Assembly (NCBI RefSeq): GCF_000189755.2
Contig: NZ_KI912183.1
Span: 2,110,257-2,174,256, forward strand
Length of the DNA stretch: 64,000 nucleotides
DNA from: Desulfotomaculum nigrificans DSM 574
Lineage (GTDB): Bacteria; Bacillota; Desulfotomaculia; Desulfotomaculales; Desulfotomaculaceae
Direction of reading: 5' to 3'
Shown: one piece after another, positions 1-64,000 of the stretch
Layout: the number at the start of each line of letters is the position of its first letter
Numbering within the stretch: the first letter of the stretch is position 1
The notes under the pieces: generated by a model
Told to the model about the DNA's origin: nothing
Databases searched by the model: none
The model's input: only the letters and a program-made list of their open reading frames with translations
Program-made: the position numbers and the translations under genes

Positions 1-265
1 TAAGAGTATCCAGTTTTTCCGCCAGGTCAGCGGTTTTATCTTCGTGCTCCTGCCAGCCGTCAAAGAGGATACGGAGTTTGTCTGCTGCTTTGTTTTCTAC
101 ATACAGCTGCAGCTGATCAATTGTGTTTTCTACTTTTTCAATTCTGTTTTCTAACTTTGATTGCCCTTTTTCGAGTGAAGTAAGGCGGCTCTCTACAACA
201 TCCAATTTTTCAAAAACTTTGTTGAACTGCTGAATCATTATATTTTGGAATTCCTCGTTATCCAT
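1..265 (-). CDS. Coiled-coil protein, partial (C-terminus beyond left edge)
   Basis: The reading frame runs off the left edge; 88 residues are visible, beginning MDNEEFQNIMIQQFNKVFEK. The rest is rich in Glu, Lys, Leu and Asn in a heptad-like pattern (for example LTSLEKGQSKLENRIEKVEN), which points to a long coiled coil. No signal peptide or membrane segment is visible. The ATG sits 2 bases after the stop codon of the oxidoreductase gene, and the ribosome site AAGGGGGA lies inside the end of that gene, so the two are very probably translated together. I do not recognise a family; similar short coiled-coil proteins are common in Desulfotomaculum-type genomes, but no function can be given. Confidence 0.7.
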   Translation of the reverse strand, partial: MDNEEFQNIMIQQFNKVFEKLDVVESRLTSLEKGQSKLENRIEKVENTIDQLQLYVENKAADKLRILFDGWQEHEDKTADLAEKLDTL

Positions 266-267
266 GG

Positions 268-2322
268 CTATTCCCCCTTATTAACCACTTCCCCGCCGGG
301 ATGTTTCGCCAGCCATTCGTTGAAATCCTTCAGCAGCATATACCCTGCCCCGATGCTGACCACCCCTTTATTTTGTTCAACCCTTTCTAACACCAGGGGA
401 TCCCAGAAACCAACCGAGGTAAAGTATGCCATGGCCTGCTGCTTGGTATAATTATAGCCCAGGTACCTGGCCATCATATAACTTACATCGTCCAGGGTTA
501 AATCATTACCCTCCGCATAGAGAACGGGCCGGGCATTAACCTTAACCCCGGTGAGCTTGGTGGTCCAGTTTAAACCGTTAATAAACTGGACCTCCGGCAT
601 CTTTTCATTGAGCTTATAGTTGTTGCTGTAACCCCCGGCGGCCAAGCCATAGTGACGCATAAACTTAAGACCTTCGTAAGCCCAGTGCTTGGTCTCCGGC
701 GGGGCCGGTACATTAAGGGGCTTTAAATCCACACCCTGGTTCATTAACCGCTGCTGCAGCTGTCCCACCAGATAAGTATTCTTGGCCATGGCCGCAAAGG
801 AAGCGTTGGTCTCAAGGCTTAAGGCCGCGGCCACACCGGCTGCCTGACCGGTGGCCATCCCCACCGGGATTACCCGGGCGCTGCCGTGGGGCAGGGAATC
901 AAAGCTGGCCGCCCGGCCCACCACCAGCAGGTTTTCCACCCGTTGGGGCACAATACATCTAAAGGGTATAGCATACCCCGTGGGGGCCCCGATCACATTA
1001 CCCCGGAAATCAGGGTCAGTGGCCTGAATATCAATGGGATAAGAACCAAAGGCAATCCTATCCGGAAAATCACGGTTCTCCAACACATCATCCACGGTTA
1101 AACGATAAAGCCCTTCAATATGCCTGGTCTCCCGCACATACAGTTCCGGCGCTGTACCGGCCAGATAAGCATTTTGGAAGCCGGGTACATTTGCCTTTAA
1201 ATAATTAACAATATGAGGTAACTCCTGTTGGGCCAACTCCCTGGCCCTTTGCCGGTCAGACAGTTTCAACCCGTCAATACCAAAGATCTGCAGGGCATTG
1301 ATTAAAACCGAACCGTCCTTCTGCCGCCCCACATTAAGGCCCCGCATGGCCAGCTGCGGTACACTGGGTTTATAGCCCTTCATTAAAGGCCCGAAACCCC
1401 AGGCACTGACAAAGTTAGCACCGGAATGGGCCTCCTTACTGGTATTCAGCACCAGCATCATTTTAAGCCAGTCGGCTTTACTGATACCATCCAGCTTAAA
1501 CACCAGGGTAACCGCCATTAACTTATCGCCCCGGCCGTAATCCTCCTGGCCGTAGGTGAAGGGCACCCCGGCGGCAGCGGCAATATCCCCGTCCTGGGTG
1601 GCATCAATCACCCGGCCAGCGGTGATATCCCTGGTCCGGCCGTCCTTTAGCTGCAGCCGCACCCCGGTAATTACCTGCTGCTCCGTTGAGGGGGCAGCTG
1701 CATTTCCTTTAGCTTCCGCCGGATTAGCCGGGGAACTGCTGGCCTGCTGTTTCTGCATCAACTCTTTTAAATCATCCGGTATACCTTGATATCTGGCCGC
1801 CACTTGGCTGACTGCAGCTGACTGGCCGGGATTCACCAGTGGTTTAACCTGACCGTTAACCAGGGGAAAAACCGCCTGCACGGCGGGCAGCACATCCAAA
1901 TTGGGCTCTTTGTTCACCATCTGGTGAAATACATTGGCCGCCGTGGTTACATCGAAGGAATCACCTTCTATTTGGCTAAAAAATTCCTGGAAAATTCCTT
2001 TGTTTAAAATAGTCCTGCCCGGGCCATAGTTCATATCTATACTGTTAAGCCAGCCCTGGGTCATCAGACCGCCCAGTACAGGCCGGGTATCCACCAGCAG
2101 TGTTTTGGCCCCGCTGCGGGCGGCTGCCACCGCTGCAGCTATTCCCTCCGGATCACCGCCTACCACCACAACCTGGTAGGAATCTTTAATCTCACTTTGC
2201 TTCAGGGGAGTTACCTTATAATTGGCGCTGCAGTCCGGTATAAACAACCACACCAGGCCTGCGACCAGGATGGTGGCACTTAAGGATAGGAGCAAATAGT
2301 GCCACTTCTTGCGCTGTATCAT
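268..2322 (-). CDS. Membrane-anchored FAD-dependent oxidoreductase
   Basis: 684 residues. Residues 9-28 form a hydrophobic N-terminal anchor, so the enzyme probably sits outside the membrane or on its face. Residues 51-75 carry the FAD-binding Rossmann motif (VVVVGGDPEGIAAAVAAARS), followed by PVLGGLMTQGW, typical of the FAD_oxidored family (pfam12831-like). A second conserved block, VIDATQDGDIAAAAGVPF, and the C-terminal LLVVGRAASFDSLPHGSARV support the same family. The last ~150 residues resemble an S-layer-homology-like or stalk extension, but I cannot assign it. Substrate unknown. It lies 25 bases after the LCP gene and just before the coiled-coil gene, in one apparent operon. Confidence 0.8.
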   Translation of the reverse strand: MIQRKKWHYLLLSLSATILVAGLVWLFIPDCSANYKVTPLKQSEIKDSYQVVVVGGDPEGIAAAVAAARSGAKTLLVDTRPVLGGLMTQGWLNSIDMNYGPGRTILNKGIFQEFFSQIEGDSFDVTTAANVFHQMVNKEPNLDVLPAVQAVFPLVNGQVKPLVNPGQSAAVSQVAARYQGIPDDLKELMQKQQASSSPANPAEAKGNAAAPSTEQQVITGVRLQLKDGRTRDITAGRVIDATQDGDIAAAAGVPFTYGQEDYGRGDKLMAVTLVFKLDGISKADWLKMMLVLNTSKEAHSGANFVSAWGFGPLMKGYKPSVPQLAMRGLNVGRQKDGSVLINALQIFGIDGLKLSDRQRARELAQQELPHIVNYLKANVPGFQNAYLAGTAPELYVRETRHIEGLYRLTVDDVLENRDFPDRIAFGSYPIDIQATDPDFRGNVIGAPTGYAIPFRCIVPQRVENLLVVGRAASFDSLPHGSARVIPVGMATGQAAGVAAALSLETNASFAAMAKNTYLVGQLQQRLMNQGVDLKPLNVPAPPETKHWAYEGLKFMRHYGLAAGGYSNNYKLNEKMPEVQFINGLNWTTKLTGVKVNARPVLYAEGNDLTLDDVSYMMARYLGYNYTKQQAMAYFTSVGFWDPLVLERVEQNKGVVSIGAGYMLLKDFNEWLAKHPGGEVVNKGE

Positions 2323-2347
2323 CTAAACCATTCCACCCTCTTCAGTT

Positions 2348-3622
2348 TTATATGGGCTTGGCCGGCAGCCAACTGCCGGTCTCAGAACCGGCAGAACCTT
2401 CCGGATTGTTGTTGTTGGAAGTACCGGTACCGGGGGCCGGGTGGCCGGGTGCCGTTTGTGTGTTACCGGTATGGTTGGGCGGGTTAACAATTACCTGCAC
2501 CCCGCCGCCGGAACTGTTTTCCCCCGTATTGACCGGCGCTTTATCATGCTGGTTTTGCTCTGCCACCTGTTGTTCCGTAGTTGTTGTTTTCTTCTTAGAA
2601 CCGGTAACAGGTTTTTTTACGGTTTCCGTTGTTTTGGTGGAGTTTTCACCGGCCGTATTCTTGTTATTTACGTTTTCTTCACCCAACACCACATCATAGA
2701 CTTTGCCCTCTTCAATAATGGATGCGGCCACCATTCTGGCCTGATCCGGATCCACACTCCAGTAACTAACCCCGTTCATATTTAAGAATTTACCCGGCAG
2801 CGTTTGGGTCACAATCTCCACGTTGTTTAAATCCTTGGCCGCTTTAGCCAGGGTAATCATATCCCCAAGGCCCAGGTTAGTCTCCAGGTATTTATTAATC
2901 GTGGGCACCAGTTTAGGCAGTTTAGTGATGGTTGAGGGCTGCATCATTTCCTTAGCCAGAGCCTTTAGGAACTTCTGCTGCCGCTCAGTCCGGCTGACAT
3001 CGCCCAGGGCATCACTTCTAAAACGGACATACTGCAGCGCCTTGTTCCCATCCAGCCGCTGCACACCCGGCTGCAAATCAATCCGGCGCATATCCGGTTC
3101 ATCGTAGGGGTCATAGTGATACATGCGTTTTTCCACATCAATGGTAACCCCGCCCAGGGTATCAACAATATCCCTGAAGCCGCGCACATTGGTCATCATA
3201 TAATTGTCAATTTCTACCCCCAGCAGGTCGGAAACGGTTTGCATGACCAGTTCCGGCCCGCCGTAGACATTGGCAGCGTTAATTTTATCGTAGCCGTGGC
3301 CGGGAATCTTCACCCTGGTGTCCCGGGGGATGGATAACATGGCCATGCGGTTATGCTCTTTATCTACACTGACTAAAATTAAGCTGTCCGTCCGGGTACG
3401 GGTTTCCCCTTGCCTGGCATCAATACCCATGAGCAGAAAATTCATCCGCCCGTCCAGTTGAACTTCATCACCGGAACTACCGGTTAATGCCGCTAAGGGA
3501 TTGGATTTATGAAAAAGAAACTGATTGGCCAGTACATAACCGGTCCCCAGGGCCAGCACCAGGACCGTACAGAAAATTATAAAGGGAACTATTCTTAACT
3601 TTCTACGTTTTCTCCCTTCCAC
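2348..3622 (-). CDS. LytR-CpsA-Psr (LCP) family cell-wall polymer ligase
   Basis: LCP proteins move undecaprenyl-linked glycopolymers onto peptidoglycan outside the membrane. The sequence shows a basic N-terminus, one membrane segment (IVPFIIFCTVLVLALGTGYV) and the LCP core: NFLLMGIDAR, TRTDSLILVSVD, LSIPRDTRVKIPG, YDKINAANVYGG and a later QYVRFRSDALGD block with the usual Arg and Asp residues. The last ~110 residues are a low-complexity Thr/Lys/Pro/Asn/Gly tail, likely wall-spanning. The frame is open to 3718, inside the neighbouring gene, but a GTG at 3622 has the ribosome site AGAGGTGG 5 bases upstream, so I take that start (424 residues). Next to TagA this fits ligation of a teichoic-acid-like or capsular polymer. 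Confidence 0.88.
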   Translation of the reverse strand: MEGRKRRKLRIVPFIIFCTVLVLALGTGYVLANQFLFHKSNPLAALTGSSGDEVQLDGRMNFLLMGIDARQGETRTRTDSLILVSVDKEHNRMAMLSIPRDTRVKIPGHGYDKINAANVYGGPELVMQTVSDLLGVEIDNYMMTNVRGFRDIVDTLGGVTIDVEKRMYHYDPYDEPDMRRIDLQPGVQRLDGNKALQYVRFRSDALGDVSRTERQQKFLKALAKEMMQPSTITKLPKLVPTINKYLETNLGLGDMITLAKAAKDLNNVEIVTQTLPGKFLNMNGVSYWSVDPDQARMVAASIIEEGKVYDVVLGEENVNNKNTAGENSTKTTETVKKPVTGSKKKTTTTEQQVAEQNQHDKAPVNTGENSSGGGVQVIVNPPNHTGNTQTAPGHPAPGTGTSNNNNPEGSAGSETGSWLPAKPI

Positions 3623-3701
3623 TTTCGCCACCTCTTTCATAGCAAATTGGCATAAGGTCATTTTAACAAGTTGGGACATAACATTCAACGCATAAAAATT
3701 C

Positions 3702-4157
3702 CTACCGGATATCCGCACCGCCGTTGCACATAATAATCACTTGAGTGAGAGCCTTAAACCCGCGGCCGTCTGATTTCGGGGTCATCAGCAAATGGTTGGC
3801 CGGAACAGCTTGATTGGCCCGCACATTGCCGCCTGAGGTCATGTCCAAAATACCGCTGGTGCTGGGATCGACAGCCACGGCCCGGCCGGACCGCAGTACA
3901 AATTCGGTACCGCCGTACCCGGCAAAGGTTTGCCCGGCTTGAATGGTGATCACCTGCCAGCCGCTGCCACCCTGGGCAGGCTGATTTTTTAACTTGCTGT
4001 CTACATAACTTTGTACATAACTCTGGGTCACCAGGGGATCACTGCCGGTACCCGGTTCCCCCTGACCGGCCCCGGCCAGACCAATAAATATAGACAGACC
4101 CATGACGGTTAAAGCCGCCACCACAAGAACTTTCGTTTTATTGCTTATCTTATTCAA
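3702..4157 (-). CDS. Small secreted or membrane-anchored protein of unknown function
   Basis: 151 residues with a TTG start preceded by GGGAGGT 8 bases upstream. Residues 8-30 form a signal or anchor segment (VLVVAALTVMGLSIFIGLAG). The mature part has a Gln/Ser/Tyr-rich linker (QSYVQSYVDSKLK) and a Gly-rich domain with WQVITIQAGQTFAGYGGTEF and HLLMTPKSDGRGF. This pattern recalls small proteins found next to LCP genes in Desulfotomaculum-like genomes, but I cannot name a family. It is the first gene of the run that continues into the LCP ligase, so a role in envelope assembly is a reasonable inference. Confidence 0.7.
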   Translation of the reverse strand: MNKISNKTKVLVVAALTVMGLSIFIGLAGAGQGEPGTGSDPLVTQSYVQSYVDSKLKNQPAQGGSGWQVITIQAGQTFAGYGGTEFVLRSGRAVAVDPSTSGILDMTSGGNVRANQAVPANHLLMTPKSDGRGFKALTQVIIMCNGGADIR

Positions 4158-4191
4158 AACTCAGTACCTCCCAATGATAATCATACTTGTT

Positions 4192-4209
4192 TAAGTGTTT
4201 CGACACTTA
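4192..4209 (-). other. Perfect hairpin in the leader of the envelope operon
   Basis: TAAGTGT and ACACTTA pair perfectly (7 bp) around a 4-base loop (CGAA on the minus strand). It lies 35 bases upstream of the TTG start at 4157, between that start and the terminator of tagA. It could be a transcription-factor operator (18-bp palindrome) or a leader RNA hairpin; the sequence alone does not decide. Confidence 0.4.
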
Positions 4210-4252
4210 GTGCTATATACCTGCAATCATCCTATGATAAAAGACGGAAACA

Positions 4253-4294
4253 AATGCAAAAAGTAACACCCCGGCTAATATGGCAGAGGTGTTA
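4253..4294 (-). terminator. Rho-independent terminator of tagA
   Basis: On the minus strand the tagA stop codon TAA is the first part of a stem, TAACACC...GGTGTTA (7 bp plus internal pairs), followed by CTTTTTGC. The stop codon lies inside the stem, so termination follows translation closely and separates tagA from the next minus-strand gene. Confidence 0.7.
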
Positions 4295-5023
4295 CAGCTT
4301 AAAGACATATTTTTTTAAGACCAACCCGGCAAACTTGGGCAGCACCAGCTGCCTTCGCCAGCGATGGGGCTCCTTAATTAACCGGCCCAGCCATTCCAAC
4401 TGCAGCCGCTGCAGCAATGGCGATACCCGCTCCACCCGGCCGGCAATCACGTCCAGACTGCCGCCCACACCCATGGCTACCGGTACCTGCATTTCATCTT
4501 TATATTTCCTAATCCATTGTTCCTGTTTAGGCATCCCCAGGGCTACAAAAAGCAGCTGCGGCCGGGCGGCCTTAATTTGCTCCACAATCTCTCTATCTTC
4601 GTCTGCCTTAAAATACCCGTGACGGGTACCCACAATCCTAAGGGCCGGGTACTGCTTCCTTAAATTCTCCGCCGCTTCATCCGCCACCCCGGGGGCCGCA
4701 CCCAGCAAAAATATGCCCCACCCTTCCTTCTCCGCCAGGGGCATCAGGTTAAGCATTAAATCAATGCCGGTGACCCTTTCCGGCACCGGTGTACCCGCCA
4801 TTTTACAGGCCCAAACAATACCGGCCCCGTCCGGTGTCACCAGATCCGCTTCATTAACTAAATTCATCAGTTCCGGCTGATCCTGGGCCCGGTACAAATA
4901 CTCCGGGTTAAGGGTCACCACCTGCCGGGGCCTCCCGCCGGATTTAATAAAAGCAGCAATTTTATGCACCGTTTCCTGCATATTAAGGTTATCTATCCCA
5001 GCACCAAGAAGGTTAACGCGCAT
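4292..5023 (-). CDS. tagA: WecG/TagA/CpsF family glycosyltransferase (GT26)
   Basis: TagA-type enzymes add N-acetylmannosamine to undecaprenyl-PP-GlcNAc, the first committed step of wall teichoic acid linkage-unit synthesis, at the inner membrane face. The 243 residues match the family length. Conserved positions are visible: VVTLNPEYLYRAQ with Thr37, and LVTPDGAGIVWACK with Asp65, the residues tied to catalysis in the studied TagA. GIFLLGAAPGVADEAAENLR and LLFVALGMPKQEQWI follow in the normal order. The C-terminus ends in a basic, hydrophobic stretch (LVLKKYVFKL) that fits membrane docking. Start ATG at 5023 has GGGAGGG 7 bases upstream. A 95-bp copy of its 5' leader recurs at 21,130-21,224. 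Confidence 0.9.
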   Translation of the reverse strand: MRVNLLGAGIDNLNMQETVHKIAAFIKSGGRPRQVVTLNPEYLYRAQDQPELMNLVNEADLVTPDGAGIVWACKMAGTPVPERVTGIDLMLNLMPLAEKEGWGIFLLGAAPGVADEAAENLRKQYPALRIVGTRHGYFKADEDREIVEQIKAARPQLLFVALGMPKQEQWIRKYKDEMQVPVAMGVGGSLDVIAGRVERVSPLLQRLQLEWLGRLIKEPHRWRRQLVLPKFAGLVLKKYVFKL

Positions 5024-5099
5024 TAATTTTCCCTCCCATGATTGTCCAGGTTAATTATACCCTTATCTTACCCCACCGCCAATTCAATAAAGAAAAAAA
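5005..5099. repeat. tagA start and leader, copied at 21,130-21,224
   Basis: The first six or so codons of tagA, its ribosome site and about 70 bases upstream occur again at 21,130-21,224 with the same length and few differences. The original is here because it is attached to an intact gene. The segment probably holds the tagA promoter. Confidence 0.8.
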
Positions 5100-5232
5100 G
5101 CTTAAAGTCATTGACCGGATGAAATCAAAACGGAGTTTAGTGCCTGACACATTGTTGCTGAAGAAGTTAGTCGTTATTAATTTCCTACTATGATATAATC
5201 GAACTGGAAATAACCTGGAAGGGTGATTGCTT

Positions 5233-5478
5233 GTGAAATGGCAAGAAGTGAGAAAGTTATATCCTGACCAGTATGTACTAATTAAGATTCTGGAATCACA
5301 TATAGAGAATGGTGCAGAGATTGTTGACGAAGTTGCCATAGTGCGCAGTATTAGTGACCCCAAGGAAGCAACATTTGAGTTGGTTCGGAGCAAAGGGGAT
5401 ACTTTGGTTTACCACACTTCTAATGAGCAATTGTCAATAGCTATCCGAGTTGGCCCCGGCTTCAGGGGAGTAGTGTAA
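5233..5478 (+). CDS. Small protein of unknown function, partner of the aspartic-protease-like gene
   Basis: About 81 residues from a GTG at 5233 with GGAAGGG about 9 bases upstream (a TTG at 5227 is the alternative). The sequence starts VKWQEVRKLYPDQYVLIKIL and looks soluble, with no signal peptide. The opening resembles small 'W..v...yP.q.vli.i' proteins that accompany retropepsin-like proteins in bacteria. It ends 1 base before the next gene, so the two are co-expressed and probably act together. Function is not known. Confidence 0.7.
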   Translation: MKWQEVRKLYPDQYVLIKILESHIENGAEIVDEVAIVRSISDPKEATFELVRSKGDTLVYHTSNEQLSIAIRVGPGFRGVV

Positions 5479-5479
5479 C

Positions 5480-5863
5480 ATGAAGATAAGACACCAGGAT
5501 GGTTTGTTGTTTATTTCGTTAAGTATAACTTATAAAGGGAAGACCCGGACTATAGAGAACGTTGTTATCGACACGGGTGCAACACATTCTATTATCTCCA
5601 TTGACGCTGTCAGTGATTGGGGAATCTCAATGGAACGTGGTGACAAGATTGTTACCAGCATAGGTATTGGTGGGAAACAGTATGCCTTTGTGAAAAGGGT
5701 AGATGGCGTAGAGTTCAATGGGTTCAAACTAGGCAGTTGTGAAGTTGACTTTGGTTTAATAGATTTACAGGGGAGCATTAACGGGTTGCTTGGCCTAGAT
5801 CTCCTATTGAAGGCCGGAGCAGTTATTGACCTGAAAAACTTGCTGCTGTATGAAGGGGTCTGA
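5480..5863 (+). CDS. Retropepsin-like aspartic protease family protein
   Basis: 127 residues. The motif VVIDTGATHSIIS (around residues 28-40) is the DTGA active-site signature of retroviral-type aspartic proteases, where one Asp per subunit acts in a dimer. A later GLLGLDLLLKAGAVIDL matches the family's second conserved block (hydrophobic-GxDxL). The length is normal for bacterial single-domain members. There is no signal peptide, so it should be cytoplasmic. It follows the 81-residue gene by 1 base; the pair has the look of a small two-gene module. Target unknown. Confidence 0.8.
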   Translation: MKIRHQDGLLFISLSITYKGKTRTIENVVIDTGATHSIISIDAVSDWGISMERGDKIVTSIGIGGKQYAFVKRVDGVEFNGFKLGSCEVDFGLIDLQGSINGLLGLDLLLKAGAVIDLKNLLLYEGV

Positions 5864-5923
5864 AAGGCGCAGGGACTAACAGATGACCCGGAAAAGAAAA
5901 AGTACCGGCACTTTATTTTGGTG

Positions 5924-5939
5924 AAGTGCCAGGCACCTT
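5924..5939. repeat. REP-like palindrome AAGTGCCAGGCACCTT
   Basis: The core GTGCCAGGCAC (5926-5936) is a near-perfect palindrome. The same motif occurs at 10307-10319, 13855-13865, 20404-20414 and 21108-21118, and a weaker form (GTGCCTGACAC) at 5140-5150. This copy marks the broken 3' end of the diguanylate cyclase pseudogene. Confidence 0.75.
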
Positions 5940-7226
5940 TTGGAAATATTCATTTTGCTTAACTGCCCTCGAATCTCTTCCGCTAAACCGGCGGCCTTAT
6001 CCACCGGGGTATTTGGCAAAAGTATTACAAATTCTTCTCCGCCCCAGCGGGCCAGGCAGTCTATTTTGCGGATCCTCCCCTTGATCAAGTCTACTAAACT
6101 TTTAAGAACCAGATCGCCGGCAGCGTGCCCGAATCGGTCGTTTATGCTCTTAAAGTGGTCCAGGTCCACCATGATTATTGAAAATGGTAGTCCGGTCCGC
6201 CCCGTGCGCTCCATTTCCTGTTCCAGCACCTGCATAAAATAGCGGCGGTTGTAAGCATTTGTCAGGGGATCGGTATTGGACAGCCGGTAAAGCTGTTCCT
6301 CCATCTTTTTATATTTTGTAACATCCACGGCATAGTGAAGGTAGATATCCTCTCCCAAGGGAATCCACCAGGTATCCCAGAGGTCGCAGGGTGAAAAATA
6401 TAGATCTCATTCAATGAATTTTCAAATATCTGCCGGTACATGTTCGCATGGGCATTTGCTTCATAAAGATGCAGTGCTTGTTTTTAATCCTCCTGACAAT
6501 TTCTTCCGCTGCTTTCATATCGGTCCGGGACAGCAAAATGACAAATTCGTCCCCGCCCCAGCGGGTGATGAGATCCTCCCGGCGGCAGCTTTCCTTTTTC
6601 AGGAGAAAAGGCGGTTATTTTGTACCAGCGCTGCAGAGGTTCTGCATACTGGCAGAACTCCTGCCTTTCGCCGGTCAGGGCCACCTTGCCGTAGAAGGCC
6701 ACCCAGTCAAAGCTGCCCTTCCTGATGCCGGGCAGCACTTCCGTCACCCTTTTCCCGAGGACAGCTTCACTTTTTAACCCGGTCATTTCTTGAAAGGCGG
6801 GATTAACTCCCAGAAAGATATAGTCTTCCGGTTCACCTTCACTCCCCGTCAGTAATTTGTGAAAGGCGTAACCAAAGGGGTGATTTCATTAGAATTTCTC
6901 GAAAAAGTTTTTCTTTCATCTTCCCCCCACCTTTTCGCATAAAATTACAAAAACTCTCTGCGCCAAAGCACAGATCGTCACGCCCAAGGATTTTGCTGCA
7001 AACGGCTGCCATAGAATTCGTTGTCCCCCGGGCCCTTGGCTTTGCGCAGGTTTGCCATATATGCTTCACTTAATACAAGGTCGCTTTTAGCTTTCTCTAG
7101 TGCTGAAATATTGGCGGTTTGCTTGATCTGACGGTAAGATATGTACCCTGTTGCAAAGATAGAAAAAGTCAACATTAAAATGACTATACCCGTTAGTTGA
7201 AACTTAATTAAGTTACTTTTCCTCAT
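5940..7226 (-). pseudogene. Decayed membrane diguanylate cyclase (TM - PAS - GGDEF - GGDEF fragments)
   Basis: Pieces of one or two sensor diguanylate cyclases lie in order but in different frames. From 7226 the N-terminus has a membrane segment (FQLTGIVILMLTFSIFATGY). A frame change near 6,890 leads to a PAS domain (NHPFGYAFHKLL ... VNPAFQEMTGLKSEAVLGK). Near 6,600 a GGDEF fragment (TRWGGDEFVILLSRTDMKAA) appears in another frame and stops. From 6358 down there is a second GGDEF piece with intact motif (LARWGGEEFVILLP) cut off soon after by the REP motif at 5,926. So at least two frameshifts, a deletion or duplication and a 3' truncation are visible. No working cyclic-di-GMP synthase is expected. 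Confidence 0.75.
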
Positions 7227-7298
7227 TAAAAACAACCTTTCTGTTTTTTTGACATTGTACTACATCCAAGTTTCCCCTTGCGAGATATAGTAACTCCC

Positions 7299-7566
7299 CT
7301 ACATTGATTTTTTTAACGCACCGGGTTCCACCTCAACCACCATTTCCGCATCCTTGACAAACTTACTAACCCGCCAGGGTTTCAGTACCTCTTTATGCAG
7401 CACCACTCCCTGCTTATTAAGGAATACCGCCCCGATGGGAAACCGCATAAAAAAGGTGTGTACTTGACGGCAAGGGGTGAGTATAAGACATGTGTTTTTT
7501 GGCATCTCAGACCGCCCCAGAAGCCCTCTGAGGCTGGTTAAAAAGGTGTTGGCGATAAATTTACAT
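7299..7566 (-). pseudogene. DUF192 family protein, frameshifted at the start codon
   Basis: The frame encodes FIANTFLTSLRGLLGRSEMP followed by LILTPCRQVHTFFMRFPIGA and VVLHKEVLKPWRVSKFV, a clear DUF192 pattern (the family averages about 110 residues). The only good start, ATG at 7566, is followed directly by TAA. If the single T at 7563 were absent, the ATG would read in frame as M-K-F-I-A-N-T. So the gene looks inactivated by one inserted base, or it uses a start I cannot identify. An internal ATG at 7505 would remove the first part of the domain. DUF192 function is unknown. Confidence 0.6.
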
Positions 7567-7664
7567 TATCCAAGGTAATTTGGCTGCTTGTAGGGGAAAT
7601 TTGAGGCATCTGAATCACTCTCCTTAAAAACATATAACCCGGAACAATGTCCGGGCATATCTTT

Positions 7665-8225
7665 CTACTCTCTTTTCAATCCCTTGAAAACTTCTGCCAG
7701 GCTTATTTCCAACCCCGGCAAAAGGGCTGTGGTTAAAACATCTTCTTGGTCAAAGGCACCCATCCAGCGCCATTCCTTTTCACCTGCTGCATAAACATCA
7801 ACAAACTTGACATCCGGGTCCACCAGCCAATATTCCTTTACCCCGTGTTTAAAGTATAACCGGCTTTTTTGCTTTTTGTCATAGGAGGCTGTGGCCGGGG
7901 ATAAAATCTCAATTACCAAATCCGGAGCACCCTGGACGTTTAGTTCTCCGATAATATCAAGGCGGTCTCGGGAGATAAATAAAACATCAGGAGCTACAAC
8001 CTCGTCCCCTAAGCAAACGTCAACCTCCTGTACCACTTCACCAATTGGATTTTCTTCCAAGAAGCTTTCAATCTTCATAAAAATTCTGCCTGCTATTTTC
8101 TGATGTTTATATCTTGGCCGTGGTACCATAATTAATTCCCCCCCGATCAGCTCATACCGCCTTCCGTCATCCAGTTTCATATAATCTTCAACGGTGTAAA
8201 CCCTGTCCGATAAAACCACTACCAT
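7665..8225 (-). CDS. Uma2 family (DUF820) endonuclease-like protein
   Basis: 186 residues with a PD-(D/E)XK fold signature: Asp80 in VVAPDVLFIS, Asp102 and Glu106 in GAPDLVIEILSPAT, and Lys118 in YDKKQKSRLY. The N-terminal TVEDYMKLDDGRRYELIGGE and C-terminal GVKEYWLVDPDVKFVDVY are typical of Uma2. These proteins are widespread and often found near mobile DNA; their biological target is unclear. The start ATG has GGAAGGCGG upstream. The IS607 element ends within about 50 bases of this start, so the original promoter has probably been displaced. Confidence 0.85.
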   Translation of the reverse strand: MVVVLSDRVYTVEDYMKLDDGRRYELIGGELIMVPRPRYKHQKIAGRIFMKIESFLEENPIGEVVQEVDVCLGDEVVAPDVLFISRDRLDIIGELNVQGAPDLVIEILSPATASYDKKQKSRLYFKHGVKEYWLVDPDVKFVDVYAAGEKEWRWMGAFDQEDVLTTALLPGLEISLAEVFKGLKRE

Positions 8226-8271
8226 AAACTCACCGCCTTCCTAAATTTACTTAAAACTAACTAAATCTAGG

Positions 8272-8293
8272 CAGAAACCTATCACGGTTTCTG
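8272..8293 (-). ncRNA. Hairpin after tnpB, candidate 3' part of an omega RNA
   Basis: One base after the tnpB stop codon, CAGAAACC and GGTTTCTG pair over 8 bp around a GTGATA loop. In IS605/IS607 elements the guide RNA of TnpB (omega RNA) overlaps the 3' end of tnpB and ends near the right end with stable hairpins. The position fits this, while no run of T follows directly as a terminator would need. The guide would be the flanking DNA beyond the element end, around 8,226-8,270. This is an inference from position and structure. Confidence 0.45.
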
Positions 8294-8294
8294 T

Positions 8295-9563
8295 TTAATT
8301 CATCTGCACCATCAGGTTACACCTAGTGTAATCCCAGGCCACAGTGTACGTGGTACGACTTAAGTCTTCCACATAGCCGAGGCACGGCAATAAATTTTCT
8401 TTTTTGGCTATATTGATAGCACTATTTATGTCCCTGCTAAGTGTCGTCTGACAGTTAGGGCAGGTAAAGACCCGCACCGTTGGGTCCTTCTTTTCTTCAT
8501 GGCCACAGAAGGAACAGGTTTTAGTGGTTCCTTCCTCTGCTACCTCTTTAAAATGCTTGCCGGACTTCTCCATGACCCAGGCAATAATTTTCCTGGCTTT
8601 AGCAATGGCTGTCTGGTTTAGCATCGAACGGTGCATATTATCATATTTAGCTGTTTCCAAGGTGGGGGTATAATCACCCATAAGAACTAAATCATAGGTT
8701 TTGGCCAGCCGGTTAGCGATTGCATATAATCCCTGCTTAATCTGTTCTCGCCGGGCATTATAGGCCTTATCCAAAGCCTTATTTATCCTCAGCCAACGCT
8801 TACTGGGCTGCCAATAGCCTCTGCCTTCGTAGGTTTCAATAAACTTTGCTTTACGTAGACAGACATCCCTTTTCGATTTCAACCGGTCAATTACTTTGTC
8901 CCAGTATTTAATTTGAGTCAAGTTCTTAAACTCATAACTAACACCATCTTGGTTAATACCTACCATCAGGTTTTTGTGGTTTGGGTCTAAGGCTATCCAT
9001 TTTAATCTTTTAGCCGGTTTTTTATCCGGCTTTTCAATACAAAAGACTGCATAATAGGCTTTATGATCTTTTGTAATGCGTAGGTTTTTGATTGTGCTCT
9101 CCGGGGACGCCGGGGCATCTTCCAGGGCCAGGGTGATATAAAGCCTTTTGCCTTCTTTATTGGTGCCAAGGCTTAGTTTTAGTTCTCGGCCGTTAATTCT
9201 AAAGCCTTTGTTTGGTTCGTCATACAAAAGGGAAAACCACTTCTTTTTCCACGCTCGGAATTTGGGTAGGCCGTTACCCTGCTTAAAGGACCGCATGTAA
9301 GCATCCTTTAACCGCAGGGCAACATTTTTTAGAGGTGAGGAATGGACTGTCTTAAGAAATGGGTTATCTTGCTTTAGTATTGGCACCTGGTTTCTTAAAT
9401 TCCGGCCGGATAGGAGTTTTTTACTGTTGCCATTGTTAATATAGTCATCTCTTGCTATAGCTAAAAGCTGGTTGTACAGCCAGTTGCATTTCTTGGATTG
9501 GGAGTCTAGTATTCTTGCTTGTTCGTCTGTTACGATTAGCCTTATCTTTCGGTTGAATATCAA
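8295..9563 (-). CDS. tnpB: TnpB, RNA-guided endonuclease of IS607 element, rearranged RuvC site
   Basis: 422 residues, normal TnpB size, with an OrfB helix-turn-helix N-terminus, RuvC-like nuclease and zinc ribbon. RuvC-I Asp is D193 (WIALDPNHKNLMVG). Where most TnpBs have the RuvC-II Glu, this protein reads LVLMGDYTP (G296-D297). Glutamates at 343-344 (KEVAEEGTTKTC), about 47 residues later, sit at the place of the alternative Glu described for Fanzors and some IS607 TnpBs. Zinc cysteines are C350, C353, C368 and C371 and RuvC-III Asp is D378 (LSRDINSAINIA). It probably cuts DNA next to a target motif using the omega RNA and helps keep the element at its donor site. Confidence 0.9.
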   Translation of the reverse strand: MIFNRKIRLIVTDEQARILDSQSKKCNWLYNQLLAIARDDYINNGNSKKLLSGRNLRNQVPILKQDNPFLKTVHSSPLKNVALRLKDAYMRSFKQGNGLPKFRAWKKKWFSLLYDEPNKGFRINGRELKLSLGTNKEGKRLYITLALEDAPASPESTIKNLRITKDHKAYYAVFCIEKPDKKPAKRLKWIALDPNHKNLMVGINQDGVSYEFKNLTQIKYWDKVIDRLKSKRDVCLRKAKFIETYEGRGYWQPSKRWLRINKALDKAYNARREQIKQGLYAIANRLAKTYDLVLMGDYTPTLETAKYDNMHRSMLNQTAIAKARKIIAWVMEKSGKHFKEVAEEGTTKTCSFCGHEEKKDPTVRVFTCPNCQTTLSRDINSAINIAKKENLLPCLGYVEDLSRTTYTVAWDYTRCNLMVQMN

Positions 9564-9578
9564 ATGGCATCACTCTCT

Positions 9579-10175
9579 TTAAACCACTTTGCGGCCTCTT
9601 TTTGAATCTTTTTTTTGCTTGTGGCTTCTGCTGCCATATAATCTACTGCTAAATACTGTGATTATTGATAATATATCTTCTACTAATTCTTGCTCATATG
9701 TTTTATCTTCGGTATGATTGATAATCTCGATAGTGACACCATGAAATTCGCAGATTTGCTCGATTATCTCGTAGCCAAAGCGAATTAACCTATCCTTATA
9801 ATTTACTACAATCCGTTCTAACTTGTTTGATTGAACCAGATGCAGTAGTTCTTTAAGCCCTTTTTTGTTGTAGTTTAGACCACTGCCTATATCAGTGATA
9901 ACTTTGAAGGAATATCCCTTGGCCGTACAATACTGTGATACGTTTTCTATCTGTCTTTGTAAATCTTCTTTTTGGTCGGAGGAAGACACCCGGCAGTAGG
10001 CTATGGTTAGTTTTGTATCGTATTGCAGGGGCTTTATTTGGGATAATTCCTCTAAGGTATATCTCCTATGTCCACCCTGTGTTCTGATAGGTTTAATCTT
10101 CCCTTCTTTTTCCCACCTCCGCATGGTTGATATTGATACTCCCAGTAGTTTTGCTGCTTCTTGAATTGAATACAT
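9579..10175 (-). CDS. tnpA: IS607-family TnpA serine recombinase
   Basis: A MerR-type helix-turn-helix (MYSIQEAAKLLGVSISTMRR) leads into a serine recombinase catalytic domain: LTIAYCRVSSSDQKEDLQRQ contains the Arg and the nucleophilic Ser, and RIVVNYKDRLIRFGYE the later Arg pair. The C-terminus is short, as in IS607 TnpA. The ORF is open to 10193, but the -10 box (10195-10200) is too close for that ATG to be transcribed usefully, and AAGAGGTGG lies just before the ATG at 10175, so I take 10175 (198 residues). It catalyses excision and insertion of the element through a circular form. Confidence 0.9.
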   Translation of the reverse strand: MYSIQEAAKLLGVSISTMRRWEKEGKIKPIRTQGGHRRYTLEELSQIKPLQYDTKLTIAYCRVSSSDQKEDLQRQIENVSQYCTAKGYSFKVITDIGSGLNYNKKGLKELLHLVQSNKLERIVVNYKDRLIRFGYEIIEQICEFHGVTIEIINHTEDKTYEQELVEDILSIITVFSSRLYGSRSHKQKKDSKRGRKVV

Positions 10176-10194
10176 AAACCCACCTCTTGCCATT

Positions 10195-10223
10195 ATTATA
10201 TAACAGCAGGTAGGTTTTGTGAA
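10195..10223 (-). promoter_or_regulatory. Sigma-A-type promoter of tnpA
   Basis: On the minus strand TTCACA (-35, 10218-10223) and TATAAT (-10, 10195-10200) are separated by exactly 17 bases. Transcription would begin near 10188 and lead straight into the ribosome site of tnpA. Confidence 0.75.
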
Positions 10224-10306
10224 TATATTTAAACAAATTTGACTAATTATTGGATCGCTGTTTTAGTACCTCTTTGGGGGCTTCCGGACAATAAGTTAAT
10301 AAATAT

Positions 10307-10319
10307 GGTGCCTGGCACC
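10307..10319. repeat. REP-like palindrome GGTGCCTGGCACC
   Basis: Perfect 13-base palindrome with central T, opposite-strand form of the GTGCCAGGCAC family found at 5926, 13855, 20404 and 21108. Confidence 0.75.
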
Positions 10320-10457
10320 ATCTTCCCTGAGACGACGGGGCTAACCGCCCGCTCCTACTCGATAGGCTGTTTCACCTATCAATAGCCGCATCTGGACTTT
10401 TAGAAAGACGGGAAAGCGCGAGGAAACTATAATCTCCCTGGCTCTCCCCCAGTTTTC
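10320..10457. other. Intergenic, GC-rich and foldable, no gene seen
   Basis: No ORF is convincing. Short stems are visible, such as GATAGG-CTGTTTCA-CCTATC (about 10359-10378), and a GGGGC/CGCCC patch near 10337-10351. It starts at the REP-like palindrome and ends at the PG0541-type gene. It might be the remnant of a structured RNA or an element end; I cannot identify it. Confidence 0.4.
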
Positions 10458-10748
10458 TTAAATAACCGTTAAAACCGGCAGCACAAAGACCTTAAAGCCC
10501 TTACCGTCAAGCCGTAAGGAAAATTTCTTAAGGTCTTCTAACGTCCTTTCTTGATCGTCATCGCTGATTACCGCCGCCACGGCACACTTGAACCCCGGCC
10601 ATACCGGATTGTCCAGCCTGGGCTCACTGTTTTTCCCTTTACCCAGTACCCTGTCCCATTTGGTAAAGCCCGTGATCCCCAGTGAATTGAGCATCTCCAT
10701 TACGTCCTCGTCAAAATCCACGTCATAGATAATAAAAAGCAGCTTCAT
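10458..10748 (-). CDS. PG0541-type transporter-associated protein
   Basis: 96 residues, MKLLFIIYDVDFDEDVMEML then GITGFTKWDRVLGKGKNSEP and NPVWPGFKCAVAAVI. This matches the small PII-like family annotated as 'PG0541 transporter-associated', usually encoded directly after an RND efflux pump. Here it lies 60 bases downstream of an RND fragment, in the usual order. GAGGGGTG precedes the ATG. The gene is intact while its partner pump is destroyed, so it is probably an orphan. Its biochemical role is unknown; a ligand-binding regulatory role is inferred from the fold. Confidence 0.8.
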   Translation of the reverse strand: MKLLFIIYDVDFDEDVMEMLNSLGITGFTKWDRVLGKGKNSEPRLDNPVWPGFKCAVAAVISDDDQERTLEDLKKFSLRLDGKGFKVFVLPVLTVI

Positions 10749-10807
10749 TACCGCACCCCTCAGAAAACAGAATTTGGCAAAAACCGCAGATCCTCATGTG
10801 CAAGTCA

Positions 10808-11397
10808 TCAGGAGAGCTTTCCGTTTACATTTTGAATGACGGCCGCCTTTTGGAGTCTTTTCTCCTCAAACAGGCAGTAAACTGTTGGAATCAGCACCAG
10901 GGTGACCAGGGTTGACACGGCCAGCCCTCCCATCATGGTGATTCCCAGCGGGTTCCATATCTCCGCACCCACACCTCTGGAAATGGCCAGCGGCAGCATG
11001 CCGAAAAAGGTGGCTGTGGTAGTCATCAGAATCGGCCTTAACCTGTTGCGTCCGGCATGGATTATTGCTTCCAGCAAAGGCTGACCTCTATTTTGCAACA
11101 GGTGGGTATAGTCAAGCAAAATAATAGCGTTTTTTACTACAATTCCTGTCAACATGATTATGCCCATGAAAGAAATTAAGCTTAAGGTTGTATTAGTGAA
11201 GTAAAATGCGTAAAACACACCACTCAATCCAAAAGGTACCGCTAACATAACAATTAACGGATCCCTTAAATTGCCGTACAGCGAGGCCATAACCATGTAA
11301 ACAAGGACAATTCCCAGGACCAGCAACAGGCTGAGGTCCTTAAAGGCCTTTTGTTGTTCTTCAACTTCTCCGCCGAAGCTGACTGAAACACCCGGCG
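10808..11397 (-). pseudogene. RND efflux pump (AcrB/CzcA-type), only the C-terminal end
   Basis: About 195 residues remain of a protein normally over 1,000 long. PPGVSVSFGGEVEEQQKAF is the end of the last periplasmic loop, followed by the final membrane helices: LSLLLVLGIVLVYMVMASLY, LSLISFMGIIMLTGIVVKNA (with the family's G-x-V-x-x-N-A block), NRLRPILMTTTATFFGMLPL and a last helix near LVTLVLIPTVYCLFE. The 5' end is joined at about 11,397 to the tail of a tetR-like gene, so the membrane fusion gene and most of the pump gene were lost in one deletion. It is not functional as a pump. Confidence 0.85.
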
Positions 11398-11686
11398 GTG
11401 TACCAGATATATTCGTTCAAAGAAGATTTTCTCAATCAGTTCTGTGTCAATAGGGTGTCTATCGGGGTCTTCCATCCAGCAAAAAAGAAAAGCATTGCTT
11501 ATACTGTCAAGGGCCAAAGCCAGGTAATACGGGTCAAGCGGGCGAAAAATTCCCTTTTGAATACCTTTTTCAAAAACAGCAGCCAGCTTTTGGATTACCT
11601 GGTCATAGGATCTGCGCAGCTTGCAGAATTTCCGTCCGGCGCCGCAGTTCTTCCCGTTCTTTTCTTGATAATTTATCCTTTTTCAT
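11398..11686 (-). pseudogene. TetR/AcrR-family regulator remnant with the DNA-binding domain deleted
   Basis: An ATG at 11686 with GGAGGAC upstream starts MKKDKLSRKEREELRRRTEI, the usual TetR N-terminal helix. At about residue 25 the sequence jumps, out of frame, to the ligand-binding domain end: KGIQKGIFRPLDPYYLALAL, then DSISNAFLFCWMEDPDRHP and ELIEKIFFERIYL. The helix-turn-helix is missing. The tail runs straight into the RND fragment. In related loci such a regulator controls the efflux operon next to it, so an entire tetR-hlyD-acrB operon appears to have collapsed here. Confidence 0.7.
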
Positions 11687-12040
11687 TTTGTCCTCCAGGT
11701 GAAGTGTATAGGTCAAATAAAGAATATGGTGTAAAATTTACTACTTTCCTATTAATTAATACCACTTTGATGGCTTATAACTTGTTCAGCGCTTCTACTG
11801 AGCTTTCTGGCCTTACGCCAAAATCTGGACTTGGCCAACACTAAACCCATCTCAACAACTTAAGAATGAGTGATGCTAGAGGTACATGTAGGCAGAATCA
11901 GGTGACTTTTGGTTAAAAAGGACTGGCCATAAAAAGCTAATATGGCCAGTCCTTTTTTAAACATAATAATACCCCTGTCGAGTACATAATTAAGAATAAC
12001 TGAGTCCCCACACTATGTATAGGCGGGGATTATTTTACCC
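11687..12040. other. Intergenic, only a terminator recognised
   Basis: No gene is supported. The stretch is AT-rich next to the tetR remnant and contains the strong hairpin at 11915-11958. The rest has no feature that I can name. Confidence 0.5.
11915..11958. terminator. Bidirectional rho-independent terminator
   Basis: AAAAAGGACTGGCCAT and ATGGCCAGTCCTTTTTT form a perfect stem of about 16 bp with an 11-base loop, ending in T-runs on both strands. Confidence 0.85.
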
Positions 12041-12050
12041 TTACATTATA

Positions 12051-12675
12051 TTAAAAGTCTTGTTATCCGCCGCACTGTTGACAGTGTACCCCAAAGCCTC
12101 CGCCAGCGGATTAAGCGGTACATATAAACTGTTATTTACCACCGCCGGTGGTACATCTAAGACTAATTCCTTGCCGTCCAGCACAGCCACTTTCTGGCCA
12201 ACCGTCCAACTAAATCCCCGGCCCCCTTTGATCAGCCCGGCCTGTCCGTTGGACCACTGCACCGTCCCCCCGGTGGCCCGGGCAAAGGACCTTAAATTCA
12301 CCAGCACCTCCGGCTGCCCCTGGGAACTGCCAAGACGGGAGAAAACCAGCCGGCCCCGGTATTTCACCACCACCGGGCTTTCCAGATACCTTCTGATGTT
12401 ATCAGCCAACAAATCATACCCGGCCTGTCTTAAATGAATACCGTCACCGGTTAACCGCGCCGCCAGCCTATCGCCTTCGGTCAATGCCGGGTTGTGATCC
12501 AGGAAAACCAGATCCATTTGCCGGCACAGTTGGGCCAGCCCTGTATTAAGAGGTCGGATATAATCGTTCCATGCGGGATTGCGGGTTAAAAGCACCGACT
12601 GCACTACAATTTTACTGTCAGGTAAGGCTGCTTTGATTCTCTCCAACAGCTTTTGATAGCGGGCCAGTATTTCCT
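12051..12675 (-). pseudogene. Truncated copy of the SGNH hydrolase/stalk-domain gene
   Basis: This segment is nearly the same as 22,100-22,730 and encodes the second half of the SGNH hydrolase (IVVQSVLLTRNPAWNDYIRP, DGIHLRQAGYDLLADN) and its C-terminal stalk domain. Homology starts abruptly at 12,675, so the signal peptide and the catalytic GDS serine block are absent, and ends near 12,051, so the last ~12 residues differ. The remaining ORF (12041-12646) has no good ribosome site. It is a partial duplication, not a working gene. Confidence 0.85.
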
Positions 12676-12688
12676 AATTTATAAAATG

Positions 12689-12715
12689 CGCCCGGGAAAA
12701 TCCCAGGCGTTTTTA
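12689..12715. terminator. Terminator of the DUF6338 operon
   Basis: CGCCCGGGA and TCCCAGGCG pair over 9 bp (one G-T) around AAA, with TTTTTATT on the plus strand and CATTTTAT on the minus strand. It lies directly after the last small gene of the operon. Confidence 0.75.
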
Positions 12716-12820
12716 TTCTTTCTTTTGACTGCTAGGCCGGGTGTGATCCGGTGCAGGCTCCAAGGTTTTTACATAGGTATCAAGAATCTTTTTTTCCTTA
12801 TTTTTGTCTTTATCGCTCAC
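12713..12820 (-). CDS. Very small protein (35 aa) with a PAPDHTRPS motif, paralogue of 13444-13590
   Basis: A GTG at 12820 with AAGGTGG 8 bases upstream opens a 35-residue frame: MSDKDKNKEKKILDTYVKTL, then EPAPDHTRPSSQKKE and a stop, followed by a terminator. It is highly charged and lacks a membrane segment. The core KKILDTYVKTLEPAPDHTRP lines up with KKIIETYVKKIKPAPDHTRP in the gene at 13444-13590, at the other side of the DUF6338 gene. Conservation between the two copies, good ribosome sites and the tight operon argue that both are translated. No family known to me; function unknown. Confidence 0.7.
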   Translation of the reverse strand: MSDKDKNKEKKILDTYVKTLEPAPDHTRPSSQKKE

Positions 12821-12864
12821 CAAGAACACCACCTTAAAGGAAGTGTGTCCATGGCGAGGTTATT

Positions 12865-13440
12865 TTATTCCTGATCCTTTGGAATAGTTGTTATTTCAAC
12901 AACTTCGTGCTCATCTACCTTCAGCACCACCCCGGCATTCTCCGGAAGCGATAAAACAACGTTCCTTTTGTGATCCAAGTACGATACCTTTGTTAGGTAA
13001 ATTTCCCGGGGATCCTGTTCTACAGCAACCTTTTCTACACTGCCCTCAATAAATCCATCGATTAGCCCGTCCTGACCCTCAACTTTCGTCTTTGCTACAA
13101 TCCAAAAATATGCATCCTTTTGCCGGTATTCCTCCACAAACAACACTCCCCAGCCACAGCTCGCAACAACCATGACCGCCACGGTTATAAGTGGAGCCCA
13201 CCGGTTTATGGTAACTAGTTTACTTATAGACTCTACACTTACGATATTTACTCCTAAAATCAGTACGACAAAAGGATAAACTAAAACATAGATTATCATG
13301 CTGTGAAGAATTGCATTGTATATATTCTTCTCCTGCTTGTGTTTGGTGGAAACCATGGAATTAAAGACACTTTGACTCAATAGTCCCGGGAGAACCAGCA
13401 ATAGGATGAGATAAATAGTATCTGGTTTTAATACCTGCAT
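12865..13440 (-). CDS. DUF6338 family membrane protein
   Basis: 191 residues. The N-terminal part has three predicted membrane helices: TIYLILLLVLPGLLSQSVF, SMIIYVLVYPFVVLILGVNI and APLITVAVMVVASCGWGVLF. The soluble C-terminal part, SH3-barrel-like in pattern, holds the characteristic block GLIDGFIEGSVEKVAVEQDP followed by REIYLTKVSYLDHKRN, as in DUF6338 proteins. The ATG comes 3 bases after the stop of the 48-residue gene (TAATAGATG), so translation is likely coupled, and the 35-residue gene follows 44 bases later. DUF6338 has no established function to my knowledge; the flanking small paralogues suggest a three-part complex. Confidence 0.75.
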   Translation of the reverse strand: MQVLKPDTIYLILLLVLPGLLSQSVFNSMVSTKHKQEKNIYNAILHSMIIYVLVYPFVVLILGVNIVSVESISKLVTINRWAPLITVAVMVVASCGWGVLFVEEYRQKDAYFWIVAKTKVEGQDGLIDGFIEGSVEKVAVEQDPREIYLTKVSYLDHKRNVVLSLPENAGVVLKVDEHEVVEITTIPKDQE

Positions 13441-13443
13441 CTA

Positions 13444-13590
13444 TTAACTCATTCCGTACGATGATGCTTTACCCTTGCTGTTGTTATCTTTAGAACCTCT
13501 TAAAATAATGCTAGGACGGGTATGGTCAGGGGCGGGTTTAATCTTTTTAACGTAAGTCTCAATAATTTTTTTATCTTCTACTTTTGCCAT
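13444..13590 (-). CDS. Small protein (48 aa) with a PAPDHTRPS motif, first gene of DUF6338 operon
   Basis: ATG at 13590 with a strong site AAAGGAGG 8 bases upstream. The product begins MAKVEDKKIIETYVKKIKPA, continues PDHTRPSIILRGSKDNNSKG and ends KASSYGMS. It shares about 20 residues with the 35-residue protein of the same operon and has a longer basic tail. No signal peptide, cysteine pairs or membrane helix. The conserved P-A-P-D-H-T-R-P-S stretch looks like a binding peptide. Its stop lies 3 bases before the DUF6338 start. Confidence 0.72.
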   Translation of the reverse strand: MAKVEDKKIIETYVKKIKPAPDHTRPSIILRGSKDNNSKGKASSYGMS

Positions 13591-13709
13591 AAAGACAGCC
13601 TCCTTTTTAGAGTACTTGTCCACAATTAAAGTATAGCATATTTTGGTAATTTAGTTAGCTATCTAGTAAATTATTCCTCTCCGATTATCTAAAATATTTG
13701 TAAACCCTA

Positions 13710-13790
13710 TTTCGCCAAGGAATTAACCAATCCTGTATACTCCCACTTATTTACCTTTACCGCAAAGAAAACGGACCGAAAATTTGTTTT
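13710..13790. repeat. Dispersed repeat, related to 23,120-23,192
   Basis: The sequence TTTCGCCAAGGAATTA, AATCCTGTAT and GGACCGAAAATTTGTT occur in the same order and spacing at 23,120-23,192, just upstream of the SGNH gene. The last half also occurs at 20,293-20,340. So this unit links the duplicated SGNH and Rpn segments. Confidence 0.7.
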
Positions 13791-14520
13791 TGACTTGGGA
13801 TGCCATTGTTAATGCGACCGTGATCAAAAGGCACTTGCACTTTAGTTTGGTAAAGTGCCAGGCACCTTTTGACTCAAGAGAACCGTCCCCTTGATTCGGT
13901 TGCCTCTCTGACGATAGCTGCTGCTTCATCCAGGCTATTGGCAGTGTAGATTTTGTTAATGATTTTATCCAAGACTACCACATCAGTTATTCTTTTTACT
14001 TCTGCTTGCAGGGTGGATGATTCAGGGAACCTGACCTCCAAGTATTTGCAGATGGCCTCCCTTTGACCTTTTGCCTCTCCCTCAGCCCTTCCTTCAGCCC
14101 TAGCGCCGCTTATCATAGAAATTTCGTCTCTGGCAGCCTTCTCCCGCAGCTCATACAGACGGCGCTCTTGCTGATTCTTAAAGAATATCTGCTCAATGGT
14201 CATGGCCTTACGAATGCCGGGGTTTCCCATGGCGATCGCCTCCATTTCTTCTCCTGCAATATTATTGAAGTACAGCAGCCATTCTTCCAGGGGTCCTTTG
14301 GTCTGCGTTTTAGCCTCAATACTTTTGGTAATTCTAAAATAAAAAATAAATTTCCAATTCATCGTTCAACAACTCGCCGGTTTCGTCCTCTCTAATGCGA
14401 AAAGTATGATGGTATTTTGTTTTCCCTTTGAACCATTCAAAACCCATAATGTTGATGGTGATGGTTTTTCTAAGGTACCACTTCACGCAGGCTGACCATT
14501 TGATCTTTGTCCAGGTACTT
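13746..14520 (-). pseudogene. Rpn-family (PDDEXK transposase-like) gene remnant, copy A
   Basis: The part from 13874 to about 14,330 encodes the C-terminal half of a recombination-promoting nuclease (Rpn) protein: LEEWLLYFNNIAGEEMEAIA, IEQIFFKNQQERRLYELREK and a tail rich in RAEGEAKGQRE repeats. Upstream, in another frame, TITINIMGFEWFKGKTKYHH and TFRIREDETGELLNDELEIY is the middle of the same family. A frame break near 14,340 and loss of the N-terminal nuclease core make it a pseudogene. Its last ~590 bases recur at 20,293-20,877, where this copy has an extra RAEG repeat. A REP-like palindrome lies at 13855-13865. Confidence 0.75.
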
Positions 14521-14670
14521 CGGCGGGGGTATATTAATTTTTAATTATAAGTGCAAAAGAAGCCATGGCCACTTTGTGCGACCATGACTTCTCATTCCGT
14601 CAGTAAATTAACTATCAGATTCGAGGGCTATTTACCAGCCGCAAGAACCGTCCCCGTGGCTGACCGTGGC

Positions 14671-14929
14671 TTATTGTTTTGCTTGGGCCAGGGCCTTTTG
14701 AATAATTTGTTTCACTGTTTCTTTATCGGTAACGTCAATTATTTGTTCAAATACCCAGTCCAGTATGGGTTCGCTGGTGATTGTCTTAACCATTTGCTGC
14801 AGTTCAAAGGATTCCCAGATTCTTATGACCCGGTATTGGTAGTCCAGCATGGCAGTTTCCCCCCACCGGTCCCTCAGCCGGTGCAGTTTGTTGTCGTTTT
14901 CCGGGTAGAAAAATATTACTCCGACTCTT
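14671..14929 (-). pseudogene. C-terminal fragment of an unidentified protein
   Basis: An open frame without a start reads FFYPENDNKLHRLRDRWGET, AMLDYQYRVIRIWESFELQQ and ends IIQKALAQAKQ. It is joined just after the stop codon of the GGDEF-EAL gene. The sequence looks like real protein, and perhaps belongs to an Rpn-like or DUF4351-like group, but I cannot prove it. No start codon or ribosome site, so it is taken as a leftover piece. Confidence 0.5.
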
Positions 14930-14932
14930 CCG

Positions 14933-16906
14933 CTATGTGGTTAACGGCTGCGGCCGCCCCAGCAGATACCCTTGAAAATGCCGGCAGCCCATTTCCTGCA
15001 AAACAGCTAGCTGCTGCCGGGTTTCCACCCCTTCGGCCACTACAGCTACATGCAGGCTCTCCGTCATCAGCAAAACCGCCCGCACAATGGCGGCGCTGAC
15101 CCGATTGTTAATAAAGTCCGCCACGAAGGAGCGGTCGATTTTAATAATGTTAACAGCAAAATTTTTAAGATAACTTAAAGAAGAATAGCCTGTGCCGAAA
15201 TCATCCAGGGCCACCGATACCCCCAGATCCCTGAGGCCCTTAATATGCTTAATGGTCTGCTGCAGGTTGCGCATGGCTACGTTTTCTGTGATTTCAATAA
15301 TCAGCAGCCGGGGCTGTAAACCTGTTTCTCTTAATACCGCTGCCACCTTGTCCACCAGGTTAGGCTGGGCAAACTGCAAACCGGACATATTGACGGCCAC
15401 CCGCATGTCCTGGCAGCACGCTGTTTGCCACTGGCGCAGCTGTCTGCAGGCAGTCTGCAGCACCCAATCGTCCAGGGGCAAAATCAGCCCGGTTTCTTCT
15501 GCCACAGGTATAAACTCCGCCGGCGAGATAATTTCTCCCCCGGGGCGGCGCCAGCGCAGCAGCGCCTCCCGGTATACCACCCTCCCCTGGCAGTCCACAA
15601 TGGGCTGGTAAAAAAGTTCAAACTGCTGTCGTTCCAGCCCCTGGCGCAGGGCCTCCTCCAGCTCCAGCTGCCGTCGCACGGTTTCCTGCATCTCCGGCGT
15701 ATAAAGCTGGTAATTGTTGCGCCCCTTGCCCTTGGCCCGGTACATGGCCAGGTCGGCATTTTTTAGCAATGTTTGCACATCAGTGCCGTCCGCCGGAAAA
15801 ACTGCAATGCCGATGCTGGTGGTCACGTGCAGCTGGCTGCCCAGCACATTGAAGGGGCGCTGAAAGGCCTGGAGCAATCCCTCGGCAATCTCCACCGCCT
15901 GCGGCAACCCCGTCAGGTCGGGCAGAATAATAATAAACTCATCGCCGCCCAGGCGGGTTAGGATGCCGTGGTGGTTTAACAGCCCCAGCAGCCGCTCTCC
16001 CACCTGCTTGAGCAATTCATCGCCGGCGGTATGCCCCAGGGTATCGTTGGTTACCTTAAAGCGGTCCAAATCCAAAAACAACACCGCCAGCTGGCTGCCC
16101 AGCCGCTCTGCCCGCTTAATCTCCCGGGCCAGCTGCTCCGTCAGGCTCAAACGATTGGGCAACCCGGTCAGCACATCGTGGTAAGCCAGGAATTTTACTT
16201 TTTCCTGAATGAGCTGCCGTTCGGTAATGTCCTCACCAATGCTGGCGATTCCCGCCACCCCGCCCTGCTCGTCCAATAACAGGGTGTTGTTCCAGTAAAT
16301 CAGTCGCTGTTCTCCCTGACGGGTAACAATGTGGTTCTTTAAATTAACCTCTATCCGTCCTTCATTAATAAACTGCTGAAACATGGCCCGCATTTGTTCC
16401 TGCTTTGCCGGCAGGATAAAGAGGCTGAAATAATCCCGCCCCAGTACCTCCTGGCACTGCCAGCCGGTTAGTTTTAAAAAGAAATCATTGATGAAAAGTA
16501 TCCGTCCCTGCTGGTCCAGCACTACCGCCAGCAGCTGTACATTCTCCAGCATGGTACGGAAACGCCGTTCCGACTCCGCCAGCCGCTTTTCCCTTTCCTG
16601 CAGCAGTTCATAATTCTGACGCAGCTCCTCCTCCGCCGCCACCAGTTCTGCCACGGTTTCTTCCAATTCTTCATTAATGGAGCACAGCTCCTGCTCCATG
16701 GCATGGCGCTCGGAGACATCCCTGGCCACCGCCACCAGGTAGCTGTGCTCCTGAAACCGCAGCAGACGCGCCTCCACCTCCAGCACCCTACCGGCCGCGG
16801 CCTGGCCGCCCGGAGCCGGAGTCAGCATATGAACAAAGCGTTGGACAAAAGTCTGCCCCTGCTGCCAGGACCGCAGAAGACCACAGCCGCAAAGCCTGTG
16901 CGGCAA
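14933..16906 (-). CDS. PAS-GGDEF-EAL cyclic-di-GMP protein, probably 5'-truncated
   Basis: Order: end of a first PAS/PAC domain (LRFQEHSYLVAVARDVSERH), a coiled coil, a full PAS (LLAVVLDQQGRILFINDFFL), GGDEF and EAL. The cyclase motif is intact (LTRLGGDEFIIIL). The phosphodiesterase side has YREALLRW, VAVNMSGLQF, IIEITENVAM, ALDDFGTGYSSLSY, KIDRSFV and VVAEGVET, so both activities are possible. The first 30 or so residues are not PAS-like but overlap an iron-alcohol-dehydrogenase fragment in another frame, so the original N-terminus has been replaced. Expression would need an internal start. Base composition is GC-rich compared with neighbouring accessory DNA. Confidence 0.75.
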   Translation of the reverse strand: MPHRLCGCGLLRSWQQGQTFVQRFVHMLTPAPGGQAAAGRVLEVEARLLRFQEHSYLVAVARDVSERHAMEQELCSINEELEETVAELVAAEEELRQNYELLQEREKRLAESERRFRTMLENVQLLAVVLDQQGRILFINDFFLKLTGWQCQEVLGRDYFSLFILPAKQEQMRAMFQQFINEGRIEVNLKNHIVTRQGEQRLIYWNNTLLLDEQGGVAGIASIGEDITERQLIQEKVKFLAYHDVLTGLPNRLSLTEQLAREIKRAERLGSQLAVLFLDLDRFKVTNDTLGHTAGDELLKQVGERLLGLLNHHGILTRLGGDEFIIILPDLTGLPQAVEIAEGLLQAFQRPFNVLGSQLHVTTSIGIAVFPADGTDVQTLLKNADLAMYRAKGKGRNNYQLYTPEMQETVRRQLELEEALRQGLERQQFELFYQPIVDCQGRVVYREALLRWRRPGGEIISPAEFIPVAEETGLILPLDDWVLQTACRQLRQWQTACCQDMRVAVNMSGLQFAQPNLVDKVAAVLRETGLQPRLLIIEITENVAMRNLQQTIKHIKGLRDLGVSVALDDFGTGYSSLSYLKNFAVNIIKIDRSFVADFINNRVSAAIVRAVLLMTESLHVAVVAEGVETRQQLAVLQEMGCRHFQGYLLGRPQPLTT

Positions 16907-17290
16907 AAATATCCGTCAGCGGCGAGGCCAAACTGGAAACAGCGGCTTCCACCGCATGTACCAGAATATCAGCCACCCCGCAGGCCGCCATAGCCGGCGG
17001 CACCGTTGTCAGGGGCTGGGGATCCAAAAAGGCGGCATCCGGCACCAAAGCTTTGCTCACCAGCACATGTTTATGCCGGTCGGTTTCATCAGTAATAACG
17101 GCAAACTGGGAAATGTCGGCGGCGCTACCGACCAGGGTACAGACAGCCAGCAAAGGAGGCAGCGGGCGCAATATTTTATTGATACCCGCATAATCCAGGA
17201 CATGACCGCCGTTGCTGTAGACCGCCCCTATCCCCTTGGCGCAGTCAATAACACTGCCGGCTGCGGCTGTGGCGGCCAGCCGGCAGAACC
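16860..17290 (-). pseudogene. Iron-containing alcohol dehydrogenase, internal fragment
   Basis: One frame without a real start reads AGSVIDCAKGIGAVYSNGGH, VLDYAGINKILRPLPPLLAV, SAADISQFAVITDETDRHKH, SKALVPDAAFLDPQPLTTVP and MAACGVADILVHAVEAAVSS. This is the cofactor- and metal-binding middle of a Fe-ADH (normally about 380 residues); the 'GGGSVID' and 'D..A.H..EA' blocks are recognisable. The N- and C-terminal parts are missing, and its 3' end is joined to the PAS domain of the GGDEF-EAL gene. It is a dead remnant. Confidence 0.75.
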
Positions 17291-17313
17291 GTCCCTATGG
17301 CTGGTGTGGCTGG

Positions 17314-17370
17314 TATTCAACACATTATGGAAAGCATACAAAAAACAGAAAAATACCTACGCGGATTAAA
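17314..17370 (+). pseudogene. 57-bp fragment of a hepT-like gene
   Basis: Bases 17314-17369 match 21651-21706 inside the intact hepT with about four differences (TATTCAACACATTATGGAAA and onwards). This is therefore a short scar of a second hepT copy. It is joined to the Fe-ADH remnant through an AGAACCGTCCCT motif. Confidence 0.75.
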
Positions 17371-17718
17371 AAGAAAACGGCACGTGCAGGGGAAAATACT
17401 GAACCTACCCCGAATCAATAGACACTAAAAACGCACAATATCTAACTGTCTCACAAAATTGCTTAATTATATAATATTTAGTATGTTATGTTAAGGTGAA
17501 GGTGGCTTTTTAATTCACCGGAGTACCACCTTGATATATGATCATGGTCGTTTATTGGAGCGATAGCGGAGACCCTTGACATGGAGAATGCCCGTGTTAG
17601 CCTTTCATGGCAAGGGGCACTAAGCGAAGCTGGGTTGCCCTTGGCCCTTGGAAACACGGGTGCGAGGCTCCATGTCAAGGGCGACCAAGGGTTAGTTTTA
17701 TGCACCAACATTTAGCGA
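17371..17718. other. Gap between the hepT scar and the IS3 genes
   Basis: No gene is supported. It contains an AT-rich patch with a TATAAT box at about 17471-17476, a smaller inverted repeat (AAGGTGG near 17494, CCACCTT near 17526) and the large palindrome at 17573-17681. The 3' end of the IS3 element must lie here, but no clear partner of its 5' terminal sequence is visible. Confidence 0.5.
17573..17681. repeat. 109-base imperfect palindrome
   Basis: Outer arms CCCTTGACATGGAG (17573-17586) and CTCCATGTCAAGGG (17668-17681) match perfectly over 14 bp. Inner arms CCCGTGTT (17591-17598) and AACACGGG (17653-17660) match over 8 bp, and further G/C-rich segments inside can pair. The whole unit can fold into one long hairpin. 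It sits between a gene scar and the IS3 genes. It may be a non-autonomous mobile unit or the structured end of the IS; identity unknown. Confidence 0.65.
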
Positions 17719-18555
17719 TCACGCTGCCTTTATAACTTCCATCGGTGTTTTGTAACAGTTGCTAGAATGTATGCGCCGTCGGTTGTAAAAGACTTCGATA
17801 TATTCAAATATGGCTGCCTTGGCTTCGGCCCGCGTCTTAAACCGCTTACCGTACAACCACTCTTGTTTGAGCTTGCCCCAGAATGATTCCATAGGAGCGT
17901 TGTCATAGCAGTTCCCTTTGCGGCTCATGCTACATATAAATTTATTTTCATTTAGTATGGCCTGATATTCTCTGCTGGCATATTGGACACCGCGATCGGA
18001 ATGTACCAATAGCCCTTCTTTCGCACCAGTTCTGCCTATGGCCTGGTTTAGGGCTTCTATGACAAGTGACTTTCTCATGTGCTCGGCCATGGCAAAGCCA
18101 ACGATTGGCCTGCCGCACAAATCCATAACACCGGCGAGGTACAGCCACCCTTCATCGGTTGCAACATAGGTGATATCACTTACCCACTTTTGATTTGGCT
18201 TATTTGCTGTAAATTCGCGGTTAAGCAGATTTTCAGCAACCTGGAGGTTATGATTTGAGTTAGTCGTTGCCTTATATTTTTTTACGGTCTTTGATTTGAT
18301 GCCGTTTTTTCTCATCAGCCTGTATACACGATTTTTGCTAGGTGCGCCGTCGTTCTTTAGTTCGTTGGTTATGCGAGGATATCCGTATATAGCGTGGTTC
18401 TTCTTGTAGATAGCCTTTATCTTTTCGAGCAGCAACTCATTTTCTATTTCTCGATTGCTTTTGGGTCGCCTTAAATATGCGTAAAAACCGCTCCTTGATA
18501 CCTGGAGCACCTCAGCCATCTTCGCAACCCGAAATTCGGAGCGGTGTGCCTCCAT
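17719..18555 (-). CDS. IS3-family transposase OrfB (DDE integrase)
   Basis: 278 residues from the first ATG. HTH_21-type region (VSRSGFYAYLRRPKSNREIE) precedes the rve integrase core. The DDE residues are visible in WVSDITYVATDEGWLYLAGV (first Asp), LLVHSDRGVQYASREYQ (second Asp) and NCYDNAPMESFWGKLKQEW (Glu). It is normally made as an OrfAB fusion by -1 frameshifting: reading from orfA through an AAAAAC run (18579-18584) into the -1 frame gives PEIERFRFMEAHRSEF without a stop. Intact, so the element may still be able to move. Confidence 0.9.
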   Translation of the reverse strand: MEAHRSEFRVAKMAEVLQVSRSGFYAYLRRPKSNREIENELLLEKIKAIYKKNHAIYGYPRITNELKNDGAPSKNRVYRLMRKNGIKSKTVKKYKATTNSNHNLQVAENLLNREFTANKPNQKWVSDITYVATDEGWLYLAGVMDLCGRPIVGFAMAEHMRKSLVIEALNQAIGRTGAKEGLLVHSDRGVQYASREYQAILNENKFICSMSRKGNCYDNAPMESFWGKLKQEWLYGKRFKTRAEAKAAIFEYIEVFYNRRRIHSSNCYKTPMEVIKAA

Positions 18556-18569
18556 GAAACGAAAGCGTT

Positions 18570-18854
18570 CTATTTCTGGTTTTTGGCGAAGTAGGCTGCC
18601 GCCTTTTTTAAGATGGCGTTTTCCTCTTTCAGATCCATAATTTCTTTACGAAGCCTACGCAACTCATCGTCAGCCTTGTGCAGGTGACCGCTTCCGGGAA
18701 AGGCATTTTCGCCGTGTTTACCGAACTTCCTTATCCACCCATATAGCGTGGTGGGACTTAAATCTAGTTCCCTGGCTACCTCAGCGGCAGACTTTTCCCC
18801 CGCCTTCACACGATTGACTGCCATAATTTTGTATTCTTTATCAAATGTTCTCAT
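18570..18854 (-). CDS. IS3-family transposase OrfA (HTH_Tnp_1)
   Basis: 94 residues: helix-turn-helix (SAAEVARELDLSPTTLYGWI) followed by a leucine-zipper-like stretch (ADDELRRLRKEIMDLKEENA) used for OrfA/OrfAB pairing. AGGTGTCC precedes the ATG. It overlaps the frameshift region at its 3' end. Confidence 0.9.
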   Translation of the reverse strand: MRTFDKEYKIMAVNRVKAGEKSAAEVARELDLSPTTLYGWIRKFGKHGENAFPGSGHLHKADDELRRLRKEIMDLKEENAILKKAAAYFAKNQK

Positions 18855-19028
18855 TTAGGACACCTCCGTGATTTTATTGTATCACACGTTCTATGTGTCC
18901 ATAAAATCGCGGTAAGGTCATACCTATTGGTGTCCACTACAGTGAGGGATCAGATTTATAGTTGACTATTTAGTCAACAAGTAGTTTAATTAAATAAAAA
19001 CATCACTCATAGCACCTGTTTTTCCTAA

Positions 19029-19505
19029 ATTCTTCATCATCAACACTGGAGTAAATCCCGAGGTGTTGATGAATATTTCGGCCATGGAATATATTTTTTT
19101 GAAGAAGACAATAATGAAGCTTATAACTGGGCTAAACATGTAAGAAAATTTCCGGAAGAAGACATTGCACTAATTTGGGCACATATCAAATGCAAAAGAA
19201 AAGATATACTAGATCTAATTAATTCTAGTACTCACCAGCAATATATGTCACTAATCAAACAAATATATAATAAATATAAGGATTCGACAATTACTCCTAA
19301 GCTTGAGTATCCGTATGATTGCCATATTATAAACATGATTTGTGATAAGGAAGGTTATAAATTAGTAAGGGGAGCATATAACCCCAAAAACAAGACAAGT
19401 ATTGATTTATTTAAAAAAGGTGCTACAAGAATAATTAAAACACATATCCAGCTGTGTATTAGAGATGAAAGTGTTATTAGTGACTATTGCATATGTATGA
19501 GGTAG
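19029..19505 (+). pseudogene. 5'-truncated ADP-ribosyltransferase-like toxin of a TAC (CmdTAC-like) module
   Basis: The open frame starts after a stop at 19026 and has no usable start before ATG 19245, so its N-terminus is missing. It reads HHQHWSKSRGVDEYFGHGIY, then FFEEDNNEAYNWAKHVRKFP and DIALIWAHIKCKRKDILDLI. The pattern 'Y-G-x-G-I-Y-F-F ... A-x-x-W-A' resembles the second motif of ADP-ribosyltransferase-fold toxins (DUF3990-like); the first motif with the His would lie in the lost part. It is followed by a small gene and a SecB-like chaperone, the arrangement of CmdT-CmdA-CmdC. The IS3 element ends about 80 bases upstream. The family call is an inference from a short motif. Confidence 0.5.
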
Positions 19506-19523
19506 GAAGGTTGGTGAACACCT

Positions 19524-19820
19524 ATGGGAGCTTTCGATAAAACATTGGAGTTTATAAACAGTTGCACATTAGAAGAGTTAACTAGAGTATTATCCCAATA
19601 CGGTGTTAAGTTCGTAGAAGAAAAAAGTGTAAAATGGTACATACCACAGTCTACCTATCAAAGATTTCTATGTGATGTAGTAAGTCCACCTATTAAAAAA
19701 AGTACATTACTTAACTATTATGGTGTTATGAGCCGTACTGGTAATTTTTACTCGCCTTTAAACGATCAAGCAAATTACGGGAATAATAAGTTTAATATAT
19801 CACAAAGGGATGCTGCTTAA
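19524..19820 (+). CDS. Small protein of TAC module, candidate antitoxin
   Basis: 98 residues, beginning MGAFDKTLEFINSCTLEELT and containing VKFVEEKSVKWYIPQSTYQR. It lies 18 bases after the toxin-like ORF, and its stop codon touches the ATG of the SecB-like gene (TAAATG). AT-rich like its partners. In known toxin-antitoxin-chaperone systems the middle gene is the antitoxin, often with a C-terminal chaperone-addiction stretch; the disordered, Asn/Tyr-rich C-terminus here (FYSPLNDQANYGNNKF) could play that part. I recognise no DNA-binding domain. Role assigned by position. Confidence 0.6.
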   Translation: MGAFDKTLEFINSCTLEELTRVLSQYGVKFVEEKSVKWYIPQSTYQRFLCDVVSPPIKKSTLLNYYGVMSRTGNFYSPLNDQANYGNNKFNISQRDAA

Positions 19821-20267
19821 ATGGACAACTCTATTAAAAGTGTGTTAACTTTTGACAACTATATAGTCAAAAAAATATTATTTGAAGCTAATCCCAAGTT
19901 CGCTCCTGGTGACAAAATTCCTGTTGAAGTAGAATTTTCCCATGAGCTAGATATAGACTTGAAAGAAAATATTGCAGCCGTTGGATTAGGGTGCTGTATT
20001 TTTAAGGAGCAAAAAGAAAATCAACCATTTTACCTAGAAGTAGAGATGATAGGATTCTTTAAGTATGAATCCTCCCTTCCTCCAGAACAAGTAGAGATAT
20101 TACTTAAGGTTAATGGAACAGCAATTTTGTTTCCTTACTTAAGATCTATAGTCAGCAGTTTAACTGCAAACTCTGGGTTTCAGACCTTAGTACTACCGAT
20201 TGTTAATGTTCATAAGATGTTCGAGCAAGAAAAAGAAACATATGAAGGAAGGGAAGAAATGAATTAA
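19821..20267 (+). CDS. SecB-like chaperone (TAC-type)
   Basis: 148 residues, close to SecB length (about 155). The segment AILFPYLRSIVSSLTANSGF followed by QTLVLPIVNVHKMFEQ fits the signature of the SecB family ('l.PylR..ls.l....g.p.l.lpPinf'). The first part shows alternating strands as in SecB (NPKFAPGDKIPVEVEFSHEL). Monoderm bacteria do not use SecB for export, so a SecB homologue in a Gram-positive genome usually serves a toxin-antitoxin system by stabilising its antitoxin. It sits directly after the 98-residue gene, and a hairpin follows. Confidence 0.72.
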   Translation: MDNSIKSVLTFDNYIVKKILFEANPKFAPGDKIPVEVEFSHELDIDLKENIAAVGLGCCIFKEQKENQPFYLEVEMIGFFKYESSLPPEQVEILLKVNGTAILFPYLRSIVSSLTANSGFQTLVLPIVNVHKMFEQEKETYEGREEMN

Positions 20268-20270
20268 ATT

Positions 20271-20288
20271 GCCGGGTGAATGCCCGGC
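20271..20288 (+). terminator. Hairpin after the SecB-like gene
   Basis: GCCGGG and CCCGGC form a 6-bp GC stem around TGAATG, 3 bases after the stop codon. The following CTTAAACTTATTT is only weakly T-rich, so termination may be partial. Confidence 0.5.
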
Positions 20289-20292
20289 CTTA

Positions 20293-20877
20293 AACTTATT
20301 TACCTTTACCGCAAAGAAAACGGACCGAAAATTTGTTTTCGACTTGGGATGCCATTGTTAATGCGACCGTGATCAAAAGGCACCTGCACTTTAGTTTGGT
20401 AAAGTGCCAGGCACCTTTTGACTCAAGAGAACCGTTCCTTTGATTCGGTTGCCTCTCTGACGATAGCTGCTGCTTCATCCAGGCTATTGGCAGTGTAGAT
20501 TTTGTTAATGATTTTATCCAAGACTACCACATCAGTTATTCTTTTTATTTCTGCTTGCAGGGTGGATGATTCAGGGAACCTGACCTCCAGGTATTTGCAG
20601 ATGGCCTCCCTTTGACCTTTTGCCTCTCCTTCAGCCCTAGCGCCGCTTATCATAGAAATTTCGTCTCTGGCAGCCTTCTCCCGCAGCTCATACAGACGGC
20701 GCTCTTGCTGATTCTTAAAGAATATCTGCTCAATGGTCATGGCCTTACGAATACCGGGATTTCCCATGGCGATCGCCTCCATTTCTTCTCCTGCAATATT
20801 ATTGAAGTACAGCAGCCATTCTTCCAGGGCGTCCTTCGGTCTGCGTTTTAGCCTTAATACTTTTGGTAATTCTAAAA
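20293..20877 (-). pseudogene. Rpn-family gene remnant, copy B
   Basis: Near-identical to 13,746-14,339 (copy A) but lacking one 12-base RAEG repeat. It encodes only the Rpn C-terminal part (LEEWLLYFNNIAGEEMEAIA to AAIVREATESKERFS). Upstream, at about 20,877, it is joined in frame to the tail of a Y1 transposase, a junction different from copy A. A GTGCCAGGCAC palindrome lies at 20404-20414. Not functional. Confidence 0.8.
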
Positions 20878-21089
20878 AAGGAAGTATAGTTGCTCCATGG
20901 GTAATCAGCGATGTTTTCGCATAGCGGAATCTTTGTATTCACAGGGTTAAGGTGAATATACCTACTGTTTTCCAGGAGTTGGGCATCATTTTCAATTAGT
21001 TTCGCTGTAAATCGGTCCTGATAAAGACGGCCTGTAAATTTATACTTTTTATTAAAATAAGTAACATACCGCCAGTTAAATTTGGTCAT
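20878..21089 (-). pseudogene. REP-associated tyrosine transposase (Y1/RAYT) C-terminal fragment
   Basis: The frame reads MTKFNWRYVTYFNKKYKFTG, RLYQDRFTAKLIENDAQLLE and NSRYIHLNPVNTKIPLCENI, the back half of the IS200-like Y1 transposase domain in REP-associated proteins. The HUH metal-binding motif in the N-terminal half is absent. The fragment starts 19 bases from a GTACCAGGCAC motif, a member of the repeat family spread over this region, which would be its natural substrate. Confidence 0.8.
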
Positions 21090-21107
21090 TATTTTTAGTT
21101 TGATGAA

Positions 21108-21118
21108 GTACCAGGCAC
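21108..21118. repeat. REP-like motif GTACCAGGCAC
   Basis: One-base variant of the GTGCCAGGCAC palindrome, placed between the transposase remnant and the copied tagA leader and followed by CTTTTGG as at 5,936. Confidence 0.7.
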
Positions 21119-21129
21119 CTTTTGGAAAT

Positions 21130-21224
21130 CAAGAAGGTTAACGCGCATTATTTTTCCCTCCTATGATTGTCCAGGTCCATTATACCCTTATCTTACCCCA
21201 CCGCCAATTCAATAAAGAAAAAAA
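21130..21224. repeat. Displaced copy of the tagA start and promoter region
   Basis: A 95-bp match to 5,005-5,099: the first codons of tagA on the minus strand, its ribosome site, and the upstream segment. No tagA coding sequence follows; the next bases are the REP motif and the transposase fragment. A transcript started here would run on the minus strand into the Y1/Rpn remnants. Confidence 0.85.
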
Positions 21225-21241
21225 CCTACCCCGGGAGGTAG
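21225..21241 (-). terminator. Small hairpin with T-run
   Basis: On the minus strand CTACC and GGTAG pair around TCCCGG and are followed by GTTTTTTTC. It could insulate the MntA/HepT pair from minus-strand DNA to its left. Confidence 0.45.
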
Positions 21242-21343
21242 ATTTTACTCTTGGACCATATTATTTTTAACCTGGGCACTATTTAACTTGAAACACTAAT
21301 AAATAATTGGTAAAATCAGTAAAAAGCCCCTGAGGTGATTTGT

Positions 21344-21634
21344 TTGCTGAACATCGAAACAATAAAAGCCAAAGTGGTTCCAATATTGAAAAACTATGGC
21401 GTAAATCGTGCTTATTTGTTTGGTTCATTTGCTAGGGGTGAGCAGACCGAGGATAGCGATATTGACCTATTGGTGGAGTATGCCCCTGGTGTTAGTAAAT
21501 CAATATTTAAAGTTGTTGAATTAAAGTATGAATTAGAAGAAGCTCTCCAACGAAAAGTGGACATTGTGACCGAACAGGCTATATCTCCGTATATCAGACC
21601 TTACACTATTAAGGACAGGCAGGTGATAATGTGA
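21344..21634 (+). CDS. mntA: MntA-type nucleotidyltransferase antitoxin
   Basis: 96 residues from a TTG at 21344, which has TGAGGTG 6 bases upstream (the GTG at 21335 lies inside that site). The minimal nucleotidyltransferase signature is complete: GS at residues 27-28 and Asp39/Asp41 in YLFGSFARGEQTEDSDIDLL. In studied MntA/HepT pairs the MntA enzyme attaches AMP groups to a Tyr of HepT and so switches off its RNase activity. The gene overlaps hepT by 4 bases, the usual layout. Confidence 0.9.
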   Translation: MLNIETIKAKVVPILKNYGVNRAYLFGSFARGEQTEDSDIDLLVEYAPGVSKSIFKVVELKYELEEALQRKVDIVTEQAISPYIRPYTIKDRQVIM

Positions 21635-21978
21635 AAGATAATTTAATCTATATTCAACACATTATGGAAAGCATACAAAAAATAGAAAAATACCTACAAG
21701 GGTTAACCAAAGAGCAATTTTTTGAAAATGACAGCATTCAAGATGCTGTTATTCGGCGTTTTGAGATTATAGGAGAAGCAACAAAGAATCTCTCGAAGTC
21801 TTTCAGGAACCGGTATCCGGAAGTGCCCTGGCGTTCAATGGCTGGTACAAGAGATGTTTTTATCCATGAGTATTTCGGCATTGACCTTGACTTTGTTTGG
21901 GACGCAGCTAAAAAAGATTTACCAGAACTAAAGAAACAACTTGAAGAGATTATAAAAACCGAAAACTATTCTTTGTAA
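21631..21978 (+). CDS. hepT: HepT-type HEPN ribonuclease toxin
   Basis: 115 residues, GTG start overlapping the mntA stop. The HEPN RNase motif R-x4-H is Arg74...His79 in MAGTRDVFIHEYFGID, followed by Tyr81, the usual site of AMP addition. The helical pattern IRRFEIIGEATKNLSKSFR is characteristic of HepT. Acts as a homodimeric RNase in the cytoplasm when not modified. A 57-bp piece of a second copy remains at 17,314-17,370. Confidence 0.92.
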   Translation: MKDNLIYIQHIMESIQKIEKYLQGLTKEQFFENDSIQDAVIRRFEIIGEATKNLSKSFRNRYPEVPWRSMAGTRDVFIHEYFGIDLDFVWDAAKKDLPELKKQLEEIIKTENYSL

Positions 21979-22056
21979 ACTGGGGGTTGTAATAAACCCT
22001 CCGGTTTTTTATTTAGTAATTATACCGTTATAGTTCTGAAAGTTCCCCTTATATAT

Positions 22057-23079
22057 CTATTTCTTAGTAATATTTTCATTAACCCGGGCATCATTTATGG
22101 TAAAGGTCTTCTTATCAGCCGCACTGTTGACAGTGTACCCCAAAGCTTCCGCCAGCGGATTAAGCGGTACATATAAACTGTTATTTACCACCGCCGGTGG
22201 TACATCTAAGACTAATTCCTTGCCGTCCAGCACAGCCACTTTCTGGCCAACCGTCCAACTAAATTCCCGGCCCCCTTTGATCAGCCTGGCCTGTCCGTTG
22301 GACCACTGCACCGTCCCCCCGGTGGCCCGGGCAAAGGACCTTAAATTCACCAGCACCTCCGGCTGCCCCTGGGAACTGCCAAGACGGGAGAAAACCAGCC
22401 GGCCCTGGTATTTCACCACCACCGGGCTTTCCAGATACCTTCTGATGTTATCAGCTAACAAATCATACCCGGCCTGTCTTAAATGAATACCGTCACCGGT
22501 TAACCGCGCCGCCAGCCGGTCCCCTTCGGTTAATACCGGGTTGTGATCCAGAAAAACCAGATCCATTTGCCGGCACAGTTGGGCCAGCCCTGTATTAAGG
22601 GGTCGGATATAATTGTTCCATGCGGGATTGCGGGTCAAAAGCACCGACTGCACGACAATTTTACTGTCAGGTAGGGCCGTTTTGATTCTCTCCAGCAGCT
22701 TTTGATAGCGGGCCAGGATTTCCTCCGGCGGCAGCCAGTAGGCACAAACATCATTGGTGCCCAGCATAATAAAGACTGTTTGCGGTTTTAAATCCAACAC
22801 CGAAACTTTCAGCCGGGAATAGGCATCGGCCACCGCATCCATGCGAATACCCCGGTTAATGATGTTGTAACGCTTCCTCAACTCATCAAAGGGAAAATAC
22901 TCGGTTAAAGAATCCCCTAAAAAAACAATTAACCCGCCTTCACTCTGCAGGTACTTATTTTCCTGTTGGTAGCGCTCTATGTATTTGTCCCAATCCTTAT
23001 ATTTGGCCTCCCCTGTACCGGCCCCCAAAACAGTTTGCAAAAAAATAAGAGTGATTAACAGGATTAATCTTTTTCTCAT
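22057..23079 (-). CDS. Secreted SGNH/GDSL hydrolase with C-terminal stalk domain
   Basis: 340 residues from the ATG at 23079, which has AGAGGGAG just upstream (the ORF extends to 23112). Signal peptide: residues 1-25. SGNH blocks: block I Ser57 in IVFLGDSLTEYF, GTND at 107-110, and the Asp196/His199 pair in TGDGIHLRQAGYD. Residues 225-330 are a copper-amine-oxidase-like stalk domain (VLVNLRSFARATGGTVQW ... SLYVPLNPLAEALGY), thought to bind the cell wall or act as a spacer. Likely an extracellular esterase, for example on acetylated wall polymers. The second half is duplicated at 12,051-12,675. Confidence 0.88.
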   Translation of the reverse strand: MRKRLILLITLIFLQTVLGAGTGEAKYKDWDKYIERYQQENKYLQSEGGLIVFLGDSLTEYFPFDELRKRYNIINRGIRMDAVADAYSRLKVSVLDLKPQTVFIMLGTNDVCAYWLPPEEILARYQKLLERIKTALPDSKIVVQSVLLTRNPAWNNYIRPLNTGLAQLCRQMDLVFLDHNPVLTEGDRLAARLTGDGIHLRQAGYDLLADNIRRYLESPVVVKYQGRLVFSRLGSSQGQPEVLVNLRSFARATGGTVQWSNGQARLIKGGREFSWTVGQKVAVLDGKELVLDVPPAVVNNSLYVPLNPLAEALGYTVNSAADKKTFTINDARVNENITKK

Positions 23080-23119
23080 GGCTTCTCCCTCTGCCTTGTT
23101 ATTTTTATCCATAACAATT

Positions 23120-23192
23120 ATTTCGCCAAGGAATTACCTAATCCTGTATTCTGCTACTTATTACCACAAAGAAAAAGGACCGAAAATTTGTT
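23120..23192. repeat. Dispersed repeat upstream of the SGNH gene
   Basis: Matches 13,710-13,790 (TTTCGCCAAGGAATTA ... GGACCGAAAATTTGTT). It lies in the divergent space between the SGNH gene and the ComK-like gene, so it may carry promoter sequence. Confidence 0.65.
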
Positions 23193-23257
23193 CTTGCCCG
23201 ACAGCCAAAGATTTGCTAATATATTCCCAAACACATGTACGATGGGAGGAGAACACT

Positions 23258-23830
23258 ATGAAAAACTTTTTAAACAAACTTGCAATGATTGCCGCCATTG
23301 TTCCGGTTTATCAGGAAAACGGCGATGTAACTATGGTTGTCTATCAAGACGGAACCAACGATATTGTGCCACTGCGTGTCCGTGCAGTTATCAGGAAAAT
23401 TGCCCACACCTACTGTACAGATTTGATTCAACTGAAAAAGAAAACAGCAGAAATTACCGACAGGTCCCTGTATAACACCCTGGTATTTGATCAATCACTA
23501 ATCCTGATACCTCTTAAAACCCGCAAACCCAGGGTGCCGGGAGACAACACCCTGGCTTACGTTAATCTTAAAGCGGTGGTAAAAACTTTGCCGTCCCCTG
23601 CCCCGCCCCACAGGTCAGTTATACAACTAACCGGCGGCCACACGGTACCCATTTATTGGACACCGGTCAGAGTGAAGCAATATTTAAACCAGGCTGAACT
23701 AATCAGTCAAAAGCTGATAGATAAACTGCCCCGGTACCAAAAGCAAAAGGAAGACGAGCCCGAATTAAATGCGGTGGCCCAGAAATTAGCGGAACTGTTA
23801 AATGAGATTGTGAAGGTTAAGGGGTCATAA
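23258..23830 (+). CDS. ComK-like protein (tentative)
   Basis: 190 residues from the ATG at 23258, which has GGGAGGAG 6 bases upstream; the frame is open further left but without a better start. It reads IVPVYQENGDVTMVVYQDGT, PLRVRAVIRKIAHTYCTDLI, YNTLVFDQSLILIPLKTRKP and DNTLAYVNLKAVVKT. This order (opening 'IPVY', then 'IVP', a cysteine-containing helix, 'P...ifFP...P....' and a strand) resembles the competence transcription factor ComK (pfam06338). The C-terminal part, HTVPIYWTPVRVKQYLNQAE, recalls LytTR-like DNA-binding segments. No HTH is obvious. It converges on galE with 1 base between the genes. Function not certain. Confidence 0.5.
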   Translation: MKNFLNKLAMIAAIVPVYQENGDVTMVVYQDGTNDIVPLRVRAVIRKIAHTYCTDLIQLKKKTAEITDRSLYNTLVFDQSLILIPLKTRKPRVPGDNTLAYVNLKAVVKTLPSPAPPHRSVIQLTGGHTVPIYWTPVRVKQYLNQAELISQKLIDKLPRYQKQKEDEPELNAVAQKLAELLNEIVKVKGS

Positions 23831-23831
23831 T

Positions 23832-24830
23832 TTATTTGCTTATATAACCATCGGGATGTTTGCTATGCCAATGCCAGGCGGTGGAAATAACAGTTTTCAG
23901 ATCGGCGTACCTGGGCTGCCAGCCTAACTCTTTTTTAATTTTTTCAGAGGAAGCAACCAAAACGGCTGGATCACCGGGACGCCGTTCGGCTTCCATTACC
24001 TTGATGAGCTTACCTGTCACTTCTTGGGCAACCTGTATTACTTCCCTTACCGAAAAGCCGCTGCCGTTACCCAGGTTATAGATAGCGGAGCCACCTTCAT
24101 TAATAATCTTTTCTAATGCCAGCAGATGAGCGTTGGCCAGGTCAGTTACATGGATATAATCACGGATACAAGTACCATCAGGGGTAGGATAATCAGTGCC
24201 AAAAATTTTAATCTCCGGCCTTACCCCCAGGGCAGTTTGCAATACCAGGGGAATTAAATGGGTTTCCGGTTGATGATCTTCCCCGATATCCCCTGCCACA
24301 TCAGCTCCGGCAGCATTAAAGTAACGCAGAGATACATAATTTAAACCGTAAGCCTGGCCAAACCAGTGCAGCATACCTTCAACCGCCAGCTTGGTTGCCC
24401 CGTAGGGATTGGTGGGCCGGGTGGGGTGTTCTTCAGTAATGGGCAGTTCCACCGGTTCTCCGTACACCGCTGCTGTGGAGGAAAAGATAATCCTCTTTAC
24501 CCCATATGACAACATTACCTCCATTAAATTTAATGTTCCAAGTACATTATTATGATAGTACTTGGCCGGCTCTACCACCGATTCCCCTACCAGACTATAA
24601 GCCGCAAAATGCATCACTGCATCAATTTTTTGTTTTTGGAATACCTGTTCCAGAGAGGGTTTATCGTTAATGTCCACCTCCACCAGGGGAATATCACCAA
24701 TGGCCTCCCGGTGCCCCTTAACTAAATTATCCAGCACCAGCACCTCATAACCGGCCCGGTACAGTTCCCTTACCGCATGGCTGCCGATATACCCGGCCCC
24801 GCCGCAGACTAAAATTTGCACAGCTTCCAC
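23832..24830 (-). CDS. galE: UDP-glucose 4-epimerase
   Basis: Interconverts UDP-glucose and UDP-galactose (or the GlcNAc forms) to feed the polysaccharide cluster. The 332 residues show the NAD motif GGAGYIGSHAVREL near the N-terminus, IFSSTAAVYGEP with the active-site Ser, NPYGATKLAVEG with the Tyr-x3-Lys pair, and SLRYFNAAGAD. The length is that of classical GalE. A second GTG four codons in has GGAGTGG close upstream and may be the true start. It is the last gene of the cluster and ends 1 base from the ComK-like gene on the other strand. Confidence 0.92.
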   Translation of the reverse strand: MEAVQILVCGGAGYIGSHAVRELYRAGYEVLVLDNLVKGHREAIGDIPLVEVDINDKPSLEQVFQKQKIDAVMHFAAYSLVGESVVEPAKYYHNNVLGTLNLMEVMLSYGVKRIIFSSTAAVYGEPVELPITEEHPTRPTNPYGATKLAVEGMLHWFGQAYGLNYVSLRYFNAAGADVAGDIGEDHQPETHLIPLVLQTALGVRPEIKIFGTDYPTPDGTCIRDYIHVTDLANAHLLALEKIINEGGSAIYNLGNGSGFSVREVIQVAQEVTGKLIKVMEAERRPGDPAVLVASSEKIKKELGWQPRYADLKTVISTAWHWHSKHPDGYISK

Positions 24831-24874
24831 TCCAATAAGTTAATTTAGTGCAGGTACATACATATATGCATTGA

Positions 24875-26188
24875 CTATTTGTTTAAATAATTACTAATAG
24901 TTTTCCTGCCAATTGATTCATATATAATATTTAATTCCCTAATCCTATCTAGATCGTAACAGTTCCTGCCATCAATAACCAAAGGGTACCGCATTAACTG
25001 AGCAAACTTTGTAATATCAAAGTCCTTTATTTCAGGCCATTCCGTGAAGATGAAACAGACATCGGCATCTTTAAGTGTCTCATCAATTGTTTTACAATAT
25101 GTAAGTTCCGTAGGGTATATCTTTTTATAGTTTTCCATTCCAGCGGGGTCCCAGGCTTTAATGTTTGCACCATCCTCAAGTAAGATCGTAATGTTTTGTA
25201 TCGATGGCGCTTCACGAAGGTCATCAGTTCCGGGTTTAAAGGTTAGACCAAGAACAGACACATTAAGTCCATAAAAACTTTCATAGTATTTTCTAGCCTT
25301 TTTTATCAATTTAATCTTTTGGGTTTCGTTAACTTCAATAGCCGCCTTTATTGTTTTTAACTCATAGTCATGAAAATTTGCTAGCCAATGAAGTGCTTTG
25401 GTGTCCTTTGGAAAACATGACCCACCATAACCAATACCTGCCATAAGAAACTTAGGACCTATGCGCGGGTCAAAACCCATTCCTTTGGCTACATCCTCAA
25501 CATTTGCCCCTACAATCTCGCAAAGATTAGCAATCTCGTTTATGTAGGATATTTTAAGAGCCAAAAAATCATTACAAGCATATTTAATCATCTCTGCGCT
25601 TCTTCTATCAGTAACAACATAAGGCTGGTTGAAACCATCATAAACTTCTCTTAATACTTTTTCAGCGTGTTCAGATTCTACCCCCAACACAATACGAGAT
25701 GCATTTAAAGTGTCATTTACAGCTGTACCTTGTGATAAAAACTCCGGGTTTGATACAACCTCAACAGTTACACCATACTTTAAATTTTCTTTTATGATAT
25801 TTTCTATCTTGTCATTGGTGCCTACGGGCACTGTAGACTTAACTACAACTATACAATCTTTCTCAACAGACACAGCTATTTGTTTCGCCACTTCATAAAC
25901 ATAATGCAAATTAGCAGAGCCATCCTTTTTCTCTGGTGTGCCAACAGCTATAAATATTACATCGGCGTTTCTATAAGCTGATTTGTAATCTGTGGTATAG
26001 GTTAACCTGTCAGCATTTTCCCTCATCAATTCTTCAAGCCCCGGCTCAAATATTGGAGATTTACCAGACTGCAGTAACCTCACCTTTGTTTCATCAATAT
26101 CAACACAGGTGACCTGATGGCCTATACTTGCAAGGCAAACCCCACTGACAAGCCCAACATATCCTGTTCCCGCAATAGCTAATTTCAT
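24875..26188 (-). CDS. ugd: UDP-glucose/UDP-N-acetyl sugar 6-dehydrogenase
   Basis: Oxidises a UDP-hexose to the uronic acid, giving negatively charged units for the polymer. N-terminal NAD motif AIAGTGYVGLVSGVCLASIG; catalytic Cys in GYGGSCFPKDTKALHW; C-terminal GLTFKPGTDDLREAPS. About 437 residues, as usual. ATG 26188 is favoured because GTGAGG lies 8-10 bases upstream; the ORF is open four codons more. The start overlaps or abuts the end of the preceding glycosyltransferase gene (stop at 26197), as in a translationally coupled operon. Confidence 0.92.
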   Translation of the reverse strand: MKLAIAGTGYVGLVSGVCLASIGHQVTCVDIDETKVRLLQSGKSPIFEPGLEELMRENADRLTYTTDYKSAYRNADVIFIAVGTPEKKDGSANLHYVYEVAKQIAVSVEKDCIVVVKSTVPVGTNDKIENIIKENLKYGVTVEVVSNPEFLSQGTAVNDTLNASRIVLGVESEHAEKVLREVYDGFNQPYVVTDRRSAEMIKYACNDFLALKISYINEIANLCEIVGANVEDVAKGMGFDPRIGPKFLMAGIGYGGSCFPKDTKALHWLANFHDYELKTIKAAIEVNETQKIKLIKKARKYYESFYGLNVSVLGLTFKPGTDDLREAPSIQNITILLEDGANIKAWDPAGMENYKKIYPTELTYCKTIDETLKDADVCFIFTEWPEIKDFDITKFAQLMRYPLVIDGRNCYDLDRIRELNIIYESIGRKTISNYLNK

Positions 26189-26196
26189 ACCAAACC

Positions 26197-27126
26197 TCAC
26201 TTCATTAACAGAATTTTTTTAATGAGGCATTTTGTTTTTACGACAAAGAAATCTAGTTCCGTTCCAAAATGATTTTTAAAAGACTTAATTATTTGGGGTT
26301 CTATACCAGGTTTATCAAATACACATTTTTTTTTGCCATCATAAAGGTCAACATCATATTTCGTGGTTATTCCGCTGTGAGTCCCTGACCCGTCCAAACC
26401 GATATTCTTAATTCTTGATACAACCGGGTAGACGGTAAGCATATCCAGCTTGGACTGGGCGTAACACCAGCGTATTGCCCATGAGTCAATTTTCCCTTTC
26501 ATCTGTGCATCGAGCATATCTGCCATGTCCAGCCCGCCCCGGTTAAATTTTGAGCGGAGCCGTTTGTTTGATTTAAACTCTGCATAATCCTTTACATCCC
26601 AATCAACCATCTTCCAGCGGTCGCTCCATGTTCCCCATCCCCAACTGCATCCCCGATAGGATAAATAAATATCGCTTTTGTAATTTGGGGGAATATCAAT
26701 CTTGAATGTGTAACCACTGATTGACCAGATTTGTTTGTCGTTTTCATAAAAATCCAAAGCCTCATTCATATATTCCAAAAAATCCGGCGAAGAAACCAGA
26801 TCATCCTCAACAACAATAGCCTTGCCGTACTTATTAATAACTTCTGTCACGCCGGAAATAACCGAGTTGGCAAGCCCCTTATTCTTTTCGGCTTTCCGTA
26901 TATCAACAGATTTAAATAACTTTCTATCTGGAAGCAAGTCTATATACTCCCTCACCCGCTTAACCTTTTCGAAGGCCTCTTCGTTTTTGGGAGCGTCCGA
27001 GAATATAAAAACCTCTGTTTCCTTTGCCAGCCGGTTTTTAGCCAATGATTCTATTGTTTTTTTCGTATGTTCAGGGCGGGCATAGACAAATATTATTACT
27101 GGCGCAAGCATATCATCATTCACCAC
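26197..27126 (-). CDS. Glycosyltransferase (family 2-like)
   Basis: 309 residues. It opens APVIIFVYARPEHTKKTIES, contains VEVF-type strand FIFSDAPKNEEAFEKVKR and the DXD-like motif KAIVVEDDLVSSPDFLEYMN. Later SYRGCSWGWGTWSDRWKMVD and IDSWAIRWCYAQSKLD are typical for the GNT-I-like bacterial sugar transferases found in capsule clusters. A terminal FFVVKTKCLIKKILL suggests membrane attachment. It probably adds one residue of the repeat unit at the inner membrane face; donor and acceptor unknown. Four bases separate it from the flippase gene. Confidence 0.82.
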   Translation of the reverse strand: MVNDDMLAPVIIFVYARPEHTKKTIESLAKNRLAKETEVFIFSDAPKNEEAFEKVKRVREYIDLLPDRKLFKSVDIRKAEKNKGLANSVISGVTEVINKYGKAIVVEDDLVSSPDFLEYMNEALDFYENDKQIWSISGYTFKIDIPPNYKSDIYLSYRGCSWGWGTWSDRWKMVDWDVKDYAEFKSNKRLRSKFNRGGLDMADMLDAQMKGKIDSWAIRWCYAQSKLDMLTVYPVVSRIKNIGLDGSGTHSGITTKYDVDLYDGKKKCVFDKPGIEPQIIKSFKNHFGTELDFFVVKTKCLIKKILLMK

Positions 27127-27129
27127 TCT

Positions 27130-28485
27130 TTAAATACTCACCATTCGGCTTTTCATGGCTGTTATAAGATAAACCGGAGAAAAAGATTTTAACAACATAA
27201 AAGTATGTTCCCTTGTATCCTTAAACAGTGCTAATACGAGTATATTTGCAGCTTGGGCTATAGAGGTAGCAAATGCTGCTCCAAATGCCCCGTAGTGAGG
27301 GATAAGCAGCAGATTTAAAATTACATTAACAACGCATCCGGCTAATGAATATACCATCGTATAGCTTTGAAGATTTTCGCAGACAAGCCAAACAGACCTT
27401 GCACTTCCAAGAGTAGCAAAGATACCTGCCCAAACACTGAGTGAAAGAACTGATGCAGCCGGCAAAAATTCATTGCCATATAATATTTTCACAATGAGAC
27501 CGGATGAGATTGTTATTATGATTCCAAAAAGGACACCTACCCACCATATAATCGAATACAACAACTGCATGGAGGATATATAACGACAGCTGTCAGTGGC
27601 AGCTTTGTACTGCATTATAACCGGCTTAAAAGAGGCAATAATCGCCAGCGGTACGAAATACCACATTTCAGCAATCTTTACTGCCGCAGCATATATGCCA
27701 ACCTCAGATTTATTAGACAACATTGATCCCAGCATCACCTGATCAATTCGCATGTAAACTATTACCATTAGCCCGGAAACCGCTATAGGCCAGCATTTTG
27801 AAAGAATTTCCCTGGCATAATCAAGGCTGAATTTCCATTTTGATTTATCCTCTCTAACTAAATAATATGATATGGCAATAGCAGAGCCTGATAATAGTGC
27901 ATCAATTAAAAATAAAAATGTATAAGAAATAAGAGACCCTTTAAAATAAACAACCAAAAGTTTCAATACAGAAATACATGTAAAGGACACTATTTTAACT
28001 ATAGAAACGATTTTCAGCGCCATCTTTGCCTGGGCCCAGTATTCAAAAACCTCCAGTGCCCTCATTGTTAAGAATAACGAATAGATTAAGCCTATCATCA
28101 GTAAAAAACTATCACCGTGTGATAAAATGAAGATTGTAATAAGAGAAAGTACGGTTAGAATCAAACCTCCCGCAATCCTCAAAACCAGGCTGGTAAAAAG
28201 TATTGTACCCTCCTCAAATCGTTTATCAACTATTGCCTTTACCGTCAATGTTTCCATTCCTAAAGTAGAAAAGGCTGTAAACAGCGAAACAATAGCTATA
28301 ACATAATTTAGCTGACCGTAGAGGGTTGGCCCGAAGTATCTGGCGATAATCGCCGTCACCAAAACACCTACGAGCATAAAATATATATTCTGCCCTATCA
28401 TCCAGCCAGAATTCTCAACTATCTTTTTCACCTTACCCGTTAAAAACAACGTATCATCCCCTGAATAAATCATTATCTGGGACAA
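27130..28485 (-). CDS. wzx: Wzx-type oligosaccharide flippase
   Basis: 451 residues with about 12-14 membrane helices, for example QNIYFMLVGVLVTAIIARYF at the N-terminus (G-x-L-x-ARYFG is typical of the MOP/MATE-like polysaccharide transporters), IAGGLILTVLSLITIFILS and VFWAGIFATLGS-like segments later. It moves undecaprenyl-PP-linked repeat units across the membrane. It overlaps the end of the glycosyltransferase gene 28473-29741 by 13 bases. Only one Wzx gene is visible, but two Wzy-like genes are. Confidence 0.88.
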   Translation of the reverse strand: MSQIMIYSGDDTLFLTGKVKKIVENSGWMIGQNIYFMLVGVLVTAIIARYFGPTLYGQLNYVIAIVSLFTAFSTLGMETLTVKAIVDKRFEEGTILFTSLVLRIAGGLILTVLSLITIFILSHGDSFLLMIGLIYSLFLTMRALEVFEYWAQAKMALKIVSIVKIVSFTCISVLKLLVVYFKGSLISYTFLFLIDALLSGSAIAISYYLVREDKSKWKFSLDYAREILSKCWPIAVSGLMVIVYMRIDQVMLGSMLSNKSEVGIYAAAVKIAEMWYFVPLAIIASFKPVIMQYKAATDSCRYISSMQLLYSIIWWVGVLFGIIITISSGLIVKILYGNEFLPAASVLSLSVWAGIFATLGSARSVWLVCENLQSYTMVYSLAGCVVNVILNLLLIPHYGAFGAAFATSIAQAANILVLALFKDTREHTFMLLKSFSPVYLITAMKSRMVSI

Positions 28486-29741
28486 CTTACAATATCCCTG
28501 TAAATACCTACCATCGTGTCAGTTATTTTCTTCCTGTCATGACGCTTATGGGCACTTTCCCTTACGGCTTGTGAAAATTGTAAAGCAATATCATCCGATT
28601 CAAAAATCCGCCTGATATACTCAGCAAGCATGGCTTCCTCCATAAAAGGGTACAAAAAACCGCAGTTACCGTTCTCCAGCATGTCCGGAATACCGCCTGT
28701 ATATGAACCAATGCAGGGGACGCCCAAAAGCATTGCCTCCGCTAGTGAGTTTGGACTGTTTTCAACAGCAGATGGAATAACAAACACATGAGACTTTAAC
28801 AACCTGTACACAACACCCTCAGCATCAAGCATACCGGTAAATGCCACATTATCCTCAAGCCCAAGCTTTTTAATAAGACGTTTAATATAAAGACCGTAAC
28901 CAGGTATTTTTAACCGCTCTTTAAATGAGTTCCCTAACAGGTTATACCCAGCAGCAAATACTTGAATATCAGGGTAATCCCGTTTTAAAAGAGCTACTGC
29001 CTTTAGCAGAACATGAAAACCTTTAATCGGATAACCTGCCTGGGTAGTAAAGATTGAATGCCTCTGAACATTAGAAATATCCCATTTACTTTTATAAAAA
29101 GGCTCTCTAAGGCTTTCATCGCAGTGGTGATATTTTATATTAGGATTAATTGCCTTTACATTCGAGTAATCCCAGGTTGTCCTGCCTATCACGTGACGGA
29201 CTTGGCAGAGAATTTCCCGTTCAAAAACCGCCCTGCTTCTAAACGACCGCCTATTGTTCCACAAGGGGTCAAGCTTGATAATATCCCGGAAGCTGGGACG
29301 CAAAAATACATCAGAGAACTCCATGCCTGCGTAGTAATACTTCTGTATTACCCCAAGCAAGCCCTGGATAGAAACGACGGCTGGAATATCCGGGCAAGCC
29401 TCCAATAGTGCTAAGCCGTGGGAATATTCAGTGCCATGCAGGTGAAGCAAATCGGGTTTAAAATGTTCTGCAACTTCCCACCAGTAATCCTTCAGCTTTT
29501 CATTGCTTCTTTTCAGCATGGCTTTTTGCCCGCCGGGGATTAAATAATATGTAATGTTGTTTACATCATGCTTCTTTAACTCTTTGCCTGAATAGATGGT
29601 TGCAACAGCTAAGTTTATGCCATCAATTTTAGCCAAATCGGATGACAGGCTTACCATCCACCCACCTAAAGGAGTATGCGGGGCACCAATAGCTTCTGCA
29701 ATGTCAGGAAGCAGGATGTTGACGCACCAGAGTATTTTCAT
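28473..29741 (-). CDS. Glycosyltransferase family 4
   Basis: 422 residues with GT-B layout. N-terminal strand MKILWCVNILLPDIAEAIG then GGWMVSLSSDLAKI; middle HSIFTTQAGYPIKGFHVLLK marks the start of the C-terminal domain; donor-site block VFVIPSAVENSPNSLAEAML with GVPCIGSYTGGIPDMLENG shows the E-x7-E arrangement of retaining GT4 enzymes. Sugar donor unknown. 29 bases downstream of the O-antigen-polymerase-like gene. Confidence 0.88.
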   Translation of the reverse strand: MKILWCVNILLPDIAEAIGAPHTPLGGWMVSLSSDLAKIDGINLAVATIYSGKELKKHDVNNITYYLIPGGQKAMLKRSNEKLKDYWWEVAEHFKPDLLHLHGTEYSHGLALLEACPDIPAVVSIQGLLGVIQKYYYAGMEFSDVFLRPSFRDIIKLDPLWNNRRSFRSRAVFEREILCQVRHVIGRTTWDYSNVKAINPNIKYHHCDESLREPFYKSKWDISNVQRHSIFTTQAGYPIKGFHVLLKAVALLKRDYPDIQVFAAGYNLLGNSFKERLKIPGYGLYIKRLIKKLGLEDNVAFTGMLDAEGVVYRLLKSHVFVIPSAVENSPNSLAEAMLLGVPCIGSYTGGIPDMLENGNCGFLYPFMEEAMLAEYIRRIFESDDIALQFSQAVRESAHKRHDRKKITDTMVGIYRDIVSCPR

Positions 29742-29770
29742 TTAGTTTACACACGACCTTTTTATCTGTA

Positions 29771-31051
29771 TTAATTAATTAAATTCTTTTCAATTTTTGA
29801 TATGCTAAAAATTATACCTGGAACCACAAAATACCCCATAATAGCAATAGGAATAAATAAAAGAGTGTTAATCGCTCCCAAAATAAAGAAAGCTAACATA
29901 CTGCAATAATAAACCATTTTTTGTTTATTATCTTTAAATCTTCTATATACAAATCTTGCATTTGAAATAAGAGCAACAAATAAGAAACCAGAACCTAATA
30001 CACCATATTTCGCCAGCTCATCTAAAAAGGCAGAATGTCCTCCTATTCCAAAAAAACTTGTACCATATCCATAATAACCTCCCACACCTATTATTGGACT
30101 TGATAAAAATGACTTAAGCGAAATTGCATATAAATCTAATCTACTAGCTAAATCAAGAGTGCCATCAGCATTTCCGTATTTTAAAAAATATGCCATTTCA
30201 TAAAAACGCATCGATAAATCTTCACTTTTTACGGTGTCGCCAAAAAAAACAAAAACATTATAAATAGCAGGTGATAAGATTAAAAATAAACTTAATAAAA
30301 TCAAGGTTACAGCTGCAAGGTTTGCTGTATTTTTAACGTTAAACAACAATAATACTGAGATTATAGTTAATATTAATATTGCAATCATAAATGATGCTTT
30401 AAATACGGTGAAAATAAATAATCCTAATAGAGCAACAAAGATGAATTTGTGTTTTTTTATAATACCTGATTTTAAACCTCCAAGAATTGTTATGGTAATA
30501 AATACCAAACCATAAAAAAACCCATAGCTACCTATCATCATGCCAGTCAGTCCTTCAATTAATTCTTCCCTTCCAGTTGATAACAACCTAGCGGCATTAG
30601 GATAAAGGTACAAAGCTCTTAATGTCATTATGCATGTATATATAATACAACCCATTGAAAAAAAGGTAAGTCTTCTAATTGCTTTATAATCACACGCTTC
30701 TATGTAATAGCTAAAAAGCAGTATTGAAAATCCAAACCGTGCATAATTTGTTAAGTAATTTTCAATACCTTCACCTTTCATATATCCTGTTATATAAAAA
30801 ATAAAATAAGTAAAAATCCATAGATAAACACTGTATGATTTAATATTGGGATCAATAAAAGTTTTTTTGAACCCCCTTGTATCAGAGAAAAAGGAGAATA
30901 AAACCCACATTATAATTAACGGCAAAAAAATGAATCTATTAGAAGTTTCAGGAACTATACTTGTTAATATAATTCCTGCAGCACTAACATCACGAAATAG
31001 TTTAGGAATAATCAAGTTTTCTTTATTCTTTTGGTTTATTATTAAATCCAT
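29771..31051 (-). CDS. wzy: Wzy-type polysaccharide polymerase / O-antigen ligase-like membrane protein
   Basis: About 426 residues with 10-12 hydrophobic helices. The large outer loop is near RFYEMAYFLKYGNADGTLDL and is followed by LSSPIIGVGGYYGYGTSFFG and GGHSAFLDELAKYGVLGSGF, the G-x-G...H-S/N-x-F/L...G motif of Wzy/O-antigen ligase proteins. ATG 31051 has AGAGGT about 9 bases upstream and is preferred over the upstream in-frame start. It polymerises repeat units on the outer face. AT-rich compared with the flanking core genes. Confidence 0.85.
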   Translation of the reverse strand: MDLIINQKNKENLIIPKLFRDVSAAGIILTSIVPETSNRFIFLPLIIMWVLFSFFSDTRGFKKTFIDPNIKSYSVYLWIFTYFIFYITGYMKGEGIENYLTNYARFGFSILLFSYYIEACDYKAIRRLTFFSMGCIIYTCIMTLRALYLYPNAARLLSTGREELIEGLTGMMIGSYGFFYGLVFITITILGGLKSGIIKKHKFIFVALLGLFIFTVFKASFMIAILILTIISVLLLFNVKNTANLAAVTLILLSLFLILSPAIYNVFVFFGDTVKSEDLSMRFYEMAYFLKYGNADGTLDLASRLDLYAISLKSFLSSPIIGVGGYYGYGTSFFGIGGHSAFLDELAKYGVLGSGFLFVALISNARFVYRRFKDNKQKMVYYCSMLAFFILGAINTLLFIPIAIMGYFVVPGIIFSISKIEKNLIN

Positions 31052-31094
31052 TGTATATATACCTCTATAAATCTTTCTCATAACACTTTCATCC

Positions 31095-31343
31095 TTAATT
31101 CACTTTACCTTGTGGCATCAATGAATCAGGCATTTTTTCTGTTTCCTCAATTGTTAAAGGAATTAAGGAAATATAATATCTCATATCTCCAGGGGTTTTA
31201 TTAAAATTATCCTGTTCACATAGTATAGATGGTATAAGGTATTCTTTATTTTTCAGAGTTCTTTTTTCAGATGCATATTTTTTGATAGAAATTAGCATGG
31301 TTGAAGTCAACATTTTTGTAACTTTTTTAACCTTTTCGCTCAT
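31095..31343 (-). CDS. Small protein of unknown function inside the polysaccharide cluster
   Basis: 82 residues, starting MSEKVKKVTKMLTSTMLISI and continuing KKYASEKRTLKNKEYLIPSI. It lies in the gap between a glycosyltransferase gene and wzy, in the same direction, with only a weak ribosome site (TTAGGT). Base composition fits its neighbours. No signal peptide or known domain. It may be real, or a leftover of a gene lost when the cluster was reshuffled. Confidence 0.4.
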   Translation of the reverse strand: MSEKVKKVTKMLTSTMLISIKKYASEKRTLKNKEYLIPSILCEQDNFNKTPGDMRYYISLIPLTIEETEKMPDSLMPQGKVN

Positions 31344-31387
31344 TCTTAATACTACCTAATAGTTGATAATATGTCAGGATTTATTTA

Positions 31388-32614
31388 TTAATATTTACAT
31401 ACATATGTACTGATAAAATCGTATAATTTTCGCGCTTGAACTACGTTATTTTTATTTTCAAGCACAAACTTTTTAGCTCGATCTCCAAACCAGTGCAGTT
31501 CATCTCTTGGCATAGTCAGTACCTTCTCAAGGCCAATAGCCATATCATCCACAGACTCTCCGTTAAAAGTGAATATAAAGTCATAATATTCTTCTGGCAT
31601 ACCAGGTAACTGAGTGGTAAGTATAGGTGTACCTGAAACCATATATTCCATATTTTTGGATGGGAAAGAATACTTTGTAAACTCTTCATTAGAAGGACGG
31701 GGATTAACAAGCAAGGTTGCTTTTACTTCTTTCTCTACTACTTCTTTATTGGGTACCATTCCCCAAAATTTTATACGACTATCTTTTTTTTCATATTCTC
31801 TTATTTCACTTTCCAGTTCACCAGAACCAAAGAGCCACAACCTAGCGTCTTTTAACGATACATTCATAAACGCTTCAATAAGCTTTTTTACACCATATTT
31901 CTCATGAAGGGCTCCCGCATAAATAACTACTTTTTCTTGGTATTTATCTTCCAATAGGTTTGAAACTTCTCTCATCCTAACATCAACCATACCTTCGATG
32001 ACAATATGCGGTTTACCCTTAGGATTAACTAGCCTATTCATTTGCTCTGTCAAAATAATATAAGCATTATACCGTTTTAAAAAATAATTACAAAGCGAGG
32101 TATAGAGTTCAATAAATGCCGATTTAAATCCTTTTTCCCCTTCTTTCGTGTACCCCTGCATAAAACTTGGAATATCAGTAACGATAGCCACAGTGTTTAC
32201 GCCGAAAAGGTTAGCCGCCGCTTTAGCTGCAACACTTATGGTCAAATTCAAAACATCGCAAATAATGTATTTCTTGCTTTTTTTGTTTGTCACACACCAT
32301 TTTGCAGTGGTAAAAAAGGCCGTAAAAAAGGCGATAATATGTCCGATTACTGCCATGTTTAAGTGTGGTAGGTGTTTAAACACTGTTTTGTTTTCAAGTT
32401 CCGACGAACTACACCACCAGATTCTTTTAGTATTGACACGCGAAATCGGTAAATCACTCATTACCGTAACTTGCACATCTTCATGCTCGGCAAGACCGCT
32501 CACGAACAGATGATGAAACTTTTGTGCCTGTTGTTGTGGCTTAATTTGACAAGATATAAAAATTTCTTCAAATTTTTTCTTTGAACATAATTTTGAAACA
32601 TACAGTATATCCAT
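31388..32614 (-). CDS. Glycosyltransferase family 4
   Basis: 408 residues, GT-B fold. The C-terminal half shows KVVIYAGALHEKYGVKKLIE (domain start), LWLFGSGELESEIREYEKKD and KATLLVNPRPSNEEFTKYSF followed by PSKNMEYMVSGTPILTTQLP, which is the donor-binding E/K block. The N-terminal half holds ICDVLNLTISVAAKAAANLF, a membrane-associated helix. It belongs to the polysaccharide operon; donor sugar unknown. Confidence 0.88.
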   Translation of the reverse strand: MDILYVSKLCSKKKFEEIFISCQIKPQQQAQKFHHLFVSGLAEHEDVQVTVMSDLPISRVNTKRIWWCSSSELENKTVFKHLPHLNMAVIGHIIAFFTAFFTTAKWCVTNKKSKKYIICDVLNLTISVAAKAAANLFGVNTVAIVTDIPSFMQGYTKEGEKGFKSAFIELYTSLCNYFLKRYNAYIILTEQMNRLVNPKGKPHIVIEGMVDVRMREVSNLLEDKYQEKVVIYAGALHEKYGVKKLIEAFMNVSLKDARLWLFGSGELESEIREYEKKDSRIKFWGMVPNKEVVEKEVKATLLVNPRPSNEEFTKYSFPSKNMEYMVSGTPILTTQLPGMPEEYYDFIFTFNGESVDDMAIGLEKVLTMPRDELHWFGDRAKKFVLENKNNVVQARKLYDFISTYVCKY

Positions 32615-32705
32615 CAGATTATTCCTTTACATTGAAAATGTCCAAAAGTTTCTTTTCAAGCTTCTATGAGTTAACCCGATAAAAGAGTTAAAATCCATTT
32701 ATTCT

Positions 32706-33824
32706 TTAGCAACTTTTCAATCTGGTAAACAAATCATAATGCACCTGAGCCATATTCTCTATTGTATATGGTTTGATACGCTCAATGCTCTTATTTGCCA
32801 TACTGCGCAACATACCTTCATCTGAAAAAATACGGTTAATCTTATTTGCAAGAGCAGCTTCATTATCAACCGGCACAATATATCCATTTTCACTATCTTT
32901 TACAAGTTCAAGAGCCGCTACGCATTTATCCGTTGAAATCACAGGCAAACCGCAAGCCATAGCCTCATTTATAACAAGACCCCATATATCCTCACGCGTA
33001 GGCAACACAAATAAATCTGCCGCACGATAATATTTCCTAAGCTCGTCTTTTTTCTTAAAGCCTATTAGGTGTACATTAACCAATCCTTCTTCAGATATTA
33101 GCGATAAAAGCTTCTCTTCGTTTGGTCCGCCACCTATAATTAAAAGGTTTATACTTTGGGACACGCATTTCCACGCTCTTATAAGAACGTCAAATCCCTT
33201 GCGATATATAAACTGTCCTACCGACAAAGTCACCCTGTTACCGGAGATACCAAGCTCTTGTCTAAGAGATATTTTTTCGGATTCGGAAGCTATGTTTGAA
33301 TATAATTCCGAAGATTTTACAGACGTAAAAGGATATATAAATATCCTTTCATTCTTTGCGCCGTAATGTTCGAGGTAACGGTTGGTTTCATTTCCGGTAC
33401 TGAGCCACCATGTGGCGCTACCAATAAAATGCTTTTTTATTGCAGCCACAATGGGTTTGTCATCCTTTATGAATCCACCATCGACGTTAAGAAAATAAGG
33501 TATGTGACGTAGTTTGAGGCATTCTATTGCCAGCATTCCAGTAGGTGTGCTGTAACCGCCGATTACAAATATATCGAATCGATCCTTCTTAAGCCACTGA
33601 AGTACGGATGGGCAAAAGGAACTATCATTTCCAAACTTTATACCTTTAAGGAAGACGGGCTTAAAGTTTACAGCCTCATCCGAAATCCAGTCCTTATTAC
33701 GGTCAGCTGCTGAACGCCTTTCAAAAAGAACTGTCAACTCGCATAGCTTACCTAGCTCATTAAAAAAATCAACTCGATACGGCGCAGGTATATTGGTTAA
33801 AAACAAAACCCTCATCAATCTCAT
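32706..33824 (-). CDS. Glycosyltransferase family 4
   Basis: 372 residues. MRVLFLTNIPAPYRVDFFNE near the N-terminus is the classical opening of this subgroup. VTLSVGQFIYRKGFDVLIRA starts the second domain and ADLFVLPTREDIWGLVINEA with MACGLPVISTDKCVAALELV gives the E-x7-E donor-site block. Retaining GT-B enzyme, cytosolic or peripheral at the membrane. It ends 91 bases before the next GT gene and is only 1 base from the preceding one. Confidence 0.9.
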   Translation of the reverse strand: MRLMRVLFLTNIPAPYRVDFFNELGKLCELTVLFERRSAADRNKDWISDEAVNFKPVFLKGIKFGNDSSFCPSVLQWLKKDRFDIFVIGGYSTPTGMLAIECLKLRHIPYFLNVDGGFIKDDKPIVAAIKKHFIGSATWWLSTGNETNRYLEHYGAKNERIFIYPFTSVKSSELYSNIASESEKISLRQELGISGNRVTLSVGQFIYRKGFDVLIRAWKCVSQSINLLIIGGGPNEEKLLSLISEEGLVNVHLIGFKKKDELRKYYRAADLFVLPTREDIWGLVINEAMACGLPVISTDKCVAALELVKDSENGYIVPVDNEAALANKINRIFSDEGMLRSMANKSIERIKPYTIENMAQVHYDLFTRLKSC

Positions 33825-33825
33825 C

Positions 33826-35046
33826 CTAATTTCTATATTTCAATAATTCCCTGTAAATACTGATATATTTCTCAATCATTACTTGGTTGCTATATTTTTC
33901 AACAGCAGTTTTACGACAGGACTTTCGTACAAAGCTGTCACGTTTTGAAAGTACACGAAGTACTCCTTTTCGCAGTTCCACAACATCTCCGGGAGTAACA
34001 GTTATGCCACAATGCCCATTTGCCTGTTCAGGTATTCCACCGACTTTAAAGCCGACAACAGGTGTACCACATGCAAGCGACTCAAGCACCACGGTTGGGA
34101 AGTTTTCACCTCTGGATGTAATGACAAAAACATCCGCCGCAGAGTAGCATTCGGCAAGCTCATGCTGGTTTTGTGTAGGCGGCAAGGCTATTACATTTGG
34201 CGGCAGGCTATTGGTATCACCCTTCCAGCCGACTATTAAAACCTTTATATTATCCTTTTCAACCGCATTGGCAAGTTCTATAACATACTTTCCACCCTTA
34301 CGCTCATTGGTAAAATCAGGCGCAACTGCCAGAACAACAGGCTGTGTTTGAGATATGCCAATCTTTTGCCTTAACTCATTGCGGTCCCTTGGATAAAAAG
34401 TATCCTGAGTATCTATACCGTTTGGAACAACTTCTATCCATTTATCACCAAGGAAAGAACGGCGCACATCATCCGCCAGCCATTGTGAAGGTGGGGTTAA
34501 AACAAGACGCTGTATAGAACAGAAAGCCTTTCGCTTACGCTTCCATTCGCCAGCGCTGCGATCAAGGAAAAGTGTTGATGGATATTCGGCAAGATTTGGG
34601 CAGTCACCGCACCCACTCTTCCATCTTTCACACTCATAAAAATAACCACAACGTCCAGTAAATGCCCAGTCATCGTGCAATGTCCAGACTACCGGGATTT
34701 CCTTTTGTCTTATATAATCGACAAGCATATAAACATTGACAAAATAGCCATGTATATTGTGAAAATGAACTACATCGGGTTTGAACTTATCCATGTATTT
34801 TAGCAATTGTATGGTTCCTAGAATTGAACCATGTCCCACAGTGCCAAACAGCCGGGTATGAAGTACATGTAGCTTGACCTCCCAGTCCCAGCCAATGTGA
34901 TATACTCCTGGATCATTAACAACCTCACCACGCCCATAGGCTATTGAGGAAATATGTCCTCTTTCAAGCAAGCCTTTATGTATGGCTGCAGCTATCTTGC
35001 CTGTACTTCCGGAATTATAAACTGAATTTATTGTCAGAACTCTCAT
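33826..35046 (-). CDS. Glycosyltransferase family 4
   Basis: 406 residues from the ATG at 35046 (CAGGTG 5 bases upstream). That start avoids the 16-base overlap with capG that the longer ORF would make. It opens MRVLTINSVYNSGSTGKIAA, holds PDVVHFHNIHGYFVNVYMLV and WTLHDDWAFTGRCGYFYECE with a Cys-rich segment (WKSGCGDCPNLAEYP) common in this subgroup. The donor block is ADVFVITSRGENFPTVVLES then LACGTPVVGFKVGGIPEQAN. Likely a step after the L-FucNAc residue, from its position right behind capG. Confidence 0.9.
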   Translation of the reverse strand: MRVLTINSVYNSGSTGKIAAAIHKGLLERGHISSIAYGRGEVVNDPGVYHIGWDWEVKLHVLHTRLFGTVGHGSILGTIQLLKYMDKFKPDVVHFHNIHGYFVNVYMLVDYIRQKEIPVVWTLHDDWAFTGRCGYFYECERWKSGCGDCPNLAEYPSTLFLDRSAGEWKRKRKAFCSIQRLVLTPPSQWLADDVRRSFLGDKWIEVVPNGIDTQDTFYPRDRNELRQKIGISQTQPVVLAVAPDFTNERKGGKYVIELANAVEKDNIKVLIVGWKGDTNSLPPNVIALPPTQNQHELAECYSAADVFVITSRGENFPTVVLESLACGTPVVGFKVGGIPEQANGHCGITVTPGDVVELRKGVLRVLSKRDSFVRKSCRKTAVEKYSNQVMIEKYISIYRELLKYRN

Positions 35047-35066
35047 ATTGCACCTGTATTCTTGTT

Positions 35067-36194
35067 TTACTCTTTCCCCCACACAAACTTATCCACTATC
35101 TTCGCATAACTCTGTATTATCTTCACAACCTTCACCGACACGTTTGCATCCGCGTAATCCGGCGCCAATACAGTCTTCTCACCGTTTCCCCACATTTCCC
35201 TGCACAACTGCACAGCCTGCTCTATATCCTTCTCCGTTATCCCACCGATCACCACGGTACCCTTATCCAGCACCTCAGGACGCTCAGTTGATGTCCTAAT
35301 CAACACCGCCGGAAAACCCAGTATCGCCGACTCCTCGGAGAGCGTGCCGCTGTCAGACAGTACGCAGAAAGCATTCAGCTGCAGCTTATTGTAGTCAAAG
35401 AATCCAAAAGGTTTTAATTGTCTGATTAACGGGTGGAATTTAAAGCCCCTTTCCTCTATCCGTTTCCAGCTTCTCGGGTGGGTTGAGTAAATAATGGGCA
35501 TTTGATATTTTTCGGCTATGCTGTTTAAGGCATTCATCAGTGAGATAAAGTTTTTCTCGTTATCTATGTTCTCCTCCCGGTGGGCCGACACCAGTATGTA
35601 CTTGCCCGGCTCCAGGCCAAGTTCAGCCAGTACTTTGCTTTGCAGGATTTTATCCATATTTTTTTGCAGCACTTCGGTCATGGGCGAACCGGTGACAAAG
35701 ATATGCTCCTTACGGATACCCTCCGCCAGCAGGTAGCGGCGGGAATGCTCGGTATAGGGCAGGTTGATGTCGCTGATGTGATCGACGATCTTGCGGTTGA
35801 TTTCCTCCGGCACGTTCTGGTCAAAGCAGCGGTTACCCGCCTCCATATGGAAAATGGGTATCTTCAAGCGCTTGGCAGAGATGGCACAGAGGGCGGAATT
35901 GGTATCTCCTAAGATTAAAAGGGCACCGGGCTTTTCCTGTAGGAGGACCTCATAGGACTTGGCGATAATGTTACCCATGGTTTCGCCGAGATGAGCCCCG
36001 GCAGCACTTAAATAATAGTCCGGCTCCCGTAACCCTAAATCATCGAAGAAAACCTGGTTCAGGGTATAATCCCAGTTCTGACCGGTGTGGACCAATATGT
36101 GATTAAAGTACCTGTCGCACGCCTTTATAACCTCAGACAGGCGGATTATTTCAGGTCTTGTGCCAATTATTGTCATAACCTTAAGCTTTGTCAA
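35067..36194 (-). CDS. capG: UDP-N-acetyl sugar 2-epimerase, CapG/FnlC type
   Basis: 375 residues of the non-hydrolysing UDP-GlcNAc 2-epimerase family (WecB fold): MTIIGTRPEIIRLSEVIKAC, LVHTGQNWDYTLNQVFFDDL, ILGDTNSALCAISAKRLKIP, FHMEAGNRCFDQNVPEEINR and VSAHREENIDNEKNF. The family has two main roles; here it stands directly after capE and capF homologues, so the likely reaction is the last step to UDP-N-acetyl-L-fucosamine (C2 epimerisation of UDP-N-acetyl-L-pneumosamine/talose form). In-cell location cytosolic. 5 bases separate it from capF. Confidence 0.9.
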   Translation of the reverse strand: MTKLKVMTIIGTRPEIIRLSEVIKACDRYFNHILVHTGQNWDYTLNQVFFDDLGLREPDYYLSAAGAHLGETMGNIIAKSYEVLLQEKPGALLILGDTNSALCAISAKRLKIPIFHMEAGNRCFDQNVPEEINRKIVDHISDINLPYTEHSRRYLLAEGIRKEHIFVTGSPMTEVLQKNMDKILQSKVLAELGLEPGKYILVSAHREENIDNEKNFISLMNALNSIAEKYQMPIIYSTHPRSWKRIEERGFKFHPLIRQLKPFGFFDYNKLQLNAFCVLSDSGTLSEESAILGFPAVLIRTSTERPEVLDKGTVVIGGITEKDIEQAVQLCREMWGNGEKTVLAPDYADANVSVKVVKIIQSYAKIVDKFVWGKE

Positions 36195-36199
36195 AATTG

Positions 36200-37330
36200 T
36201 TATACCTCCAGATAATATGTATCAGGCTTGTCCGGGTTAAATATTTCATTAGCCCAGAATAATGTGATTACATCCGTGGTGCCGACATTGGTTATAGAAT
36301 GGGTATAACCCGCAGGTATGTCTATGACTTTAAGCTGTTCGCCGGACACTTTGTATTCTAAGACTTCATCGGTTCCTATCTTTTTAAACTTTATAACAGC
36401 CTCGCCTTCAACAACGAGGAATTTTTCAATTTTAGTATGGTGCCAGTGATTGCCCCGTGTTATGCCGGGTTTTGTGCGTGAAATAAAGATCTGGCCAAAC
36501 TGCCTGGACTTGATAAACTCGGCCAACCAACCGCGGTTGTCATGCTTCATTTCAAGTTCATAGCCAAAGCCGTCTTCCGGCAGGTAGGAAGTATAAGTGG
36601 CATAAAGGAATCTTTCAAAATCGCCTTCGAAATTCGGCATGACAAGATTTTTGCGGCTCTCGGCAAAAGAATATATGGTGTCGGCCAATTTTTGCAGTGT
36701 AACCTTGAACGTGCGCGGTACATAACAGAAACCATCATCACCAATATGCGCAAGTCCGTCCATCGCTGCGATCAATTCAGCAACAACATCATCAACATAA
36801 ACAAGTGTTATCTCGGTGGCCGGATTATTTATTTGAACGGGAAGCCCATGGGCAATATTATGGCAAAAAGTGGCTACTACCGAATTATAGTTAGGCCGGC
36901 ACCACTTACCGAATACATTTGGCAGGCGATAAACATATACCGGTGTACCATTACGACGGGACCATTCAAAAACCGCATCTTCTGCAGCCTTTTTACTTAC
37001 ACCGTAATGGTTGTCCAATACGGCTTGAATGGATGAAGTAATGACTACAGGTGCCTTCTTCCCGCTAATCTCAAGCAGTTCGAGCAACTCTTCAGTAAAA
37101 CCGCGATTTCCTTTGTCAAAATCCTCAACATTTCGGGGTCTGTTGACGCCTGCCAGGTGAAAGACAAAATCCGCACGGGCAGTATAATCAGCTAATTCCT
37201 CTCTGGTATTGTTCCGGCCGTAACGCAGGATTTCAATGTCTTTGCGTTGTTCAAGTGTGGCGCAAAGGTTTTTGCCAATAAAACCGCCAGCACCGGTAAC
37301 CAATACTGTTTTCATAACTTTGCCTCCCAA
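36200..37330 (-). CDS. capF: CapF/FnlB-type bifunctional SDR-cupin enzyme
   Basis: 376 residues (370 from the ATG with the KTVLVTGAGGFIGKNLCATL opening). N-terminal short-chain dehydrogenase part: TGAGGFIG for NADPH and YGVSKKAAEDAVFEW with Tyr-x3-Lys. C-terminal cupin: ITRGNHWHHTKIEKFLVVEG with the metal-binding His cluster and Glu. In S. aureus CapF the cupin epimerises C3 and the reductase then forms UDP-6-deoxy-L-talose-NAc. Both parts look complete. It overlaps the 3' end of capE by 19 bases. Confidence 0.93.
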   Translation of the reverse strand: MGGKVMKTVLVTGAGGFIGKNLCATLEQRKDIEILRYGRNNTREELADYTARADFVFHLAGVNRPRNVEDFDKGNRGFTEELLELLEISGKKAPVVITSSIQAVLDNHYGVSKKAAEDAVFEWSRRNGTPVYVYRLPNVFGKWCRPNYNSVVATFCHNIAHGLPVQINNPATEITLVYVDDVVAELIAAMDGLAHIGDDGFCYVPRTFKVTLQKLADTIYSFAESRKNLVMPNFEGDFERFLYATYTSYLPEDGFGYELEMKHDNRGWLAEFIKSRQFGQIFISRTKPGITRGNHWHHTKIEKFLVVEGEAVIKFKKIGTDEVLEYKVSGEQLKVIDIPAGYTHSITNVGTTDVITLFWANEIFNPDKPDTYYLEV

Positions 37331-38337
37331 TTTTCAAGCTCATGCCTGATGAAGCCAAGGGTTAAAAGCTTTTCTTTGACCTGTTCTACATTGAGTCGCT
37401 CGGTATTATGTGAATTATATTCCCACCCGTAGGTTATCTGTTCCTTACCGTCCACAAAATATTTATCATAGTTTAAATCGCGAGTATCCGCCGGAATGCG
37501 GTAATAATCTCCAAGATCCTCGGCATGGACCATTTCTTCGCGGGTAAGCAACGTTTCATACAATTTCTCACCGTGGCGGGTGCCTATAATCTTTATCTCA
37601 TTATCGGCATGGAAAAGTTCTTTAATTGCCTGGGCCAGATCGGCAATAGTGGAAGCCGGTGCTTTCTGTACAAATATATCACCCTGGTTGGCATTCTGGA
37701 AAGCAAACAGAACCAGTTCCACTGACTCATGGAGTGACATAAGGAAACGGGTCATGTTCGGATCAGTTACGGTAAGGGGTTGGCCTGATTTAATCTGCTG
37801 AACAAAAAGGGGTATTACCGAACCACGGGAAGCCATAACATTGCCGTAGCGAGTACAGCATATGGTAGTTTTTTCAGGATCTACCGTGCGTGACTTGGCT
37901 ATCACAACTTTCTCCATCATGGCTTTGGAAATGCCCATGGCGTTTATGGGATATACTGCCTTGTCAGTTGATAAACAAATAACCTTTTTGACGCCATAGG
38001 CTATAGCAGCATTCAGTACATTTTCTGTACCTATCACATTTGTTTTGACAGCTTCCATAGGAAAAAACTCACAAGACGGAACCTGTTTAAGGGCTGCAGC
38101 ATGAAACACATAATCCACGCCATGCATAGCGGATGCGATACTGTTGTAATCTCTCACGTCGCCGATAAAGAACTTAACCTTATCATTTTTAAGTTCCTTT
38201 CGCATGTCATCCTGTTTCTTCTCATCACGCGAAAAGATGCGGATTTCACCTATATCAGTATGTAAAAATCTTCTTAGAACAGCATTGCCGAATGAACCAG
38301 TGCCACCGGTTATAAGCAGGCATTTATCTTTAAACAT
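37312..38337 (-). CDS. capE: CapE/FnlA-type UDP-GlcNAc 4,6-dehydratase/5-epimerase
   Basis: 341 residues. NAD motif LLITGGTGSFGNAVLRRFLH, VFHAAALKQVPSCEFFPMEA, and CLSTDKAVYPINAMGISKAM, where Met replaces the Tyr of the usual Tyr-x3-Lys, as is normal for CapE/FlaA1-type inverting dehydratases. CCTRYGNVMASRGSVIPLFV and TDPNMTRFLMSLHESVELVL complete the family pattern. First step from UDP-GlcNAc to UDP-L-FucNAc. The C-terminal tail beyond residue 290 (DGKEQITYGWEYNSHNTERL) is characteristic of CapE. The start overlaps the end of the GT gene by 8 bases. Confidence 0.93.
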   Translation of the reverse strand: MFKDKCLLITGGTGSFGNAVLRRFLHTDIGEIRIFSRDEKKQDDMRKELKNDKVKFFIGDVRDYNSIASAMHGVDYVFHAAALKQVPSCEFFPMEAVKTNVIGTENVLNAAIAYGVKKVICLSTDKAVYPINAMGISKAMMEKVVIAKSRTVDPEKTTICCTRYGNVMASRGSVIPLFVQQIKSGQPLTVTDPNMTRFLMSLHESVELVLFAFQNANQGDIFVQKAPASTIADLAQAIKELFHADNEIKIIGTRHGEKLYETLLTREEMVHAEDLGDYYRIPADTRDLNYDKYFVDGKEQITYGWEYNSHNTERLNVEQVKEKLLTLGFIRHELENWEAKL

Positions 38338-39553
38338 TTTGCACCTTCTCCTTTAAGTGGGCAGTAATTATGTCGTACCCCCGAGAAACTGTATAATACT
38401 TTTCAAGATACTTTCGCCCATTCAGACCCATTTGCCTACGTAATTTAAAATCAGAGGCTAATTTATCAACTAGTCTTAGATACCCGTCCAAGTCTCCACT
38501 TCTGGCCCACATTCCACATCCTGCTTGGTATAACACATCTTTAATATCTGTATTAACATCTGTGGCAGCAAGCACTGGAATAGCTGACTCCATATAGGCT
38601 GTTAAACGCGACGGGAAATTAGGTATTGTAAATCGATGATCCAGAAAAATTAGACCCACATCACAACTTTTCAATAACTTATCATAATCCGCCTTAGGAA
38701 GCGAGTTCATAAGCTTTACGTTACGCTGTTTACTGCTTTTTATATATTGTTCAATACGTCCATACTCAGTACCAGAACCCACTATCAGGAAAAAAATATC
38801 TCCACGTTCCTTCACATGTTCAAGTACTTTAAGAAGAAATCCTATCCCCTGTGGTCGTCCAAGATTTCCACCGTAAACAAAGATCACGGCTTCACTTGGT
38901 ATACCGTATCTCTCTCGTATATCCAAATGCCTGTCATTAATGTCACAAAACGACTCAGGCTTTATACAATTGGGGCACTCTTCTACCTTATGTTTTTCAA
39001 TCTCTGGATTATGCTTCAAAAGGTACTCTACATTTGCTTTGGACATACAACCTATGTAATCTGAAATTGCGTAAAGTCGCTTTTCTTTTGTTCTAAAATA
39101 ATGCCAAACCAAACTCCCCTTCCTCATCATGCCAATATCAACAGCATTCTGAGGGAATATATCCTTAAGGAGCAAATATGTTTTACAGTTATTCCGTTTT
39201 TTTATGAACTTTACCACACGTTCAAATGTTATCGGTGGTGTTGAATAGATTAAAAGGTCGAACCTTATATGCCCAAGATGTCTTTTTATGGCCTTAATGA
39301 ACTGGTTTTCAAGAAGAAGAGTGGATATACCCTTCTCAATAATATTAGTTTTAGTTATATTACCTGTTTTCACACGTAAGACATTAATCCCACTTTCAAT
39401 TTTGTACTCTGTAGGCTTACAAAAACGGCGCTCACGCTGACAAACAACATAAACATTATTGCCACGGTTTTTAAACTCATGCATTAAATCAGTATATATA
39501 TTTCTCTCATCCTCTCCTTCAGGATAAGCGAGAGTTAAAAAAAGTACATTCAT
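38330..39553 (-). CDS. Glycosyltransferase family 4, WbuB-like
   Basis: 407 residues from the internal ATG at 39553 (the ORF extends to 39571). It opens MNVLFLTLAYPEGEDERNIY and has IRFDLLIYSTPPITFERVVK, LLLKDIFPQNAVDIGMMRKG and VEECPNCIKPESFCDINDR, the pattern of WbuB-type enzymes that occur beside FnlABC/CapEFG genes and are thought to transfer L-FucNAc. Donor block: CDVGLIFLDHRFTIPNFPSR then MESAIPVLAATDVNTDIKDV. The acceptor assignment is an inference from neighbourhood. Confidence 0.85.
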   Translation of the reverse strand: MNVLFLTLAYPEGEDERNIYTDLMHEFKNRGNNVYVVCQRERRFCKPTEYKIESGINVLRVKTGNITKTNIIEKGISTLLLENQFIKAIKRHLGHIRFDLLIYSTPPITFERVVKFIKKRNNCKTYLLLKDIFPQNAVDIGMMRKGSLVWHYFRTKEKRLYAISDYIGCMSKANVEYLLKHNPEIEKHKVEECPNCIKPESFCDINDRHLDIRERYGIPSEAVIFVYGGNLGRPQGIGFLLKVLEHVKERGDIFFLIVGSGTEYGRIEQYIKSSKQRNVKLMNSLPKADYDKLLKSCDVGLIFLDHRFTIPNFPSRLTAYMESAIPVLAATDVNTDIKDVLYQAGCGMWARSGDLDGYLRLVDKLASDFKLRRQMGLNGRKYLEKYYTVSRGYDIITAHLKEKVQNV

Positions 39554-39567
39554 TTGATCACCATAAA

Positions 39568-40698
39568 TCAAAAAACTGTTTTAATTATTTCTATGACCCT
39601 CTCTTGCTCTTCCTGCGTCATAGCCGAACCAGAAGGCAAGCAGATCCCCCGGGCGAACAGGTCAGTTCCGACATCCTCATCACATGCATGAGAAAAGAAA
39701 TAGCAATTCGCAAAAACCGGTTGCATATGCATGGGCTTCCAAACTGGACGTGATTCAATATTTCCCTTTTCGAGAGCAACTATTATGTCTACTGGATTAA
39801 CCTTACACTCCTCATTTATGGTCATAACGGTCAGCCAATAGTTTGGCTCACCTTTTACAGACACAGGCATAAACTTTACTGGCAAATCCTTGAGTCCTTC
39901 TTCATATCTCTTACGTATTTCTTTTTTTGCCTTTATTCGATCACCAAGTGCTATTAGCTGGCCTCGGCCTATACCTGCACAAATATTTGACATACGATAG
40001 TTGTATCCATATTCCTTATGTTCATAATGCCGTTCTGGTTCACGTGCCTGTGTGGACCAGAAACGCATCTTCTTTATGGCTTCCTCATCATCGGAAACAA
40101 CCATTCCACCACCCGAGGTGGTTATTATTTTATTTCCGTTAAAAGAAAAAACCCCTATATGTCCAAAAGTACCGCACTTTTTACCCTGATAAGTGGCTCC
40201 TAAAGCCTCTGCAGCATCTTCTATTACTGGAACACCATAATGTTTACAGATAGGCAGCAACCTCTCATAATCGGCACTCTGACCATAAAGATCTACTATT
40301 ATTACAGCCTTTGGCATCTTGTTCTCCTTTTTAGCCCAAGCAAAGGCCTTCTCTAGTGCCTCAGGTGACATATTCCAACTCTCAGGTTCTGAATCTATGA
40401 ATACCGGATTAGCATGCTGGTACATTATCGGGTTACAGCTACCTGCAAATGTCAGGCTTGAGCAAAATACATAATCTCCCGGGCCTACACCAAGGTATCT
40501 CAAGGCAAGGTGAATACCTGCTGTTCCCGAGGATAGGGCCAGTCCATACTTTGATCCTACATAGTTGCATAACTCATGCTCAAAGGCGTCAACATTAGGT
40601 CCTAAAGGTGCAATCCAGTTTGTCTCAAAAGCTTCTTGTATGTATTTCATCTCATATCCACTCATATGGGGCGGAGAGAGGTATATTCTTTTCTGCAT
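39568..40698 (-). CDS. DegT/DnrJ/EryC1/StrS family sugar aminotransferase
   Basis: 376 residues, PLP-dependent. PPHMSGYEMKYIQEAFETNW is the standard start, LALSSGTAGIHLALRYLGVG the phosphate-binding turn, PVIEDAAEALGATYQGKKCG holds the PLP-binding Asp, and IGVFSFNGNKIITTSGGGMV the Schiff-base Lys. Closest in look to PglE-type enzymes that aminate the 4-keto sugar made by a PglF-type dehydratase, which is encoded at 43092-44945. The gene begins at the stop of the HAD gene. Confidence 0.9.
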   Translation of the reverse strand: MQKRIYLSPPHMSGYEMKYIQEAFETNWIAPLGPNVDAFEHELCNYVGSKYGLALSSGTAGIHLALRYLGVGPGDYVFCSSLTFAGSCNPIMYQHANPVFIDSEPESWNMSPEALEKAFAWAKKENKMPKAVIIVDLYGQSADYERLLPICKHYGVPVIEDAAEALGATYQGKKCGTFGHIGVFSFNGNKIITTSGGGMVVSDDEEAIKKMRFWSTQAREPERHYEHKEYGYNYRMSNICAGIGRGQLIALGDRIKAKKEIRKRYEEGLKDLPVKFMPVSVKGEPNYWLTVMTINEECKVNPVDIIVALEKGNIESRPVWKPMHMQPVFANCYFFSHACDEDVGTDLFARGICLPSGSAMTQEEQERVIEIIKTVF

Positions 40699-41390
40699 TA
40701 ATTCACACCATCTTCCAAGAATTCTTTTATTTCTACTAACGTTTTTACAGTGTGTTGAGCAGTATACTCTAGAGGAAAACCAATCTGTTTATATATACCA
40801 TTAGCATGAAATAGCATAATTGTAGTCATTTGCAACATGTTAGCACTAATAAAATCCTTTGCTGGGTTATCTCCAACATATATAGTTTCTTCTGGTCTTA
40901 TATCTAAGTCTAAAAGCATCTTTTTATAAGAAACTTCGCATGGTTTACGATATTCAAGCCCACCAAGTTCGTCTGTTACTATTATTCTGTCACAGTATTT
41001 TTCAAGGCCTAGGGCCTGTATTTTCTTCCACTGCCCTTTAGGTCTACCATCAGTAATAATCCCAATCTTTATACCTTTTGCTTTAAGCCACTGTAGTAAT
41101 TCTTCAGTTTCACTAGTCAAGTTTATTTGGGGAAAATGGTTTCTATATGTGTCAACACATTCTTTTATTAACTTTTTATCATTAACGCCGTAGAAAGCAA
41201 GAATCCTATCAAATACACCTGTTTTATTTTCTTCAAATATCTTTAATAGTTTCTCGTATATCTTTTTACTTTTTGCGCCAACGACGGATGAAATAAGTTC
41301 AGCTGTTACTTTGAACCCACTTCTTACATAATCCATTTCTGGATATAGCGTATCATCAAGATCAAAAATGACAGCCTTATACTTTACCAT
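40698..41390 (-). CDS. HAD-superfamily hydrolase
   Basis: About 230 residues from the ATG at 41390 (an ATG at 41399 is equally possible; the longer ORF overlaps the ATP-grasp gene too much). HAD motif I is VIFDLDDTLYPEMDYV, motif II GIITDGRPKGQWKKI, the conserved Lys is in EVSYKKMLLDL-like context and motif IV IYVGDNPAKDFISANML. Cap type C1. It forms a tight trio with an ATP-grasp gene before and an aminotransferase after. A phosphatase step on a sugar or on an activated intermediate is likely; substrate unknown. Confidence 0.85.
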   Translation of the reverse strand: MVKYKAVIFDLDDTLYPEMDYVRSGFKVTAELISSVVGAKSKKIYEKLLKIFEENKTGVFDRILAFYGVNDKKLIKECVDTYRNHFPQINLTSETEELLQWLKAKGIKIGIITDGRPKGQWKKIQALGLEKYCDRIIVTDELGGLEYRKPCEVSYKKMLLDLDIRPEETIYVGDNPAKDFISANMLQMTTIMLFHANGIYKQIGFPLEYTAQHTVKTLVEIKEFLEDGVN

Positions 41391-42360
41391 ATTGTCCATC
41401 TGCCTTTTGTTCGAGGGCAATACTCTGATCAAATCTCAGAAATACAAGTCCTGGTTTTGCTGCACCGATTTTTGATTCAAGTTTTTTACCTTCTAACAGA
41501 TCATAAAGTGCCCCGGCTGAGTCAGCACCGGCCATCATGCTGAGCGGAGCACCGCCGCCAAAGCGTGCATTTACCTCAATAAAGTAAAACTCTCCATCAA
41601 CCTTACTCTTGATTGTCTGAACAGTAAGAGGTCCTTTTGGCTCTAATTCTTTGATAATAATCAATGTCTGTTGTATAAGTTCCTCATCATTTAAGATACG
41701 TGTTTTAAGCACCTCACCACTACGAGTTGCCAGCCTGATACGTGGAGTAATAAATATCGGGTTACCTTCGAAATCACACATGATATCGATTGTGTACTCT
41801 TCCCCGTCAATTAATTCTTGAACGATGTAATCACCAATATAATACTTAAAAAATTCGAGCTCTCTTTCATTCCGTACCTTGAAAGCGTTAATACTGGAAC
41901 TACCTGATATCGGCTTTATAAAACAAGGGAATGAACCTCTGTAATCCTGTCCTAGGCCATAACTCTCAGGGGTCTTTAGGCCTATTGATTTAAAAAAACG
42001 GTATGTTTCCAACTTATTCCGCGCTATTTTAACTGCATTAGGTGAAGATACAAGCACTTCAGTACCTATCTCCTTAAACCTGTCAACATTATGAGACAAT
42101 ATTTCCAATTCCGTATCTATTGTTGGTATGATCAGCCTTATACTCTCTTTACGGCATATATCCAGCAGTGTGTTTATGAACTGAGTATCTCTTACCGCCG
42201 GTACAGTGTAAGCTTTATCTGCAAAGAATAATGCTGGCGCCAAATCAATCATATCAGCACAAACTATCTTACCTGCGATACCTTTACTCTTTTTGGCTCT
42301 TATAAACTCTTGCACAAGTTCGACACGCCTACCTGCACTTGTAAACAAAATATTCATCAT
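41377..42360 (-). CDS. ATP-grasp ligase
   Basis: 327 residues. NILFTSAGRRVELVQEFIRA is a pre-ATP-grasp Rossmann part like that of carbamoyl-phosphate-synthase-type and PylC-like ligases. The ATP-grasp core shows GSFPCFIKPISGSSSINAFK, DYIVQELIDGEEYTIDIMCD and FYFIEVNARFGGGAPLSMMA (the metal-binding E-x-N). Enzymes of this type join a carboxylate to an amine through an acyl phosphate. Beside an amino-sugar transferase it may attach an amino acid or other acid to the 4-amino group, a role played by acetyltransferase PglD elsewhere; no PglD-like gene is present here. Confidence 0.85.
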   Translation of the reverse strand: MMNILFTSAGRRVELVQEFIRAKKSKGIAGKIVCADMIDLAPALFFADKAYTVPAVRDTQFINTLLDICRKESIRLIIPTIDTELEILSHNVDRFKEIGTEVLVSSPNAVKIARNKLETYRFFKSIGLKTPESYGLGQDYRGSFPCFIKPISGSSSINAFKVRNERELEFFKYYIGDYIVQELIDGEEYTIDIMCDFEGNPIFITPRIRLATRSGEVLKTRILNDEELIQQTLIIIKELEPKGPLTVQTIKSKVDGEFYFIEVNARFGGGAPLSMMAGADSAGALYDLLEGKKLESKIGAAKPGLVFLRFDQSIALEQKADGQYGKV

Positions 42361-42363
42361 TAA

Positions 42364-43008
42364 TTACCTCGTTTTCATTATATGTTTATATGCGTTACTT
42401 TTAGCAACATCTGAAAAGAAAGGCATTGTATCATTTTCGGAACTGTTGATGCCCTTTCTAATGAGAACATTCCAAACAGTCAAGAGGAATATCTTAGCAT
42501 CAAGCCAAAAGCTTATGTTGTCTACGTACCAAACATCCAGCTTAAACTTTTCCTCCCAACTGATGGCGTTCCGTCCGTTTACCTGTGCCCAGCCAGAAAT
42601 GCCAGGCGTCACTTCGTGGCGGCGCATCTGCTCGGGGGTATAGTAGTCAAGATACTGTACCAACAGTGGTCTCGGACCTATAAAGCTCATCTCCCCACGC
42701 AATATATTAAAAAGTTGGGGCAGCTCATCAATGCTTGTCTTTCTGAGGAATGAACCTACACGTGTCATCCTCTCCATGTCGGATAGAGGCCTACCGTCTT
42801 TTTCAGTTTCTATCCGCATCGTGCGAAATTTCATGACAGTGAATATCTTACCGTTTTTACCTGGTCGTTTTTGTTTAAAAAGTACCGGGCCCGGTGAGTC
42901 AAGTTTTATTGCCATGGCGGCTACTAGCATTATTGGAGCAACTAGCAAAAGTAAGATTAAAGCAAATATAAAATCCAGTATTTTTTTGATATATAAGTAA
43001 GGTTTCAT
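42364..43008 (-). CDS. Undecaprenyl-phosphate sugar phosphotransferase, PglC-like
   Basis: Starts the repeat unit by moving a phospho-sugar onto undecaprenyl phosphate. 214 residues: one re-entrant membrane helix (IFALILLLLVAPIMLVAAMA) followed by the monotopic phosphotransferase core, LDSPGPVLFKQKRPGKNGKI, FTVMKFRTM, LRKTSIDELPQLFNILRGEM with the catalytic Asp-Glu pair, and SFIGPRPLLVQYL. Length is that of the minimal PglC type, not the long WbaP type. It follows the PglF-like gene, so UDP-diNAcBac or a related 4-amino sugar is a likely substrate. Confidence 0.92.
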   Translation of the reverse strand: MKPYLYIKKILDFIFALILLLLVAPIMLVAAMAIKLDSPGPVLFKQKRPGKNGKIFTVMKFRTMRIETEKDGRPLSDMERMTRVGSFLRKTSIDELPQLFNILRGEMSFIGPRPLLVQYLDYYTPEQMRRHEVTPGISGWAQVNGRNAISWEEKFKLDVWYVDNISFWLDAKIFLLTVWNVLIRKGINSSENDTMPFFSDVAKSNAYKHIMKTR

Positions 43009-43091
43009 AAATTACACCTACATATAAACTTCCTTAGCGTAGTAATTAGTCCAAGAAATCGGTTTTGAAAAAGCATTTACTTTATAGACTA

Positions 43092-44945
43092 TTACCCAAC
43101 TTTCTCCTGCCGATAATGAATCAACTTTGGCATCATCTTTTGCAAGCACCTAAATACTTCATTTCCATCAACAATTTGTTTTTTAGATAACTCTAACAGT
43201 TCGCTTATCAGTGTTGCATAATCAATCTCTGCCGGTTTGGCCACAAAGATTCGTTTGTGTCTGGTACTGGTAGCGCCTTCTTCCGCTGTTAAAAGCTCCT
43301 CGAATAGCTTCTCTCCGGGTCTGATACCTGTAAATTTAATTTCAATATCTTCACCGGGTTTAAAACCCGAAAGTTTTATCAGGTTAGTGGCCAGGTCTAC
43401 TATTTTAACCGGTTCTCCCATGTCTAAAAGGAACACTTCTCCCCCTTTGGCCATGGCCCCGGCTTGGATAACTAACTGAACCGCTTCCGGAATGGTCATA
43501 AAATACCTGGTCATTTCCGGGTGGGTTACGGTAACCGGTCCACCTTTGGCAATTTGTTCCTTAAAGATGGGGACAACACTGCCTCTGCTGCCCAGGACGT
43601 TACCAAACCTCACCGCAACAAATTTAGTATCGGAACCCTTAAACAGGTTTTGAATGATTAGTTCGGCCATTCTTTTGGTGGCCCCCATTACACTGGATGG
43701 GTTGACCGCTTTATCAGTTGAGATAAGAACAAAAATTTCACAATGTGACCTGTCGGCCATTTCAGCTACGTTTTTAGTGCCAAAGACATTTGTTTTAACG
43801 GCCTCATCCGGGTGCATTTCCATTAACGGGACATGCTTATGGGCTGCGGCATGAAAAACTACATCAGGTTTGTTTTGGGCAAAAACAATTTCCAGTTTAG
43901 GTTTATCCCTGACATCCGCTATTTCAACTTTTAATGGCAACTCAGGAAATTTTTCACTTAATTCCAGCCAAATTTTATGTATACTGTTCTCACCATGGCC
44001 CAACAGGACAAGTTTTTTCGGGCCGACCCGGGCGATTTGGCGGCATAATTCCGACCCGATGGAACCGCCGGCTCCGGTGACTAAAACCACCTTGTTTTTA
44101 AGGTAACGGGAAATCTCTTTCAGGTTTGTACGGACAGGTTCTCTGCCCAGGAGGTCCTCAATCTCAACGGGTCTTATTTGATTTATGGTCACTTTGCCGT
44201 CTAATAGTTGATAAACGCCGGGTAAGATCTTGATTGATGCTACATACTCTTTGCAATAATTCACAATTTCACGGATACTATTACGAGGAACTGACGGCAT
44301 GGCGATAATAATTTCATCAACGGAATAATTACATACTAAGGACGGAATATTCTCTCTGCCGCCTAAAACCGGCAGGCCGTGTATGGTCAGGTGGTGCTTT
44401 TTGGGGTCATCATCTATGAACCCTATCACCGGCTGGCTGCCGTTATAGTGGCTTTTATATTCCCGGGCTACCAGGGCCCCGGCATCGCCGGCTCCATAAA
44501 TTAAGATGCGTTTTTTGTTTTTTACAACCGGGTATTTTCCATGGTGCCGGGATTCAACAAATATCCGCCAGGCAAACCTAGATCCGCCGACAAAGATAAT
44601 GCCAAAGGCCCAGAATAATAAAATAATGCTCCGGGGCACAGGGAACTTGGTCATATATGTTATAAAGGTAACAGCTAAACTACCAAGGGTAACAGATTTT
44701 AAGACAGTCATTAATTCGCCAGTACTGGCATAAGCCCATATCCGGTGGTATAGTTTACAAATATAAAAAATTACCAGAAAAATCAGTGTTGCAATAATTG
44801 AGAGTTTAAACAAATTGGTCCAATATGGTTTGGTAATGTTTCCATCAAAACGAACCAAGTACGATATAATGATGGCAAAATTGATTAGGATGGCATCAAA
44901 ACATATTAATGATGGTATTCTTAGGCGCCAACCCACTGAGTACAC
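43092..44945 (-). CDS. Membrane-bound UDP-GlcNAc 4,6-dehydratase, PglF/CapD type
   Basis: 617 residues. The first ~150 hold four membrane helices (for example ICFDAILINFAIIISYLVRF and LIFLVIFYICKLYHRIWAYA). A first Rossmann part follows (KRILIYGAGDAGALVAREYK) and then the dehydratase domain: VLVTGAGGSIGSELCRQIAR, VVFHAAAHKHVPLMEMHPDE, STDKAVNPSSVMGATKRMAE with Met in place of Tyr, and FGNVLGSRGSVVPIFKEQIA. It makes UDP-4-keto-6-deoxy-GlcNAc, the substrate of the DegT-type aminotransferase. Complete and of normal length. Confidence 0.93.
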   Translation of the reverse strand: MYSVGWRLRIPSLICFDAILINFAIIISYLVRFDGNITKPYWTNLFKLSIIATLIFLVIFYICKLYHRIWAYASTGELMTVLKSVTLGSLAVTFITYMTKFPVPRSIILLFWAFGIIFVGGSRFAWRIFVESRHHGKYPVVKNKKRILIYGAGDAGALVAREYKSHYNGSQPVIGFIDDDPKKHHLTIHGLPVLGGRENIPSLVCNYSVDEIIIAMPSVPRNSIREIVNYCKEYVASIKILPGVYQLLDGKVTINQIRPVEIEDLLGREPVRTNLKEISRYLKNKVVLVTGAGGSIGSELCRQIARVGPKKLVLLGHGENSIHKIWLELSEKFPELPLKVEIADVRDKPKLEIVFAQNKPDVVFHAAAHKHVPLMEMHPDEAVKTNVFGTKNVAEMADRSHCEIFVLISTDKAVNPSSVMGATKRMAELIIQNLFKGSDTKFVAVRFGNVLGSRGSVVPIFKEQIAKGGPVTVTHPEMTRYFMTIPEAVQLVIQAGAMAKGGEVFLLDMGEPVKIVDLATNLIKLSGFKPGEDIEIKFTGIRPGEKLFEELLTAEEGATSTRHKRIFVAKPAEIDYATLISELLELSKKQIVDGNEVFRCLQKMMPKLIHYRQEKVG

Positions 44946-45080
44946 CGTCCTTATATATACTAGACTTTCCTATGGTTCAAAGGGAATTGGCTACTTTTTT
45001 TAAAGAAGTAATGCGGGTATATTTACTATCTAGGGGTCTCCCGACAGTCGTAAAACACTACTATACTACATTTAATTGAT

Positions 45081-45947
45081 CTACCTTGATAATTCTTTAA
45101 GATTTAAAGGATTACGATGAAAATAATCCCGGATAAAAGCAATGAATAACCCTATCATAACCCCAAATACCATTGCCAAGGAAATAATAACCTTTCTTTT
45201 AGGAGATTCGGGGTTTTGGGGTACATTGACAGAGTTTATTACCTTTGCCGGTTCCAGCGTATCTTTTTCTTTTTGCAGGTTTAGGTAGCGATCTAGGATT
45301 TCCATTCGCTGGGCATCGTTATGCTGTAGGTAATTATAAAGGTTATCTATTTTTATTTGGTTTTCCACCGAATTAACACTTGGATTTGCTTCTAGTATAG
45401 CTATTAATTTTTTGGCTATGGCAAGTTGATCATCTTTTTCATTTAGTAATCTTTCCGTTGTCTGGATTTGTTCAGTAAGAAGTCGATAGTGATTTTCATA
45501 GTCATGCTTACTAGCTTTAATAAAGTCATTTATCAACTGTTCTATTAGTTTTTTCCCTACTTCCCGGCTTGAGTTCTTTACTGATATTTGAAGATAATTA
45601 GTATCCTTAACCGGAACCACTGTAATATTATTTTTTAGGTCCTGGACATCTGCAGGGCTAATATCTAAACCAAGTTCCTTTATAACTCCATTAATTAGTG
45701 TGTCGCTAAGTAAAATCTCTTTAGCACCCTGGGGATTGGTGTATAATGCTGAATTATAGTTGCCCAAGGAAATGGTGGCGGTCATATTGAATACCGGTTT
45801 TTGCAAAAAAGAATAACAAGTGGCGGCTACGACCACAATCAAAAAAACTATTAGTATAGTTAAACGGTATTGCCATATAACAGCAATTATATCCCTTAAC
45901 TCCATTTCCTCATTAGAGTTTTGTTGGTAGTTCATCTGGTCGTCCAA
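45081..45947 (-). CDS. Wzz/YveK-type chain-length determinant
   Basis: 288 residues, TTG start with GGAGGG 12 bases upstream. Two membrane helices bracket an outer domain: ILIVFLIVVVAATCYSFLQK near residue 35 and VIISLAMVFGVMIGLFIAFI near residue 265. MELRDIIAVIWQYRL is the typical N-terminus, and MTATISLGNYNSALYTNPQG begins the outer part, which contains a coiled coil (LTEQIQTTERLLNEKDDQLA). It sets polymer length together with Wzy. No BY-kinase (Wzc/YveL) gene is visible in the window. Confidence 0.88.
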   Translation of the reverse strand: MDDQMNYQQNSNEEMELRDIIAVIWQYRLTILIVFLIVVVAATCYSFLQKPVFNMTATISLGNYNSALYTNPQGAKEILLSDTLINGVIKELGLDISPADVQDLKNNITVVPVKDTNYLQISVKNSSREVGKKLIEQLINDFIKASKHDYENHYRLLTEQIQTTERLLNEKDDQLAIAKKLIAILEANPSVNSVENQIKIDNLYNYLQHNDAQRMEILDRYLNLQKEKDTLEPAKVINSVNVPQNPESPKRKVIISLAMVFGVMIGLFIAFIRDYFHRNPLNLKELSR

Positions 45948-46044
45948 TTTATGGTTCCCTCCATTTTAGAATTTATTTTTATTTCTAATTAAGTTAAGAT
46001 AGATGTAATAGAAAATCTTAGTCTGATACTGGTTTTATGCTTAA

Positions 46045-46264
46045 AATTTTGCTAACAGTTTCTTGGCATCTTCCTTGTCTCCCGGCTTATAAGACAACGC
46101 AGCCTGCCAAAAAGTACTTCCGGTTGCAAGTTTTTGATCCTCTAAAGAAAGGAGTTATTGTACATTCCTACCATAGACATGTATTTATATTACGTTTCCT
46201 TTGCTCCTTGCGGATTACTATAAATTGTTGAGCTATTGTTGCCTAGGGATATGGTAACCGTCAT
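46045..46264 (-). pseudogene. Scars of a second wzz gene and of a TPR-like tail
   Basis: From 46264 to 46190 a 24-codon frame reads MTVTISLGNNSSTIYSNPQG then AKET and a stop; this matches MTATISLGNYNSALYTNPQG in the intact wzz. Its ATG overlaps the stop of the polymerase gene (ATGA). From about 46145 to 46045 another frame reads KLATGSTFWQAALSYKPGDK then EDAKKLLAKF and a stop, which looks like the end of a TPR protein. So the space between the two genes is filled by remains of a duplicated wzz/wzy boundary. Confidence 0.65.
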
Positions 46265-48384
46265 TTTGTATAGTTTTTAGGTAATAAGTCTTCGATTATT
46301 TCTGCTTGTAACTTTTTCCCCTCTTTTAAGCTATCTATCAGTTTTTTACTAACTTGAGGTTTTATACGACTGATCTTCAATTCCGACTCTGAGAGCTTAC
46401 TTCTAAAATGATTAATCTTATTGGGGATAGCCTGTTGTTGCTTTAAATACTCTAACGACTTATTAAGTTGGCCCTGATCCTTTGATAGGTAAGCTGCCTT
46501 CAGCAAAACTGAAGACAAGGCTTCATATGCTGCGGGATTTAGCTGGTCAAGCTTTACCGCTTCTTGAATTTGGGTAACGGCTTTTTGGTGATCTTTTTCT
46601 TTTAGAGCAATATTTACTAAAATCATTCTGCTTTGTATATTATATTGGCTTAAGCTAACAGCCTTTTCAGCTTCGCTTCTTGCCTGCTCATTATTTCCCA
46701 AAGCAAAATAGGTCTGGGCCAATATAATATGGTTCGTACTATCTAGTGGATTGTATTTTGCGGCTTTCAAGGCATAGCTACCCCTTAACTGCAAATCTTT
46801 ACTGTATATAGCTGATTCCGCTTCTTTAGCAGAAATTGAAAACATAGCTGCCGAAATAAATAGTAATAAACAGAGAACAATTGCTGACCAGCCAATTATA
46901 TTTGTCATCTTAACTTTTTTATTATCGTGACTGGGGGTAGATATTATAGCAGTAAGTACCAGAAATTCCATAACCACTGCACTTAAAGAAAAATCAAAAT
47001 CCACCGCACTATGCAGTAATAAAGCCATAGCTGCCAGACCAGTAACTAGGATAAATTGTTGATAGTTAGGGTCACTCTGATTACTCTTGACTTTTACTGC
47101 CCATGATTTAAAGGCCAGAACAATAAACGAAATAAAACCCAGCAAGCCGATTAAACCAGTTTCCACTGTAAGCTGAAGGAAACTACTGTGGACTTGTCGG
47201 GAAATATACCCAAAACTCCTTATTGACTGGTAAGCTTCAGCCCATCCACCTCCGCCCCAACCAAGAACGGGTTTTTGAATAACCATATGTAAAGCATCGC
47301 GAAAAAATAGAATTCTTGCCACAAGACTATGTAGCCTTAACTGGGGTATTACTTGATCTTTTAGCATCAAATATTTATCGATTCCGCCAACCCCGCTAAG
47401 GACAACTGTTAATGCCATAATAAACATGCCAAAAGAAACTGCAATTAGTCCAATATTTTTTATAGGCTTGACTTGTATATTTGTACAGCTCCGCAGCTTT
47501 ATTTGTATGTACAAAAGTACCGGACTGATTATGGCCCCTGGAATAAAACATATTAGAAGAGCATAAATATTGTGACCATCTTGCAATAAGTTTGTAATAT
47601 ATCTGCCAAACCCTATACCTGCAACCAATTCTAACAATGTAATTGAGTAGATAATATACCTAGATTGCCCTTTATTCAGTAACCCCCAAATTCCTATCAT
47701 CATTAATAAAACTATAAGCCCTCCGTTTGAACGGGTTGCTCCAATTGCTACTGTGATCAGTGTTGAACTAAATGCAAGGGCGACTGTTAATGTCTTTCTA
47801 TATGTAAACCCGCCTTTCGATAAAAAAAGTTCCAATAAGAGATATGTGCCTACCAAAAATGAAGCCGCCAGGTAAATGGCTGTTGTATTAGCATATTGAA
47901 AAACCCCATCCAAGCGGTTACCTGAGAAAACATCTTTATAAGTAAATAACTTGCATGCAGATGCTAAGGAGGTTATCGCTACTAGCACCCCAGATAGATG
48001 CACTCCCCAGAGGAAGATTTTTTCTATTTTTTTATTTTGAGCTAGTTGGCTTACTGATAGAAAAAGTAAAAAGCAAGTAATCCATTTTAATAGCTCTTGT
48101 ACTGCGTAACCCTTATTTACCGATGTTGGTATAGTTGCAATATAGGCAATTAATACAATTATAAGACCCCAGGTTGGCCTGGATAAATTCCATGACCTTT
48201 TAATTAAGGTATGTACCAAGGTAACTAGAAATATAGGTGCTAAAATCAGGTAAAAATTATATTGATCCTGAGAGAAAAACAATCCTCTAAATAAAGGCGC
48301 AACACCTAATATTACTACTATTATTTTTGAAATTAGAATATCAAATGCGAGCTCCTTATTTCCTTTATCTAATCTTTTACTCAT
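46261..48384 (-). CDS. O-antigen ligase/Wzy-like polymerase with C-terminal TPR domain
   Basis: 707 residues. About 12 membrane helices with the outer loop and motif PVLGWGGGGWAEAYQSIRSF then ISRQVHSSFLQLTVETGLIG (Wzy_C, conserved His). From about residue 540 a soluble TPR part follows: YNPLDSTNHIILAQTYFALG, NNEQARSEAEKAVSLSQYNI and HQKAVTQIQEAVKLDQLNPA. Wzy_C-TPR proteins act as polymerases or ligases in capsule and exopolysaccharide assembly. It is the first gene of the 24-kb minus-strand run, so its upstream region (48385-48570) should hold the main promoter. AAGGAG lies 13 bases before the ATG. Confidence 0.85.
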   Translation of the reverse strand: MSKRLDKGNKELAFDILISKIIVVILGVAPLFRGLFFSQDQYNFYLILAPIFLVTLVHTLIKRSWNLSRPTWGLIIVLIAYIATIPTSVNKGYAVQELLKWITCFLLFLSVSQLAQNKKIEKIFLWGVHLSGVLVAITSLASACKLFTYKDVFSGNRLDGVFQYANTTAIYLAASFLVGTYLLLELFLSKGGFTYRKTLTVALAFSSTLITVAIGATRSNGGLIVLLMMIGIWGLLNKGQSRYIIYSITLLELVAGIGFGRYITNLLQDGHNIYALLICFIPGAIISPVLLYIQIKLRSCTNIQVKPIKNIGLIAVSFGMFIMALTVVLSGVGGIDKYLMLKDQVIPQLRLHSLVARILFFRDALHMVIQKPVLGWGGGGWAEAYQSIRSFGYISRQVHSSFLQLTVETGLIGLLGFISFIVLAFKSWAVKVKSNQSDPNYQQFILVTGLAAMALLLHSAVDFDFSLSAVVMEFLVLTAIISTPSHDNKKVKMTNIIGWSAIVLCLLLFISAAMFSISAKEAESAIYSKDLQLRGSYALKAAKYNPLDSTNHIILAQTYFALGNNEQARSEAEKAVSLSQYNIQSRMILVNIALKEKDHQKAVTQIQEAVKLDQLNPAAYEALSSVLLKAAYLSKDQGQLNKSLEYLKQQQAIPNKINHFRSKLSESELKISRIKPQVSKKLIDSLKEGKKLQAEIIEDLLPKNYTK

Positions 48385-48572
48385 TTCAGGTTTTATTCTC
48401 CTTGTTAATCTATTTTTAATGTTATAGCTATATGATTTAAGTTATAAGTTTTACTTTTCAACAATATATTACAAATTCCTTCTCTTTTATGGCTTTTGGT
48501 TGATTAGAATTATTGAGGGCGTTGTATTGTTTTTTATATGATAAAATATGTCTTGAAAAATTATTAACCTAT
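48385..48572. other. Divergent intergenic region between the polysaccharide cluster and the lipoprotein gene
   Basis: Very AT-rich with no ORF. Several TATAAT-like boxes are present on both strands (TAAAAT near 48542 on plus; TATAAC near 48422 on minus), but no -35/-10 pair is clear enough to call. It should carry the promoters of both divergent units. Confidence 0.4.
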
Positions 48573-48648
48573 GAAAGGAGTCCTATTTTTATGAAAATCA
48601 TACCTAGGAGGAAAGGAGTCCTATTTTTATGAAAATCATACCTAGGAG
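48573..48648 (+). repeat. Exact 38-bp tandem duplication of ribosome site and start codon
   Basis: Units 48573-48610 and 48611-48648 are identical (GAAAGGAGTCCTATTTTTAT followed by GAAAATCATACCTAGGAG). Each carries AAAGGAG and an ATG. Translation from the first ATG (48591) gives a 13-residue leader, MKIIPRRKGVLFL, whose stop TGA overlaps the second ATG (ATGA at 48629). So the duplication created a short upstream ORF coupled to the lipoprotein gene. Confidence 0.9.
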
Positions 48649-48931
48649 TATAATTTTAACAATATCGCTGGTTTTAATGGCAATATTTTTAATTGGATGT
48701 CATTCTGACAATCCAACCCCATCTTCTAAAGAAGAACCCAAAGCATTGAATCAAGCCAGTACATCCTTACCGGACTACAATGAATACGTTAGGCTTGAAA
48801 ATAAGTTATTGGATCCTACAAAACAAATATACGATAGTCTCATTAAAGATACCGATTTATGGATTAACCACAAAATTACACGGGATGATTATAACCGCCT
48901 TTGTAAGCAAAATATTGATAAGTTACTGAAA

Positions 48932-50254
<1,323 letters not shown>

Positions 50255-50620
50255 ATAAGTTACTGAAATTAAAGTACGAGTATAAAAAATTCATCGCCCC
50301 CTATAATCAAAAGGATTTAGCTAATAATGAAAAATTTCAAGGCCTATTATCTGGGAAAAATATACGATCCGAAATGGATATATACATGGTTAAGGTGGTA
50401 AAAGGGCAGGGAAAATTAAAAAGTCTTCCTCAAAATGGTCAGCCTATAGGAATAAATAATATAGAATTTATTCCTTTAAATGACTCACAATTACAAAAGG
50501 AATTCTTTGTTATGAAGAACAAGTGTGATGGCTATTTTAATACCTTATATAAAGAATTGAAAAGGAAGTAAATTATAGCTCTTTTTTATTCCAAACATGA
50601 GTGTTGATTTAGATCTCCAT

Positions 50621-50658
50621 ATAAACAGAAAACACCATTTATGGTGTTTTCTGTTTAT
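50621..50658. terminator. Strong bidirectional terminator
   Basis: An 18-bp perfect stem, ATAAACAGAAAACACCAT and ATGGTGTTTTCTGTTTAT, with a TT loop. It separates the split lipoprotein gene from the convergent TolC-like gene and overlaps the last codon of the latter. Confidence 0.85.
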
Positions 50659-51737
50659 ATATTGATATTTAGCTCACCTGTTAATTTCAACAACAAATCT
50701 AGTTTGGTTGTGTATTGTGAGGCCAGTTCCATCTCAGCATACTTTAGTTTTTCATATGCTATTTCTGCATTTAATACAGCATCTTTGGTAGCTAACCCAA
50801 CCTGCTGCTGCATTTTGACAACACGTAAAGCCTCTTCAGCTTGTTTCCGATTTGCTTTGATCTCATCATATTTTTTCTCCATGTATTGCAGTCCTAACCC
50901 CAAAGACCTTGCTTGCTTTCTAATGAGATCCTTGGTATCATTTGAAGTATTCTTGGCTTGGTCTACATTCCAATCGCCTATGTCATAATATTTCTCAAAT
51001 ATTTTTATGGCATCAGCAATTTTTGCAGCTTCTTCAGCTGACCAAGATTCATAGGAACATTCAGCTGCAATGTTAGCCTTTGACTCGACGTCAATTTTCT
51101 CTGGTTTAAATTCAATAGTGTCGGTTAAAACAGGTCTAGCACTGATATCCAGGTTAACCAGCTTGTTCAGATCGCTATATGCGTTATCTAAACCTGTTTG
51201 GGACTCTTTTACTGAAGCTTTTGCACTCTCTACCGCGGCGCTCGCATTTAGCAAATCCAGTTCAGTGATCAATCCTTGCTCTTTTTTGGCCTTAGCCTGA
51301 AGAAATTTTACTTGAGCCAAATATTCATTTTTCTGTGCTTGTAACAATAACTGTTGCTTCAGTAAAACATTATAGTACGCGGTCTTTACATCTATTATGA
51401 GTTGTCGTTTATCAGACTCTATTTTCTTTTCTTGTTGACGTTCAGCAAATTCCGCTTTAGTATAAGTGGATAAAACATTAGTATCACTTGGATTAAAGGA
51501 ATAATCAACCGGGGTATAACGTACATATGACGCGGCCCGGTCTTTTAAATAGGTTTTTTTGTCAAGTTCTATTTCGTCATTTTTTAGTGTAGGATTATAT
51601 GCAAAAGCCCTTTTTATTGCTTGGTTAAGGTCAAGGCTAATTTGCTTTTGAGATATGTCTTCTGCAACTGCCATTGTCGGAAATAGAGATAGCAAAAACG
51701 TAAAAAGTATAAATTTTAAGCATAGGAATTTGCGCAT
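50655..51737 (-). CDS. TolC-like outer membrane efflux family protein in a monoderm context
   Basis: 360 residues with a signal peptide (FILFTFLLSLFPTMAVA, cut before ED). The body is almost all helix: ISLDLNQAIKRAFAYNPTLK is the usual TolC opening, ESDKRQLIIDVKTAYYNVLL and LKQQLLLQAQKNEYLAQVKF the first helical pair, LGLQYMEKKYDEIKANRKQA and AVLNAEIAYEKLKYAEMELA the second repeat. It is somewhat shorter than TolC (about 430) and the beta-barrel segments are hard to see. Some Desulfotomaculum-like monoderms carry such proteins. It lies directly behind the S-layer-like gene, so a wall or S-layer function is possible. Confidence 0.75.
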   Translation of the reverse strand: MRKFLCLKFILFTFLLSLFPTMAVAEDISQKQISLDLNQAIKRAFAYNPTLKNDEIELDKKTYLKDRAASYVRYTPVDYSFNPSDTNVLSTYTKAEFAERQQEKKIESDKRQLIIDVKTAYYNVLLKQQLLLQAQKNEYLAQVKFLQAKAKKEQGLITELDLLNASAAVESAKASVKESQTGLDNAYSDLNKLVNLDISARPVLTDTIEFKPEKIDVESKANIAAECSYESWSAEEAAKIADAIKIFEKYYDIGDWNVDQAKNTSNDTKDLIRKQARSLGLGLQYMEKKYDEIKANRKQAEEALRVVKMQQQVGLATKDAVLNAEIAYEKLKYAEMELASQYTTKLDLLLKLTGELNINI

Positions 51738-51788
51738 AGCAGCATCACTCCTGTTTATAGAGAGAAGACTTAACTACTTATTATTATT

Positions 51789-51820
51789 AAGAAGGCCCAG
51801 ACAAATGTCTGGGCCTTCTT
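51789..51820. terminator. Terminator between the S-layer-like and TolC-like genes
   Basis: AAGAAGGCCCAGAC and GTCTGGGCCTTCTT pair perfectly over 14 bp around AAAT, with AATT and TTATTATT flanks. Strong enough to end a highly expressed transcript. Confidence 0.9.
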
Positions 51821-51842
51821 AATTTAGTTAGTTAGCAATCAC

Positions 51843-54164
51843 CTAGTAGGAGATTACAACAGTTCCGTTACCATAACCAACTTGTGCGCCGAAAGCTTCA
51901 GCTACGAAGCGGGCAGGCAACATAGTACGTCCATTGTTAATTTCAGGAGCTACGTCCATAGCGGTTACTGTTTCACCAACAGACAGGTTCTTGTCGCCAA
52001 TAACCAGCTTAACAACCTTGTCACCTTTGGTTAAGGTTACAGTGCCTGTAGTTGCGTCGTATTGGATGTTATCATCAGTTACACCAATGGCATAAGCCAA
52101 GTAACGAACAGGAACATAGGTGCGTCCATCTTTAATATAGGGAGCAGCATCCATTACTTTTGCAACACCGTTTACAGTGTATACGGTAGCGCCAATGTTG
52201 AAGGAGGCAGAACCAGCTTCAGGAGCAGCGTTTACAACAACACCGGGATATACGCTAGCAGCGGTGGAAGCATCAAAGTATGCATCTTCATCTGCACCTA
52301 CGCCATTATGGGTTTCGGTTACAGCAGTACCTTTAATTTTAACTTGAACACCACCCACTGCAACGGTACGATCGATATCAAATACTACATTGCTCACCTT
52401 AATGGTGCTGGGTTGGGTGCTGTCGTTATCAATGTTAATCTTAATCAAGTCGTCAGTATGACCATCTTTAGCAGTACCCTTGTTTACTGTTCCAAGTTCA
52501 ATATTACCTTCAGTAACTTCAACGGTAGGAGTTTTTGCAAATTTAACACCATCAGCAGGAACGTTTAATTCAAGAACGCCCTCTTTCAGAGCACCCTTCT
52601 TATTCTCTTTAATGATGATGTCACCGGCTACCTGGCCTTGAACACCCAGCTTGAGATCCTTAACGTTTTCAACAGTCGCGGTTACAGGAGCAATAGACTT
52701 ACCAACTAACACCTCTTGCTCTTCAATACCAGAAGAGGAGGTAACCTTTACATTGATGTCGCCAGGATTTGCAACAGAAGTATTAACTTTCTTCAGTTCA
52801 ACTTCAATCTTGGCGGCTTTCTTAGGAGCTGAGCTAGATCTGCTAATGGTTAATTCTGCCTTATGCCTGTCGGAAGGATCAACCTTGAAATCGTTGCCAC
52901 TTAGAACGTCGTCCCCTTCCTTGAGGGTAGTATTTAATGTATCGTAGCCTTCAGCAAACTTAGCAAAATCGGGAAGTTCAATGGTAATTTTCCGACCATT
53001 AACCAAGCTACCAGCAGCAGTTTCTTCGATAACCAGTTTGCCTAATTCAACTTCTTTTTCCCCAGCAATAACTTCTTCAACAGATTTAGCGGTTACAGTA
53101 GCGCCATATGCGCCATACTTAGCAACAGTAACAGTTTGGGAAGCAACATTGTCACCATCAATATCAATGGTTACGTCGCCATAGTCAGCATCGGACTCAA
53201 CATCTACATACGGAGTGATTTCAATAATACCACGGGTAGAGGTCTTAGTCCAAGTAGTTGAGCCAGGACCAAATTTAATGGTGATCTCATCATCCGCAGT
53301 CTTACTTGCTAAAATTTGATTGTTATCACTAGTAGCAGAGTTTTTGGTATATTTATAACCAGCAAACCCACCCATCAAGGTAATGTGGTTCAGGGTTTCT
53401 TCGTTAAACTTAAAGCCGTTATTAAGGGTTAAAGTAACTTCATCGCCTTTTTCAAAGTTACCAGCGGTAGCTTCAGTGATTCTGACGGTACCAACTTTTT
53501 GGTTGTTGGAATCGCCAATACTTTCCACATTCAGCACTTTATTGTCACTGCTGCCGCCATCTACGATACGTGCAACTAAAACTTCGCCGCTTGATACCCC
53601 GGAATCCAAACCGTCAATATCTACGTTGAGATCGCCACTAGCACCATCCACGATTACAAACAGGTTTAGCGCAAATACGCTTTCTCCGTTACCATTACCT
53701 GTAAAGGTAACGTTTAATGTTCTTTCGTTAGAGAAAGTTGCTTCAACAGGAATGTTACCTGTAATCATAGAGTTACCGTTTTGATCTTCTACAGTTTTAC
53801 CGGAAACGGTACCAGAAAAATCGGTTTTATAAACGTTTGTATCGTTATCTTTAATGCCCCACCCTTCTTGCACTTCTTGCCAGCCATTAGCGCTATCATA
53901 GGTAGCAAACTTAACACCATCGGGGAGGGTAATTACAAAGGAATCACCTGCTTTAAAATCTTGCGCATATACAGAACCAGTAACGTTGTTGCTATCTTCT
54001 TTAATACTCAGAGTAGATAAGAAACCTTCAAAATCATTTTTCACGGTGATTACTTTAGTAACTTTGTTGTCGGTTACAGCTGCCGCAGGCATGGCGGGCA
54101 GGAGCAGGCCAATTAACATAGCCAGTGTAACCATAATAGAGACTACCTTACGTGCTCTTTTCAA
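51843..54164 (-). CDS. Large secreted surface (S-layer-like) protein with stalk domain
   Basis: 773 residues. TTG start with AGGAGGT 7 bases upstream. Signal peptide MKRARKVVSIMVTLAMLIGL then LPAMPAAAV. Residues about 35-640 are a run of beta-rich repeats with recurring phrases such as 'ItEatAGnFekGdevtLtLn' and 'leeTAAGSLVNGRKITIELP'. The C-terminal ~130 residues are a copper-amine-oxidase-like stalk domain (YIKDGRTYVPVRYLAYAIGV, EINNGRTMLPARFVAEAFGA). Strong ribosome site, long AT-rich leader and strong terminator suggest high expression. No SLH motif, so wall attachment is probably through the stalk domain. Confidence 0.85.
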   Translation of the reverse strand: MKRARKVVSIMVTLAMLIGLLLPAMPAAAVTDNKVTKVITVKNDFEGFLSTLSIKEDSNNVTGSVYAQDFKAGDSFVITLPDGVKFATYDSANGWQEVQEGWGIKDNDTNVYKTDFSGTVSGKTVEDQNGNSMITGNIPVEATFSNERTLNVTFTGNGNGESVFALNLFVIVDGASGDLNVDIDGLDSGVSSGEVLVARIVDGGSSDNKVLNVESIGDSNNQKVGTVRITEATAGNFEKGDEVTLTLNNGFKFNEETLNHITLMGGFAGYKYTKNSATSDNNQILASKTADDEITIKFGPGSTTWTKTSTRGIIEITPYVDVESDADYGDVTIDIDGDNVASQTVTVAKYGAYGATVTAKSVEEVIAGEKEVELGKLVIEETAAGSLVNGRKITIELPDFAKFAEGYDTLNTTLKEGDDVLSGNDFKVDPSDRHKAELTISRSSSAPKKAAKIEVELKKVNTSVANPGDINVKVTSSSGIEEQEVLVGKSIAPVTATVENVKDLKLGVQGQVAGDIIIKENKKGALKEGVLELNVPADGVKFAKTPTVEVTEGNIELGTVNKGTAKDGHTDDLIKINIDNDSTQPSTIKVSNVVFDIDRTVAVGGVQVKIKGTAVTETHNGVGADEDAYFDASTAASVYPGVVVNAAPEAGSASFNIGATVYTVNGVAKVMDAAPYIKDGRTYVPVRYLAYAIGVTDDNIQYDATTGTVTLTKGDKVVKLVIGDKNLSVGETVTAMDVAPEINNGRTMLPARFVAEAFGAQVGYGNGTVVISY

Positions 54165-54413
54165 ACTACTTACCTCCTATTGTTAGTTTTTGAGTTTTAG
54201 TTAAACCCATTTTATAAGTGGGCATTTTGGTTCTGTGCCCTCACCACCTCCTTATTAAAATTAAAGAAGTAAGCCCCCAATTTCTTATTCAATTGATTAG
54301 ACGAAAAAATTTCAGTTTAGTTCCATAAAATTTAATTACCCTAAATAAAATAATTTTTTTGTTATGATAAGGAAATCTATATTCTTTGACGAGTTTTTTA
54401 TCCCTTTGGTTCC
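54165..54413 (-). promoter_or_regulatory. Leader and promoter region of the S-layer-like gene
   Basis: About 250 AT-rich bases without an ORF over 60 codons. On the minus strand a second strong Shine-Dalgarno (AAGGAGGTGG) lies about 80 bases upstream of the true start and could drive a mini-ORF starting GTGAGGGCACAG. CCCACTTATAAAATGGG can form a short hairpin near 54205-54221. Such long leaders often stabilise S-layer mRNAs. No exact -35/-10 pair is claimed. Confidence 0.4.
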
Positions 54414-55901
54414 CTATTTAAGAGAAACTCCTAGCAGTTTTTTCTGTTCCGTGATAACCACTAGCTTATTACTTTCAATTTGTTCGATTTGATTTACACC
54501 TGATTTAATATTTCTGTCGAAAACTATTTCGCCATTTGAGTTTATAATCAATATTCTCCCATCTTTTGTTCCGGCGAGGATTCCTGTACTCCCTAAGTTG
54601 ATGGTGTTAAGTCCACTAATAGGTATTTCCCAAGCCTTATTTCCTCTTAAGTCTACGGCAAGAAGTCGTCCTGTGAGGGGCAAATAAATTGTATTGTCTT
54701 GTATAAGTGGCTTTGCTATTAAATCCCCGTCTACAATTCGATCCCAATCTCGCTGTTGGCCCATTATGTCGTACAATGTAATCATAGTTTTCATTTCACC
54801 AAGCTGTTGGCCTATCAACCCATAACCTCTGCTATCATCATAAACAAAGCATTTAAGATCTCCTGCAGTTGTTATATAATTCTTCCATATTACATTACCT
54901 TTAAAATCAAGTTTTATTAGAGCTAATGGATTTGTATCCAGGAATATTGTGTCATTTCGGTGTGTCGCAATCCTATTGTTAATTGCTATTAAATTCGTTT
55001 CCATATTGCCCTCTGGATTATATTGCCACCTTTTTATCCCTTCATGATCATAAGCCATTAGCATATTTTTTTGAGTAACATATACATATTTTTTATCAGC
55101 CGTTACATCAAAAGGCTTCTTATGCCCCTCAAAATCTGTCGAATAGGTAGTTTTCCACTCAATATTGCCATCTTTCGAAATTTTATAAAGTATCCTAGTA
55201 AACTTGTTGCCCTCTTTAAAATCAGAAGTGGCTACATAAATATTGTGATCAGGTGCATACAAAGGTGTACCGACAAACTGATCCTCTTCTGGTGTATCCC
55301 CTTCCTTTCCCAATACTAATGTCCAAGCCACATAACCATCTTTATTTATTTTTGCTAACTTATTCCCGTAAGGTACCAGTATCCCATCATCTATGTTTAC
55401 TAATTCTCCAAAACTGTTTTTCCCAAGATTTTGTTCCCATTCAACAATATTTTTGAGATCCCAATATCCATCTTTTAGGGTAATTTTATCACCATCTTTA
55501 TCATACTCAGCGACCACACCAAAATAATCTGAGACAGGTTTAAGAGGAAGGTAAATTAACCCTGAGGATATTTTGGGAAGAACCAAACTTCTAAGCAAGA
55601 TATTTTTCCCATCCTGGGTATAGTAATTTCTATCAATGTAAAACATTAATTTTTTATTATCCTTACTTAGCACAACTGTTTTGGTAGCTGGTTGATAATC
55701 AAATTTTAAACCTAAGGTATCTGTTAATACCTTAGACGGAACTAATATACTGTCAATACTATCTTCATTAATTATCAAAGGTGCAGGTGGTAAAATTTTA
55801 TCCGTATTATGAAAAAGATCAGTGGCATAAGCTGGTGTTGAAATGATAATTAAAGAAACCCCCAGACCTGCCATAAAACTTGCAAGCATTTTTTTTATCA
55901 T
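54414..55901 (-). CDS. Secreted beta-propeller (PQQ-like) protein with N-terminal stalk domain
   Basis: 495 residues. Signal peptide MIKKMLASFMAGLGVSLIII to about residue 27 (STPAYA). Residues 35-150 are a copper-amine-oxidase-like stalk domain (SILVPSKVLTDTLGLKFDYQ, SGLIYLPLKPVSDYFGVVAE). From about residue 160 there are repeats with W-x-x-x-L pattern, as in PQQ-like propellers: YVAWTLVLGKEGDTPEEDQF, GNIEWKTTYSTDFEGHKKPF, EGIKRWQYNPEGNMETNLIA, GNVIWKNYITTAGDLKCFVY, GNKAWEIPISGLNTINLGST. Likely extracellular; a scaffold or sensor role is inferred. GAGGGCGCC precedes the ATG. Confidence 0.8.
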   Translation of the reverse strand: MIKKMLASFMAGLGVSLIIISTPAYATDLFHNTDKILPPAPLIINEDSIDSILVPSKVLTDTLGLKFDYQPATKTVVLSKDNKKLMFYIDRNYYTQDGKNILLRSLVLPKISSGLIYLPLKPVSDYFGVVAEYDKDGDKITLKDGYWDLKNIVEWEQNLGKNSFGELVNIDDGILVPYGNKLAKINKDGYVAWTLVLGKEGDTPEEDQFVGTPLYAPDHNIYVATSDFKEGNKFTRILYKISKDGNIEWKTTYSTDFEGHKKPFDVTADKKYVYVTQKNMLMAYDHEGIKRWQYNPEGNMETNLIAINNRIATHRNDTIFLDTNPLALIKLDFKGNVIWKNYITTAGDLKCFVYDDSRGYGLIGQQLGEMKTMITLYDIMGQQRDWDRIVDGDLIAKPLIQDNTIYLPLTGRLLAVDLRGNKAWEIPISGLNTINLGSTGILAGTKDGRILIINSNGEIVFDRNIKSGVNQIEQIESNKLVVITEQKKLLGVSLK

Positions 55902-55933
55902 TTGGCGCCCTCCTTGATAGTTATTTTTAAAGC

Positions 55934-56968
55934 CTAGCCAACTACCTTCTTAAACAACTTACTACTCTTCGGCTTCGGCAATACATTCATCATGGCCAGT
56001 GCCTTGCCTGTGCCGATGGCTACACAGGAAATAGCATCTTCCGCCACGTAAACCGGGAGTCCGGTTTCTTCGGAAATCAGTGAATCAAGGCCGTGAAGCA
56101 GGGAACCGCCGCCGGTCATAACGATACCTTTGTTGACAATATCTGCTGCCAGTTCCGGCGGGGTTATTTCTAATACTTCTTTTACCGCGCCGACTACTGC
56201 TTCCAGCGGCTCTTCGATGGCGTGGTAAATCTGGTGGCTGTTGACCGTTACGGCTTTAGGCAGGCCGGTGATCAGGTCGCGGCCGCGGATTTGCATTTCC
56301 CGCTCGGGAGTGTTTTGGGGGAAGGCGGTGGCTATTTCTACTTTGATTTCCTCACCGGTGCGCTCGCCGATCATCAGGTTGAATTCCTTCCTAATATATC
56401 TGACGATGGCTTCGTCAAATTTGTCACCGCCGACCCGGATGGAGCGGCTGCAGACGATGCCGCCCAGGGAGAGGACGGCCACGTCGGAGGTGCCGCCGCC
56501 GATGTCGACCACCATAGAACCGCTGGGTTCGGAGATGTCGATACCTGCTCCCAATGCGGCAGCCAGGGGCTCTTCTATCAGGTGGGCGCTGCGGGCGCCG
56601 GCGGAGATGGCGGCCTGGCGGACGGCTCTTTCTTCGACGCCGGTGACACCGGAGGGGATGCAGACCATGACCCGGGGGCGGAAGAACCAGCGTTTACCGT
56701 TGGCTTTATTAATAAAGTAACGGAGCATTTTTTCGGTTACGTCGTAATCAGCAATAACGCCCTCTCTTAAAGGGCGGGTGGCCACAATATTGCCGGGCGT
56801 ACGGCCCAGCATGCGGCGGGCTTCTTCGCCTACGGCGATGATGCGGCCGGTGTCTTTGTTTATGGCTACCACCGAGGGTTCACGAAGTACGATGCCTTTT
56901 CCTTTAACATAGACCAGGACGCTGGCGGTGCCCAGGTCTACTCCGATGTCGGAGCTTAGTCCAAACAT
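55934..56968 (-). CDS. mbl: MreB/Mbl-type actin homologue
   Basis: 344 residues from the ATG at 56968 with GGGAGG 9 bases upstream (the ORF goes six codons further). Actin-fold nucleotide motifs: [40 protein letters not shown] (phosphate 1), [20 protein letters not shown] (phosphate 2) and [20 protein letters not shown] (adenosine). Guides side-wall peptidoglycan synthesis under the membrane. Position next to spoIIID, downstream of atp-murA-spoIID-spoIIQ, is that of mbl in Bacillus and relatives, hence the symbol; MreB and Mbl cannot be told apart by sequence here. Confidence 0.93.
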
Positions 56969-56999
56969 GTTCTTGTTTCCTCCCATGCTTCTTTTGTAT

Positions 57000-57214
57000 G
57001 TCCATGCGTTAGTGCGGTGTACGAAGAGCTATTGTTATTGGCCATTAGCTGTTGGCTATTGGCTTTTGGCTTTTTGTATAGGTATTTCTTTGGGGTATTG
57101 GTTGTCCACTATTGTGCAAAGAAAAAACAGGATGACAGATTTCTTTTTAACAGTGGTAAGTTCTATCTTTCCTGCTAAAATTCCTCTTTATTTTTATAAT
57201 TTAACATGTTTGGA
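57000..57214. repeat. Degenerate TTGGCT-type repeats between mbl and spoIIID
   Basis: Runs such as GGCCATTAGCTGTTGGCTAT and GGCTTTTGGCTTTTTG (57040-57075), followed by TTTCTTTGGGGTATTGG. The same kind of sequence fills the gaps at 58490-58540, 59625-59690, 61175-61215 and 63195-63235. No gene seen. Confidence 0.7.
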
Positions 57215-57466
57215 TTAGATTATTTCTTTGTACTTGCGCCGGGTGGCTTCGCCACCTCTCAGGTGGCGCTCTGCTTTGTTTTCATCCAGGATTGCTTTTA
57301 CTTCCTGGGCCAGTTGTTTATTTAGGGACGGGAGCCTTTCGGTCATGTCTTTATGGACTGTGCTTTTGCTGACCTGGAAAACCTGGGCGGCTTTGCGAAC
57401 GGTGGCCTTTGTCTCCAGGATATAAGCACATATGTCCAGCACCCGCTTTTGGATGTAGTCTTGCAT
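57215..57466 (-). CDS. spoIIID: Stage III sporulation transcriptional regulator SpoIIID
   Basis: 83 residues from the ATG at 57466 (GAGGTAGGGG just upstream), as in B. subtilis SpoIIID. MQDYIQKRVLDICAYILETK and the helix-turn-helix ATVRKAAQVFQVSKSTVHKD followed by MTERLPSLNKQLAQEVKAIL are diagnostic; a basic C-terminal helix HLRGGEATRRKYK supports DNA binding. Mother-cell regulator that modulates sigma-E-dependent genes. It supports an endospore-forming host. Confidence 0.96.
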   Translation of the reverse strand: MQDYIQKRVLDICAYILETKATVRKAAQVFQVSKSTVHKDMTERLPSLNKQLAQEVKAILDENKAERHLRGGEATRRKYKEII

Positions 57467-57670
57467 TCCCCTACCTCCCATTTCGGTCATCGGGCGTCGG
57501 TCATCGGACGTCAGTTAAAAACTTGTTCTTCTGGTTATCTTTTTTTGTTGAGTGACCTTGCCGAGCTTGGTTTTTTTATAAATATATGCGGGGGGGTGGG
57601 AGAAATGTCACAAAATAAAAAGAAAAAGGCCTATATTTGGCCATTTGGATAAGCAATGTCAAGCTATTAT

Positions 57671-58381
57671 TTATTTCCAGTAAATATTGGGGTCTATTGG
57701 TTTGCCGTACCTGGTTACTTTTAAGTACAGGTGGTTTTCTAATACTCCGTCCGTTCTTTGGTATTGGCCAAGGGTGCCCAGCACGGCACCGGCAGCTAAT
57801 TTTTGTCCGGCTTTGACTTGTACCTGGTCCAAACCACTGTAGCTGGATTGCCAGCCGTTGCCGTGGTCGATGTTTACTTGCCTGGTGCCTTGTTCACCTG
57901 AGGCAACCAGGGTTACGGTGCCGGGCATGATTACTTTTACTTCGGCACCGGGTTTAGCCCCCAGGGCCACACCGGTGTTATAGCGGTAGTCTTTAAATAC
58001 TTGGGAGAAGGTCATGCCCACGTTGGTCAGTACCGGCCCCATGACGGGTTTAACCATTTCTTCGGGTTTGACTTCTACCGGGGCCAGGCCGGGCCTGGTC
58101 TGGTTTTGGGCTGCCTGGTTATTGTTGTTTTGCCGGCAAGGGGGTTGGCCCTGCGGGCAATTAGTTGGCAGGGTTCCTTTATTGATGGTTACTACTTCAC
58201 CGGTATTTGGTGCTTTTTGCCAGGCGTAGAAGCCATAGGCCGACAGCAGTGAAACAGCAGCCACCAGAACAATGGTAATTACGGCGTATAGGCGGTTGCC
58301 GCCAAACAGCCATTTTTTCAGCCATTCGCGGAATTTCCGGATGGGGTCCTGGCCCCGCAGGGTGTCTTCAAAGGGCCACAT
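57671..58381 (-). CDS. spoIIQ: SpoIIQ-like forespore membrane protein, degenerate M23 domain
   Basis: 236 residues from the ATG at 58381 (GAGGTGATCC upstream). One membrane helix (LYAVITIVLVAAVSLLSAYG) after a basic, cytosolic N-terminus; then a Gln/Asn-rich linker and a LytM/M23 domain: VALGAKPGAEVKVIMPGTVT, RQVNIDHGNGWQSSYSGLDQ and ENHLYLKVTRYGKPIDPN. The zinc-binding H-x3-D and H-x-H pairs of active M23 enzymes are lacking (G-V-A-L-G and H-L-Y instead), as in B. subtilis SpoIIQ. It would anchor the forespore side of the engulfment channel with SpoIIIAH. Placed next to spoIID and spoIIID. Confidence 0.85.
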   Translation of the reverse strand: MWPFEDTLRGQDPIRKFREWLKKWLFGGNRLYAVITIVLVAAVSLLSAYGFYAWQKAPNTGEVVTINKGTLPTNCPQGQPPCRQNNNNQAAQNQTRPGLAPVEVKPEEMVKPVMGPVLTNVGMTFSQVFKDYRYNTGVALGAKPGAEVKVIMPGTVTLVASGEQGTRQVNIDHGNGWQSSYSGLDQVQVKAGQKLAAGAVLGTLGQYQRTDGVLENHLYLKVTRYGKPIDPNIYWK

Positions 58382-58426
58382 TTGGATCACCTCGTTATTG
58401 TTGCTTCTTAGTTGAAGTATAACCAA

Positions 58427-58651
58427 GTCGAGGGGATTCCATACATTTTGGATGTTCGCTGTTCGTCTTTTGGGTATTCCTCTGGGGTCAGCTATTGGCT
58501 ATTGGCTTTTGGCTGTTGGCTTTTGGTCTCTTGGGCATTTCTTTGGGGTCTTGACTTATGCTGTATTTCTTTTGGGTCCTGTTGTTGGTTGTTGGGTTGC
58601 TTGTTTTTCTTTGGGGTCTTTCACTGATAGCTGGACCATCTTGTAGAGCAA
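58427..58651. repeat. Intergenic degenerate repeats, with an 81-bp block shared with 59674-59754
   Basis: Contains GGCTATTGGCTTTTGGCTGT runs and the 81-bp block 58541-58621, which recurs at 59674-59754 with one difference. No gene. Confidence 0.8.
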
Positions 58652-59602
58652 TCAATTCATTTTTTCTATTTCTACTCCTGTGTAGTAGTGTTTTAGGATT
58701 TCTTTGTAGTTTTTGCCGTGTTGGGCGTAGCCTTTGGCGCCGTATTGGCACATGCCTACGCCGTGGCCGTAGCCTTTGGTGATGAAGGTTATTTTGTCAC
58801 CCTGCAGTTTCCAGCTTATTCTGGTGGATCTCAGGTTCAGCAGTTCTCTCAGCAGGGTGGCGGGGTAGGTTTTGTTGCCTATTTTTATTTCTTTGGGCCG
58901 GCCGGTGGTTGTTTCTGCCGTGATCATTACCGCCCTGGCCCGGTTGCCGGCGGTTACCGGGATGGCGGACAGGTTGGTTTTTAGTTTTTTATCCAGCTCG
59001 GCCAGGGTGTAGGTTACTTGTCTTTCCGGGTTGGGGTCGGCACAGTAGGGGCAGTCTACTCCTTTCAGGTAGGGGGTGGCTGCTACCCATACGTTTTCGG
59101 CGCTTTCGGTGCCGCCGCCGCAGGAGGCATGGTAGGCAGGAATGATTAGTTGGTTGTGGTAGGTTAGGACTTCTCCTTTGGTGGTGTCCACGGCCCATTT
59201 TATTTTGTAGTAGTATTCCAGGGTTCTGACTTTGCCCCATCTTTTTTCCATTTCCGCCCGGGAAATCCAGGCTTGTCCTTCCCTGGGGTCGCTGGATACA
59301 TCGGCCCCGGGGTGCTCAGAGTTGGCTACGCCGCCCGGGGCCAGGCGCTGCATGATGTAGGTTCGGGCGGCTACGGCCTGGGCCTTCAGGGCTTCCATTG
59401 GAAATTCAGCGGGCATTTCGGCAGCCACTACTCCCACCAGGTATTCTTCCAGGGGCAGGGATTCAATTTTGCCTGTTTCGTGGTTGTATAGTTTGACGGT
59501 GGGGGGGGCGGATTTTATTTGGGGTCGGCGGTTTTGGTTTGTGCTATTAACTATGGTGATAGTTATGGCCAGTAGGGTTAGTAGTAGGAGGAATCGTTTC
59601 AT
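58652..59602 (-). CDS. spoIID: Stage II sporulation protein D (SpoIID), lytic transglycosylase
   Basis: 316 residues. N-terminal anchor FLLLLTLLAITITIVNST. SpoIID core: LPLEEYLVGVVAAEMPAEFP then MEALKAQAVAARTYIMQRLA holds the catalytic Glu; ISRAEMEKRWGKVRT and AYHASCGGGTESAENVWVAA with the Cys/His pairs (CPYC) are typical; the end YGHGVGMCQYGAKGYAQHGK is the signature of the family. It cuts septal peptidoglycan during engulfment with SpoIIM and SpoIIP. It lies between murA and spoIIQ, as in many Firmicutes. Confidence 0.95.
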   Translation of the reverse strand: MKRFLLLLTLLAITITIVNSTNQNRRPQIKSAPPTVKLYNHETGKIESLPLEEYLVGVVAAEMPAEFPMEALKAQAVAARTYIMQRLAPGGVANSEHPGADVSSDPREGQAWISRAEMEKRWGKVRTLEYYYKIKWAVDTTKGEVLTYHNQLIIPAYHASCGGGTESAENVWVAATPYLKGVDCPYCADPNPERQVTYTLAELDKKLKTNLSAIPVTAGNRARAVMITAETTTGRPKEIKIGNKTYPATLLRELLNLRSTRISWKLQGDKITFITKGYGHGVGMCQYGAKGYAQHGKNYKEILKHYYTGVEIEKMN

Positions 59603-59806
59603 TTCTTATTCCGCCTTTCTTTGGGGTCTCGCTGTTCGCTGTTCGCTTTTCGCTATTCGTCTTTTGGGTATTCCTTTGGGGTCTTGACTTATGCTGTATT
59701 TCTTTTGGGTCCTGTTGTTGGTTGTTGGTTTGCTTGTTTTTCTTTGGGGTCTTTTTCTGAGGGCTGACAGCTTGACCGCATAGGAATACCATTTAGTCTA
59801 TACATA
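59603..59806. repeat. Intergenic degenerate repeats, second copy of the 81-bp block
   Basis: GTTCGCTTTTCGCTATTCGT-type runs (59637-59660) and the block 59674-59754 (one mismatch to 58541-58621). No gene. Confidence 0.8.
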
Positions 59807-59843
59807 TGAAAAGAGGTGGAAGTTTATTCCACCTCTTTTCATC
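59807..59843. terminator. Terminator after murA
   Basis: ATGAAAAGAGGTGGAA and TTCCACCTCTTTTCAT pair perfectly over 16 bp with a 5-base loop. The T-run is inside the arm, so it may act in both directions. Confidence 0.75.
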
Positions 59844-59862
59844 TTCTGCTATTTTTCTTCTA

Positions 59863-61134
59863 TTAATTTTGTGCCGGTTCTTTTTCTTCTACTCTTTTTA
59901 TTTCTGCTCCTATGGCTTTTAGTTTTTCGATCAGGTTTTCGTAGCCTCTGTCTATGTGGTAGATGTTGCTTACTTCGGTTTCTCCTGCGGCGGCCAGGCC
60001 GGCCAGGATCATGGCGGCGCCGGCTCGCAGGTCCGTCGCTTTGACCTGGGCGCCGGTGAGGGTTTTTACCCCCTGCACGATGGCGGTGCGGCCTTCTATT
60101 TTTATTTTGGCGCCCATACGTTTTAGTTCGTTTACGTGCATGAATCTGTTTTCGAAGACTGTTTCGGTGATAATGCTGGTGCCTTCGGCAACGGCCATGA
60201 GGGCCATGAATTGGGCCTGCATGTCGGTGGGAAAGCCGGGGTAGGGCAGGGTTTTGATGTCTACGCCTTTAACCCGGCCGGGGCAGTTTACTTTGATGCT
60301 GTTATCGTCTTCTGTCAATTCCACACCGGCTTCTTTTAGTTTGGCCACCACCGGTTTCAGGTGGTCGTTAATGACGTTTTCCACCACCACACTGCCTCCG
60401 GTGATGGCGGCGGCCACCAGGTAGGTGCCGGCTTCTATGCGATCAGGGATTACGGCGTGGGTGGTGCCGGTTAGTTCTTTTACCCCGTCAATGCGAATTA
60501 CCTTGGTACCGGCGCCTTTTATTTGGGCTCCCATGGCGTTTAGAAAGTTGGCCAGGTCAACAATTTCCGGTTCTTCGGCAGCATTTTCAATGCAGGTCTG
60601 CCCGCTGGCCAGTACGGCGGCCATCATGATGTTTTCGGTGGCCCCGACACTGGGAAAGTCCAGGTAGATTTTGGCCCCTTGTAACTGTTTGGCACAGGCC
60701 TCGATATAGCCGGAGCCGTAACGGATATCTGCCCCCAGGGCGGCAAAGCCTTTGAGGTGCAGGTCGATGGGTCTGGTGCCGATGGCACAACCGCCGGGTA
60801 AGGAAATCCGGGCCCGGCCTGCTCTGGCCAGCAGCGGTCCCATCACCAAAAAGGATGCCCTCATTTTGCGGACATACTCGTAAGGGGCCTCGGTTTGGCT
60901 CAGTTCAGGCACTGTGATTGCCAGTTGGCCTGGTTTTGCTGTTATTTGGGCTCCCAGGTGTGCCAGGACAGAGCAGATAACCTCCACGTCAGCTAAACGG
61001 GGAACGTCCAGCAGTTTGGTGGAGGTGGTGGTCAGCAGGGAGGCTGCCAGTATAGGCAGAACGGCGTTTTTGGCGCCGCTTACTCGTATGGTTCCTTGTA
61101 ATGGTTTGTTACCCTTGATAATGATTTTCTTCAT
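59863..61134 (-). CDS. murA: UDP-N-acetylglucosamine 1-carboxyvinyltransferase
   Basis: First committed step of peptidoglycan synthesis: enolpyruvyl transfer from PEP to UDP-GlcNAc. 423 residues. [20 protein letters not shown] is the classical N-terminus; [20 protein letters not shown] contains the active-site loop Cys (fosfomycin target); [20 protein letters not shown] and [20 protein letters not shown] are conserved. The final residues [11 protein letters not shown] are charged. AAGAAAATC start region without strong site. Located between atpC and spoIID as in B. subtilis murAA. Confidence 0.96.
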
Positions 61135-61290
61135 AGGAACTCCAGTGTTTCTTAGTTTGCTTGGCTTTGGGGTCAGCTGTTGGCTTTTGGCTGTTGGCCG
61201 TTGGCTTTTGGCTTTCTTTTTTGGGTGCTGCTTTGGGGTTTTGTTTTGGCTTTTCTTTTGGGTAGTATTTCCACATAGTGCCTGGGAAAT
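61135..61290. repeat. Degenerate TTGGCT-type repeats upstream of murA
   Basis: GTTGGCTTTTGGCTGTTGGC and GTTGGCTTTTGGCTTTCTTT (about 61178-61222), then GGTGCTGCTTTGGGGTTTTG. No ORF or promoter can be named. Confidence 0.65.
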
Positions 61291-61293
61291 ACG

Positions 61294-61325
61294 AACGCCA
61301 GGATAGTTTTTCCTATCCTGGCGTT
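61294..61325. terminator. Terminator of the ATP synthase operon
   Basis: AACGCCAGGATAG and CTATCCTGGCGTT form a 13-bp perfect stem with a 6-base loop, 16 bases after the atpC stop. It separates the atp operon from murA. Confidence 0.85.
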
Positions 61326-61340
61326 GGTTATACCCGGGGT

Positions 61341-61739
61341 TTATTCGGCCGCTTTCAGGCGGTTTATGGCTTTGTGCAGGGCAATTTCTGCCCGGGCCAC
61401 GTCTATTTCGGGGCTTTTGCTGGCCAGGCGCTGTTCGGCGCGCTGTTTGGCCGCCCTGGCCCTTTCTACATCAATTTCGTCGGCGCGTTCGGCGGTGTCA
61501 GCCAGAACAACCACCCGGCTGTTCTTAACTTCCATGAACCCACCGCTGACGGCCACTTTAAAGAATTTACCATCCTGCTGCACCCTCATGACACCTATCT
61601 TGAGGGCGGTTACCAGGGGAGCGTGTTCAGGTAAGATACCTAGTTCACCGTCAGCGCCGGGGGCTACGATGAAGTCGATCTCTTCACTGAAGACAACTTT
61701 TTCCGGCGTGACGATATCAAGGCGCTGGGTTTTAGCCAT
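61341..61739 (-). CDS. atpC: ATP synthase F1 subunit epsilon
   Basis: 132 residues. [40 protein letters not shown] and [20 protein letters not shown] form the beta-barrel domain; [20 protein letters not shown] begins the two-helix C-terminal domain that can block rotation. Normal length. The ATG lies 2 bases after the atpD stop, so both are coupled. Confidence 0.97.
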
Positions 61740-61741
61740 GA

Positions 61742-63268
<1,527 letters not shown>

Positions 63269-64000
63269 CTATTCTAGTGCTGCGGCGCCGCCGACGATTT
63301 CGGAGATTTCCTTGGTGATAGCAGCCTGGCGGGCCCGGTTTAAGGACAGGGTTAGTTTATGGATTAATTCTTTCGCGTTCTTGGTGGCAGAATCCATGGC
63401 GGTCATGCGGGCACCCTGTTCGCCGGCTTTGGATTCCAGCATGGCCCTGAATACGGTGGTTTCCACGTAGGTGGGCAGGAGACTGGCCAGTACGGATTCG
63501 GCGTTGGGCTCAAAGATGTATTCCACCGCCGGCCCCTTTTTCTCTTCCGCCGGTGTCTCCACCGGCAACAGCTTGACTTTAACCGGGCGCTGGGTCAACA
63601 CGTTAACAAACTCGCTGAAGACCAGGTATACTTCGTCAAACTCGCCGGCCACGTATTTATCCATGACAAACTTGGCGATTTCCTTGGCCTGTGAAAATTG
63701 GATTGTTTCACCTAACCGGACAAAGGAAGCCACTACATCAAAATTGCGGCGGGTAAAGTAATCCCGGGATTTACGCCCCACAGCCACAATGGCCGGGTTG
63801 TTATCTTTTTGCAGTTCACCGGCAGCCCGCCGCAGGATGTTGGCGTTAAAGCCGCCACACAGGCCCCGGTCGGCGGTAATAACTACATAGGCGGTTCTTT
63901 TGACCTCCCGTACCTCTAACAGCGGGTGTTTGGCACCACCGCTGGCAGCAGCCACACGGCTTAAGACGTCTTTAATTTTCAGGGCAAAGGGACGGGCAGA
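63269..64000 (-). CDS. atpG: ATP synthase F1 subunit gamma, 5' end outside the window
   Basis: Partial, 243 codons visible; the frame continues past 64000 and the visible N-terminal part reads [20 protein letters not shown]. Then [40 protein letters not shown] and the C-terminal helix [20 protein letters not shown] with [20 protein letters not shown] and [18 protein letters not shown], which is the most conserved part of the gamma rotor shaft. First ~45 residues lie beyond the edge. Confidence 0.97.

What the first reader, a model, noticed from the sequence alone, without database searches (positions are those of the whole stretch)
50655..54164. TolC-family protein encoded next to an S-layer-like protein in a monoderm
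TolC is an outer-membrane channel, yet all other genes here (SpoIID, LCP, MntA/HepT, S-layer-like protein) indicate a Gram-positive spore former. The protein has a signal peptide and the duplicated helical layout but is shorter than usual. It might form a channel through the S-layer or wall, or be a leftover from a diderm ancestor, as proposed for some clostridial lineages.
Basis: partly seen in the sequence, partly recalled or inferred. Interest (0 to 1): 0.5.

Follow-up and report, generated by a model that had tools for sequence, protein, structure and literature searches.

The report
Barrel-less TolC beside surface-protein gene
A single-membrane, spore-forming bacterium makes a relative of the Gram-negative exit channel TolC that keeps the long helical tunnel but lacks the part that sits in an outer membrane, and in most relatives that have it the gene lies beside a gene for a surface protein, which suggests that pumps here may vent through the cell wall to a protein coat.

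Summary
50655-51737(-) encodes a secreted OEP/TolC-family protein; 51843-54164(-) encodes a beta-domain surface protein. The host is monoderm by the genes tested: no Omp85 or LpxC in its complete 3.05 Mb genome, no Omp85 in 60 genomes of its order (host included). A confident AlphaFold2 model (pLDDT 88) shows the TolC two-repeat helical bundle (Z 26.6 to E. coli TolC, 2.5 A over 316 residues), but where TolC has its two barrel hairpins there are only a loop and a turn.

It is not a relic. A relative was found in 51 of 60 genomes; in 36 of these a long surface-protein match lies upstream on the same strand within 3 kb (11 of 16 families). In two lineages the TolC-like protein is fused to PF07833, the domain that ends the surface protein. 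RND pumps occur in 57 of 60; the host has three full-length RND genes and one OEP. Omp85-positive relatives have the short form too, with a long OEP in the same cluster (nine of nine loci, seven chosen with that hint).

Best reading: outer conduit of tripartite pumps across a Gram-positive wall, ending at the wall or surface layer. The S-layer idea was published in 2022; the linkage, fusions and short/long pairs I did not find in print.

The parts
50655..51737 (-). Barrel-less TolC/OEP-family protein, 360 aa
   Evidence: PF02321 1.5e-16; AF2 pLDDT 88.1, pTM 0.81, helical TolC bundle; VIA Z 26.6 to E. coli TolC
51663..51737 (-). Signal peptide, about residues 1-25
   Evidence: sequence by eye; similar leaders in relatives; no signal-peptide program run
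51492..51524 (-). Residues 72-82, short loop where TolC has its first beta-hairpin
   Evidence: AF2 secondary structure, pLDDT 59-73 here; comparison with E. coli TolC
50982..50993 (-). Residues 249-252, turn where TolC has its second beta-hairpin
   Evidence: AF2 secondary structure, pLDDT about 70 here; inter-tip distance 159 against 218
51273..51275 (-). Gly155, first tunnel tip
   Evidence: invariant in 26 aligned sequences; aligns with the tip glycine of E. coli TolC
50796..50798 (-). Gly314, second tunnel tip
   Evidence: invariant in 26 aligned sequences; aligns with the second tip glycine of E. coli TolC
51789..51820 (-). Strong hairpin between the two genes, perhaps an attenuating terminator (not in the terminator scan's list: no run of T after it)
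   Evidence: sequence; z -7.0, and a strong hairpin in 20 of 20 intergenic stretches folded; scan
51843..54164 (-). S-layer-like surface protein, 773 aa: beta-domain array plus C-terminal PF07833
   Evidence: AF2 nearly all-beta, mean pLDDT 69; highest codon adaptation of 46 window ORFs, 0.758 against 0.757 for the next

Best explanation
The gene at 50655-51737 encodes a secreted TolC-family protein without the outer-membrane beta-barrel. Shown at sequence and model level: the family, the helical bundle, the loss of both barrel hairpins, conservation across the order, linkage to the surface-protein gene, absence of Omp85. Inferred: three copies form a hollow helical tunnel whose inner tips dock on the adaptor (membrane-fusion) proteins of RND and ABC/MacB-type pumps, so that substrates cross the thick wall, while the outer end is held by the wall or by the surface lattice made by the gene next door instead of by a lipid membrane. 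One copy would serve several pumps, as E. coli TolC does (recalled). The hairpin between the two genes would let the surface protein be made in excess over the tunnel protein.
For: Fold: pLDDT 88.1, pTM 0.81, helices only apart from two 2-residue bridges; VIA Z 26.6, 2.5 A over 316 residues to TolC. Barrel absent: inter-tip distance 159-179 in 64 rows (63 distinct proteins) from Omp85-negative genomes, 218 in E. coli TolC, 194-283 in 12 long OEPs from Omp85-positive genomes. No Omp85 in 60 of 60. Match to this protein in 51 of 60. Linkage: 36 of 51 within 3 kb, 29 within 500 nt, 11 of 16 families, while outer neighbours change. Fusion of OEP to PF07833 in L037 and L096. Pumps: PF00873 in 57 of 60; three full-length RND genes in the own genome. 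In other genomes the OEP lies in MacA-MacB gene sets (L072) or beside MFP-RND genes. Tip glycines invariant in 26 sequences. RxxxLxxxxxx[ST] in 2 of 3 own adaptors and 7 of 7 from other Omp85-negative loci; RxxxLxxxxxxS is the TolC-docking motif of PMC3391258 (passages). Dred_3141, a PF02321 protein, was detected in the Desulfotomaculum reducens surfaceome (PMC4137172, passages).
Against: No experiment shows a channel, docking or S-layer location, and the surface protein is S-layer-like by inference only. RND pumps occur in genomes where no relative of this OEP was detected (9 of 60 lack a match; two of those nine are under 90% complete), and 4 of 6 adaptors from such genomes also carry the motif, so the motif is not tied to the OEP; one of three own adaptors lacks it. 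The own OEP is not in a pump operon. Short OEPs also occur in Omp85-positive genomes (17 rows from 15 genomes), so lack of a barrel does not by itself imply an S-layer seat. In 15 of 51 genomes no linkage within 3 kb was counted, and at least two genomes (G021, G051) have a long surface-protein match and no detected relative of the OEP. The model is least sure (pLDDT 59-73) exactly at the two missing hairpins; there the short length is the stronger evidence.
Confidence: 0.58

Rival explanations
1. The protein is a structural tether: a helical rod that links adaptors or membrane to wall and surface layer, with no conduit role.
For: No barrel; fused to PF07833 in two lineages; strong genetic link to the surface-protein gene.
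Against: The whole TolC bundle and both tip glycines are kept, and other members lie in pump gene sets.
Confidence: 0.15
2. It is a secretion or assembly factor for the neighbouring surface protein, like type I secretion of S-layer proteins in Gram-negatives (the surfaceome authors of PMC4137172 raised type I secretion).
For: Conserved adjacency; the suggestion in PMC4137172 (passages).
Against: The surface protein has its own leader; no ABC exporter gene is among the ORFs around the host locus that I read; G021 and G051 have the surface protein without a detected relative of this OEP.
Confidence: 0.12
3. It exports cell-surface polysaccharide made by the glycan locus that follows (Wzz, O-antigen-ligase-like).
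For: The ligase-like gene follows in 12 of 39 loci tabulated (WIN_52); Wzz and Wzy_C domains in the window.
Against: In the other 27 of 39 it is not among the next five genes, while the surface-protein gene is upstream in many of them.
Confidence: 0.07
4. It is a decaying leftover of a diderm ancestor with no current role.
For: No Omp85 remains; in one relative, G007, the frame holds a stop.
Against: 51 of 60 genomes keep it; invariant tips; a PF02321 protein of a close relative is found as protein.
Confidence: 0.04
5. The host is diderm and this is an ordinary outer-membrane channel.
For: Family name only.
Against: No Omp85, no LpxC; no barrel; sporulation-type genes beside it (labels recalled).
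Confidence: 0.02

Closest known systems
E. coli TolC (outer membrane factor)
   Same: Two-repeat helical bundle, tip glycines, OEP family
   Different: Both beta-hairpins that make the barrel are missing; the host lacks the outer-membrane genes tested; 59 residues fewer between the tips
TolC-like proteins of monoderm Firmicutes (PLoS Biol 2022, PMC8809574; first author Stubenrauch, name recalled; section 8 and passages seen)
   Same: Monoderm host, pump partners, proposed S-layer seat; their C. difficile homology model had an omission in the beta-barrel domain
   Different: They show 12 proteins in 5 families and argue from the presence of S-layer proteins; in the parts I saw there is no surface-gene adjacency, PF07833 fusion or short/long pair; no hit in the main text for Desulfotomaculum or Peptococcaceae; supplements not seen. 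One of their operons (L. gingivalis) holds two TolC-like genes (figure legend)
Dred_3141 of Desulfotomaculum reducens (PMC4137172, passages)
   Same: PF02321 protein found in surface extracts of a close relative
MacA-MacB-TolC and AcrA-AcrB-TolC pumps
   Same: The same three kinds of component are encoded together in several relatives
   Different: The outer component lacks the membrane barrel, and in the host it is encoded with the surface protein, not with a pump

Membership tests
OEP / outer membrane efflux protein family (PF02321) | Two OEP repeats above the curated cut-off | tested here: met
   61.2 bits against 22, two stretches
TolC-type outer membrane channel | Helical tunnel bundle | tested here: met
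   AF2 and VIA-align
TolC-type outer membrane channel | Four strands per monomer forming an outer-membrane beta-barrel | tested here: not met
   No barrel strands in the model; inter-tip distance 159 against 218
TolC-type outer membrane channel | Outer membrane and its assembly machinery in the host | tested here: not met
   No Omp85, no LpxC; LptD not searched
TolC-type outer membrane channel | Homotrimer | not testable with these tools
   only a monomer could be modelled
Outer component of a tripartite efflux pump | Docking of its tips on an adaptor protein | tested here: inconclusive
   Tip glycines invariant, motif in 2 of 3 own adaptors, but also in 4 of 6 adaptors of genomes without a detected relative of the OEP; no binding data
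Outer component of a tripartite efflux pump | Encoded with adaptor and transporter | tested here: inconclusive
   True in several relatives, not in the host locus
S-layer protein (neighbour gene) | Secreted, wall-associated, very abundant, lattice-forming | tested here: inconclusive
   Leader and PF07833, beta-domain array, top codon adaptation; lattice not testable; no SLH domain in it, though SLH proteins exist in the genome; Foldseek gave only generic beta-sandwich proteins

The most novel reading that the evidence does not exclude
Tripartite pumps of a Gram-positive order vent through a barrel-less TolC tunnel lodged in the protein surface layer, so that this layer stands in for the outer membrane; and the barrel-less tunnel is an old, separate conduit segment that in diderm relatives works together with a long, barrelled TolC and was kept alone when the outer membrane was lost.
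Probability: 0.3. Interest if true: 0.82.

Novelty: new variant of a known kind. Interest (0 to 1): 0.62.

Why it matters
TolC is regarded as an outer-membrane protein. A conserved TolC without the membrane part, tied genetically to a surface-protein gene across an order of single-membrane bacteria, makes a published speculation (the S-layer as the seat of TolC in monoderms) directly testable, and shows what efflux machinery may keep and lose where there is no outer membrane. The pairing of a short and a long TolC in Omp85-positive relatives is a second question open to test.

Tried and rejected
Diderm host: rejected by Omp85 and LpxC searches. Extra OEPs in the own genome: the two other PF02321 places are adaptor coiled coils. 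Tree to decide whether the barrel was lost once: five changes of the barrel label, weak deep branches, long branches; inconclusive. Adaptor motif as a marker of OEP presence: not specific (own 2 of 3, order loci 9 of 15 with 2.2 expected from shuffles, other Omp85-negative 7 of 7, Omp85-positive 4 of 7, genomes without a detected relative 4 of 6). OmpM: all 10 SLH frames of the own genome were scanned, two as cut frames, none with a porin domain; LptD was not searched. Defence library: no match. Foldseek on the surface protein gave generic beta-sandwich proteins, so S-layer identity stays an inference.

Counts, dropped rows and limits: the 60-genome counts include the host. Absence in 9 of 60 means no match to P0001 at E <= 0.001; six of these nine have PF02321 matches, of which those in G011, G056 and one of two in G051 I found in adaptor frames and the rest I did not check. 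In some searches my gene caller missed the OEP of L048, so 39 of 40 loci were tabulated; 27 of 39 had a surface gene of 600 aa or more among the three genes upstream on the same strand. The count 36 of 51 uses coordinates copied; matches to the PF07833 part alone were left out and the listing is capped, so it is a lower bound. In one search three rows were dropped (two poor matches L135 and L136, and the broken L041), stop-to-stop frames were used for many rows, and one protein is in twice (L074, L177). In one search two loci with spacings of 15 and 16 nt were left out. Omp85-positive clusters were looked at in 9 of 28 such genomes, and seven of these nine were picked when one search already showed a second match nearby; 'barrelled' for the long OEPs rests on length and profile coverage, no model was made. 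The phylum cross-table (27 of 28 Omp85-positive and 53 of 91 Omp85-negative genomes with an OEP-profile match) was counted by hand; weak matches there may be adaptors. Literature claims rest on nine searches of one open library.
Full report
What is there. The window holds an OEP/TolC-family gene at 50655-51737(-) and, 105 nt upstream of it on the same strand, a 773-aa surface-protein gene at 51843-54164(-). The OEP has two PF02321 stretches (1.5e-16). It is the only true OEP found in the 3.05 Mb, one-contig genome; the other two PF02321 places are adaptor coiled coils. Named relatives of the protein come from Desulfofundulus, Desulfoscipio, Pelotomaculum, Desulfovirgula, Desulforudis and several MAGs, so the host lies near Desulfotomaculum. 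One congener, G006, has a contig of 3,608,104 bases, which I recall as the size of the D. reducens MI-1 genome.

Monoderm. No Omp85 and no LpxC in the own genome; no Omp85 in 60 genomes, host included. The Omp85 control rang in 7 of 14 control genomes, E. coli and Thermotoga among them; the LpxC control in 4 of 14. PMC5007114 (passages; first author Antunes, name recalled) states that Peptococcaceae have a monoderm phenotype and no homologues of outer-membrane markers. The own genome has 10 frames with SLH domains; none of them showed a porin domain (two were scanned as cut frames).

Fold. With 17 homologues the AlphaFold2 model reached pLDDT 88.1 and pTM 0.81. The helices follow TolC: two short helices, loop 72-82, long helix 83-153, tip, helix 159-194, then the same pattern with the turn 249-252. 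The 44 Foldseek matches at E <= 0.001 are outer-membrane-factor chains by their titles, six being titled only as a P. aeruginosa membrane protein; VIA-align gives Z 26.6 at 2.5 A over 316 residues for E. coli TolC. Where TolC has its two beta-hairpins the model has only a loop and a turn; confidence is lowest there (59-73), but the length alone leaves no room for a barrel. The distance between the two tips is 159 here, 218 in E. coli TolC, 159-179 in 64 rows from Omp85-negative genomes, and 194-283 in 12 long OEPs from Omp85-positive genomes.

Conservation and linkage. A match to the protein is found in 51 of 60 genomes, host included. In 36 of these 51 a long surface-protein match lies upstream on the same strand within 3 kb, in 29 within 500 nt, in 11 of 16 families. 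In close relatives a block like that of the window (MurA, SpoIID, M23 peptidase, SpoIIID and Mbl by my reading of the sequences) lies upstream, but in other families the outer neighbours differ (a sigma factor with a zinc-finger partner, an SLH subtilase) while the pair stays. A strong hairpin lies between the two genes in 20 of 20 intergenic stretches folded. Among 46 window ORFs of 150 aa or more the surface gene has the highest codon adaptation (0.758; the next is 0.757), the OEP 0.635, rank 18. That fits an abundant coat protein followed by a scarcer tunnel protein; it is not a measurement. In L037 and L096 the OEP carries a C-terminal PF07833 domain (4.4e-41 and 3.8e-34), the domain that ends the surface protein.

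Pumps. RND transporters occur in 57 of 60 genomes. The host has three full-length RND genes, two with an adaptor beside them, and an HlyD-type adaptor in an ABC locus. In L072 the OEP follows response regulator, kinase, MacA-like adaptor, ABC ATPase and MacB; in L054 it lies one gene before MarR, adaptor and RND. In six of eleven other Omp85-negative clusters the OEP is beside MFP and RND genes, in four beside the surface gene. G155, L204 and G314 are the only invariant columns of 26 diverse sequences. The TolC-docking motif RxxxLxxxxxxS (PMC3391258, passages), with S or T, is found in 2 of 3 own adaptors, 9 of 15 in the order loci (2.2 expected from shuffles), 7 of 7 in other Omp85-negative loci, 4 of 7 in Omp85-positive loci, and also in 4 of 6 from genomes without a detected relative of this OEP; it supports docking only weakly.

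Omp85-positive relatives. In a sample of 119 genomes of the phylum 28 have Omp85 and 80 match the OEP profile. In Omp85-positive genomes I found the same short form (17 rows from 15 genomes) and, in nine of nine gene clusters looked at, a second, longer OEP in the same cluster; seven of the nine were picked with a second match already in view, two were not. Seven of the nine long ones match PF02321 from position 4 or before, that is with the hairpin part. In 11 Omp85-negative clusters no long OEP was found, also with a profile made from the long ones. So the short form is not simply a product of outer-membrane loss. Whether it arose once could not be decided.

What was known. PMC8809574 (2022; section 8 and passages) reported TolC-like proteins in monoderm Firmicutes, proposed that they sit in the S-layer as part of tripartite pumps, and noted an omission in the barrel domain of a C. 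difficile model. PMC4137172 (2014; passages) detected the PF02321 protein Dred_3141 in the surfaceome of D. reducens. My additions are the order-wide linkage to the surface gene, the PF07833 fusions, the confident barrel-less model, the two-class inter-tip measure, and the short/long pairs. I did not see these in the parts of the papers read or in the listings of the nine searches named under Tried and rejected; that does not prove them unpublished.

Verdict. Barrel-less OEP in a monoderm: near certain at sequence and model level. Conduit of tripartite pumps ending at the wall or surface layer: most likely, unproven. It resembles TolC in fold and context, but it is not a TolC outer-membrane channel, because the barrel and the membrane are absent.

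Noticed in passing
window 10808-11326: C-terminal fragment of an RND pump (PF00873 positions 842-1020), close to a TnpB-like and a serine-recombinase-like gene (labels recalled from the sequence).
   Followed up: partly
window 12041-12646 and 22057-23112: An SGNH-hydrolase-like gene with a PF07833-like end (labels recalled) and a truncated near-copy of it about 10 kb away.
   Followed up: no
window 49047-50093: IS30-like transposase gene (label recalled) just downstream of the OEP gene, between it and the glycan locus.
   Followed up: no
window 54414-55901: Beta-propeller protein (PQQ_2) with PF07833, weakly BamB-like below the NCBIfam cut-off, upstream of the surface-protein gene.
   Followed up: partly
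L138-L146: Omp85-positive relatives carry a short and a long OEP in one gene cluster; in 6 of 17 short OEPs from such genomes the second tip glycine is Asp.
   Followed up: partly
L158, L159, L162, L167: A second, divergent short OEP type in some members of the order (inter-tip 163-164), in G006 far from the surface gene.
   Followed up: partly
L054, L065, L068, L069 intergenic stretches: Promoter-like TTGACT and TATACT boxes after the hairpin where the spacing is long (by eye), so the OEP may have its own promoter there.
   Followed up: no
L012 and L041 (G007): The OEP frame of this genome is interrupted by a stop codon; the assembly is 72% complete.
   Followed up: no
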